A stretch of DNA of 32,315 bases from Acidimicrobiales bacterium (lineage in GTDB: Bacteria; Actinomycetota; Acidimicrobiia; Acidimicrobiales; Aldehydirespiratoraceae), in assembly GCA_029247365.1 (NCBI GenBank), contig JAQWLJ010000054.1:1-32315 (forward strand), written 5' to 3'. The notes beneath the pieces were generated by a model. It ran no database searches. It saw only the letters and a program-made list of their open reading frames with translations, and was not told the DNA's origin. The position numbers were made by a program, and so were the translations under genes. This document shows positions 1-32,315 of this stretch, one piece after another; position 1 is the stretch's first letter; every line of letters begins with the position of its first letter.

Positions 1-660
1 TGCGAACGCTGCGATTCCTGTTGCGCCAATTGCGCCCGAGAACCATGCCCGAGTGCGCAGGTCGGTCGGGACGGCGATCGGCTGGCGCCGCAACGTCGCC
101 GCCGAGGCGAGCACGAGAGCCGCGGCGCCTCGCTGCCCGACAACCGGCCACAGACCAGCGTCTTCGTGGGTGGTGCCGAGAAAGGTCAGTGCGACACCGA
201 ACAACACGCCGCCCACAACACCCCAGACCACCCCGAGGCGGACCCGGTCACCGAGCTCCGGCGAGACCGTGGTACACACCAGCCCAACGACTGCGACCAC
301 GCTGCCGATCAACACAATCGCGGGAAGCGAACCGCCGGTGACGACATCCCAACCGACGGGGATGATCGCCATCAGAACCGCCACGATCGGGGACACGACT
401 GCGGCTGAGGAGAGACTCAGGCCGCGGTACATTGAGCTGAGGGCAAACCCGAGTGCGACGCCCGATGCGATGCCGAACACCAGCGACCGGCCGTCGAGCA
501 CACTTGGCACGATGAAGACGAGCACGACGGAAACAATCACGCCGGCCAGCGCCGCGTTGGCCACGGTCGAGAAGGCATGCCATCGCCGGGTGACATTTCC
601 GCCGAAGTAGTCCGACACGCCAACGGCGATCGAGAACCACAGGCCGAGCAGGACGGTCAT
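1..660 (-). CDS. EamA/DMT-family transporter, 3' end cut by window edge
   Basis: The minus strand is open from an ATG at 660 to the window edge, giving 220 residues without a stop. The translation is strongly hydrophobic, with about seven candidate membrane helices separated by short polar loops, starting MTVLLGLWFSIAVGVSDYFG. A conserved-looking RGLSLSSAAVVSPIVAV stretch resembles the repeat end of EamA (drug/metabolite exporter) proteins, which usually have ten helices in about 290 residues, so roughly the last quarter is missing. It begins 13 nt after the DddP-like M24 gene on the same strand, so the two probably share an mRNA and the transporter may move a substrate or product of that enzyme. 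The substrate cannot be read from the sequence. The family call is fairly safe; specificity is unknown. Confidence 0.75.
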   Translation of the reverse strand, partial: MTVLLGLWFSIAVGVSDYFGGNVTRRWHAFSTVANAALAGVIVSVVLVFIVPSVLDGRSLVFGIASGVALGFALSSMYRGLSLSSAAVVSPIVAVLMAIIPVGWDVVTGGSLPAIVLIGSVVAVVGLVCTTVSPELGDRVRLGVVWGVVGGVLFGVALTFLGTTHEDAGLWPVVGQRGAAALVLASAATLRRQPIAVPTDLRTRAWFSGAIGATGIAAFA

Positions 661-673
661 CGATGAGTTGGCC

Positions 674-1873
674 TCATGCGAGCAGTGACTCGTCGAACGG
701 GTAGAGCGACATGAGTTCGGTGCCGGAGTCGGTCACCAGGACCTGTTGCTCCAGCTTTACGCCCTCGGTGGTGCCGGGTCCGCCGATGAAGCTTTCGACA
801 CAGAGGGTCATGCCCGGCTCAATCACTCCGTCGTAGCCAAACGAGGTGAAGTCCTGAGCGTGATAGAGGTAAGGGTACTCACCGGTCATGCCGACGCCGT
901 GGCTCGACAGGTAGTAGCGGTGGGCGGCGAATCGTTCGGGCAGATCCCAGGCCCGCTCGCTGTACTCGGCGAACGTCAGCCCCGGCTCAACGATCCCCAT
1001 ATTGTGGTGGACTTGCTCGTGGGCAATCCGGTACAGCTCCCGTTGCGCAACGCCCGGCGCGTCGGGGCCGGCATGGAAAGTCCGTGAGAAGTCGGCGTAG
1101 TAGCCGTGGCAGCCGACGACGTCAGTGTCGAACGCAATCAGCTCGTTGACGCCGATGACCTTGTCACTCGTCTCCTGAAACCACGGATTGGTGTTTCTCC
1201 CCGAGGACAGCAGGCGCGTCTCGATGTAGTCGCCGCCCTGAGCGATCACCTTCTGATGGAAGACCGACCAGAGTTCGTTCTCGGTCAGGCCCGGCCGGAT
1301 CTCGGCTTCCATCGCTGCCATGGCCCGCTCAGTAGCGCGCATCGACGCGACCTGGCAGCCAAGCTCCTCAGACCCCTTGATCGCTCGGGCTCGCTCGACG
1401 GGCTCTTGTGCGTCGACGATCTGAATGCCTTCGGCGGCGAGTGCGAGCGCCGCGCCGGCATTGACCCGCTCGAGGCCGACCGGGGCGCGAGCACCGATGG
1501 TCTCGCGCACGAGCGATGCGATTTGGGCCGCCCATGCCTTCTCGACCTCGGCGATCCCCTCCCCTGCCGCGACGAACGACGCAGTGGTCGCATGGCGGAC
1601 CTCGGTGATCGTCTCGAGCCCGTCAGCAAGATGAAGCGCGCCAGTGAACTCGTAGAGGATGACCGGGCCGTTGACCGCAACGAACAGGTAGCGCGCCGGA
1701 TTGCGAGCCGTGAAGATCTGCATGTTGCGAGCGCCGGTGGCGTAACGGATGTTGACCGGGTCGGTCAACACACAGGCCCCGATGCTGCGAGCTGCCATTT
1801 CCGCACGCAGTCGACCGAGCCGGTACGCTCGCAGCGCTACAAAATCAATTGGCGTGTCCTCGCTTGGAAGCAT
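674..1873 (-). CDS. DddP-like M24 family metalloenzyme (Xaa-Pro peptidase/creatinase fold)
   Basis: A 399-residue protein with an N-terminal creatinase-like domain (about 15-165) and a C-terminal pita-bread catalytic domain (about 170-399). Six candidate metal ligands are present: D249, D251, D261, H325, E360 and E375. Their spacing is identical to the ligands I recall for the DMSP lyase DddP (D295, D297, D307, H371, E406, E421), and stretches such as NIRYAT, TNPWFQE and SHGVGM also resemble DddP. Y320 matches DddP Y366, but the position of the DddP catalytic base D377 is G331. It is therefore a DddP relative that may not cleave DMSP; peptidase, creatinase-like or other C-N/C-S lyase activity is possible. 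The ATG at 1873 has a -10 box (TAGATT) 6 nt upstream, pointing to a leaderless mRNA. It is followed by the transporter gene and is divergent from the ureohydrolase. Confidence 0.85.
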   Translation of the reverse strand: MLPSEDTPIDFVALRAYRLGRLRAEMAARSIGACVLTDPVNIRYATGARNMQIFTARNPARYLFVAVNGPVILYEFTGALHLADGLETITEVRHATTASFVAAGEGIAEVEKAWAAQIASLVRETIGARAPVGLERVNAGAALALAAEGIQIVDAQEPVERARAIKGSEELGCQVASMRATERAMAAMEAEIRPGLTENELWSVFHQKVIAQGGDYIETRLLSSGRNTNPWFQETSDKVIGVNELIAFDTDVVGCHGYYADFSRTFHAGPDAPGVAQRELYRIAHEQVHHNMGIVEPGLTFAEYSERAWDLPERFAAHRYYLSSHGVGMTGEYPYLYHAQDFTSFGYDGVIEPGMTLCVESFIGGPGTTEGVKLEQQVLVTDSGTELMSLYPFDESLLA

Positions 1874-1879
1874 CGCGGG

Positions 1880-1889
1880 AATCTACTCT
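1880..1889. promoter_or_regulatory. Overlapping divergent -10 boxes of the M24 and ureohydrolase genes
   Basis: On the minus strand TAGATT (1880-1885) ends 6 nt before the M24 start at 1873. On the plus strand TACTCT (1884-1889) ends 6 nt before the ureohydrolase start at 1896. The two TANNNT hexamers share two base pairs, so both genes would be leaderless and RNA polymerase could not open both promoters at once. The -35 region of each promoter would fall inside the other gene's coding start. Confidence 0.55.
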
Positions 1890-1895
1890 GGCCTG

Positions 1896-2888
1896 ATGTC
1901 TGAGCGCGACGACCAACAACGGCTGATGGACGGGATCTTTTGGTACGGAATCCCGACCCTCTTCCGGGCACAGCATGACGAAGACCCACGCAACGCCGAC
2001 ATCGGTCTTGTCGGCGTTCCGCACTCGACGGGCAACGGTACGACCCAACGAGACCAGCACCTCGGCCCGCGGGCCGTCCGCAACGTGAGCGCGATAGGGC
2101 GACGTGCCCACAACCACTTCGGGATCGACCCGTGGGACATGTGCCGGATCAAGGATCTCGGCGATGTCCCGCTCAGCGAAGGAAACAACAACGAGCGGTC
2201 GATCGAAATGATCACCGAGTACTACGCCCGCCTCGACATCGCCAACTGCCGGCCAGTCTCGATCGGCGGCGATCACTCCATCACCGGCGGCATCCTCCAA
2301 GCGCTTGGCGGAGCACACGCCAACCTGACCGGTGGTGAAAAGGCGTGCCTCCTGCACTTCGACGCCCACACCGATGCATTCCATAACATCCCGCACTTCA
2401 TGGGGGCGGTGAAGAGCGCTGCTCACTGGGCGAGCTATCTCGTGACGCAAGGCCATGTTGACCCCGAGCACTCGGTACAGGTCGGGATCCGAGGCAACAC
2501 CCGCAGCCTCGAGTGGCTGGATCCGTCCTACGACCTCGGCTACACCGTCATCAAGAAGACTGACTACGACGAGATGGGCGTCGATCAGGTGATACAAACC
2601 ATCGTCGACACCATCGGCGACCGGCCGCTCTACATCACGTTCGACCTCGACTGTTTGGACCCGATGGTGGCCCCCGGGGTCGCCAACATCGAAGCCGGGA
2701 TCGAGGGCTTTGGTATCGACCAGGTGGTGGAGTTACTCCGGTGCGTGCGAGGCAAAAACATCATTGGCGGTGACGTCGTGTGCCTCATGCCCACGGTCGA
2801 CTCGCCAAACCAGATCACCAGTTATCGCTCGATGGCAATCATGTTCGAGATCTTGAGTCTCATCGCCGACAGCCACCACGGGGCGTAG
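1896..2888 (+). CDS. Ureohydrolase (agmatinase/arginase family) with an atypical substrate pocket
   Basis: A 330-residue Mn-dependent ureohydrolase. The binuclear metal ligands are all visible: H127 in GGDHS, D156, H158 and D160 in DAHTD, and D250 and D252 in TFDLDCLDP. H167 in PHFMG could be the acid/base His. Members of the family hydrolyse guanidino compounds (agmatine, guanidinobutyrate, arginine, guanidine) to urea plus an amine. The Glu that binds the guanidinium in arginase and agmatinase (D-x-x-E-x-x-P) is C296 here, so the substrate is uncertain. The N-terminus carries about 35 residues before the core (FWYGIPTLFRA), as in longer agmatinase-like proteins. The ATG at 1896 is chosen because an in-frame reading further upstream would run into the divergent M24 gene and because of the -10 box 6 nt away. 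It converges with the next gene, with 3 bp between the stops. Confidence 0.85.
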   Translation: MSERDDQQRLMDGIFWYGIPTLFRAQHDEDPRNADIGLVGVPHSTGNGTTQRDQHLGPRAVRNVSAIGRRAHNHFGIDPWDMCRIKDLGDVPLSEGNNNERSIEMITEYYARLDIANCRPVSIGGDHSITGGILQALGGAHANLTGGEKACLLHFDAHTDAFHNIPHFMGAVKSAAHWASYLVTQGHVDPEHSVQVGIRGNTRSLEWLDPSYDLGYTVIKKTDYDEMGVDQVIQTIVDTIGDRPLYITFDLDCLDPMVAPGVANIEAGIEGFGIDQVVELLRCVRGKNIIGGDVVCLMPTVDSPNQITSYRSMAIMFEILSLIADSHHGA

Positions 2889-2891
2889 CTG

Positions 2892-4238
2892 TCACGGCGA
2901 GGTGTCGGAGGCCACCTCCGATGAAGCGAACACCGGCGGGAAGATCACGAGGTTGGAGTCGGCGACCGCAGGAATCTGGAGGCGCGACAACGAGACACAG
3001 CCGTTGTTACCGCTGGTAAAAAAGAGATAGATGCAGTCTCGGCCGGGGTCGATCATCGCAACGAAGCTGCTGTCGGGGGCCCACACCGACTCGAGGCCTT
3101 GCACCCGCTGCTCGAAGTCGAGGAGCACTCCAGTCTCAATCTCATAAAGCGCAGGGAAGTCGTTGAACTCGCGACCCTTTGGGAGAAAGATCCACTCGCC
3201 ATCGGGGCTAATCGCTGGCCCGAGCCCGAAGTCGAGCAGGTCATTGTCGAGCGTGTACTCGCCGGCGGCGGCGCCACCGGCAGTGGTGACGACCATCTTG
3301 TTGGCGTCGGTGGTGCTGCGGCGATACTCAAGCCACCGAGTGCCATTCGTTGTGACGATCTCGTGCGGCGTGACCCGCTCGAGCCCATCTGCGGTCACTT
3401 CGAGCGTGCCCCCGGTCTGTGCCGTGACGAACACACCAACGCCGGGCACGATGTCGATGTCAGCATTACTCGGCAACAACGATCGTTCGTTGGCCCCACC
3501 GGGCACAAACCCGCCGTACTCGACACCGGCCTCGGTGGCAGCGAGGACGAGCAGGTCGCCGGTGTGTCGCCGCACGAGTTGGACGCCAATGGCCAAGCGC
3601 ATCGCCTGGGTAGGGTCGAACGGCGCGAAACCAAGGGCGCCATCGCTGGTGATCAGCACCGCCTCACCGGCATCGCCGTCAGCCCGTACCTCCGTTACAA
3701 CCGACACGAGGTCACCCGTGCCGAGATCGATCACGACGGGGAAGCCATCAGCTCCCATGAATGCAAAGCGGTAGTCGCTCGGCACCATTTCTACCGGCCT
3801 CAGCAGCGCATACTTGTCAACCTCATCGGGGTCGACCTGGACTTCGAGCCACGCGGTGACGAGGTCCTTTTCGGTAAGTCCCGCAATGTTGGCGGCAAGG
3901 TCAAGCGCAGGGTCGGGCATCACATCCGTGTCGGTCGTGGTCTCTGCGGACGGCACGGGGCGGTCGACTGCACTTGCGCTGGGATCGTCAGCTGGCGCCC
4001 CGCCGCGCAGAACCCAGAACACGAAGGCCAGCACAGCGATACCGGTCAGCCATCGCGGATCGAGCCGTCGCCTCGCGCTGCCGCTGCGGGGGCTGCGCCA
4101 CCCCAGCACCCGGTAAGGGCTGGTGTCATCAGGGCTTGTTGGCCGAGGTGGGTCGTGAGGCTTGTCCCAGTCGAGCTCAATCTCGAGGATCTCAGCACTG
4201 GGGTTCTCGGCCACAAGATCAACCATGCCATCCACCAT
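2892..4238 (-). CDS. Membrane-anchored protein of unknown function
   Basis: A 448-residue protein I do not recognise. It has an acidic/proline-rich cytoplasmic N-terminus (about 1-60), one hydrophobic segment (WLTGIAVLAFVFWVL, about 63-77), a low-complexity linker rich in A, D, S, P and T (about 80-110), and a long extracytoplasmic region. That region contains repeated short beta-rich blocks with G/D turns (for example FAFMGADGFPVVIDLGTGDL and AISPDGEWIFLPKGREF), suggestive of a beta-propeller such as TolB/WD40-like folds. Two Cys near the C-terminus (RDCIYLFFTSGNNGC) could form a disulphide. The topology suggests a type II membrane protein with an outside sensing or binding domain. The start could be M1 (4238) or M5 (4226). 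The 228 bp upstream to 4466 hold no gene or clear promoter that I can support. Confidence 0.7.
   Translation of the reverse strand: MVDGMVDLVAENPSAEILEIELDWDKPHDPPRPTSPDDTSPYRVLGWRSPRSGSARRRLDPRWLTGIAVLAFVFWVLRGGAPADDPSASAVDRPVPSAETTTDTDVMPDPALDLAANIAGLTEKDLVTAWLEVQVDPDEVDKYALLRPVEMVPSDYRFAFMGADGFPVVIDLGTGDLVSVVTEVRADGDAGEAVLITSDGALGFAPFDPTQAMRLAIGVQLVRRHTGDLLVLAATEAGVEYGGFVPGGANERSLLPSNADIDIVPGVGVFVTAQTGGTLEVTADGLERVTPHEIVTTNGTRWLEYRRSTTDANKMVVTTAGGAAAGEYTLDNDLLDFGLGPAISPDGEWIFLPKGREFNDFPALYEIETGVLLDFEQRVQGLESVWAPDSSFVAMIDPGRDCIYLFFTSGNNGCVSLSRLQIPAVADSNLVIFPPVFASSEVASDTSP
2905..2921. terminator. Short hairpin after the ureohydrolase stop
   Basis: A perfect 7-bp inverted repeat (TCGGAGG, then CCA, then CCTCCGA) begins 16 nt after the ureohydrolase stop and lies within the 3' end of the convergent gene. 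There is no T-tract, so termination by it is inferred from position only. Confidence 0.35.
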
Positions 4239-4466
4239 GCCTTCCGTACGAGAGCGCGTGTCGATTCAGATGCAGTAGGACCATCTGGCAGTACAACTAT
4301 GCCCGTCCGATGCCGGTCAACGAACTAACCACACGCTTCGCATCCGCCGCTCAATGACGCACTCAGTTAGAGGTAACACGCTCCCTCGCTCGCAGCGGCA
4401 GCGACGAGGTACCGCCGCGTAGACGCTGGCTTCCCATAGACCGATGCTCGGGGTGGGTTGGAGTGA

Positions 4467-4802
4467 TCAGCGGAAGGAAGCGATTCGGTCGCCGAGCACG
4501 CCGAGATCGACTGTCGCGTCCAGACCGGGTTCTGATGGCGCGTGGAAACCGGCGCCACCGGCCTCGATTGAGATGGCGGTGGCGATCGAGCCGACATAGA
4601 CAGCGACCACATCGCGCCCGTCGAGCACGCAGCGCAGCGCTCGATCGGGAACAGTCTGAGCCAAGTGCACAACAGCGGAGAACAAGACCTCGGGTCCAAC
4701 GGTGTTCTGCACGCTCATCGTCAGACCCGCCGCGTGGCAGGGGTCCCGGTACCGGCGGCTGGCGGTGGGGCGCGCGTCGGTGGCTTCGAAGCTCGTATAC
4801 AT
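4467..4802 (-). CDS. Small hypothetical protein
   Basis: A 111-residue reading frame with G/C-biased third codon positions, unlike the two overlapping frames on this strand, whose products are Arg/Ser/Pro-rich shadows. The product alternates hydrophobic and charged residues (FSAVVHLAQTVPDRALR, VVAVYVGSIATAISIEAG), consistent with a small alpha/beta domain. No motif, membrane helix or signal peptide is evident and I do not recognise a family. An internal ATG at 4718 would give 83 residues starting MSVQNTVG; neither start has a clear ribosome binding site. It is divergent from the SDR gene at 4913, with about 110 bp between. Confidence 0.45.
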   Translation of the reverse strand: MYTSFEATDARPTASRRYRDPCHAAGLTMSVQNTVGPEVLFSAVVHLAQTVPDRALRCVLDGRDVVAVYVGSIATAISIEAGGAGFHAPSEPGLDATVDLGVLGDRIASFR

Positions 4803-4900
4803 CCCGCAACCGGAGCGTTCCTAGGTCCCGCCTGCGGAGCCGAGAGCATGACGAAAAACATCAAGCTGCTCGATCCGCATCGCGACACAACGCCACCATC

Positions 4901-4906
4901 TACGCT
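4901..4906 (+). promoter_or_regulatory. -10 box of the SDR gene (leaderless)
   Basis: TACGCT fits TANNNT and ends 6 nt before the ATG at 4913, the geometry expected for a leaderless transcript starting at the A of the ATG. No Shine-Dalgarno is present. Confidence 0.5.
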
Positions 4907-4912
4907 GCGCCG

Positions 4913-5722
4913 ATGGCCGACCAGACCAACCACTACGACACCGGCCTCGCCGGCCGGACAGCCCTCGTCACCGGCGGGGGTTCGGGGATCGGGGCTGCGA
5001 TCGCCGCCACCCTCACCACCGCAGGCGCGACCGTCCGGACGTGCGACGTCGACACCACGACGGGCGCCGACTACGCGTGCGACGTGTCCGACGAAACCGC
5101 AGTCAAGGCCATGTTTGCCGCGCTCGACGATGAGCTCGGCCGGCTCGACATCGTCGTCAATAATGTCGGTATCGCGGGTCCGACCGGTGGGGTCGAAGAC
5201 GTCGACACCGACGAGTTCGACCGTTGCGTGCAGATCAACATCGGCGGCACGTTCCGGATCACCCAGCAGGCTGTTCGACGAATGCGAGCGCAGGCCCGCG
5301 GGTCGATCGTCAACATCTCCTCGACAGCAGGTCACCTCCCGTACCCCCTACGGTCGCCGTACTCCGCCTCAAAGTGGGCGATTGAAGGCCTCACCCGCTC
5401 GTGGGCGATGGAACTCGGCCGCTTCGACATCCGGGTCAACTGCGTCGCACCGGGCACCATCTCGGGCCTGCGCATGCGCGGCGTGATGGAGCGCGAAGCT
5501 GCGGCCATGAACACCACGACTGACGTGGTGAAAGCCGCCTACGAAGACCAGGTATCGATGCGCACCTTTGTCGATGCGTCCGATATCGCTGCGACCGTCG
5601 CATTCCTGTGCAGCGACGCAGCTCGGTTCATCAACGGCGAGATCATCAGCGTTGACGGTCATTGCGAGACGCTGCGAACCGAGTTCCCCGACGACGTTCG
5701 GGTCAGCGGTGTCGACTTCTAG
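4913..5722 (+). CDS. SDR-family oxidoreductase
   Basis: A classical short-chain dehydrogenase/reductase of 269 residues. The Rossmann nucleotide motif TGGGSGIG is at 20-27, NNVG (a variant of NNAG) at 83-86, and the catalytic set N109, S137, Y150 and K154 is complete. D45 at the end of the second strand (TCDVD) suggests NAD(H) rather than NADP(H). The C-terminus (about 250-269) is somewhat longer than usual. Such enzymes oxidise or reduce a secondary alcohol/ketone; the substrate cannot be told. The start at 4913 is chosen from the -10 box 6 nt upstream and because it directly precedes the SDR core. It stands alone on its strand and converges with the MoaD-like gene. Confidence 0.88.
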   Translation: MADQTNHYDTGLAGRTALVTGGGSGIGAAIAATLTTAGATVRTCDVDTTTGADYACDVSDETAVKAMFAALDDELGRLDIVVNNVGIAGPTGGVEDVDTDEFDRCVQINIGGTFRITQQAVRRMRAQARGSIVNISSTAGHLPYPLRSPYSASKWAIEGLTRSWAMELGRFDIRVNCVAPGTISGLRMRGVMEREAAAMNTTTDVVKAAYEDQVSMRTFVDASDIAATVAFLCSDAARFINGEIISVDGHCETLRTEFPDDVRVSGVDF

Positions 5723-5820
5723 GTCTGGCGTCCGAAAAAGGCAGGCAAGGCTTCGTCGCACCAGAGGTCAGTGAAGCGCCGAGTCATAGCAGCGACGAGG
5801 ATTCTCATCCCCGCAACGCC

Positions 5821-6066
5821 TCACCCGCCCACAACCGGTGCGAGGAAGTAGATCTCGGTGTCGCTAGCGACCTTCAGATACTCGGGCTCGGCGTGAATCT
5901 CACCGCCGATACCCGCCGACGATCCAGCGCGCAGCGCCGATCCGAGGCCCGGGTAGTTGGCCTCAAGATCGTTGATGACCTGACCAACCGTGGCGCCGTT
6001 TGCCCGCACGACAGCTTCGCCGCCGGTGAAAGCGCGATGCTGGCTCATGAGGTGAACAGTCGCCAC
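5821..6066 (-). CDS. MoaD/ThiS-like ubiquitin-fold sulfur carrier
   Basis: An 81-residue protein ending in PVVGG. The exposed C-terminal Gly-Gly is the thiocarboxylate-forming tail of MoaD/ThiS proteins, and the length fits the beta-grasp fold. The segment TVGQVINDLEANYPGLG matches the first helix region of MoaD. MoaD donates sulfur in molybdopterin synthesis after activation by an E1-like enzyme. The gene starts with GTG at 6066, 34 nt after the molybdenum hydroxylase large subunit on the same strand, so it is probably the last gene of that operon. This suggests cofactor sulfur supply coupled to expression of the enzyme. A role in thiamine or another sulfur pathway cannot be excluded. Confidence 0.75.
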   Translation of the reverse strand: MATVHLMSQHRAFTGGEAVVRANGATVGQVINDLEANYPGLGSALRAGSSAGIGGEIHAEPEYLKVASDTEIYFLAPVVGG

Positions 6067-6100
6067 AGTGATCAGTGTCGTCAGACGGAAACGAAGCCGC

Positions 6101-8338
6101 TCAGCGCTCGTTGAGTTTCTTGAGCACCTTCGGTGGCGACATCGGCAGCGAGGTCATACGGACGCCGGTAGCGGCCTTGATTGCGTTGCCAATGGTGGCC
6201 ATGGGTGGGACGATGCCGGTCTCACCCACGCCCCGCACGCCGTACGGGTGTGCCGGGTTCGGGACCTCGACGATGATGGTCTCGATCAGCGGCAGATCTG
6301 ACGCAACCGGGATCCGGTAGTCAAGGAACGAAGCGTTCTCCATTGCGCCGTTGGCGTCATAGATGTACTCCTCGTTCAGCGCCCAACCGATGCCCTGCAC
6401 CGAACCGCCCTGCATCTGCCCCTCGACATAGCTTGGGTGGATCGCGGTACCCGCATCCTGCACGGCGGTGTAGCGGACGATCTCGGTTTCCCCGGTCTCC
6501 TCGTCGACCTTGAGGTCGGCGCAGTGCACGGCGAAGCTCGGACCAGCTCCGGCCGCGTTGAGCGACGCCGTAGCGGTGAGCGGGCCACCGGTTCGCTTGG
6601 CCTGGGCGGTGATCTGAGCGAGCGTCAGCGGCTCGCCGCTCTCGCCACCACCATGGCCGGGCGACACGGCGGCACCGTCGACCCAGGCGACCTCGTCCAC
6701 CTCGACGCCCATGATCGTGGCGGCTCGAGCCTTCAGCTGCCCGATGAGGTCCTCGCAGGCTTCGACCACAGCTTTGCCCGTGGCGAACGTGGCGCGGGAT
6801 CCTTCGGTCACGTCGGTGAATCCAACCGACTCAGTGTCGGCCACAATCGGGGTGATCGAGTACACGTCGATGCCAAGCGTCTCCGCTGCCATCAGGGCCA
6901 TCGAAGCGCGGGAGCCGCCAATATCGGGCGAGCCGGTGATGACGTTTGCGGTGCCGTCCTCGTTGAGATTGACGGTGGCGCTGGACTCCTCGCCAATGTT
7001 GAACCAGAAGCCGACGGCCATACCTCGAGAGGCCCCCTCGACCGGCTCAGACTGATAGTGACCAGACGCCTTCATGGCTTCGAGGCACTCGACCAAGCCC
7101 ACCTTCGGATGAGGCATGCCCATTGCGGTGAGGTCGCCCTCGACGGCGGCGTTCTTGAGCCGCAAATCGATCGGGTCCATGCCGAGTTCGCTGGCGATCT
7201 CATCGACGACCGACTCAATTGCCCACGCGGCGTGGGGGGCCGACGGCGCCCGGTACGCAGCTGACTTCGGCGTGTTGGTGAGCGCCGTGTACGTCTCCAT
7301 GCGCAGGTTCGGGAACTTGTACGAAGCCACCGACATTGCGCCGATCAGACCGGCCATGTCGCCGAATGCCCCAACGCCATAGGCCATCCAGCCGTCGATT
7401 GCGGTGAGTTCACCGTCGTTGGTGGCGCCGACCTTGATGCGCAGTTCGGCACTCGGGGCCGGGCCCGAGGCCCGCAGAACCTCTTCGCGCGACATCACGA
7501 GCTTCACCGGCCTGCCGGACTTCTCCGACAGCTTCGCAGCGATCGGCTCAAGGTAGATCGTGGTCTTGCCACCGAAGCCGCCACCGATCTCCGCTGGGGT
7601 GACCTTGACCTTCGAGTTCTCGACACCGAGCACGTCGGCAGTCATCGAGCGAACGCGGAAGTGGCCCTGCGAAGAGCACCATACGTTGGCCTTGCCGTCG
7701 CCTGAGTCGACCACGCAAGCATGAGGCTCGATGTAGCCCTGATGAACGTGGGCGCAGTCGAAGCCCATCTCGACGACAACGTCGGCGTCAGCCATCGCTT
7801 GGTCGACATCACCACGGTCGAGGTTGGTGACCGTAGCGAGATTCGACGGGTCACCGGGAGGCACAAACCGCGTGTAGTTGTTCGAGTTCGCGAGCGGGGC
7901 ACCTTCGGCCATCGAGTCGGCGATCGACAGGATCGCGGGAAGCAACTCGTACTCGACCTCAATCGCCGCCGCGGCGGCTTTTGCTTCCTCGCGAGTGGTG
8001 GCGGTGACCGCCGCAATGGCGTGGCCGTTGTAAAACACCTCACCGCGAGCCATGCAGTTGACCGCAGTATCAAAATTCGGGTGCGTTGGATCGAGCGCTG
8101 GGAAGTCATCGCCCGTGACGACGGCCTTCACGCCGGGCATTGCCTCGGCCGCCGACGTGTCGATCGACACGACCTTGGCGTGGGCGTGCGGTGAGCGCAC
8201 GATCGAGCCGTGGAGCTGACCGGGCAGATTGAGATCGGCCGCAAAACGCGCCTTGCCAACGACCTTGTCGAAGCCGTCATGACGGATCGGACGAGTGCCG
8301 ATCCACTTGTAGTTGGTGGGGTTCTCCGTTGCCGTCAT
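6101..8338 (-). CDS. Xanthine dehydrogenase family molybdopterin-binding (large) subunit
   Basis: A 745-residue molybdenum hydroxylase large subunit binding molybdopterin cytosine dinucleotide (family knowledge). The a/b hammerhead domain spans about 20-135. The Mo cofactor domains follow, with GGGFGGK at 252-258, AYRAPSAPHA at 361-370 and the catalytic Glu E706 in GVGE near the C-terminus. The CO dehydrogenase signatures (AYXCSFR of form I, AYRGAGR of form II) are absent, so this is not an aerobic CODH. The family hydroxylates N-heterocycles, aldehydes or similar substrates with water as oxygen source. The ATG at 8338 has GGGAG about 8 nt upstream and lies 1 bp after the stop of the 2Fe-2S subunit gene. 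The substrate is unknown; the neighbouring Rid- and RraA-like genes hint at catabolism of a nitrogen compound. Confidence 0.9.
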   Translation of the reverse strand: MTATENPTNYKWIGTRPIRHDGFDKVVGKARFAADLNLPGQLHGSIVRSPHAHAKVVSIDTSAAEAMPGVKAVVTGDDFPALDPTHPNFDTAVNCMARGEVFYNGHAIAAVTATTREEAKAAAAAIEVEYELLPAILSIADSMAEGAPLANSNNYTRFVPPGDPSNLATVTNLDRGDVDQAMADADVVVEMGFDCAHVHQGYIEPHACVVDSGDGKANVWCSSQGHFRVRSMTADVLGVENSKVKVTPAEIGGGFGGKTTIYLEPIAAKLSEKSGRPVKLVMSREEVLRASGPAPSAELRIKVGATNDGELTAIDGWMAYGVGAFGDMAGLIGAMSVASYKFPNLRMETYTALTNTPKSAAYRAPSAPHAAWAIESVVDEIASELGMDPIDLRLKNAAVEGDLTAMGMPHPKVGLVECLEAMKASGHYQSEPVEGASRGMAVGFWFNIGEESSATVNLNEDGTANVITGSPDIGGSRASMALMAAETLGIDVYSITPIVADTESVGFTDVTEGSRATFATGKAVVEACEDLIGQLKARAATIMGVEVDEVAWVDGAAVSPGHGGGESGEPLTLAQITAQAKRTGGPLTATASLNAAGAGPSFAVHCADLKVDEETGETEIVRYTAVQDAGTAIHPSYVEGQMQGGSVQGIGWALNEEYIYDANGAMENASFLDYRIPVASDLPLIETIIVEVPNPAHPYGVRGVGETGIVPPMATIGNAIKAATGVRMTSLPMSPPKVLKKLNER

Positions 8339-8339
8339 C

Positions 8340-8831
8340 TCAGGCTCCCTGCTCGCTCGTTGTCTTGAGTTGCACGGCGGCTTCTTGCACCGCACGCACG
8401 ATCTTGTCGTAGCCCGTGCACCGGCAGAGGTTGCCGGCGAGGCCGTATCGAATCTCGGTTTCGGTTGGGTCGGGGTTCTCGTCAAGCAGCGCTTTGGCTG
8501 CCACAAGAAACCCTGGGGTGCAGACACCGCATTGGAGGGCGGCGCCCTCGAGGAAGGTCTGTTGCAGCGGGTGGAGCTGATCACCGTCGGCGATGCCCTC
8601 CACGGTGACGATCTCGCGCCCCTCGGCCTCGGGGGCCAAGATGAGGCACGAGCAATTCAGCTTGCCGTCGAAGAGGACCGAGCAGGAACCACAGTCGCCA
8701 GTACCGCAGCCTTCCTTGGTTCCGATAAGACCAAGCTCATCGCGCAACGCATCGAGCAGCGACGTGGAGTCGGCCGACAAGAAGTCGGTCGGCTCGCCGT
8801 TGACGGTGCAGTTGATGTGTGTTCGTGACAT
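8340..8831 (-). CDS. Molybdenum hydroxylase 2Fe-2S (small) subunit
   Basis: A 163-residue ferredoxin-like subunit. The plant-type [2Fe-2S] motif CGTGDCGSC with a further Cys in LNCSC is in the first half. The second, helical [2Fe-2S] domain has CGVC (in LQCGVCTPG) and CRC (in NLCRCTG). It carries electrons from the Mo site in the large subunit to FAD in the medium subunit. The ATG at 8831 is preceded by AAGGAG 10 nt upstream. The 5' end overlaps the end of the FAD subunit gene, and the stop is 1 bp before the large subunit start, so the M-S-L subunits are tightly co-expressed. Confidence 0.92.
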   Translation of the reverse strand: MSRTHINCTVNGEPTDFLSADSTSLLDALRDELGLIGTKEGCGTGDCGSCSVLFDGKLNCSCLILAPEAEGREIVTVEGIADGDQLHPLQQTFLEGAALQCGVCTPGFLVAAKALLDENPDPTETEIRYGLAGNLCRCTGYDKIVRAVQEAAVQLKTTSEQGA

Positions 8832-9693
8832 GTAGATCAGGCTCCTTCTGGGCGCGTTCAGCAGCAATGACCACAGCGCGCTTCGCGAGCACGCCGGCGA
8901 CCTGGGTGCGGTACTCGACGGTGCCGCGCTTGTCGTCGATGGGGTTGCAGGCCGCCGACGCAGCGGCGGCCACGGCAGCGAGGGTCTCATCGTCGAGGCG
9001 AGACCCGACGAGAGCGGCTTCGGCATCGGGGACGCGCACCGCGGTCGGGGCCACGGCACCGAGCACCACGCTGGCAGAGCTGACCGTGTCGCCATCCATG
9101 GTGAGGCGGACGGCCGCCCCGACGACGGCGATGTCCATCTCGGTGCGGGGGGTCATCCGCAGGTAGGCGTCGCCCGTACTGATCGGAGCGTCATCGATCT
9201 CAAACTCGACAATGAACTCGCCGTCAGCAAGTGAGGTCCGGCCCGGCCCGGTCACGACATCGGCGACAGAGACAGTGCGCTGGCCGCCAGCGCCAGCGAT
9301 CACGGCCCGGGCGCCCGACGCGATCATCGCGGGCACCGAGTCGGCAGCCGGAGAGCCGTTGCACAGGTTGCCGCCGAGGCTCGAGCGGTTCTGAATCTGG
9401 TCGGAACCGATCAGACCGGCGCCTTCAGAGATACCGGGGTACATGCCGACGAACTCAGCGTTATGGGTGAGGTCAGAGGCCGGGGTAGCCGCCCCGACGG
9501 TCCACTGACCATCGGCGTGCGACACCGACGTCAGCCGATCGATCCGCTTCAGGTCGACCATCGCCGACGGCTCGGACCGGCCGGAGCGCATCTGAGGGAC
9601 GAGGTCGGTCGCACCTGCGAAAACCCGAGAGCCCGGGTTATCGGCCAAGAGCGAGCAAGCCTCATCCACCGTCGTGGGAGCGGCGTATTGCAT
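8737..9693 (-). CDS. Molybdenum hydroxylase FAD-binding (medium) subunit
   Basis: A 318-residue CoxM/XdhB-type FAD subunit. The FAD pyrophosphate motifs of this family are visible as AGATDLVPQMR (about 26-36) and SSLGGNLCNGSPAAD (about 109-123), followed by the C-terminal CO_deh_flav_C-like domain. It passes electrons from the 2Fe-2S subunit to the final acceptor. The ATG at 9693 has AGGA about 9 nt upstream and is the first gene of the operon. The frame runs 95 bp into the 2Fe-2S gene; the last 35 or so residues are unlike the family and Arg-rich. A two-base frame change near 8850 would place a stop just before the 2Fe-2S start, so either a sequencing or real frameshift or a genuine long overlap exists. 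Confidence 0.88.
   Translation of the reverse strand: MQYAAPTTVDEACSLLADNPGSRVFAGATDLVPQMRSGRSEPSAMVDLKRIDRLTSVSHADGQWTVGAATPASDLTHNAEFVGMYPGISEGAGLIGSDQIQNRSSLGGNLCNGSPAADSVPAMIASGARAVIAGAGGQRTVSVADVVTGPGRTSLADGEFIVEFEIDDAPISTGDAYLRMTPRTEMDIAVVGAAVRLTMDGDTVSSASVVLGAVAPTAVRVPDAEAALVGSRLDDETLAAVAAAASAACNPIDDKRGTVEYRTQVAGVLAKRAVVIAAERAQKEPDLHVTNTHQLHRQRRADRLLVGRLHVAARCVAR
8842..8847 (-). promoter_or_regulatory. Shine-Dalgarno of the 2Fe-2S subunit gene
   Basis: AAGGAG on the minus strand lies 10 nt before the ATG at 8831. It falls inside the 3' end of the FAD subunit gene and decides the start of the small subunit. Confidence 0.65.
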
Positions 9694-9794
9694 TGAGCAA
9701 TCCTTTGCTTTGTGAGCTGCGAGATTGTGAGCATGCCACGTCGAGGCGCCGGACGCTGAACCCGCCGACAACCTTCGCATGTCATGATTCGCTG

Positions 9795-10172
9795 ATGCAG
9801 CGAACGTCCATCGAGATCGCAAGCCTGTCGCATCTCGCACCACTTCCCGCCGCCAGCAAGGTCGGCCCATTGCTCGAGTCGAGCATCACCACGCCGTTCA
9901 ATCCTGGCACCCGCAATCTGCCTCCTACGTTTGCGGAACAAGCCGAGAATCTGTTCATCCACATGGAGCAGATGCTCGAGGCGGCTGGCGGCGGTTGGGA
10001 GCACGTGGCCAAGATCACCTTTTTCCTCGCCGAGCCCGAGAGTCGAGCCAAGCTGAACGTTCCGTGGCTCGAGCGGTTCCCCAACGAGGCGTCACGGCCA
10101 GCCCGCCACATCATGGAGGTCGATGCCGGAACGTCAAAGGTGACGTGCATTTTCACCGCCTACATTGCGTGA
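9795..10172 (+). CDS. Rid-family (YjgF/RidA-like) protein
   Basis: A 125-residue member of the Rid superfamily. The central helix segment (FAEQAENLFIHMEQMLEAAG) and the C-terminal RPARHIMEVDAG block are typical, and R104 matches the substrate-binding Arg of RidA. The Glu that RidA uses in its C-terminal E-A-I-A strand is not present (TAYIA here), so it is probably not a standard 2-aminoacrylate/imine deaminase but one of the divergent groups found in catabolic operons. The ATG at 9795 is used because upstream codons do not look like the family. It is divergent from the molybdenum hydroxylase operon (101 bp apart) and 2 nt before the RraA-like gene. Confidence 0.8.
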   Translation: MQRTSIEIASLSHLAPLPAASKVGPLLESSITTPFNPGTRNLPPTFAEQAENLFIHMEQMLEAAGGGWEHVAKITFFLAEPESRAKLNVPWLERFPNEASRPARHIMEVDAGTSKVTCIFTAYIA

Positions 10173-10174
10173 CT

Positions 10175-10915
10175 ATGGAAGATCCCGGGTACGACAAGGA
10201 CACACGGCCGCTCATACTTACCGATGAGCTGAAGGCAAAACTCAACGCCGTGGCGACGCCGACCCTGGCCGGCGCGCTTCAGGATCGAGATATCGAGAAC
10301 GGCATCCTCGTCGGCCTCAAGCCAACGCGGCCAGACCTCCGGCTACTCGGCTACGCCCACACCCTTCGCTACGTGCCCAAGGCCCCAGAGTTCAATGCCC
10401 GAACCAAAGGCCGCAACATGCAGCGTTTCGCGATCGAGACGATCGAGGACGACGAGGTTCTCATCATGGAGGCACGCTACGAGGTGCTCGCCGGCACGAT
10501 CGGCGACATCTACTCAATGCGGGTCAAGCAGCGCGGCGGCACAGGCGTAATCACCGATGGCTGCCTGCGTGATACGCCCGGTATCACCGAGATCGACCTT
10601 CCCGTGTATCACTACGCCTCGCACGGTGCCCGAGTTGGCCGGATCCACACGGCGCTCGACCACCAGGTGCCGATCGTGTGTGCAGGGGTCACCGTCTTCC
10701 CGGGCGACATCCTCGTCGGGGACGCCGAAGGAGTCTGTGTGCTCCCCGCCCGACTCGTCGAAGAGATCGCCGACCAGTGCGTCGAGGACGAACTTCGCGA
10801 GGAATGGGGGCTGTGGCGGGTGTCCGATGGCGAGCCGATCGACACGACGTTCCCCATGCACAAGAGCCGCCAAGCCGAATACGAGACCTGGAAGCGCGAC
10901 ATCAAGGGGCTGTAA
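10175..10915 (+). CDS. RraA-like protein (HMG/CHA aldolase family)
   Basis: A 246-residue RraA/DlpA-type protein. The phosphate/metal site DGCLRD (128-133, with R132 and D133) and the PGDILVGDAEGVCVLP block (176-191) are characteristic. In the aldolase members this Arg-Asp pair binds the 2-oxo acid and the divalent metal, and the reaction is retro-aldol cleavage or oxaloacetate decarboxylation. The true RNase E regulator RraA of gamma-proteobacteria is shorter (about 160 residues) and lacks the long C-terminal extension seen here (about 200-246), so a catabolic aldolase or hydratase-like role is more likely. It follows the Rid gene by 2 nt and probably forms a two-gene operon with it. Confidence 0.82.
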   Translation: MEDPGYDKDTRPLILTDELKAKLNAVATPTLAGALQDRDIENGILVGLKPTRPDLRLLGYAHTLRYVPKAPEFNARTKGRNMQRFAIETIEDDEVLIMEARYEVLAGTIGDIYSMRVKQRGGTGVITDGCLRDTPGITEIDLPVYHYASHGARVGRIHTALDHQVPIVCAGVTVFPGDILVGDAEGVCVLPARLVEEIADQCVEDELREEWGLWRVSDGEPIDTTFPMHKSRQAEYETWKRDIKGL

Positions 10916-11216
10916 CCATACGAACTGTCTCTCAGAGCCGATCATGTTGCCGTTGGTGACGATGCCGACCGACAACATCGTGACCCCAATGCCGTAAGCC
11001 GGCTAAGCGAGCGGCGCCAAGCCAACCATCAGGGCAGGCACACAGAGCAGCGAGAGACCGAGCCGCGGCGCAGGTTACCACCCTGTGCAACATCGGCTTC
11101 CGCCGCTCCCAAAGCTGGCTCTGGTCCCCCGCCGTCAAACCCGCTGACATCCCCGCACTGCTCGCCAGCCCCACGATCCAACCCAACGGTGCCGACCGGC
11201 GATCTACCATCCGACC
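10916..11216. other. 301-bp gap without a supported gene
   Basis: No complete gene, tRNA or clear terminator is seen. Between about 11071 and 11190 one plus-strand frame reads like protein (QVTTLCNIGFRRSQSW and following residues) but has no start and runs out of frame into the next gene, so it may be a decayed gene end. The right end holds the -10 box of the acyl-CoA dehydrogenase gene. Confidence 0.4.
11205..11210 (+). promoter_or_regulatory. -10 box of acyl-CoA dehydrogenase gene (leaderless)
   Basis: TACCAT fits TANNNT and ends 6 nt before the ATG at 11217. No Shine-Dalgarno is present, consistent with a leaderless mRNA. Confidence 0.5.
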
Positions 11217-12377
11217 ATGGACTTCTCGCCAAACCCCGACCACGGGTTGATCATCGAAGCGGTCGACGCCGTTTGCGCCCAGTACGACGACACTTACTGG
11301 GCCGAATGCGACGAGAAGCACGAGTTTCCCTGGGACTTCTACGACGACATGGCGGCTGGCGGCTGGGTCGGCATTGTGATTCCTGAAGAGTTCGGCGGAG
11401 GGGATCAGGGCATCACTGAGGGCGCGCTCATTCTCAACCGGGTGGCGGCAAGCGGCGCGGCTATGAACGGCTCGACCGCACTGCACCTCACGATGTTTGG
11501 GCTCAACCCGGTTGTGAAGTTCGGCAACGACCGCCTCAAGGAGACCTTCCTGCCCCGCGCTGCCGCTGGTGACCTGCACGTGGCGTTCGGTGTCACCGAA
11601 CCCGATGCCGGCACCGACACGAGCCGGATTGTCACCCGCGCCGTCGAAGACGGTATGGGCGGCTGGATCGTGAACGGCCGCAAGATCTGGACGAGCAAGG
11701 CGCTTGAGTCCGAGGTCTGTCTCCTCCTCGCCCGAACCGATGGCGAACCCGGTTCCTTCAATGGCCTCACCCTCTTTCTGGTCGACCTCAACCCCGCACA
11801 CTGCGAGATCGCGCCAATCCCAAAAGTCGGCCGCAACGCGGTCGCGTCGTGCGAGGTTGCCTACGACGATCTGCCCGTCGAGGCATGGCGGATGGTCGGT
11901 GAGCGGGGTCGCGGCTTCAACCACATCCTGCACGGTCTCAATCCCGAGCGGATCCTGCTCGCCGGTATGGCCTGCGGCATTGGTGAAGCTGCGCTCCGGC
12001 GGGCGACCAACTACGCGACCGAGCGTGAAGTGTTCGGTCGACAAATCGGCGCGAACCAGGCCATCTCCCATCCGTTGGCGAAGGCCCACATGGAGCTCAA
12101 TGCGGCCAAGACACTGATGATGCACGCCGCTTGGATGTACGACAACGGTTACGAGTGCGGTGAGCTCGCCAACACCGCCAAGTACCTTGCAGCCGAAGCG
12201 TCGTTCTTCGCGGCCGATCAAGCGATGCAGACTCACGGAGGTCTCGGCTACGCAAGCGAGTACCACGTCGAGCGGTACTGGCGCGAGGCCCGGCTGCAGC
12301 GGATCGCCCCGGTTAGCCAGGAGATGACACTGAACTACATCGCGCAAAACGTGATGGGATTGCCAAGGAGCTACTAG
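11217..12377 (+). CDS. Acyl-CoA dehydrogenase
   Basis: A 386-residue FAD-dependent acyl-CoA dehydrogenase. Signature 1 (FGVTEPDAGTDTS) is at 124-136, the central beta domain follows, and the C-terminal helical domain has THGGLGYASEYHVERYWREA. The usual catalytic Glu of short/medium-chain enzymes (in E-G-T) is missing (IAPVSQEM). E244 in LNPERILLAG lies where isovaleryl-CoA dehydrogenase has its catalytic Glu254, so this protein probably uses the isovaleryl/long-chain arrangement and may prefer branched acyl-CoAs. Electrons would go to ETF. It heads a unit with the epoxide-hydrolase-like gene 21 bp downstream and has its own leaderless promoter. Confidence 0.9.
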   Translation: MDFSPNPDHGLIIEAVDAVCAQYDDTYWAECDEKHEFPWDFYDDMAAGGWVGIVIPEEFGGGDQGITEGALILNRVAASGAAMNGSTALHLTMFGLNPVVKFGNDRLKETFLPRAAAGDLHVAFGVTEPDAGTDTSRIVTRAVEDGMGGWIVNGRKIWTSKALESEVCLLLARTDGEPGSFNGLTLFLVDLNPAHCEIAPIPKVGRNAVASCEVAYDDLPVEAWRMVGERGRGFNHILHGLNPERILLAGMACGIGEAALRRATNYATEREVFGRQIGANQAISHPLAKAHMELNAAKTLMMHAAWMYDNGYECGELANTAKYLAAEASFFAADQAMQTHGGLGYASEYHVERYWREARLQRIAPVSQEMTLNYIAQNVMGLPRSY

Positions 12378-12387
12378 CGAACGACCC

Positions 12388-12393
12388 AGGAGG
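12388..12393 (+). promoter_or_regulatory. Strong Shine-Dalgarno of the epoxide-hydrolase-like gene
   Basis: AGGAGG ends 5 nt before the ATG at 12399. Its presence on an internal gene, against its absence on the leaderless first genes, supports translation from the same mRNA as the acyl-CoA dehydrogenase. Confidence 0.7.
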
Positions 12394-12398
12394 ACCCC

Positions 12399-12779
12399 AT
12401 GGGCACCCCACTCGACACGGTGAACGAGTTCATCACCCGGATCAACGCCGGCGACCTCGCGGGAGCGCTGCATCTTTGCCACCCCGACATCGAGTACGAC
12501 AACGTGCCGATGGGCAAGAATCTTGGTGTCGCTGCGGCCCGTGAGTTCCTTACCCCGATGGTCGACGGGATGGACTCGGTCCACTGGATGGTTCACCGCG
12601 AGGCCGAGACCGAAACGATGGCCTTCAACGAGCGCACCGACCGCTTTCTCAAGGGGGGCCGCCACGCCGACATCCCAGTCATGGGGGTGTGGGAGGTAGA
12701 CGATGGCGGCCTGATCACCCTTTGGCGCGACTACTTCGACATGGGCGCGGTCGCCGAGGTAGGAGCCCTTTCCTCCTGA
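12399..12779 (+). CDS. Limonene-1,2-epoxide hydrolase-like protein
   Basis: A 126-residue alpha+beta barrel protein of the LEH/SnoaL-like group. All active-site residues recalled for Rhodococcus limonene-1,2-epoxide hydrolase are in place: Y33 and N35 (EYDNVPM; LEH Y53 and N55), R79 and D81 (NERTD; R99 and D101) and D111 (WRDYFD; D132). These hold and activate the water that opens the epoxide in one step. A mycobacterial relative (EphG) acts on a sterol epoxide, so steroid or terpenoid epoxides are candidate substrates. It follows the acyl-CoA dehydrogenase by 21 bp and faces a P450, which could make the epoxide. Hydrolase activity is well supported; the substrate is inferred. Confidence 0.85.
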   Translation: MGTPLDTVNEFITRINAGDLAGALHLCHPDIEYDNVPMGKNLGVAAAREFLTPMVDGMDSVHWMVHREAETETMAFNERTDRFLKGGRHADIPVMGVWEVDDGGLITLWRDYFDMGAVAEVGALSS

Positions 12780-12860
12780 TCGCTCGTCAGCCGCTGAGTG
12801 GCCCCTGCCCCTGCGTGAGCCGCACGACAAGAGCTGAAGCGGATCGTCAGGACGTGGTAC

Positions 12861-14123
12861 TCACCATTCGACCGGCAAGCGCTCCAGGCCCAACACGAAG
12901 TTGCCTGTACGTTCCGGTCGCTTCTGCTGGACACCGGTGAGACAGATCTCAGGGAGGCGGTCCAGGACCTCTTCGAACAAAACCCTGAGCTCGAGTCGGG
13001 CCAAGCTCGCTCCCAGGCAGAAGTGCCGGCCGTTGGCCCCGAACGCCTGATGCTTGTTCGGCGATCGCGTGATATCGAATTCGTCTGCACTCAGTCCGAA
13101 CTCGGTCTCATCACGATTACCCGAGAGATACAGCAACAGGGTGCGGTCGCCGGCGAGGATCGACTGACCGGCGACCTCGACGTCGATGGTCGCCGTCCGG
13201 CTCATGTTCCGAACCGGCGTGACCCACCGGAGCATCTCCTCGATCGCCCCTGGCAACAGCGAGCGATCAGCACGCAACGCCGCAAGCTGTTCGGGATGCA
13301 GGAGCAGGGCCTCGAGACCGCCTGACATCACGTGGCGGGTCGTCTCGTCGCCGCCCACCAGGATCAGCATCGTCTCGTAGATGAGATCCTCAGCCGACAT
13401 CGGCTCGTCGCGAATCGACGCATCGGGGTGCATGAGGAGCGAGATCAGATCGTCAGCATTCGGGTCGCTGCGAGTACCCATCTCGTTGACGATGTACTCG
13501 ACCCACTCCATCACTGCCGCCACAACTTGATCACGGAACTCCTCGTCAACCCCGCCAGTAGCAAAGAGGTCGGACCAGTGCAGGAGCTTGGCCTCATCGG
13601 CGAGGGGAAGTCCCATGAGGGTGGCGATCATGCGAAGCGGGATCGGCATGGCGATGTCGGTCACGAAATCGCACCGACCGACGTCGATCACACCATCGAT
13701 CAACTCAGTGACGGTCGCCCGAAGGAAGTCCTCGTGGGCGGCGACCCGCTTCGGCGTGAAACCCAACGAGACCAGCCGGCGCCGCCGCGTGTGGTCAGGC
13801 GGATCGGCGTTGATCATTGACGGTACGGCCGACTCGGGGCGAGAGCCCTTCACCGAACAGAATGTGGCGTGGTCGGCCTCGATGCGTTGGATATCGGCGT
13901 GGCGGGTAATCGCCCACAGCCCGGTCTCGTCATCCCAGTAGACCGGGGCGTGCGCGCGCATCCACGCCATCCGTTCGAACGGGTCAGCGTGGAAGTCGGT
14001 CGACATCACGACCAGGTCATTGCGCGTTGGATGCTCGGGCGTGCGATGAACGATCGTCGACCGATCGAAGCTGTAGTCGTTCAGCGGGTCGTCAGCGGAT
14101 TCGTCACCATGAGCGTCAGTCAT
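12861..14123 (-). CDS. Cytochrome P450
   Basis: A 420-residue soluble bacterial P450 with no membrane anchor. The I-helix oxygen-activation motif GGDETT is at 257-262, the K-helix ExxR pair is E296/R299, and the heme-ligand loop FGANGRHFCLG has the axial Cys at 369. The segment NADPPDHTRRRRLVSLGFTP is typical of the actinobacterial CYP families acting on sterols, terpenes and fatty acids (CYP125/142-like in feel, not proven). The ATG at 14123 is preferred to the TTG nine bases upstream. It lies 14 nt after the acyl-CoA dehydrogenase gene and likely shares its mRNA, so hydroxylation and beta-oxidation of the same substrate are plausible. No ferredoxin or reductase partner gene is nearby. Confidence 0.92.
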   Translation of the reverse strand: MTDAHGDESADDPLNDYSFDRSTIVHRTPEHPTRNDLVVMSTDFHADPFERMAWMRAHAPVYWDDETGLWAITRHADIQRIEADHATFCSVKGSRPESAVPSMINADPPDHTRRRRLVSLGFTPKRVAAHEDFLRATVTELIDGVIDVGRCDFVTDIAMPIPLRMIATLMGLPLADEAKLLHWSDLFATGGVDEEFRDQVVAAVMEWVEYIVNEMGTRSDPNADDLISLLMHPDASIRDEPMSAEDLIYETMLILVGGDETTRHVMSGGLEALLLHPEQLAALRADRSLLPGAIEEMLRWVTPVRNMSRTATIDVEVAGQSILAGDRTLLLYLSGNRDETEFGLSADEFDITRSPNKHQAFGANGRHFCLGASLARLELRVLFEEVLDRLPEICLTGVQQKRPERTGNFVLGLERLPVEW

Positions 14124-14137
14124 GGCCGCCAAGTCTG

Positions 14138-15250
14138 TCAGACCCGCGGTTCGCGAGGCAGTCCGAGCACGCGTTCACCGAGGATGTTTCGCATGACGTC
14201 CGAGGTGCCGCCCATGATCGTGTAGGCGGGGTTGTACGCGAACGCGTGGGTCGCGAGGCTGTCAGTAACGGCCTCCATACCCAGCGACTTGGCTGCGAAG
14301 TTGGCCACTCGTTGCTGATGCTCGGTGCAGAAACACTTGGTCGCGGCGCTGAAGCCAGCTGGCGCCTGCCTGAGCGCCTCGCGGTAGACCAGGATCCGAC
14401 CGAGTCGGTAGCCAGTCTCAAGGGCCGCGGTCTCTTGGCGGACGAGCGGGTCAGTGGTGTCGGCCGCCGCAACGGCCCGGCTGTACAACGGCTTGTTAGA
14501 GACAAGACGATCGATGCCACCTCGTTCGTGCTCGAGTTGGGTCATCGTCTGCTTGAACGCAGCGCCCTCAACGCCGACCAGGTTCTCGACCGGGACACGG
14601 ACGTCGGTGAAAAACACCTCGCAGAAGTGCTGGTTTGTCGTCATGTCCATGATCGGTCGTATTTCGATTCCGGGCAGACCCATCGGCACGATCAGTTCGC
14701 TGACACCCTTGTGCGGCGGACCCTCGGCGATGGTGCGACAGATCAGGTAGATGTAGTCAGACGAGGCGGCGAAGGACGTCCAAATCTTCTGCCCGTTGAC
14801 CACAAACACGTCGCCATCACGGACCGCTGACGTCTTGAGATTCGCGAGGTCGGAGCCGGCGTCGGGTTCACTCATGCCGATACACCAGGTGGTATCGCCA
14901 CTGAGCATGCCCGGCAAGAACTCCGCCTGCTGATCAGGCGTGCCGAAGTTGATAAGGGCGGGACCCATCTGGCGATCGGCAAACCAACTCGCCGCGATCG
15001 GCGCGCCAACCGAGATCATCTCCTCACCCATGATGATGCGGGCAAGGTTGGACTGACCGCCGCCACCGAATTCGGTCGGCCACGTCATGCCGATCCAGCC
15101 TTCGTCGCTCAGCCGCTTGCTGAACTCCTTCGAATAGCCGTTGATCCACGAATCGGTGTGGGCGCCGAACTCGGCGATGCCTTCGGCTGCGAGCGTCCGC
15201 GCCCGCTCGCGTAGCGACTGCAATTCGGTTGGCAGTTCGAAGTCGAGCAT
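14138..15250 (-). CDS. Acyl-CoA dehydrogenase (FadE-like)
   Basis: A 370-residue acyl-CoA dehydrogenase. Signature 1 appears as IGMSEPDAGSDLANLK, the substrate loop as VNGQKIWTSFA, and the C-terminus as MGGTSDVMRNILGERVLGLP. Gly takes the place of Glu in the usual E-G-T-S motif. A Glu in LEHERGGIDR sits at the helix-G position used by isovaleryl/long-chain enzymes and by several steroid-side-chain FadE proteins. The ATG at 15250 has GGAGGT 7 nt upstream, which decides the start; the frame extends further upstream only by crossing the divergent thioesterase gene. It precedes the P450 gene and is divergent from the thioesterase (36 bp between starts). Confidence 0.9.
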   Translation of the reverse strand: MLDFELPTELQSLRERARTLAAEGIAEFGAHTDSWINGYSKEFSKRLSDEGWIGMTWPTEFGGGGQSNLARIIMGEEMISVGAPIAASWFADRQMGPALINFGTPDQQAEFLPGMLSGDTTWCIGMSEPDAGSDLANLKTSAVRDGDVFVVNGQKIWTSFAASSDYIYLICRTIAEGPPHKGVSELIVPMGLPGIEIRPIMDMTTNQHFCEVFFTDVRVPVENLVGVEGAAFKQTMTQLEHERGGIDRLVSNKPLYSRAVAAADTTDPLVRQETAALETGYRLGRILVYREALRQAPAGFSAATKCFCTEHQQRVANFAAKSLGMEAVTDSLATHAFAYNPAYTIMGGTSDVMRNILGERVLGLPREPRV

Positions 15251-15257
15251 CGACGAC

Positions 15258-15263
15258 ACCTCC
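15258..15263 (-). promoter_or_regulatory. Shine-Dalgarno of the FadE-like gene
   Basis: GGAGGT on the minus strand lies 7 nt before the ATG at 15250 and fixes that start. This gene is therefore leadered, unlike many of its neighbours. Confidence 0.65.
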
Positions 15264-15274
15264 GCCTGGAACGG

Positions 15275-15280
15275 TAGCTT
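15275..15280 (+). promoter_or_regulatory. -10 box of the thioesterase gene (leaderless)
   Basis: TAGCTT fits TANNNT and ends 6 nt before the ATG at 15287. No Shine-Dalgarno is present. Confidence 0.5.
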
Positions 15281-15286
15281 CGCCTG

Positions 15287-15736
15287 ATGTCGTATACCCC
15301 GGCGGACCCGAACTGGCGAGCTCGCATCGATCGCGAGTTCGCTGCTCAGGCCTTCATGCGCACGACCAACACCAGCCTCCACAACGTCGCACCCGGAGTC
15401 GTCGACGTGGTCGTCGAGAATCACGAGGCGATCAGTCAGCAGTACGGCTATGTGCACGGCGGGGTCGTCGGTGCGCTCCTCGACACGGCGTGCGGATTCT
15501 CGACGATGACCCTGTTGCCGACCGATCACATGGTCTTGACAGTTGAGTACAAGGTGAACTTCCTTCGTCCCGCGCAAGGCGCCCACTTCGTCGCTGCGGG
15601 CCGGGTCGTGAAGGCCGGGAGGACGATCCTCGTGTGCGAAGCGGAACTCATCGCCGACAACGCCGTCGACCGCCCGCTCGCCACCATGACCGCGACAATG
15701 ATGTCGACCCCTTTTCGCGGGGTCGGGGCGAGTTGA
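15287..15736 (+). CDS. PaaI-type hotdog thioesterase
   Basis: A 149-residue hotdog-fold acyl-CoA thioesterase. The segment GYVHGGVVGALLDTACG contains the HGG turn and the catalytic-helix Asp of the PaaI group, followed by TVEYKVNFLRPA, the usual central strand. These enzymes release CoA from aryl- or acyl-CoAs and often rescue CoA from dead-end esters. Length and motif order are normal. It is divergent from the FadE-like/P450 genes and converges with marR. The context suggests housekeeping of the acyl-CoA pathway encoded around it. Confidence 0.88.
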   Translation: MSYTPADPNWRARIDREFAAQAFMRTTNTSLHNVAPGVVDVVVENHEAISQQYGYVHGGVVGALLDTACGFSTMTLLPTDHMVLTVEYKVNFLRPAQGAHFVAAGRVVKAGRTILVCEAELIADNAVDRPLATMTATMMSTPFRGVGAS

Positions 15737-15755
15737 CCCGCTCGCAGGTCCAGGT

Positions 15756-16250
15756 TCAGACGAAGTCGCCGGCGGCCGACCGGAGCTCGTGGATGGCCTT
15801 GTTGGTCGCCGCACGCGAGCGTCCGCCCATGCCCGCGACGCCGAAGTCGATGTCGGCTAGCGCGGCCGCACCACGCTCGGCTCGCCGGCGACCTGCGGCC
15901 GTCAGCACGGCGAAGGTTGTCCGCCGATCGGTCGGGTGCGGTTCGCGGCGGACGTAGCCATCGGCTTCAAGTCGATTGACGGTGTTGGTGACACTGGCCG
16001 GATGCACCTGCAGTCGGTCGCCGACCTTGCCGAGTGGCAGCCTGCCCTCCTTGGTGAACGAAAGCAGCGCCAGCACCTCGAAGCGACTGAAGTTCAAGCT
16101 GACCGGCGCGAGGGCGGCGTCGATTCGGCCGGTGAGGATCTGATGGGCTCGGGTGATCGAGGTGGCAGCGGTCATCGCGTCGACCGCACCCCAGCCGGCG
16201 GAGCGCCAGTTCTCGGCCGCTTCCTCGATGGGGTCGAACTCGAGGGCCAT
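15756..16250 (-). CDS. MarR-family transcriptional regulator
   Basis: A 164-residue winged-helix repressor. The recognition region (LPLGKVGDRLQVHPASVTNT) and the wing (VRREPHPTDRRTTFAVLT) with its conserved D-R-R are clear, flanked by dimerisation helices. MarR proteins usually repress a divergent operon until an acyl-CoA or aromatic ligand binds. The ATG at 16250 is supported by TAGGGT ending 7 nt upstream (leaderless). A near-perfect palindrome at 16270-16291 lies between it and the divergent mutase operon, so control of that operon and of itself is likely, with a CoA ester a reasonable ligand guess. Confidence 0.9.
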   Translation of the reverse strand: MALEFDPIEEAAENWRSAGWGAVDAMTAATSITRAHQILTGRIDAALAPVSLNFSRFEVLALLSFTKEGRLPLGKVGDRLQVHPASVTNTVNRLEADGYVRREPHPTDRRTTFAVLTAAGRRRAERGAAALADIDFGVAGMGGRSRAATNKAIHELRSAAGDFV

Positions 16251-16257
16251 GTGCAGT

Positions 16258-16263
16258 ACCCTA
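16258..16263 (-). promoter_or_regulatory. -10 box of marR (leaderless)
   Basis: TAGGGT on the minus strand ends 7 nt before the marR ATG at 16250. The palindromic operator at 16270-16291 covers the -35 zone of this promoter, giving a direct way to self-repress. Confidence 0.5.
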
Positions 16264-16269
16264 CGACCA

Positions 16270-16291
16270 AATACTTGGACGTCAAAGTATT
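16270..16291. promoter_or_regulatory. Palindromic MarR operator of the mutase operon
   Basis: A 22-bp inverted repeat with arms AATACTTGGAC and GTCAAAGTATT: ten of eleven symmetric positions pair, the exception being 16277/16284. Two further GC pairs lie outside it (16267-16268 with 16293-16294). Size and symmetry fit a MarR dimer site. It lies between divergent marR (16250) and the mutase gene (16304), about 12 nt before the mutase start and just left of its GGAG ribosome site. Confidence 0.75.
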
Positions 16292-16303
16292 CGGAGATCT
16301 GAC

Positions 16304-17929
16304 ATGACCGACCAGAAAAGGTGGCAGGAGCAGCACGACGCAACCCAGCTGCGGGACGTGCCATTCGAGACGATGTCGGGGGTACCCGTCGATCCCGTCT
16401 ACGGTGACGGGCCGCTCCCCGGGCAGTACCCCTACACCCGTGGTCTCCATGCGGCCGGGTATCGGTCGCGCCTTTGGACGATGCGGATGTTTGCCGGGTT
16501 CGGAACCGCCGAAGACACCAATACGCGGTTCAAAGAGATTCTCCGCAACGGCGGCACCGGTCTCTCGACCGCCTTCGACATGCCCACCCTGATGGGTTAC
16601 GACTCCGACTCGCCGTGGGCGTTCGGCGAGGTCGGCCGCGCCGGCGTCGCCGTCGACACGCTGCGCGACATGGAAGACCTCTACGCCGACATTGACCTCG
16701 GGACGGTCTCGACCTCAATGACGATCAACGGGCCGGCCGCTGCGGTGCTCGCCATGTACATCGCCGTCGGCGAAAAGACGGGTGTCGCCAAAACCGACCT
16801 TGCCGGAACGATCCAGAACGACATCTTGAAGGAATACCAGGCGCAAAAGGAGTACATCTATCCACCGCGCCAGAGCATGCGGATCGTCACCGACATGATC
16901 CGCTACACCTCCGCGGAAATGCCGAAATGGCACCCCGTATCAATCTCCGGCTACCACATCCGCGAGGCGGGCTCGACAGCCGCTCAGGAACTCGCCTTCA
17001 CGCTCGCCAATGGGTTCGCCTATGTCGAAGCTGCAGTCGCCGAGGGACAGGACGTCAACCAGTTCGGCCGACGCCTCTCCTTCTTCTTCAATGCCCACGC
17101 CGACTTTTTCGAAGAGATCGGTAAGTTCCGCGCCGCCCGTCGTATCTGGGCCCGCTGGATGAAGGAGCGCTACGGCGCCACCGACGAGCGGGCGATGATG
17201 TGCCGCTTCCACACCCAGACCGCGGGCGTGTCGCTCACCGCCCAACAGCCCGAGAACAACATTGCCCGCGTTGCCATTCAGGCGCTCTCGGCTGCACTCG
17301 GCGGCACGCAGTCGCTCCACACCGACTCGTTCGACGAAGCGCTCGCCCTCCCCTCCGAGAAGGCGGCCCGTATTGCGCTTCGCACACAGCAGATCGTCGC
17401 CCACGAAACGGGGGTGACGATCGTGGCCGACCCACTCGGCGGCGCGCCGTACGTCGAGTGGATGACCGACGAGATGGAACGCCAGGCCGAGGCGGTCTTC
17501 GCCCATCTCGACGAGTTGGGAGATGGCTCGATCCTCGAAGGCGTCTATGCCGGCATCGAGAACGGATACTTCGTCGGCGAGATCGCCGACGCCGCCTACC
17601 GCTTCGAGCGCGAGGTGAACGCCGATCGCCGGATCATCGTCGGTGTCAACGACTTCATCGAAGGCAACGAGGGCAACGAGACCAACCTGCTGCGTATCGA
17701 CTCGACTACCGAGGAGCTCCAGCGAAAGCGCCTCGAAACCGTAAAGCACGAGCGCGAATCGGCTGCGGTGGAAGCGACGCTTGCTGCGCTTCGTCGTGCT
17801 GCGGACGATTCGACGGTCAATCTGATGCCACCAATCATCGACGCGGTGAAGGCCTACGCGACCGAGGAAGAGATCAGCAACGCCATGCGCGATGTGTTCG
17901 GCACCTACGTGGAGCAGGCAATCGTATGA
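16304..17929 (+). CDS. icmA: Acyl-CoA mutase large subunit, isobutyryl-CoA mutase-like
   Basis: A 541-residue (beta/alpha)8 acyl-CoA mutase large subunit without a B12 domain. Two residues set specificity in the family: methylmalonyl-CoA mutase has Tyr89 and Arg207, isobutyryl-CoA mutase Phe80 and Gln198. Here they are F63 (RMFAGFG) and Q181 (EYQAQKEY), with the same 118-residue spacing. A90 (LSTAFD) also matches the isobutyryl rather than the 2-hydroxyisobutyryl enzyme. Y217 and H218 (SISGYHIREAG) are the conserved radical-site pair. It should interconvert isobutyryl-CoA and n-butyryl-CoA with the B12 subunit next door. GGAG lies 7 nt before the ATG. The stop overlaps the next start by 4 nt. 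Confidence 0.88.
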   Translation: MTDQKRWQEQHDATQLRDVPFETMSGVPVDPVYGDGPLPGQYPYTRGLHAAGYRSRLWTMRMFAGFGTAEDTNTRFKEILRNGGTGLSTAFDMPTLMGYDSDSPWAFGEVGRAGVAVDTLRDMEDLYADIDLGTVSTSMTINGPAAAVLAMYIAVGEKTGVAKTDLAGTIQNDILKEYQAQKEYIYPPRQSMRIVTDMIRYTSAEMPKWHPVSISGYHIREAGSTAAQELAFTLANGFAYVEAAVAEGQDVNQFGRRLSFFFNAHADFFEEIGKFRAARRIWARWMKERYGATDERAMMCRFHTQTAGVSLTAQQPENNIARVAIQALSAALGGTQSLHTDSFDEALALPSEKAARIALRTQQIVAHETGVTIVADPLGGAPYVEWMTDEMERQAEAVFAHLDELGDGSILEGVYAGIENGYFVGEIADAAYRFEREVNADRRIIVGVNDFIEGNEGNETNLLRIDSTTEELQRKRLETVKHERESAAVEATLAALRRAADDSTVNLMPPIIDAVKAYATEEEISNAMRDVFGTYVEQAIV

Positions 17930-18324
17930 GCAACGCACCTGTCACCCGAGTCGTCCTCGCCAAGCTCGGCCTCGATGGCCACGACCGCGGCATCAAGGTC
18001 GTCGCTCGTATTCTGCGCGACGCCGGCATGGAGGTCATCTACCTCGGCCTTCGCCAAACCACTGCGTCGATCGTTGCCGCCGCCGAGGAAGAGGACGCCG
18101 ATGCGATCGGCCTGTCGATGCACAACGCCGGCCATCTCGCCCTCGCTCCGGCGATGATCGCCGCGCTCGCCGAAGCCGACCTCGCCATTCCGCTGATCAT
18201 CGGCGGCATCGTCCCCGAGCAGGACGTCGCGGTACTCGAAGAGGCGGGTGTCGCCGCGATTCTCGGCCCCGGCGCAGCGGCCGAAGAAGTTGTGGCCGCC
18301 GTTCGCGGCGCCGTTTCAGCGTGA
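17926..18324 (+). CDS. icmB: Acyl-CoA mutase small (B12-binding) subunit
   Basis: A 132-residue Rossmann-like cobalamin-binding protein. The DxHxxG motif (D17, H19, G22 in LDGHDRG) gives the lower axial His for adenosylcobalamin. LSMHNAGH and GGIVPEQD match the Ser/Thr loop and GG loop that hold the nucleotide tail. This domain is normally the C-terminus of methylmalonyl-CoA mutase; a separate small subunit is the arrangement of isobutyryl-CoA mutase in streptomycetes. The ATG overlaps the large subunit stop (ATGA), and the stop overlaps the GTG of the meaB-like gene, so the three are translationally coupled. Confidence 0.9.
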   Translation: MSNAPVTRVVLAKLGLDGHDRGIKVVARILRDAGMEVIYLGLRQTTASIVAAAEEEDADAIGLSMHNAGHLALAPAMIAALAEADLAIPLIIGGIVPEQDVAVLEEAGVAAILGPGAAAEEVVAAVRGAVSA

Positions 18325-19265
18325 GCGTCAGAAACCTCTCACCCGCCGACCTGGTCGAGCGAGCGCGACGAGGTGACCGCCGAGCGATCGGCCGGATGCT
18401 CACGCTGATCGAACGGGGCGGCGAAATCGCCGACGAGATCACCGAACTGACGCACCCAGCAGCGAAGGGGGCCCACGTGGTCGGTATCACCGGGGCACCC
18501 GGCGCCGGCAAGTCGACACTGACCGGACGACTGATCCGCCATCTCCTAACGCTCGGCTTACGACCGGCCGTCCTGGCGGTCGACCCATCCTCACCACTCA
18601 CGGGCGGCGCCATTCTTGGCGACCGGGTCCGCATGGACGACGTGGCCAGCGATGGTGGGTTCATTCGCTCCGTCGCCACCCGCGGTCATGCCGGCGGGCT
18701 GGCCCTGTCGGTGCCGGGTTCGGTACGCGCCTTCGATGCGTGTGGCTTCGATCCGGTATTGATCGAGACGGTCGGCGTCGGGCAGGTTGAGGTCGATATC
18801 GCGGGTGCAGCCGACACGACCGTCGTCGTGGTCAACCCCGGTTGGGGCGATGCCGTCCAAGCGAACAAGGCCGGCCTGCTCGAGGTCGCCGATGTTTTCG
18901 TCATCAACAAGGCCGATCGCGACGGCACCAACGACACTCGCCGCGACCTCGAACTGATGCTCGACCTCAGCCACGTCAGCGGCCACGAGGACACCTCGGG
19001 CTATCGGCCGCCAATCATTTTGACGACGGCCACCGACGGTCACGGCGTGGAAGCGGTGTGGGATGCCGTCATCGCCCACCGCGCCCACCTCGAGTCCACC
19101 AACGGCCTCGAGCGTCGCCGAGCGAACCGGTTCCGCCACGAGGTTCGCATCCGACTCGGCACGCGAGTCGAGACGTCGATCGCTGCAGTCACCGCCGACC
19201 TCGAACCCGACGGCCGCTCGCCTGCAGCGGTAGCGATCGAACTGGCCACGCGTCTTCTGGCCTGA
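18321..19265 (+). CDS. meaB: MeaB/ArgK-family G-protein chaperone of the B12 mutase
   Basis: A 314-residue P-loop GTPase. Walker A GAPGAGKST is at 58-66, the G3 region ETVGVGQ at 149-155 and the G4 motif NKAD at 196-199. The family signature DPSSPLTGGAILGDRVRM is present. MeaB-type proteins gate cofactor loading and protect the mutase from inactivation. The GTG start at 18321 overlaps the stop of the B12 subunit (GTGA); no ATG nearby would keep the conserved N-terminal helix. Its place as third gene of the mutase operon confirms that the mutase is the client. Confidence 0.93.
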   Translation: MSVRNLSPADLVERARRGDRRAIGRMLTLIERGGEIADEITELTHPAAKGAHVVGITGAPGAGKSTLTGRLIRHLLTLGLRPAVLAVDPSSPLTGGAILGDRVRMDDVASDGGFIRSVATRGHAGGLALSVPGSVRAFDACGFDPVLIETVGVGQVEVDIAGAADTTVVVVNPGWGDAVQANKAGLLEVADVFVINKADRDGTNDTRRDLELMLDLSHVSGHEDTSGYRPPIILTTATDGHGVEAVWDAVIAHRAHLESTNGLERRRANRFRHEVRIRLGTRVETSIAAVTADLEPDGRSPAAVAIELATRLLA

Positions 19266-19280
19266 CCCGGGCCTCAGACC

Positions 19281-19286
19281 TAGGGT
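19281..19286 (+). promoter_or_regulatory. -10 box of the second SDR gene (leaderless)
   Basis: TAGGGT ends 7 nt before the ATG at 19294. It suggests that the SDR and crotonase genes form their own unit although they lie only 28 bp after meaB. Confidence 0.5.
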
Positions 19287-19293
19287 CACGGCC

Positions 19294-20022
19294 ATGGGAC
19301 GACTCGACGGCAAGCACGTACTGATCACGGGCGGCGCCCGCGGCATGGGAGCGGCCGAGGCCGCGCTCTTTGTCGGCGAAGGCGCAACGGTGTGCATCGC
19401 CGACATCCTCGCCGAGGAGGGCGAGGCCACCGCCGAGGCGCTCGGCGATGCTGCCAACTACCACCACCTCGACGTCCGCGACGCCACCGCCTGGGCCAAG
19501 ACAGTCGACAACTGCCTCGCCAAGTACGGGAAGATCGACTGCCTCCTCAACAACGCCGGCGTGTATCGCGAGGGCAATCTCGAGACGACCACGGCGGAGG
19601 ACTGGGACTTCCAGATTGGGATCAACCAGACCGGTGTCCTGCTCGGCATGCAGGCGGTTTCGCCGTCGATGCGCGAGCAGCAACGGGGCAGCATTGTGAA
19701 CATCTCGTCGATTGCGGGCCTGATGGGGACGCAGAACTGCATCGGCTACGGCGCCTCCAAGTGGGCGGTCCGGGGCATGACCAAGAGTGCCGCCAAGGAG
19801 CTTGCGCCATTCAACGTACGCGTCAACTCAATCCACCCTGGGCTGATCGAGACCGACATGCTGCCGCTCGTCGGGCCGCCGGAAATGATGGGCCCGATGG
19901 TACCCATGGGTCGTACCGCAGACGCTGACGAAGTCGCCGACACCGCGCTGTTTCTTGCATCCGACGACTCGAAGTACACAACGGGCACCGAGTTCGTCGT
20001 CGATGGCGGTTTCACCGCATGA
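19294..20022 (+). CDS. SDR-family oxidoreductase (3-hydroxysteroid/acyl dehydrogenase-like)
   Basis: A 242-residue classical SDR with TGGARGMG at 12-19, NNAG at 86-89 and the catalytic set N111, S139, Y152 and K156. D37 after the second strand (CIADI) favours NAD(H). The C-terminus ends VDGGFTA, as usual. The closest familiar members are 3-alpha(20-beta)-hydroxysteroid and 3-hydroxyacyl-type dehydrogenases, but no substrate can be assigned. The stop overlaps the start of the crotonase gene by 4 nt, so the pair may perform the hydration and oxidation steps of one degradation route. Confidence 0.9.
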   Translation: MGRLDGKHVLITGGARGMGAAEAALFVGEGATVCIADILAEEGEATAEALGDAANYHHLDVRDATAWAKTVDNCLAKYGKIDCLLNNAGVYREGNLETTTAEDWDFQIGINQTGVLLGMQAVSPSMREQQRGSIVNISSIAGLMGTQNCIGYGASKWAVRGMTKSAAKELAPFNVRVNSIHPGLIETDMLPLVGPPEMMGPMVPMGRTADADEVADTALFLASDDSKYTTGTEFVVDGGFTA

Positions 20023-20849
20023 CCGACTGGACTCGGGTCCGGTATGACCAACCGGCCGAGCGGGTCGCCCGCATCACCCTCGCCCGGCCCGAGGCGGCCA
20101 ATGCGCAGGACTACCTCATGTTGTCGGAGCTCAACGAGGCGTTCGACAGGGCAGCGCAAGACGACGACATTCGCGTCATCGTCCTCGCCGCCGACGGCAA
20201 GCACTTCTCGTCGGGGCACGACCTGCGCGACGACCCAGTAATGGCCGACGTTGCACCCGTTGGCACGCAGTGCCACTTCGCAGCCGAAGGCGCCGAGGGC
20301 TACATGGCCCGAGAGGCCGAGATGTACGTCGGGCTCTGCTGGCGGTGGCGCAACATCGCAAAGCCGACGATCGCATCGGTGCAGGGCAAGGTCATCGCCG
20401 GTGGTCTCATGCTCGTATGGCCGATGGACATGATTGTGTGCAGCGACGACGCGACGTTCTCGGATCCTGTCGTCGCCTTCGGTGTCAACGGCCATGAGTA
20501 TTTCGTGCACCCCTACGAAGCCGGCCAGCGCCTCGCAAAGGACATGCTCTTCACCGGCCGAGCGATCGGGGCCGACGAGGCATTACAGCACGGCATGGTC
20601 AACCGGGTCGTCGCCCGCGATGACCTCGAAGCAGAGACACTCGCACTCGCGTCGCACATTGCGAAGCGACCCATGTTCGGCCTCACCCTCGCCAAGCAGT
20701 CGGTCAACAACTCGATGGACGCGATGGGCATGTACACCTCGATCCAATCGGCATTCGGTCTGCACCATGTGGGCCACAACCACAACCGTCTTGTTCACGG
20801 TGGCCTTGTGGATCCCGATGGCGTTCAGGTCATCCGCAGCGAGGCGTAG
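20019..20849 (+). CDS. Crotonase-family (enoyl-CoA hydratase/isomerase) protein lacking the hydratase Glu pair
   Basis: A 276-residue crotonase. The CoA/oxyanion segments are present: ADGKHFSSGHDL (about 59-70) and QGKVIAGGLML (about 122-132). In enoyl-CoA hydratase two Glu (rat E144 and E164) activate water; the matching places here read G-G-L-M-L and SDPVVAFG, with no Glu at either. It is therefore unlikely to be a standard hydratase; isomerase, hydrolase, decarboxylase or another crotonase chemistry is possible. E and H in VNGHEYFVH just downstream could serve instead. The ATG overlaps the SDR stop. It converges with the formate dehydrogenase operon. Confidence 0.85.
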   Translation: MTDWTRVRYDQPAERVARITLARPEAANAQDYLMLSELNEAFDRAAQDDDIRVIVLAADGKHFSSGHDLRDDPVMADVAPVGTQCHFAAEGAEGYMAREAEMYVGLCWRWRNIAKPTIASVQGKVIAGGLMLVWPMDMIVCSDDATFSDPVVAFGVNGHEYFVHPYEAGQRLAKDMLFTGRAIGADEALQHGMVNRVVARDDLEAETLALASHIAKRPMFGLTLAKQSVNNSMDAMGMYTSIQSAFGLHHVGHNHNRLVHGGLVDPDGVQVIRSEA

Positions 20850-20915
20850 GCGACGTCCGCCCGGCATGCCACGCCGCAGCGAACCCGGTCGTGCAGCCCA
20901 ACGGCGAATGGCGCG

Positions 20916-21803
20916 CTACTGCTTTCGGGTCGGCGGGTCGAGAGGCTGCACGTACTGCCAGCCGAATCGGCCCTTGATGCAGAGCATGCCGCTGGTAACC
21001 GAGTGGTCGGCCGGCGACGTGACCTTCACGATCTTGTCGTCCTGCGTGTGGAGCTCGAGGTTGCAACCCACACCACAGTACGAGCACACCGTGCGAGTGA
21101 CGTCCTGGTCATCGGGGCGCCAGTCGTCGGCCTCGCGCAGGTCGTACTCGGTCTTGAACTGGATGGCCCCGGTCGGGCAGACACCGATGCAGTTGCCGCA
21201 GTACACGCAGGCCGAGTCAGGCAGTGTCACGTCGAACTCGGTGGAAATCCGGGCGTCGAACCCACGACCACTAATAGCGATCGCGTAGGTGTGCTGCGCA
21301 TCATCGCCGCACGCCTCAACGCACTTGTAACAAAGCACGCAACGGTCGTAGTCCCGGATGTAGAGGTTGTCCTGGATCTTCGGCGCCTCGCCCATCTTCA
21401 GCGCCGGCAGGTCGTACTGGTCGTAGCGGCCGGTGTCGGACCCGTAGTGCTCTATCCACTTCTCGAGCTCAGGCGCCTGGTCAAGGTTGACCCCCGAACC
21501 GAGGAACTCGAGCACCATCTTGCGGCTGTGCTTGACCCGATCGGAGTCGGTCTCGACAACCATCCCCTCTTCGGCGGGACGGGCGCACGAAGGCACGAGA
21601 GCGCGCTGGCCTTCGACCTCCACGACGCACACGCGGCACACGTTGACCGGGGTGAGGTTCTCGGCCCAGCACAAGGTCGGCGTATCGATGCCGGCCGACT
21701 CGCACGCCTTGTGGATCGAGGTGCCCGCTGGGACCTCGACGGCCTCACCGTCGATGGTGAGCGAAACGCTGGTTTCGACCGGTGTCTCAAAGGTCGCAGT
21801 CAC
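20916..21803 (-). CDS. Formate dehydrogenase Fe-S subunit (split-off N-terminal half of alpha)
   Basis: A 295-residue multi-cluster Fe-S protein equal to the N-terminal half of an NAD-linked formate dehydrogenase alpha chain. A plant-type [2Fe-2S] site (C45, C56, C59, C73) comes first. The HxxxCxxC cluster of NuoG is absent. Two [4Fe-4S] ferredoxin motifs follow (C155/158/161/165 and C199/202/205/209). The [4Fe-4S] motif that normally opens the molybdopterin domain is last (C240, C243, C247, C275) and carries K277, the counterpart of E. coli FdhF K44. The chain stops just after this, where the molybdenum domain should begin; that domain is the first gene of the operon. The GTG start overlaps the NuoE-NuoF stop (GTGA). 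Confidence 0.9.
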   Translation of the reverse strand: MTATFETPVETSVSLTIDGEAVEVPAGTSIHKACESAGIDTPTLCWAENLTPVNVCRVCVVEVEGQRALVPSCARPAEEGMVVETDSDRVKHSRKMVLEFLGSGVNLDQAPELEKWIEHYGSDTGRYDQYDLPALKMGEAPKIQDNLYIRDYDRCVLCYKCVEACGDDAQHTYAIAISGRGFDARISTEFDVTLPDSACVYCGNCIGVCPTGAIQFKTEYDLREADDWRPDDQDVTRTVCSYCGVGCNLELHTQDDKIVKVTSPADHSVTSGMLCIKGRFGWQYVQPLDPPTRKQ

Positions 21804-23572
21804 GAGGGAACCCCCGGGACGAGGCCCAGTTCGATAGCAGAGTTGATGGCGTTGGTAGCCGTATGACCGAAGCCGCAAATCGAGGCGTCGACCATCACTT
21901 GGGCGATATCGTCGACGAGCTGCCGCCGGTCGGGCGTAAGCGAGCCCTTTTCTTGCAGGACGACCATCGTCTCGTTCTGTCGCACACAGCCGACACGGCA
22001 CGGCACACACTGACCGCATGACTCGTCACGGAAGAACTGTGAGATGCGAACGAGGATGTCGACCATGTCGATCTCGTCGGTGAACGCGAGCACAACACCC
22101 GAGCCAAGGGTGGTGCCGCGCTCGCGGGCGTCTTCGAGGGTGATCGGCATGTCGAGGTACGAGGCATCGACGAACGAGCCGGCTGCGCCACCCATCAGGA
22201 TGGAGTTGAGCTCACCAGAGCCGGTGATGCCGCCAGCCAGTTCGATGACCTCCCCGAGCGTGGTACCAAACTCGACTTCGTAGACGCCGGGCTTTGCGAC
22301 CCTGCCGCTGAGGCACAGCAGCTTGGTGCCAGGCGAGCGTTCGGTGCCTCGGCTGCGATACCCGTCGGCACCGATCTGCACGATCTCGAGCGCGTTGAGC
22401 AGCGTCTCGGGATTGTTGATCGCCGTCGGTTCCTGGAACAGGCCGTGGGTCGTCGGAAACGGTGGCTTGCTGCGCGGCTCACCCCGGAAACCTTCGAGCG
22501 AGGCGAACAGCGCGGTCTCCTCACCGCAGATGTACGCACCCGCACCACGACGGATCTCGATGTTGAACCGGTGCCCGGAGCCCGCTGCGTCATCACCGAG
22601 AAGCCCGGCTTCGAGCGCCTGGTTGATCGCGTTCTGCAGCCGAGCGGTGGCCAGCGGGTACTCGCCACGGATGTAGATCCACCCGTTCTCGGCGCCGGTT
22701 GCAAACCCAGCGACGGTGAGCGACTCGATGACGGCGAACGGATCGTTCTCCATCACGACCCGGTCCTTGAAGGTGCCCGGCTCGGACTCGTCGCAGTTGG
22801 CGACGACATGCTTTGGGCGACCGCGCTCGGCGGCCACCGCACGCCACTTGATACCGGTGGGGAACGCAGCACCGCCGCGGCCGGACAGACCCGAGTCGGC
22901 GACTGCGGTGCACACGGCTTCGGCGCCCATCGCAATGGCGGCGGCAAGCGCGTCGTAACCGCCATGCTCTCGGTACGAGGCGAGCGACGTCGGGTCGACC
23001 TGACCAATCCGCTTCAGCAGGCGCAGCGATTCGTCACCTTGCTGGTGGAACAGTGCGTACGGCTGCTCGTCGGCTTCGACCCTGTCGGGCCCACCGACAC
23101 CCTGGACGAACTCAGCGACCTCGCCGGTGACGTCATTGGCCCGCTCGCACTGCCCGAGACACGGCGACTCGTGCACGTTGACGCCCTGCGCCTTCAGATC
23201 GGCGATCCGTGCGGCCGAGCCGGCGATCTGACACGCAGCGTCGACACACACGTGGGTGACGTCACCAACCTGACTCGGCTCATCGGTTCGGAACAGGTCG
23301 TAGAACGTGGCAACGCCGTAGGCCTCGGCCGGCGGGACCTGCAGTGTCTCGCAGACATGGTTAAGACCACCCGGGCTGATCCAGCCCTTGGCGTTCTGCA
23401 GCGCGTGCAGCGCCGGCAGCAACAGGTGCCGGTGACCGTGACGCTTCGACGTGCCGGCTCGGATGAGCCGCTCACTCTCGCGCACGACAACAAACCGGCC
23501 ACCGAGCGACGCGTCAACCGCAGCGCGCTCGATGTCGTCCGCCGTCTCCTCGGAGATGTACAGATCCGCCAT
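21800..23572 (-). CDS. NuoE-NuoF fusion, NAD(H)-oxidoreductase subunit of formate dehydrogenase
   Basis: A 590-residue fusion. Residues about 1-160 are NuoE-like with the thioredoxin-fold [2Fe-2S] ligands C109, C114, C138 and C142. Residues about 200-590 are NuoF-like: GRGGAAFPTG (231-240) for NADH/FMN, GAGAYICGEETAL for FMN, and the [4Fe-4S] ligands C519, C522, C525 and C566 (SCGQCVPC). It equals the fused FdsG-FdsB part of soluble NAD-dependent formate dehydrogenases and would pass electrons from the Fe-S chain to NAD+. The ATG at 23572 lies 9 nt after the catalytic subunit stop, with AAGG about 8 nt upstream. Genes for membrane subunits of complex I are absent, arguing against a respiratory Nuo role. 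Confidence 0.92.
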   Translation of the reverse strand: MADLYISEETADDIERAAVDASLGGRFVVVRESERLIRAGTSKRHGHRHLLLPALHALQNAKGWISPGGLNHVCETLQVPPAEAYGVATFYDLFRTDEPSQVGDVTHVCVDAACQIAGSAARIADLKAQGVNVHESPCLGQCERANDVTGEVAEFVQGVGGPDRVEADEQPYALFHQQGDESLRLLKRIGQVDPTSLASYREHGGYDALAAAIAMGAEAVCTAVADSGLSGRGGAAFPTGIKWRAVAAERGRPKHVVANCDESEPGTFKDRVVMENDPFAVIESLTVAGFATGAENGWIYIRGEYPLATARLQNAINQALEAGLLGDDAAGSGHRFNIEIRRGAGAYICGEETALFASLEGFRGEPRSKPPFPTTHGLFQEPTAINNPETLLNALEIVQIGADGYRSRGTERSPGTKLLCLSGRVAKPGVYEVEFGTTLGEVIELAGGITGSGELNSILMGGAAGSFVDASYLDMPITLEDARERGTTLGSGVVLAFTDEIDMVDILVRISQFFRDESCGQCVPCRVGCVRQNETMVVLQEKGSLTPDRRQLVDDIAQVMVDASICGFGHTATNAINSAIELGLVPGVPS

Positions 23573-23581
23573 TGATCGGCC

Positions 23582-25531
23582 TTACTCCCTGCCCACCGCG
23601 GTGAGCTTGTCGACGCGGATTGCTGCGGCCTTGAATTCGGCGGTGCCGGAGTCGCGGTCCCATTCGTCGTTGGTGATGAGGTTGATGTCGACCAGGTCCG
23701 GGAAGTGGAACGTGGTGAAGGTGAGGCCGACGGGGATGTCGGGCTGCACCCGCACCCCCATCTCGACTGAGCCTCGAGGTGACGACACGAGCACCCGCTC
23801 CCCGTCTTCGATCCCGAGACCGGCGGCATCGGCGGGATTGATGTCAAGCTCGTCGCCGCAGCGGATCGGGCTCTCGAAGCCGCCGGACTGGACGCCGGTG
23901 TTGTATGAATCGAGCGACCGTCCGGTCGTGAGGCGCAGCGGGAACTCGTCGGTGAGCTGCTCCTTCGGTCCCTCATGTTCGGTGATCGAGAACGGCGACG
24001 GCCCGCGGCCGCCGAGGTCGGCCTCCCACAGCCAGCCGTGCAGGAACGGCGAACCGGGGTGGTCCTCGGCCGGGCACGGCCACTGCAGGCCGCCTTCGGC
24101 TTCGAGGCGCTCATAGCTCATGCCGGCGTGCAGCGGCGAGAGCGACCGCAGCTCGTCCCAGAGCTCCTCGGGCGTGGGATTGCCCCAGTCGAGACCCATG
24201 CGCTTCGCGAGGTCGCCAATGATCTCATGGTCGTGGCGGCATTCGCCCGGCGGGGTCACGGCAGCGCGCACCCGCTGGACGCGGCGCTCCGACGATGTGA
24301 CCGTGCCATCGCACTCGGCCCACCCGACCGACGACGGCAGCACGACGTCGGCGAGCTCGGCGGTACCCGTCATGAAGATGTCCTGCACGACGAGCATGTC
24401 GAGGCCCTCGAGTAATTCGCGCGCGTGGGTGGCGTCAGCCTCGCTGTCGGCGGGGTTCTCGCCGATGCAATAGGCGGCCTTGATCTTGCCTTCACCCATC
24501 GCCTCAAACATGAGGGTCAGGTGGATGCCGTCCTTCGGGTTGAGATCCATGCCATACACGGCTTCGAACTTGGCTCGGTGCTCGTCGTTGGTGATGTCTT
24601 GGAAGCCAGGCAACTTGTTCGGCAGCGCGCCCATGTCGCCACCGCCCTGCACGTTGTTCTGGCCACGTAATGGCACAAGGCCAGAACCCCAGCGGCCGAC
24701 ATGACCGGTGAGCAGGGCGAGATTGCACAGCGACTTCACGTTGTCGACGCCGTTGTGATGCTCGGTGATACCAAGGGTCCACAGGATCTGCGCCTTCTCG
24801 GCGGTGGCGTAGGCGTGCGAAGCCTCACGGATTGCCTCGGCGGGAACGCCGGTGATCGCCTCGGCATACTCGAGCGTGTAGGGCTCGACGTGGCTCTTGT
24901 ACGCCTCGAACCCCTGCGACGAATGGGCGACAAAGGCCTTGTTGTGAAGGTCGGCTGCGATGATCTCGCGCCCCATGGCATTGGCCATCGCGACGTCGGT
25001 GCCAACGTTGAGGCCGAGCCACGCATCGGCAAACTTGGCCGACGACGTGCGCCGGGGGTCGACGGCGTACATCCTCGCCCCGTTGTTGAGCCCCTTCAGG
25101 ACGTGATGGAAGTAGATGGGGTGCGCCTCACGAGCGTTGGAACCCCACAGCAAGATGACATCGGTCTCCTCGACCTCGAGGTACGAGGAGGTACCGCCAC
25201 CCGCTCCGAACACTGCCGCCAGACCGACGACACTTGGAGCGTGTCAAGTTCGATTACACGAGTCGATGTTGTTTGTGCCGAGCGCTGTTCGACCGAACTT
25301 CTGTGCCGCGTAGTTCATCTCGTTGGTGCTCTTCGAGCAGCTGAAGACAGCGAAGCCCGCGGGGCCCAGCTCGTCCTTGACCTTGGCAAAGCCGTCGGCA
25401 GCCCGGCTCAGCGCCTCATCCCAGGTGGCCTCCCGCAGCACGCCGTTCTCGCGCACCATCGGGGTGGTCAAGCGGGGCAAAGGATCGCTGAACTTTTTGG
25501 CCTTACGAAGTGCACTGTTAGTAGATCCCAC
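23582..25531 (-). CDS. Selenocysteine-containing formate dehydrogenase catalytic subunit
   Basis: Read through the in-frame TGA at 25244-25246, this is a 649-residue bis-molybdopterin guanine dinucleotide oxidoreductase domain. The TGA is codon 96 in NRT-U-HAPSVVGL, where E. coli FdhF has Sec140 and other enzymes Cys. H97 (FdhF H141) and R289 in PLRGQNNVQG (FdhF R333) complete two of the active-site residues. Strong similarity to formate dehydrogenase continues without a break on both sides, so the TGA is decoded, not a lesion. A SECIS-like hairpin follows. The N-terminal [4Fe-4S] segment with the active-site Lys is missing and lies in the third gene. The GTG start is chosen from a -10 box 8 nt upstream; an in-frame TAA lies about 45 nt further up. 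Confidence 0.9.
25203..25246 (-). promoter_or_regulatory. UGA selenocysteine codon with SECIS-like hairpin
   Basis: After the UGA (25246-25244) the mRNA can fold into an outer 5-bp stem (GCUCC 25240-25236 with GGAGC 25207-25203) and an inner 7-bp stem (UGUCGUC with GGCGGCA) closing a GGUCU loop at 25225-25221. The loop starts 18 nt after the UGA, the same loop and distance as I recall for E. coli fdhF, where its G and U contact SelB. The hairpin also codes for the conserved residues after Sec. selA, selB, selC and selD must be elsewhere in the genome. Confidence 0.85.
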
Positions 25532-25539
25532 AATCCGGA

Positions 25540-25556
25540 ACGGTACCGCATCGTGG
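25540..25556 (-). promoter_or_regulatory. Formate dehydrogenase promoter with shared IclR-type element
   Basis: The minus strand reads CCACGATGCGGTACCGT. The last six bases, TACCGT, fit a TANNNT -10 box and end 8 nt before the GTG at 25531, implying a leaderless mRNA. The same 17 bp with one change precede the iclR gene at 27562-27578 in the same orientation and spacing. This makes IclR the likely regulator. The AT-rich stretch at about 25576-25606 between this promoter and proS is notable in such GC-rich DNA. Confidence 0.65.
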
Positions 25557-25695
25557 AACGCTAGGGAACGGGTCGCTTACAATTTGGCCTCCGGCTAAAT
25601 TTTCTGCCCTGCAGCGCTTGGTGTCCGAGGCGGTGCTCTTGCGCCTCACCCGCCCAGGTCACCGGTAGTCAGCCCTCGGCGAGCCGGGCAGCCGG

Positions 25696-25701
25696 TACCG
25701 T
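25696..25701 (+). promoter_or_regulatory. -10 box of proS (leaderless)
   Basis: TACCGT ends 8 nt before the ATG at 25710. No Shine-Dalgarno is present. Confidence 0.5.
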
Positions 25702-25709
25702 TGTAGACC

Positions 25710-27416
25710 ATGCGCTGGTCGAACTTCCACACCCCCACGCTGCGCGATGCGCCGGCCGATGCCGAGGCCGCGAGCCACAAGCTGTTGGTGCGCGGCGGCT
25801 TCATGCGCCAGCTGCACGCCGGGCACTACTCGATGCTGCCGCTCGGATGGCGAGTGTTCCGCAAGGTCGAAAACATCATCCGCGAAGAAATGGATGCCAT
25901 CGGTGGCCAGGAGTTCCAGCTCCCCACGCTGCATCCGGCATCGCTGTGGGAGAAGTCGGGGCGCCTCGACGTCATGGGTGACGAGATGTTCCGGCTGACC
26001 GATCGCAAGGGTGCCCCGAACGTCCTCGGCGTCACCGAAGAAGAGGTGTTCGCCCTCCTCGCCACTGAGATCACCTCCTACAAAGCGCTTCCGCAGATCT
26101 GGTATCAGATGCACACGAAGTTCCGCGACGAGCCCCGCCCCAAGAGTGGCCTCCTGCGCGTACGCGAATTCACCATGAAGGACGCGTACTCGATGGACAT
26201 CGATCAGGCCGGTCTCGACAGGTCGTTCGACCTTCACCACAGCGCCTACATGACGATCTTCGGTCGGATGAATCTGCCGGCCGTACCCGTCGATGCCAGC
26301 TCCGGCGCAATGGGCGGCACCGGCTCGACCGAGTTCATGGTCCCCTCCCCCGCAGGCGAGGACGATGTCGTCATCTGCCCGGGCTGCAACTACGCGGCCA
26401 ACATCGAGCGAGCCACATCTGCGTTGCCCACGGTGAACGACCGCGACATCGCCGACCTCGAGCGCTTCCCGACCCCCGGTGTTCGCACGATCAAGGCGCT
26501 TGCAGACGTCGAAGGGGGCGCGCCGGCGGAGCACCAGATCAAGACGATGGTGATGGTGCTCGACGGCCAGGTGACACTCGCGCTCGTTCGCGGCGACCAT
26601 CAGCTCAACCTGCAGAAGCTGCAGGACACCACCGGTGCGATCGACATCCGCCCGGCGACGCCCGACGAGGCCAAGGACAACCTTGGCGCCATGCCCGGTT
26701 CGCTCGGCGCAGTCGGAGTCACGGGTCTACGAATCATCGCCGACCACGCACTTCACGGGCGGGCCGGACTCACCACTGGCGCCAACGAGGACGACTGGCA
26801 CTACACCGGCGTCTCCATCGAGCGCGATATTGCAGTCGACACGTGGGCCGACCTTCGCGAGGTGAGCGCGGGCGAGGCGTGCCCCTCCTGTGGCGCCGCG
26901 ATTGACATCGTGCGATGTATCGAGGCTGGTCACATCTTCAAGCTCGGGACCGCGTATAGCGAGGCGATGGGGGCCAAGGTGCTCGACCCCGACGGCAGCC
27001 AGCACCCGATCGTGATGGGCAGCTACGGCATCGGCGTCGAGCGGGCCATGGCCACTGTCGTCGAAACCTTCCACGACGACAACGGCATCATCTGGCCAAC
27101 GTCGATTGCCCCATTCGAAGCGGTCATCACGATCGTCTCGGTGAAGGACGAAACCTCGGTCGCCGGGGCGGAAGCGCTCTACGACGAGCTCACGGCACGC
27201 GGCATCGATGTGTTGCTCGATGACCGCGACGCTCGCGCCGGCGTGAAGTTTGCCGATGCCGAACTCATTGGTATTCCCCATCGGGTCACCTTCGGCCCGA
27301 AAGCCTTCGCCGACGGTGAGGTCGAGTACACCCCTCGCAATACCAGTGAGACCGAACGGGTTGCCGTCGACGCGATCGCCGATCGCTTGGTTGAGACCAT
27401 CGCCGCGGCCCGCTAA
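25710..27416 (+). CDS. proS: Prolyl-tRNA synthetase, bacterial type
   Basis: A 568-residue class II synthetase that charges tRNA-Pro. Motif 2 is visible in FRDEPRPKSGLLRVREF and motif 3 in GSYGIGVERAMA. The long insertion between them (about 225-400) is the editing domain that removes mischarged alanine, which marks the bacterial (long) type and fits the length. The C-terminal anticodon-binding domain includes DDRDARAGVKFADAELIGIP. Cys pairs at CPGC and CPSC could be structural. It is a housekeeping gene lying between the formate dehydrogenase operon and its probable regulator, with its own leaderless promoter. Confidence 0.96.
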   Translation: MRWSNFHTPTLRDAPADAEAASHKLLVRGGFMRQLHAGHYSMLPLGWRVFRKVENIIREEMDAIGGQEFQLPTLHPASLWEKSGRLDVMGDEMFRLTDRKGAPNVLGVTEEEVFALLATEITSYKALPQIWYQMHTKFRDEPRPKSGLLRVREFTMKDAYSMDIDQAGLDRSFDLHHSAYMTIFGRMNLPAVPVDASSGAMGGTGSTEFMVPSPAGEDDVVICPGCNYAANIERATSALPTVNDRDIADLERFPTPGVRTIKALADVEGGAPAEHQIKTMVMVLDGQVTLALVRGDHQLNLQKLQDTTGAIDIRPATPDEAKDNLGAMPGSLGAVGVTGLRIIADHALHGRAGLTTGANEDDWHYTGVSIERDIAVDTWADLREVSAGEACPSCGAAIDIVRCIEAGHIFKLGTAYSEAMGAKVLDPDGSQHPIVMGSYGIGVERAMATVVETFHDDNGIIWPTSIAPFEAVITIVSVKDETSVAGAEALYDELTARGIDVLLDDRDARAGVKFADAELIGIPHRVTFGPKAFADGEVEYTPRNTSETERVAVDAIADRLVETIAAAR

Positions 27417-27543
27417 GGAATCCAGCCCGAGCAGACTCCCGGACCCGAAGGGCGCCACCGTAGGGTGGGCTGTACGTTGCCCGCCCAGGATGCAGGTGGG
27501 ATCGCGCGTCCTGGTTAGCGTCGCCAACCGCATCGTCGGTGTT

Positions 27544-27578
27544 CCGCATCGTGGAACACTCCCACGATGCGGTAACGT
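27544..27578 (+). promoter_or_regulatory. iclR promoter and operator (11-bp perfect inverted repeat)
   Basis: CCGCATCGTGG (27544-27554), a 7-bp spacer, then its exact reverse complement CCACGATGCGG (27562-27572). The right arm runs directly into a -10 box TAACGT (27573-27578), which ends 7 nt before the GTG at 27586. A repressor on the repeat would block this promoter, as expected for IclR self-control. The right arm plus -10 recurs before the formate dehydrogenase operon at 25540-25556. Confidence 0.75.
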
Positions 27579-27585
27579 GTCTCGT

Positions 27586-28329
27586 GTGTCTGTGCAGTCA
27601 ATCGAGCGCGCTTTTTCTGTGCTCCGAGCGCTCGCGACCGCTCCGTACGGCGTGACCGAACTCGCCGAACAGGTCGATCTGCCGAAGTCGACGGTCGCAC
27701 GCTTACTCAGCGCGCTCGAGCGTGAGGGTGCCGTTACCCAAGACGAACTCGGCGGCGACTACCGCCTCGGTGACGGTCTGCTCGACATTGCGGGCGCGGC
27801 GCAGCCGGGCCGGAACCTCGTCGCCACCGTCCGCCCGTTCTTGCTTGAACTGAGTGAAGAGATCGGCGAGGCGGCCGGGCTCGGCATCGCTCAAGACCGC
27901 TTTATCTATTACCTCGACCATGCCGTCCCGGAGACCGACGTCATGGTCCGCGATTGGACCGGCGAGTCGCTCCCGATGCACTCGGTCCCATCGGGCATGA
28001 CGCTGCTCGCAAACCTGCACGAGGCCGAACTCGACGACTACCTCTCGACGCCACCCGAGCAGGTGACACCCCACACGCTGGTCGACCCGGAGGCCATCCG
28101 CGAACGCATCGATGCGATCCGCCAGCTCGGGTATGCCTGGGGCTACGAGGAGGGCGTTGACGGCATCAACTCGCTGGCGGCGCCGATCATCGACCCCGAC
28201 GGTCTGGTTGTCGCTGCGATCCACATCCACGGTCCGGCGTACCGATTCCCTAATCCCGATCGCACCCACGATCTCGGGAGTCGCCTCATCGAAGCCACGG
28301 CCGGTATTGCGGCGCGACTGAGCGACTGA
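27586..28329 (+). CDS. IclR-family transcriptional regulator
   Basis: A 247-residue IclR protein. The N-terminal winged helix-turn-helix spans about 1-70 (YGVTELAEQVDLPKSTVARL is the recognition part). The C-terminal GAF-like ligand domain spans about 80-245, with the family blocks LPMHSVPSG and GYEEGVDGINSLAAPI. The GTG at 27586 (start MSVQSIERAF) is chosen because IclR proteins commonly begin this way and the -10 box ends 7 nt upstream; a GTG at 27577 is the alternative. IclR proteins sense small organic acids. The shared operator-like element suggests it controls the formate dehydrogenase operon 2 kb upstream as well as itself. Confidence 0.92.
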   Translation: MSVQSIERAFSVLRALATAPYGVTELAEQVDLPKSTVARLLSALEREGAVTQDELGGDYRLGDGLLDIAGAAQPGRNLVATVRPFLLELSEEIGEAAGLGIAQDRFIYYLDHAVPETDVMVRDWTGESLPMHSVPSGMTLLANLHEAELDDYLSTPPEQVTPHTLVDPEAIRERIDAIRQLGYAWGYEEGVDGINSLAAPIIDPDGLVVAAIHIHGPAYRFPNPDRTHDLGSRLIEATAGIAARLSD

Positions 28330-28343
28330 CGCTCAGTCGCTCA
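28319..28343. terminator. Palindrome at two convergent stops
   Basis: TGAGCGACTGA, loop CGC, TCAGTCGCTCA: a perfect 11-bp hairpin with a 3-nt loop. Its left arm contains the iclR stop and its right arm the stop of the small minus-strand frame, so both end in Ser-Asp-stop. There is no T-tract. A bidirectional terminator is the simplest reading. Confidence 0.55.
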
Positions 28344-28497
28344 CGCCCTGGATGCCGACGAGCCGCGTCGAATAGACGTCGTCCAGTGGATCGCAACCAA
28401 ATGGCAGCCCTTTCTCACTGGCCCAAATCGGCATGACAGCCGGACTACCCCGCTTGCCGACCAGAGCGGTGGTGCCGGTGCGCAATCCGGTGGCCAT
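28333..28497 (-). CDS. Small hypothetical protein
   Basis: A 54-residue frame from ATG 28497, or 69 residues from GTG 28542, with G/C-biased third positions and a composition like real protein (for example SPAVMPIWASEKGLPFGCDP and VYSTRLVGIQ). I do not recognise it. Its stop falls inside the palindrome shared with iclR, which supports a real convergent gene end. No clear ribosome site or -10 box precedes it, so it may instead be the remaining 3' end of a larger lost gene. Confidence 0.4.
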   Translation of the reverse strand: MATGLRTGTTALVGKRGSPAVMPIWASEKGLPFGCDPLDDVYSTRLVGIQGVSD

Positions 28498-28543
28498 GCA
28501 CTCGACCACTACGGCGGCGGCCGGGGGCCGTCCCAGCTGCACG

Positions 28544-28549
28544 TAGCCT
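28544..28549 (+). promoter_or_regulatory. -10 box of the FAD-linked oxidase gene (leaderless)
   Basis: TAGCCT fits TANNNT and ends 7 nt before the ATG at 28557. No Shine-Dalgarno is present. Confidence 0.5.
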
Positions 28550-28556
28550 GGGACTG

Positions 28557-29978
28557 ATGTCGCTTCCCAGCCCTAAATTCATCGACGCCTTGCGGGCAGC
28601 GCTCGACGTGAATGCTGTCCTCGTCGGCGATGAGGCCACCGCGTTCCTGATCGACCCGCGCAACAAGCCGACGGCCGACGATGCCGTTGTCATTCGGCCC
28701 GCCGATGCACGCGGTGTTGCGGCGACCGTCGCCCTGTGCGCCGAACACGGCGTGGCCGTCGTTCCTCAGGGCGGCAACAGCGGTCTGAGCTACGGCACCC
28801 ACTCGCCCACCGACCGGCCGTCGATCGTGCTGTCGGTTGCCCGTCTCAACGAGATCATCTCGATCGACCCCGACCGCTGGACGATCACCGCCCAAGCTGG
28901 CGTCACCATCGAGGCAATCCAGCACGCCGCCCATGCCGCCGGCCGCAAGTTCGCCCCTGACTGGGGCGCCCGCGGCTCCGCGACCGTCGGCGGCGCGATC
29001 GCCACCGACGCGGGCGGCAACAACGTCGTTCGTTACGGCAACATGCGCGACAACGTCATGGGTATCGAGGCGGTACTCGCTGACGGCTCGGTGTGGGACG
29101 GCCGGAGGGCGCTGGTGAAGGACTCCTCCGGTTACGACCTCAAGCACCTCTTTATTGGCGGCGAAGGAACGCTTGGCATCGTCACCTCCGCGGTCCTGAA
29201 GCTGGTCCCAGCCACGCCCCATGAAACTTCGCTCCTCGCTGCGATCACCGGGCTCGACGCGCTGCGGCCGCTGCTCGAGTTGGCCCACGTCCATGCGCCC
29301 GGTTTGATCTCGGCCTTCGAGCTTCTGCCCGATGTTGCGATCGACCGCGTCGTCGAGATCTCCGACGCCACCAAGCCGATCGACGCCGGCACCGAGTACT
29401 ACGCGCTGATCAAGCTGGCCTCGTCGAAGCCGGTCGATACCGATATCGCCGACTTCCTCGAAGCCGGGGTCGAGGCGGGCCACATCGCCGACGCGGTCGT
29501 TGCCGGTACCCCCGAGCAGGAGGCCAACCTTTGGTTCCTGCGCGACCACGCACCTCCCACGTCGTGCTTCGTCGAGCATCAAGAACATGGCCTCAAGCTC
29601 GACACTGCGGTGCCGGTCGACCGCATCCAAGCCTTCATGCAGTCGGTCCTCGACACGGCTGCGGAGATCGCGCCGATGGCGCTCGCCTATGGCTTCGGCC
29701 ACGTTGGCGACGGCAACCTCCACATGATGATCCTCCCGACCAGCGACGACGCGGTCGAGCCGTGGCTTGCGGTCCGCGACGCCATGTCGGACCGGATCGA
29801 CGAACTCGTCTTCGGCCTCGATGGCACCCTGTCGGCTGAGCACGGCGTCGGTCTGCTGCTACGCGACCGGGTCGGCCCCCAGAAGTCCGACCTCGAGTGG
29901 CAGATGATGCGCGCCGTGAAGGCAGCACTCGACCCCGCCGAGATGTTCAACCCTGGGAAGATGATCCCGGCAGGCTGA
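28557..29978 (+). CDS. FAD-linked D-2-hydroxyacid dehydrogenase (GlcD/D-2-hydroxyglutarate type)
   Basis: A 473-residue VAO/PCMH-fold flavoprotein. FAD-binding segments are PQGGNSGLSYGTH (70-82) and the GARGSATVGGAIATDAGGNN region (137-156). The C-terminal FAD-oxidase domain has the metal site GHVGDGNLH (381-389) and SAEHGVG (426-432, E428 and H429). The family oxidises D-lactate, glycolate or D-2-hydroxyglutarate to the 2-oxo acid and passes electrons to quinone, cytochrome or ETF. Its nearness to etfA fits the ETF-linked D-2-hydroxyglutarate type, but the substrate is not certain. It converges with the sulfatase gene, one base pair between stops. Confidence 0.88.
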   Translation: MSLPSPKFIDALRAALDVNAVLVGDEATAFLIDPRNKPTADDAVVIRPADARGVAATVALCAEHGVAVVPQGGNSGLSYGTHSPTDRPSIVLSVARLNEIISIDPDRWTITAQAGVTIEAIQHAAHAAGRKFAPDWGARGSATVGGAIATDAGGNNVVRYGNMRDNVMGIEAVLADGSVWDGRRALVKDSSGYDLKHLFIGGEGTLGIVTSAVLKLVPATPHETSLLAAITGLDALRPLLELAHVHAPGLISAFELLPDVAIDRVVEISDATKPIDAGTEYYALIKLASSKPVDTDIADFLEAGVEAGHIADAVVAGTPEQEANLWFLRDHAPPTSCFVEHQEHGLKLDTAVPVDRIQAFMQSVLDTAAEIAPMALAYGFGHVGDGNLHMMILPTSDDAVEPWLAVRDAMSDRIDELVFGLDGTLSAEHGVGLLLRDRVGPQKSDLEWQMMRAVKAALDPAEMFNPGKMIPAG

Positions 29979-29979
29979 C

Positions 29980-31617
29980 TCACCCAATGTTGGGGAGGGC
30001 GGCGTCGGGGACTTCGGCCTCATTCCAGTAGCCGATCAGCACGCCGTCGACCGCGTCCTTGCCTTCGTAGCGCGGCTCATCGCCGTTACCAGCCCTCCAC
30101 GTGAGCTCGTGACTGCGAGCCCGGTACCACTCGAAGAGTCGTTCGTGGAGTTCGGCGCGCACCGAGGCCAATGCGGGGTCATCGATCCGATCAGTGAGTT
30201 CAGCCGGCTCGTCTCGAAGGTCGTACAGCAAGTTCGGCCCGGTCTCGCTCAGGATGTACTTGTAGTCGGGCGTACGCAGCATCGTGGCCCGACGGCTCGC
30301 CCGAGGTCCTGGCGGAAGGTCGTTCGCCATCTCCATGAGGCTGAATTCTGATTCGGTCACGGCGACTTGGTCGTGTCGGGCGGAGGCTCCTGCAGGGTCT
30401 TGCAGGAGCGGCTCGAGCGATTGACCTTCGAGGTAGACGTTCGAGCCGGCATCACCACCGAGCGCGTCGAGGAACGTCGGTGCAAGATCGATCGTCTCGA
30501 CGAGGTCGGTGGAGACCGAGCCTCGGGTCGTGTCGGCGTCGGCACGCGGGTCGGCAACGATCATGGGGACACGCACCACCTCTTCGTGGAGCCAGTCCTT
30601 CTCGCCCATCCAGTGGTCGCCCATGTAGTCGCCGTGATCAGAGGTCAGGACGATCATCGTGTCGTTGGAACGGCCCAGGTCGTCAAGCGCCCGGAACAGC
30701 CGGCCGAGGTGATCGTCGAGCTGCTTCACCAGGCCGAGGTAGGCGGGGTAGACCGTCGTGCGGACTTCGTTGCGCGAGAAGGTCGACCCGATTCGGCTGC
30801 GCTGAAAGGCCCGGATGACCGGATGGCCGGTTTTGAGCTCGGCATGGGACCGGTTGGGTGACGGCAGGTCGTTTCGATGTACCAGCTGGTGGTATGGCTC
30901 GGACACAACGTAGGGCCAGTGGGGCTTGATGTACGACAGGTGGATGCACCAGCGTTCGTCGCCTGCCTCGCGGATGAAGTCGATCGCCCGGTTGGTCATG
31001 TAGGCGGTCTCGGACAGCTCGTCGGGAATGATCGCCGGGTACTGCGACGCCTCAAGCAGCCAACCTGACATCCGCTCGCCCTCCGGCGTGAGAACCGAGT
31101 TGGCGACCGTGTGCCATGGGTTCAGACCGGCGTAACCCTGATCGAGCAGGAACTTGTTGTAGCCCCGCTCGAACAACGCTGGGGCGGTGTTCGGCACGAG
31201 GCCGTCCTCGCGTTCGATCGGCTCGAATCCGCACTGGTTGACGATCGTCGTCCACGGGTCGTCGGGGTCGAGCCGCAGACGATCGAGGCCGCTGCGATCG
31301 CGAGCCATGTGGGTCTTGCCGATCAAGACGCTTCGCACCCCGAGTGGTCGCAGATGATCGCCGATCGTGGGCTCGGCGACCGACAGGGGAACGCTGTTGT
31401 ACCGGGACCCGTGCGACTGGACGTAGCGGCCGGTGTAGGCACTCATGCGCGAGGAGCCGCAGACCGATCCCTGTGCGAAGGCTCGGTCGAACCGGACGCC
31501 ACGATCGGCCAACGCATCGATGTTCGGGGTGTCGATCAGCCCGCCGGCACACGACAGGGCGTCGTGGCGAAGCTGGTCACACATCACGAAGAGGACATTG
31601 TGCACCGACGCATCCAC
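29980..31617 (-). CDS. Sulfatase / phosphonate monoester hydrolase family protein
   Basis: A 545-residue alkaline-phosphatase-fold hydrolase. The formylglycine site is C53-G-S-S-R57; the usual motif is C-x-P/A-x-R, so Ser at the third place is less common. Metal and active-site residues seen are D14, K101/H103 (GKTHMA), K231/H233 (IKPHWP), D327/H328 (TSDHGDYMGDH) and K340. No signal peptide is present, so it is cytoplasmic like phosphonate monoester hydrolases, unlike exported polysaccharide sulfatases. It would cleave sulfate or phosphate/phosphonate esters. The GTG at 31617 is supported by TACCGT ending 6 nt upstream; a GTG at 31605 is the alternative. A large palindrome covers its start. 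Confidence 0.88.
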   Translation of the reverse strand: MDASVHNVLFVMCDQLRHDALSCAGGLIDTPNIDALADRGVRFDRAFAQGSVCGSSRMSAYTGRYVQSHGSRYNSVPLSVAEPTIGDHLRPLGVRSVLIGKTHMARDRSGLDRLRLDPDDPWTTIVNQCGFEPIEREDGLVPNTAPALFERGYNKFLLDQGYAGLNPWHTVANSVLTPEGERMSGWLLEASQYPAIIPDELSETAYMTNRAIDFIREAGDERWCIHLSYIKPHWPYVVSEPYHQLVHRNDLPSPNRSHAELKTGHPVIRAFQRSRIGSTFSRNEVRTTVYPAYLGLVKQLDDHLGRLFRALDDLGRSNDTMIVLTSDHGDYMGDHWMGEKDWLHEEVVRVPMIVADPRADADTTRGSVSTDLVETIDLAPTFLDALGGDAGSNVYLEGQSLEPLLQDPAGASARHDQVAVTESEFSLMEMANDLPPGPRASRRATMLRTPDYKYILSETGPNLLYDLRDEPAELTDRIDDPALASVRAELHERLFEWYRARSHELTWRAGNGDEPRYEGKDAVDGVLIGYWNEAEVPDAALPNIG

Positions 31618-31651
31618 GCCCTGACGGTAACCGTCGAGGGCGTGGATGCGT
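31608..31651. promoter_or_regulatory. 44-bp palindrome over the sulfatase promoter and start
   Basis: A 15-bp outer stem (31608-31622 with 31637-31651) and a 5-bp inner stem (GACGG/CCGTC) surround TAA at 31628-31630, with one unpaired G at 31636. The minus-strand -10 box TACCGT (31624-31629) lies at its centre and the GTG start (31617) in one arm. As DNA it would be an operator for a dimeric regulator; as RNA it would be a hairpin after the upstream gene, which stops at 31662. Confidence 0.6.
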
Positions 31652-31661
31652 GACGACCGAC

Positions 31662-32036
31662 TCAGGCGACGAATCCCTCGAGGGGCGTCGCCTCCGGCAC
31701 CTCCCAGTGGAGGGGCATCTGGGAGAAGTCGAAGAACGGTGATTCGTCGCCGTTGATCGAACTCGGTGCATCGGTATTGGTTGCCTCTTGTGCAAGGCGT
31801 GACGTGCCGAGCACTTCGGCGATCGGCGCATACTCGAGCGAGGTCAGCCCCGGCCCATAGTCGGCGTGGCGGACGTCCAGGTTCCAGAGGTCTTCGGCCT
31901 GGGCTTTCGCCTTGAGCCTCTCGACGATCACCCGATCGGTGTCCGGTAGCTCAGCGACCGGGTCGACGTGCTCGGCGATGAACGACTCGAGTCGCGCTTG
32001 ATAGTCAGCCGAACGAGGAGTCTGGGTCAGATCCAT
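31662..32036 (-). CDS. Lone acyl-CoA dehydrogenase N-terminal-like domain (truncated family member)
   Basis: A 124-residue protein. Residues about 8-85 match the start of FadE-type acyl-CoA dehydrogenases (YQARLESFIAEHVDP, KAKAQAEDLWNLDV, YGPGLTSLEYAPIAEVLG), where full proteins have about 380-400 residues. After about residue 90 the similarity stops and a different tail (FFDFSQMPLHWEVPEATPLE) leads to the stop. Neither the FAD nor the catalytic domain is encoded. It may be a decayed gene with a new end or a stand-alone helical domain with another role. The ATG has a -10 box 8 nt upstream, so it looks expressed. Confidence 0.65.
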   Translation of the reverse strand: MDLTQTPRSADYQARLESFIAEHVDPVAELPDTDRVIVERLKAKAQAEDLWNLDVRHADYGPGLTSLEYAPIAEVLGTSRLAQEATNTDAPSSINGDESPFFDFSQMPLHWEVPEATPLEGFVA

Positions 32037-32044
32037 GGCCGCCG

Positions 32045-32050
32045 ACTGTA
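32045..32050 (-). promoter_or_regulatory. -10 box of the truncated dehydrogenase-like gene (leaderless)
   Basis: TACAGT on the minus strand ends 8 nt before the ATG at 32036. The 150 bp between etfA and this gene hold nothing else that I recognise. Confidence 0.45.
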
Positions 32051-32186
32051 CGACACGATCACGTCAGGGGACCGCGCAGCGCGATGCGCACACGGAGGTT
32101 GGCGGCTCCGGCTCTATGCCCCGATACAACGAGCAGTCGCCACCCGAAGGCAACGGCCGTCGTACAGGCTCTGCATTCGAGAAGCC

Positions 32187-32315
32187 TCAGCTGCGGCGGG
32201 ACTTGACCTCATCAATGATGGCGGGAATCACCTCGTGGAGGTCGCCGATGACGGCCCAGTCGGCCTTGGTCACCATGTTGGCTTCCTTGTCGAGGTTGAT
32301 CGCCAGGATGTGCTT
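32187..32315 (-). CDS. etfA: Electron transfer flavoprotein alpha subunit, C-terminal 42 residues
   Basis: The minus strand from the window edge reads KHILAINLDKEANMV and VIGDLHEVIPAIIDEVKSRR before its stop. This is the end of the EtfA FAD domain (compare the family pattern ILAIN-D-A...IVGDL-VVPAL). EtfA binds FAD and, with EtfB, takes electrons from acyl-CoA dehydrogenases to the quinone pool. The 5' part lies outside the window. It is the natural acceptor for the dehydrogenases encoded here. Confidence 0.9.
   Translation of the reverse strand, partial: KHILAINLDKEANMVTKADWAVIGDLHEVIPAIIDEVKSRRS

Follow-up and report, generated by a model that had tools for sequence, protein, structure and literature searches.

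The gene at 1873 to 674 on the minus strand of the window, i.e. the 32,315-nucleotide stretch of DNA that was analysed, encodes a DddP-like M24-fold protein of 399 aa in which a Gly (Gly331) occupies the position of Asp377 of DddP, a DMSP lyase that produces dimethyl sulfide in the sea. As judged from the alignments, this residue is the mark of a widespread subfamily and not of a one-off broken copy. Our best reading, for which we infer both substrate and reaction, is that the Gly331 proteins are a DddP-like subfamily that would break a bond in a quaternary-ammonium betaine. That the subfamily acts on a betaine-type substrate rather than on DMSP is somewhat probable on the basis of its gene neighbourhood.

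The Gly331 protein and its active site

Positions 674-1873 are interrupted by stops when read on the plus strand, the real open reading frame being that of the minus strand. In a phmmer search of the PDB four DddP chains came on top (E-values 2e-73 to 6e-72 in a database of that size; E-values vary with the database), followed by the next family at 2e-14, and residues 13-398 could be aligned to RlDddP with E-values of 3.1e-73 (4rzy_A) and 2.2e-73 (4s01_A). DddP is described as having six metal ligands as well as a Tyr (Tyr366) and an Asp (Asp377) that are termed invariant, with Asp377 as the favoured base (PMC4108388, sections consulted). All six ligands are found on the expected columns of the phmmer alignment, i.e. 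Asp249 (1127-1129; DddP Asp295), Asp251 (1121-1123; Asp297), Asp261 (1091-1093; Asp307), His325 (899-901; His371), Glu360 (794-796; Glu406) and Glu375 (749-751; Glu421), as is the retained candidate base Tyr320 (914-916; Tyr366), all codons being on the minus strand. The preliminary description had given these seven spacings, though not the strand, and its DddP numbers agree with those in the consulted part of PMC4108388. It was equally right in placing Gly331 at the Asp377 position: the GGT codon (881-883, minus strand, counted from the start at 1873) belongs to a stretch from Tyr320 to Glu332 that aligns without gaps, and the 4s01 chain, a deposited D377N mutant, has its Asn in exactly this column. 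No other Asp fills the place in the alignment, and in the columns shared by at least 24 of the 25 core rows we saw no compensating acidic residue confined to the Gly clade.

The surroundings of Gly331 differ from those in M24 enzymes. According to the consulted part of a review (PMC5395565), which also gives the RlDddP mechanism of Wang et al. (2015) and the DddP Trp, two His residues bind the substrate in M24 enzymes and are swapped for Asp and Phe in DddP. Trp231-Phe232 (1178-1183, minus strand) provides the corresponding Trp, which does not vary across the 63 rows tabulated for the Gly/Ala and Asp types (25 of the core, 9 outer ones with Gly or Ala, 6 of DddP and 23 others with Asp; the table leaves out five with Asn, Thr or Val), and a Phe at the place taken by His in an M24 homologue from the same genome (L083). 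This homologue contains Pro at the Trp231 column and His at both the Phe232 and the Gly331 columns. Thus, the Gly/Ala clade has neither of the M24 peptidase His residues nor the lyase Asp. Additionally, all 25 core rows have Tyr321, Tyr333, Tyr335 and Tyr337. Tyr321 is core-specific among the residues tabulated, Tyr335 is also present in 2 outer rows, and Tyr333 and Tyr337 occur in 19 and 9 of the 23 other Asp rows, respectively. In the AlphaFold model (pLDDT 91.5) residues 331-337 are located in one strand that starts at Gly331, so that residues 331, 333, 335 and 337 should face the same side, and from this alternation Tyr333, Tyr335 and Tyr337 (863-877, minus strand) may be regarded as a possible aromatic cage.

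The protein has an M24 Pfam domain and the pita-bread fold, and most annotated relatives on plasmids are named as members of the Xaa-Pro peptidase family, which could mean that it simply works as a Xaa-Pro peptidase or as some other amide hydrolase of the M24 type, unconnected with betaines. We regard this as unlikely, as the two His columns are occupied by Phe232 and Gly331 and as the DddP structures match far better than the peptidases: in a fold search they came first (Z 48.4-48.7, rmsd 1.7-1.8), followed by a Xaa-Pro dipeptidase (Z 34.8), although the fold match to DddP as such is expected and carries no information on the substrate. Moreover, no peptidase or ectoine hydrolase model came near its cut-off, the protein being far under that of the peptidase models including PepQ and reaching 40 bits (cut-off 575) and 30.6 bits (cut-off 613) with the two models of the ectoine hydrolase DoeA.

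Distribution of the subfamily and its relation to DddP

A scan of genome contigs yielded at least 80 loci with a match, and 140 of 148 matching open frames (>150 bits, >300 aa) were retained for a family alignment with 141 rows (128 distinct ones). In all 128 the set of six metal ligands is complete. Each of the 73 distinct rows with at least 60% identity to the window protein (itself counted) has Gly at position 331; at 44-60% identity the residue is Gly (6), Ala (1) or Asn (1), and below 44% it is mostly Asp (37 rows, against 8 with Asn and one each with Gly and Thr); these counts keep the seven Gly rows below 60% identity as well as the Ala, Asn, Thr and Val variants. The motif RYYLS[AS]HGxGMTGEYPYLYH hardly varies between the sequences of Acidimicrobiia and those of Burkholderia, Pseudomonas, Roseovarius and Marinomonas. 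Within the window's own family, 33 of 51 genomes have a match at E 1e-50 and 10 have one with at least 60% identity, an eleventh, G053, carrying a copy broken by a stop; in a sample of 296 genomes of the class a match at E 1e-150 is present in three, the own genome included. This patchy occurrence suggests that the subfamily has spread by horizontal transfer. In the literature searched, which was mostly judged on titles and the beginning of abstracts, we recognised no description of it.

Further variants exist among the DddP-like proteins. Three loci of the window's family (L130, L133, L134) contain tandem pairs, with one partner of the Asp type and the other carrying Asn in place of Tyr366 as well as of Asp377; it is possible that such pairs form a mixed dimer. 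In the proteins of six other loci (L071, L074, L075, L127-L129) Asn occupies the Asp377 position, and Val or Cys stands where DddP has Tyr366.

The preliminary description had regarded the protein as a DddP paralogue with another reaction that has lost the DMSP-lyase Asp, and had proposed a phylogeny together with DddP. In such a tree (178 sequences reduced to 69 rows at 80% identity, a quick tree without bootstrap, with column 331 masked and fungal DddP left out) the Gly/Ala rows (32 Gly, 2 Ala) form one clade with an SH-aLRT value of 99 among Asp-bearing DddP-like rows, apart from canonical DddP, which together with two intermediates constitutes a separate 8-row clade (SH-aLRT 100). Constraining these clades to group with each other carries a penalty of 60 log units and is rejected with a p-AU of 0.017, the group for this test having been chosen after the tree was seen. 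Moreover, Asp is found at the 331 column in 23 of the 69 rows besides the six canonical DddP rows, several of these being located beside FAD-GcvT or MttB genes. The loss of Asp from a DMSP lyase is thus not borne out, and an origin from canonical DddP by recent Asp loss is unsupported by the tree and the AU test.

What stands of the paralogue is the changed active site, the score with the DddP equivalog model (NCBIfam NF043017; 323.2 bits, under the cut-off of 600) and the co-occurrence of both genes. A search with this model in 26 genomes gave 11 with a match over the cut-off, and nine of the 26 (G001, G002, G003, G007, G009, G010, G011, G016, G018) contain a Gly-type gene as well as an over-cut-off DddP gene, which scores above 800 bits in seven of them and 625 and 649 bits in G016 and G018; the two further genomes over the cut-off (G012, G013) had entered the sample via Asn-type loci. 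When compared with nine canonical DddP proteins, the 73 core sequences reach at best 32-38% identity, the window protein 37%.

These values have a bearing on DddP surveys. In the sections consulted, ocean surveys rank dddP as one of the most abundant DMSP lyase genes of bacteria (PMC5395565) and put it at about 65% of ddd genes (PMC10686828). Since a search of PDB size gave the window protein E-values of 2e-73 to 6e-72 with DddP chains, a loose E-value rule, e.g. the 1e-70 used for a figure in PMC5395565, can admit the Gly-type subfamily, and surveys that use such a rule may include Gly-type genes. The 40% identity rule of PMC10686828 would leave out the core members. The Gly331 motif may serve as a simple filter for DddP counts.

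Gene neighbourhood

Since open frames served as the basis of gene calling, individual labels of neighbours may err; representatives were checked with Pfam and NCBIfam. Among the matches listed, 20 of the 40 Gly-core loci that are not from Acidimicrobiia have an OpuAC, BCCT, MttB, FAD-GcvT or GMC gene within 5 kb (at least 100 bits), compared with two of 60 control regions, both labelled for FAD-GcvT (12-20 kb each, 1.04 Mb in all, from chosen places in 14 of the 26 genomes, nearly all of them Proteobacteria). The positive loci span 11 genera and one MAG and hence do not represent 20 independent events; the remaining 20 are without any betaine-type neighbour within 5 kb, and none of these genes was found within 5 kb in the 29 Acidimicrobiia loci, 17 of which have full flanks. 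An OpuAC-type binding protein is encoded in 12 of the 40 loci (in 10 of them 16-97 bp downstream), a BCCT transporter 62-201 bp downstream in five, and a choline-dehydrogenase-like GMC protein in nine, while two have MttB upstream and a FAD-GcvT oxidoreductase downstream. A relative of the Gly type from Sinorhizobium meliloti (46% identity) is encoded amid genes for MttB, a betaine ABC transporter, a FAD oxidoreductase and an isochorismatase-family protein, together with a GlxA-type regulator and an MR/MLE gene.

Some of these neighbours would also suit a sulfonium lyase acting on DMSP, DMSOP or a relative, with Tyr320 as base. Tyr and Trp are retained, and a LysR-type gene is adjacent and divergent in 19 of all 69 Gly-core loci (assigned via one representative, among the matches listed). 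DddA is a GMC enzyme, which the GMC neighbours may resemble, and such neighbours may alternatively act as 3-hydroxypropionate dehydrogenase; the closest solved structure to the GMC neighbour is a choline dehydrogenase, and it scores 637 bits with a subfamily model (cut-off 605) and 580 with the betA equivalog (732). LysR regulators and BCCT transporters are also present in published ddd clusters, as far as the sources consulted cover them, and Tyr366 was considered as an alternate base in DddP by Hehemann et al. (PMC4108388, sections consulted). Two gammaproteobacterial loci just over the DddP cut-off (L158, L159) are flanked by betaine-type ABC genes, so transporters alone cannot separate nitrogen from sulfur substrates. 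Nevertheless, a sulfonium lyase is improbable, as the residue exchanged here is the one termed invariant and the favoured base in DddP lyases (PMC4108388, sections consulted), as nine genomes already possess an over-cut-off DddP gene beside the Gly-type gene, and as MttB, FAD-GcvT and betaine-aldehyde-dehydrogenase-like proteins are encoded nearby. Eight canonical DddP loci have no betaine-type neighbour within 5 kb.

In the window itself the gene is flanked by an EamA-type exporter gene (1-660, minus strand, cut by the contig start) and by a divergent ureohydrolase gene of the arginase family (1896-2888, plus strand). The truncated exporter piece has no Pfam match by itself and was recognised as EamA via a relative (L004); its C-terminal part matches the start of another contig, C29 (positions 52-261). 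As the exporter is split between the window start and the start of C29, contigs C18 and C29 probably adjoin each other in the own genome. The preliminary description had suggested a tie of the DddP-like protein to both genes, and their adjacency could indicate that the three work together on a guanidino compound, all the more as an Asp-type relative from Alisedimentitalea is located near 5-guanidino-2-oxopentanoate decarboxylase and agmatinase genes. Such a role is very improbable. The ureohydrolase is labelled in only one of 80 loci among the matches listed (L006, 4 kb off; flanks of up to 6 kb, some much shorter), and beside the orthologous gene of a relative it is reduced to two short fragments (L250:15328-15485); for this lack of conservation we reject a partnership. 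The exporter adjoins the Gly-type gene in four of the six genomes of the genus having the gene; one other locus (L015) has an EamA-like gene, which is not adjacent. The window further contains genes of a xanthine-dehydrogenase-type molybdenum enzyme (6101-9870), none of which is at an NCBIfam cut-off.

In the genus of the window, nine genomes were searched, all of which encode MttB and an OpuAC-type protein and none a BCCT transporter. All six that carry the Gly-type gene (own, G064, G065, G067, G068, G069) have MttB, DHDPS and ALDH genes in a row about 7.5-10 kb from it, followed by a DAO gene in five (two partial at the sequence edge; the G064 stretch ends earlier). This operon is transcribed away from the Gly-type gene, and an MFS gene lies in between. 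In the own genome the link spans the contig break that is bridged by the exporter pieces (window 4-660 and the C29 piece), so that the distance given there is a lower bound. The DHDPS gene is also present in G070, where the window protein finds no better matches than 42% and 36% identity, and had no match in G063 and G066. DAAO, DHDPS and ALDH members constitute the hydroxyproline pathway, which also serves hydroxyproline betaine (PMC4113996, sections consulted); the assignment of the genus operon to a hydroxyproline-type pathway is tentative because its enzymes reach no cut-off among the NCBIfam models listed. Another contig of the own genome (C46; L258:884-4841) contains an Asp-type DddP-like gene whose start follows a gene of the FAD-GcvT (dimethylglycine-dehydrogenase-like) type at a distance of 16 bp and whose product scores 455 bits against the DddP cut-off of 600.

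Proposed function and comparison with known enzymes

Based on these neighbourhoods we propose that the subfamily may serve the catabolism of quaternary-ammonium betaines of the glycine betaine, choline or proline-betaine class. Betaine-type transporters would import the substrate, which would then pass on to demethylation of the MttB type and to steps of the dimethylglycine dehydrogenase type. In the active site the carboxylate of the substrate might bind to the two metals and its onium group might pack against Trp231 and the tyrosines, as has been proposed for DMSP in DddP. Gly331 would make the pocket wider, and the acid-base work would fall to Tyr320 or a metal-bound hydroxide rather than to an Asp, resulting in the cleavage of the C-N or an adjoining bond. 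If the subfamily acts on betaines, it would bring a so far unassigned step into the turnover of a major osmolyte class. Going further, one may speculate, with considerably more reserve, that the DddP-like superfamily consists of betaine-cleaving metalloenzymes in which DMSP lyase is one sulfur-specialised branch, and that the Gly331 branch is a new Asp-free enzyme cleaving C-N bonds of quaternary-ammonium osmolytes, thereby releasing or remodelling methylated amine in sea and soil bacteria.

Among known systems, M24 Xaa-Pro dipeptidases, creatinase and DoeA share the pita-bread fold (Z 33-35), the likeness to creatinase being a fold match alone (Z about 33), but the columns of their substrate-binding His residues are Phe and Gly in the subfamily. 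The Asp-type non-canonical DddP-like proteins (that of C46 and those of L098, L101 and L141-L145) have the same metal site, Trp and Tyr and are likewise encoded beside FAD-GcvT, in the case of L098 with MttB nearby too (L160); they differ in that the Asp is retained, and of the ones with a score, the copy in the own genome as well as L098 and L101 fall under the DddP cut-off. DddP itself (RlDddP, 4rzy; RdDddP, 4b28) has the fold, the six metal ligands, Tyr366, the invariant Trp and the Phe at the M24 His place in common with the subfamily, which is set apart from it by Gly instead of Asp377, the low sequence identity, a clade of its own and, for the window protein, a score under the NF043017 cut-off.
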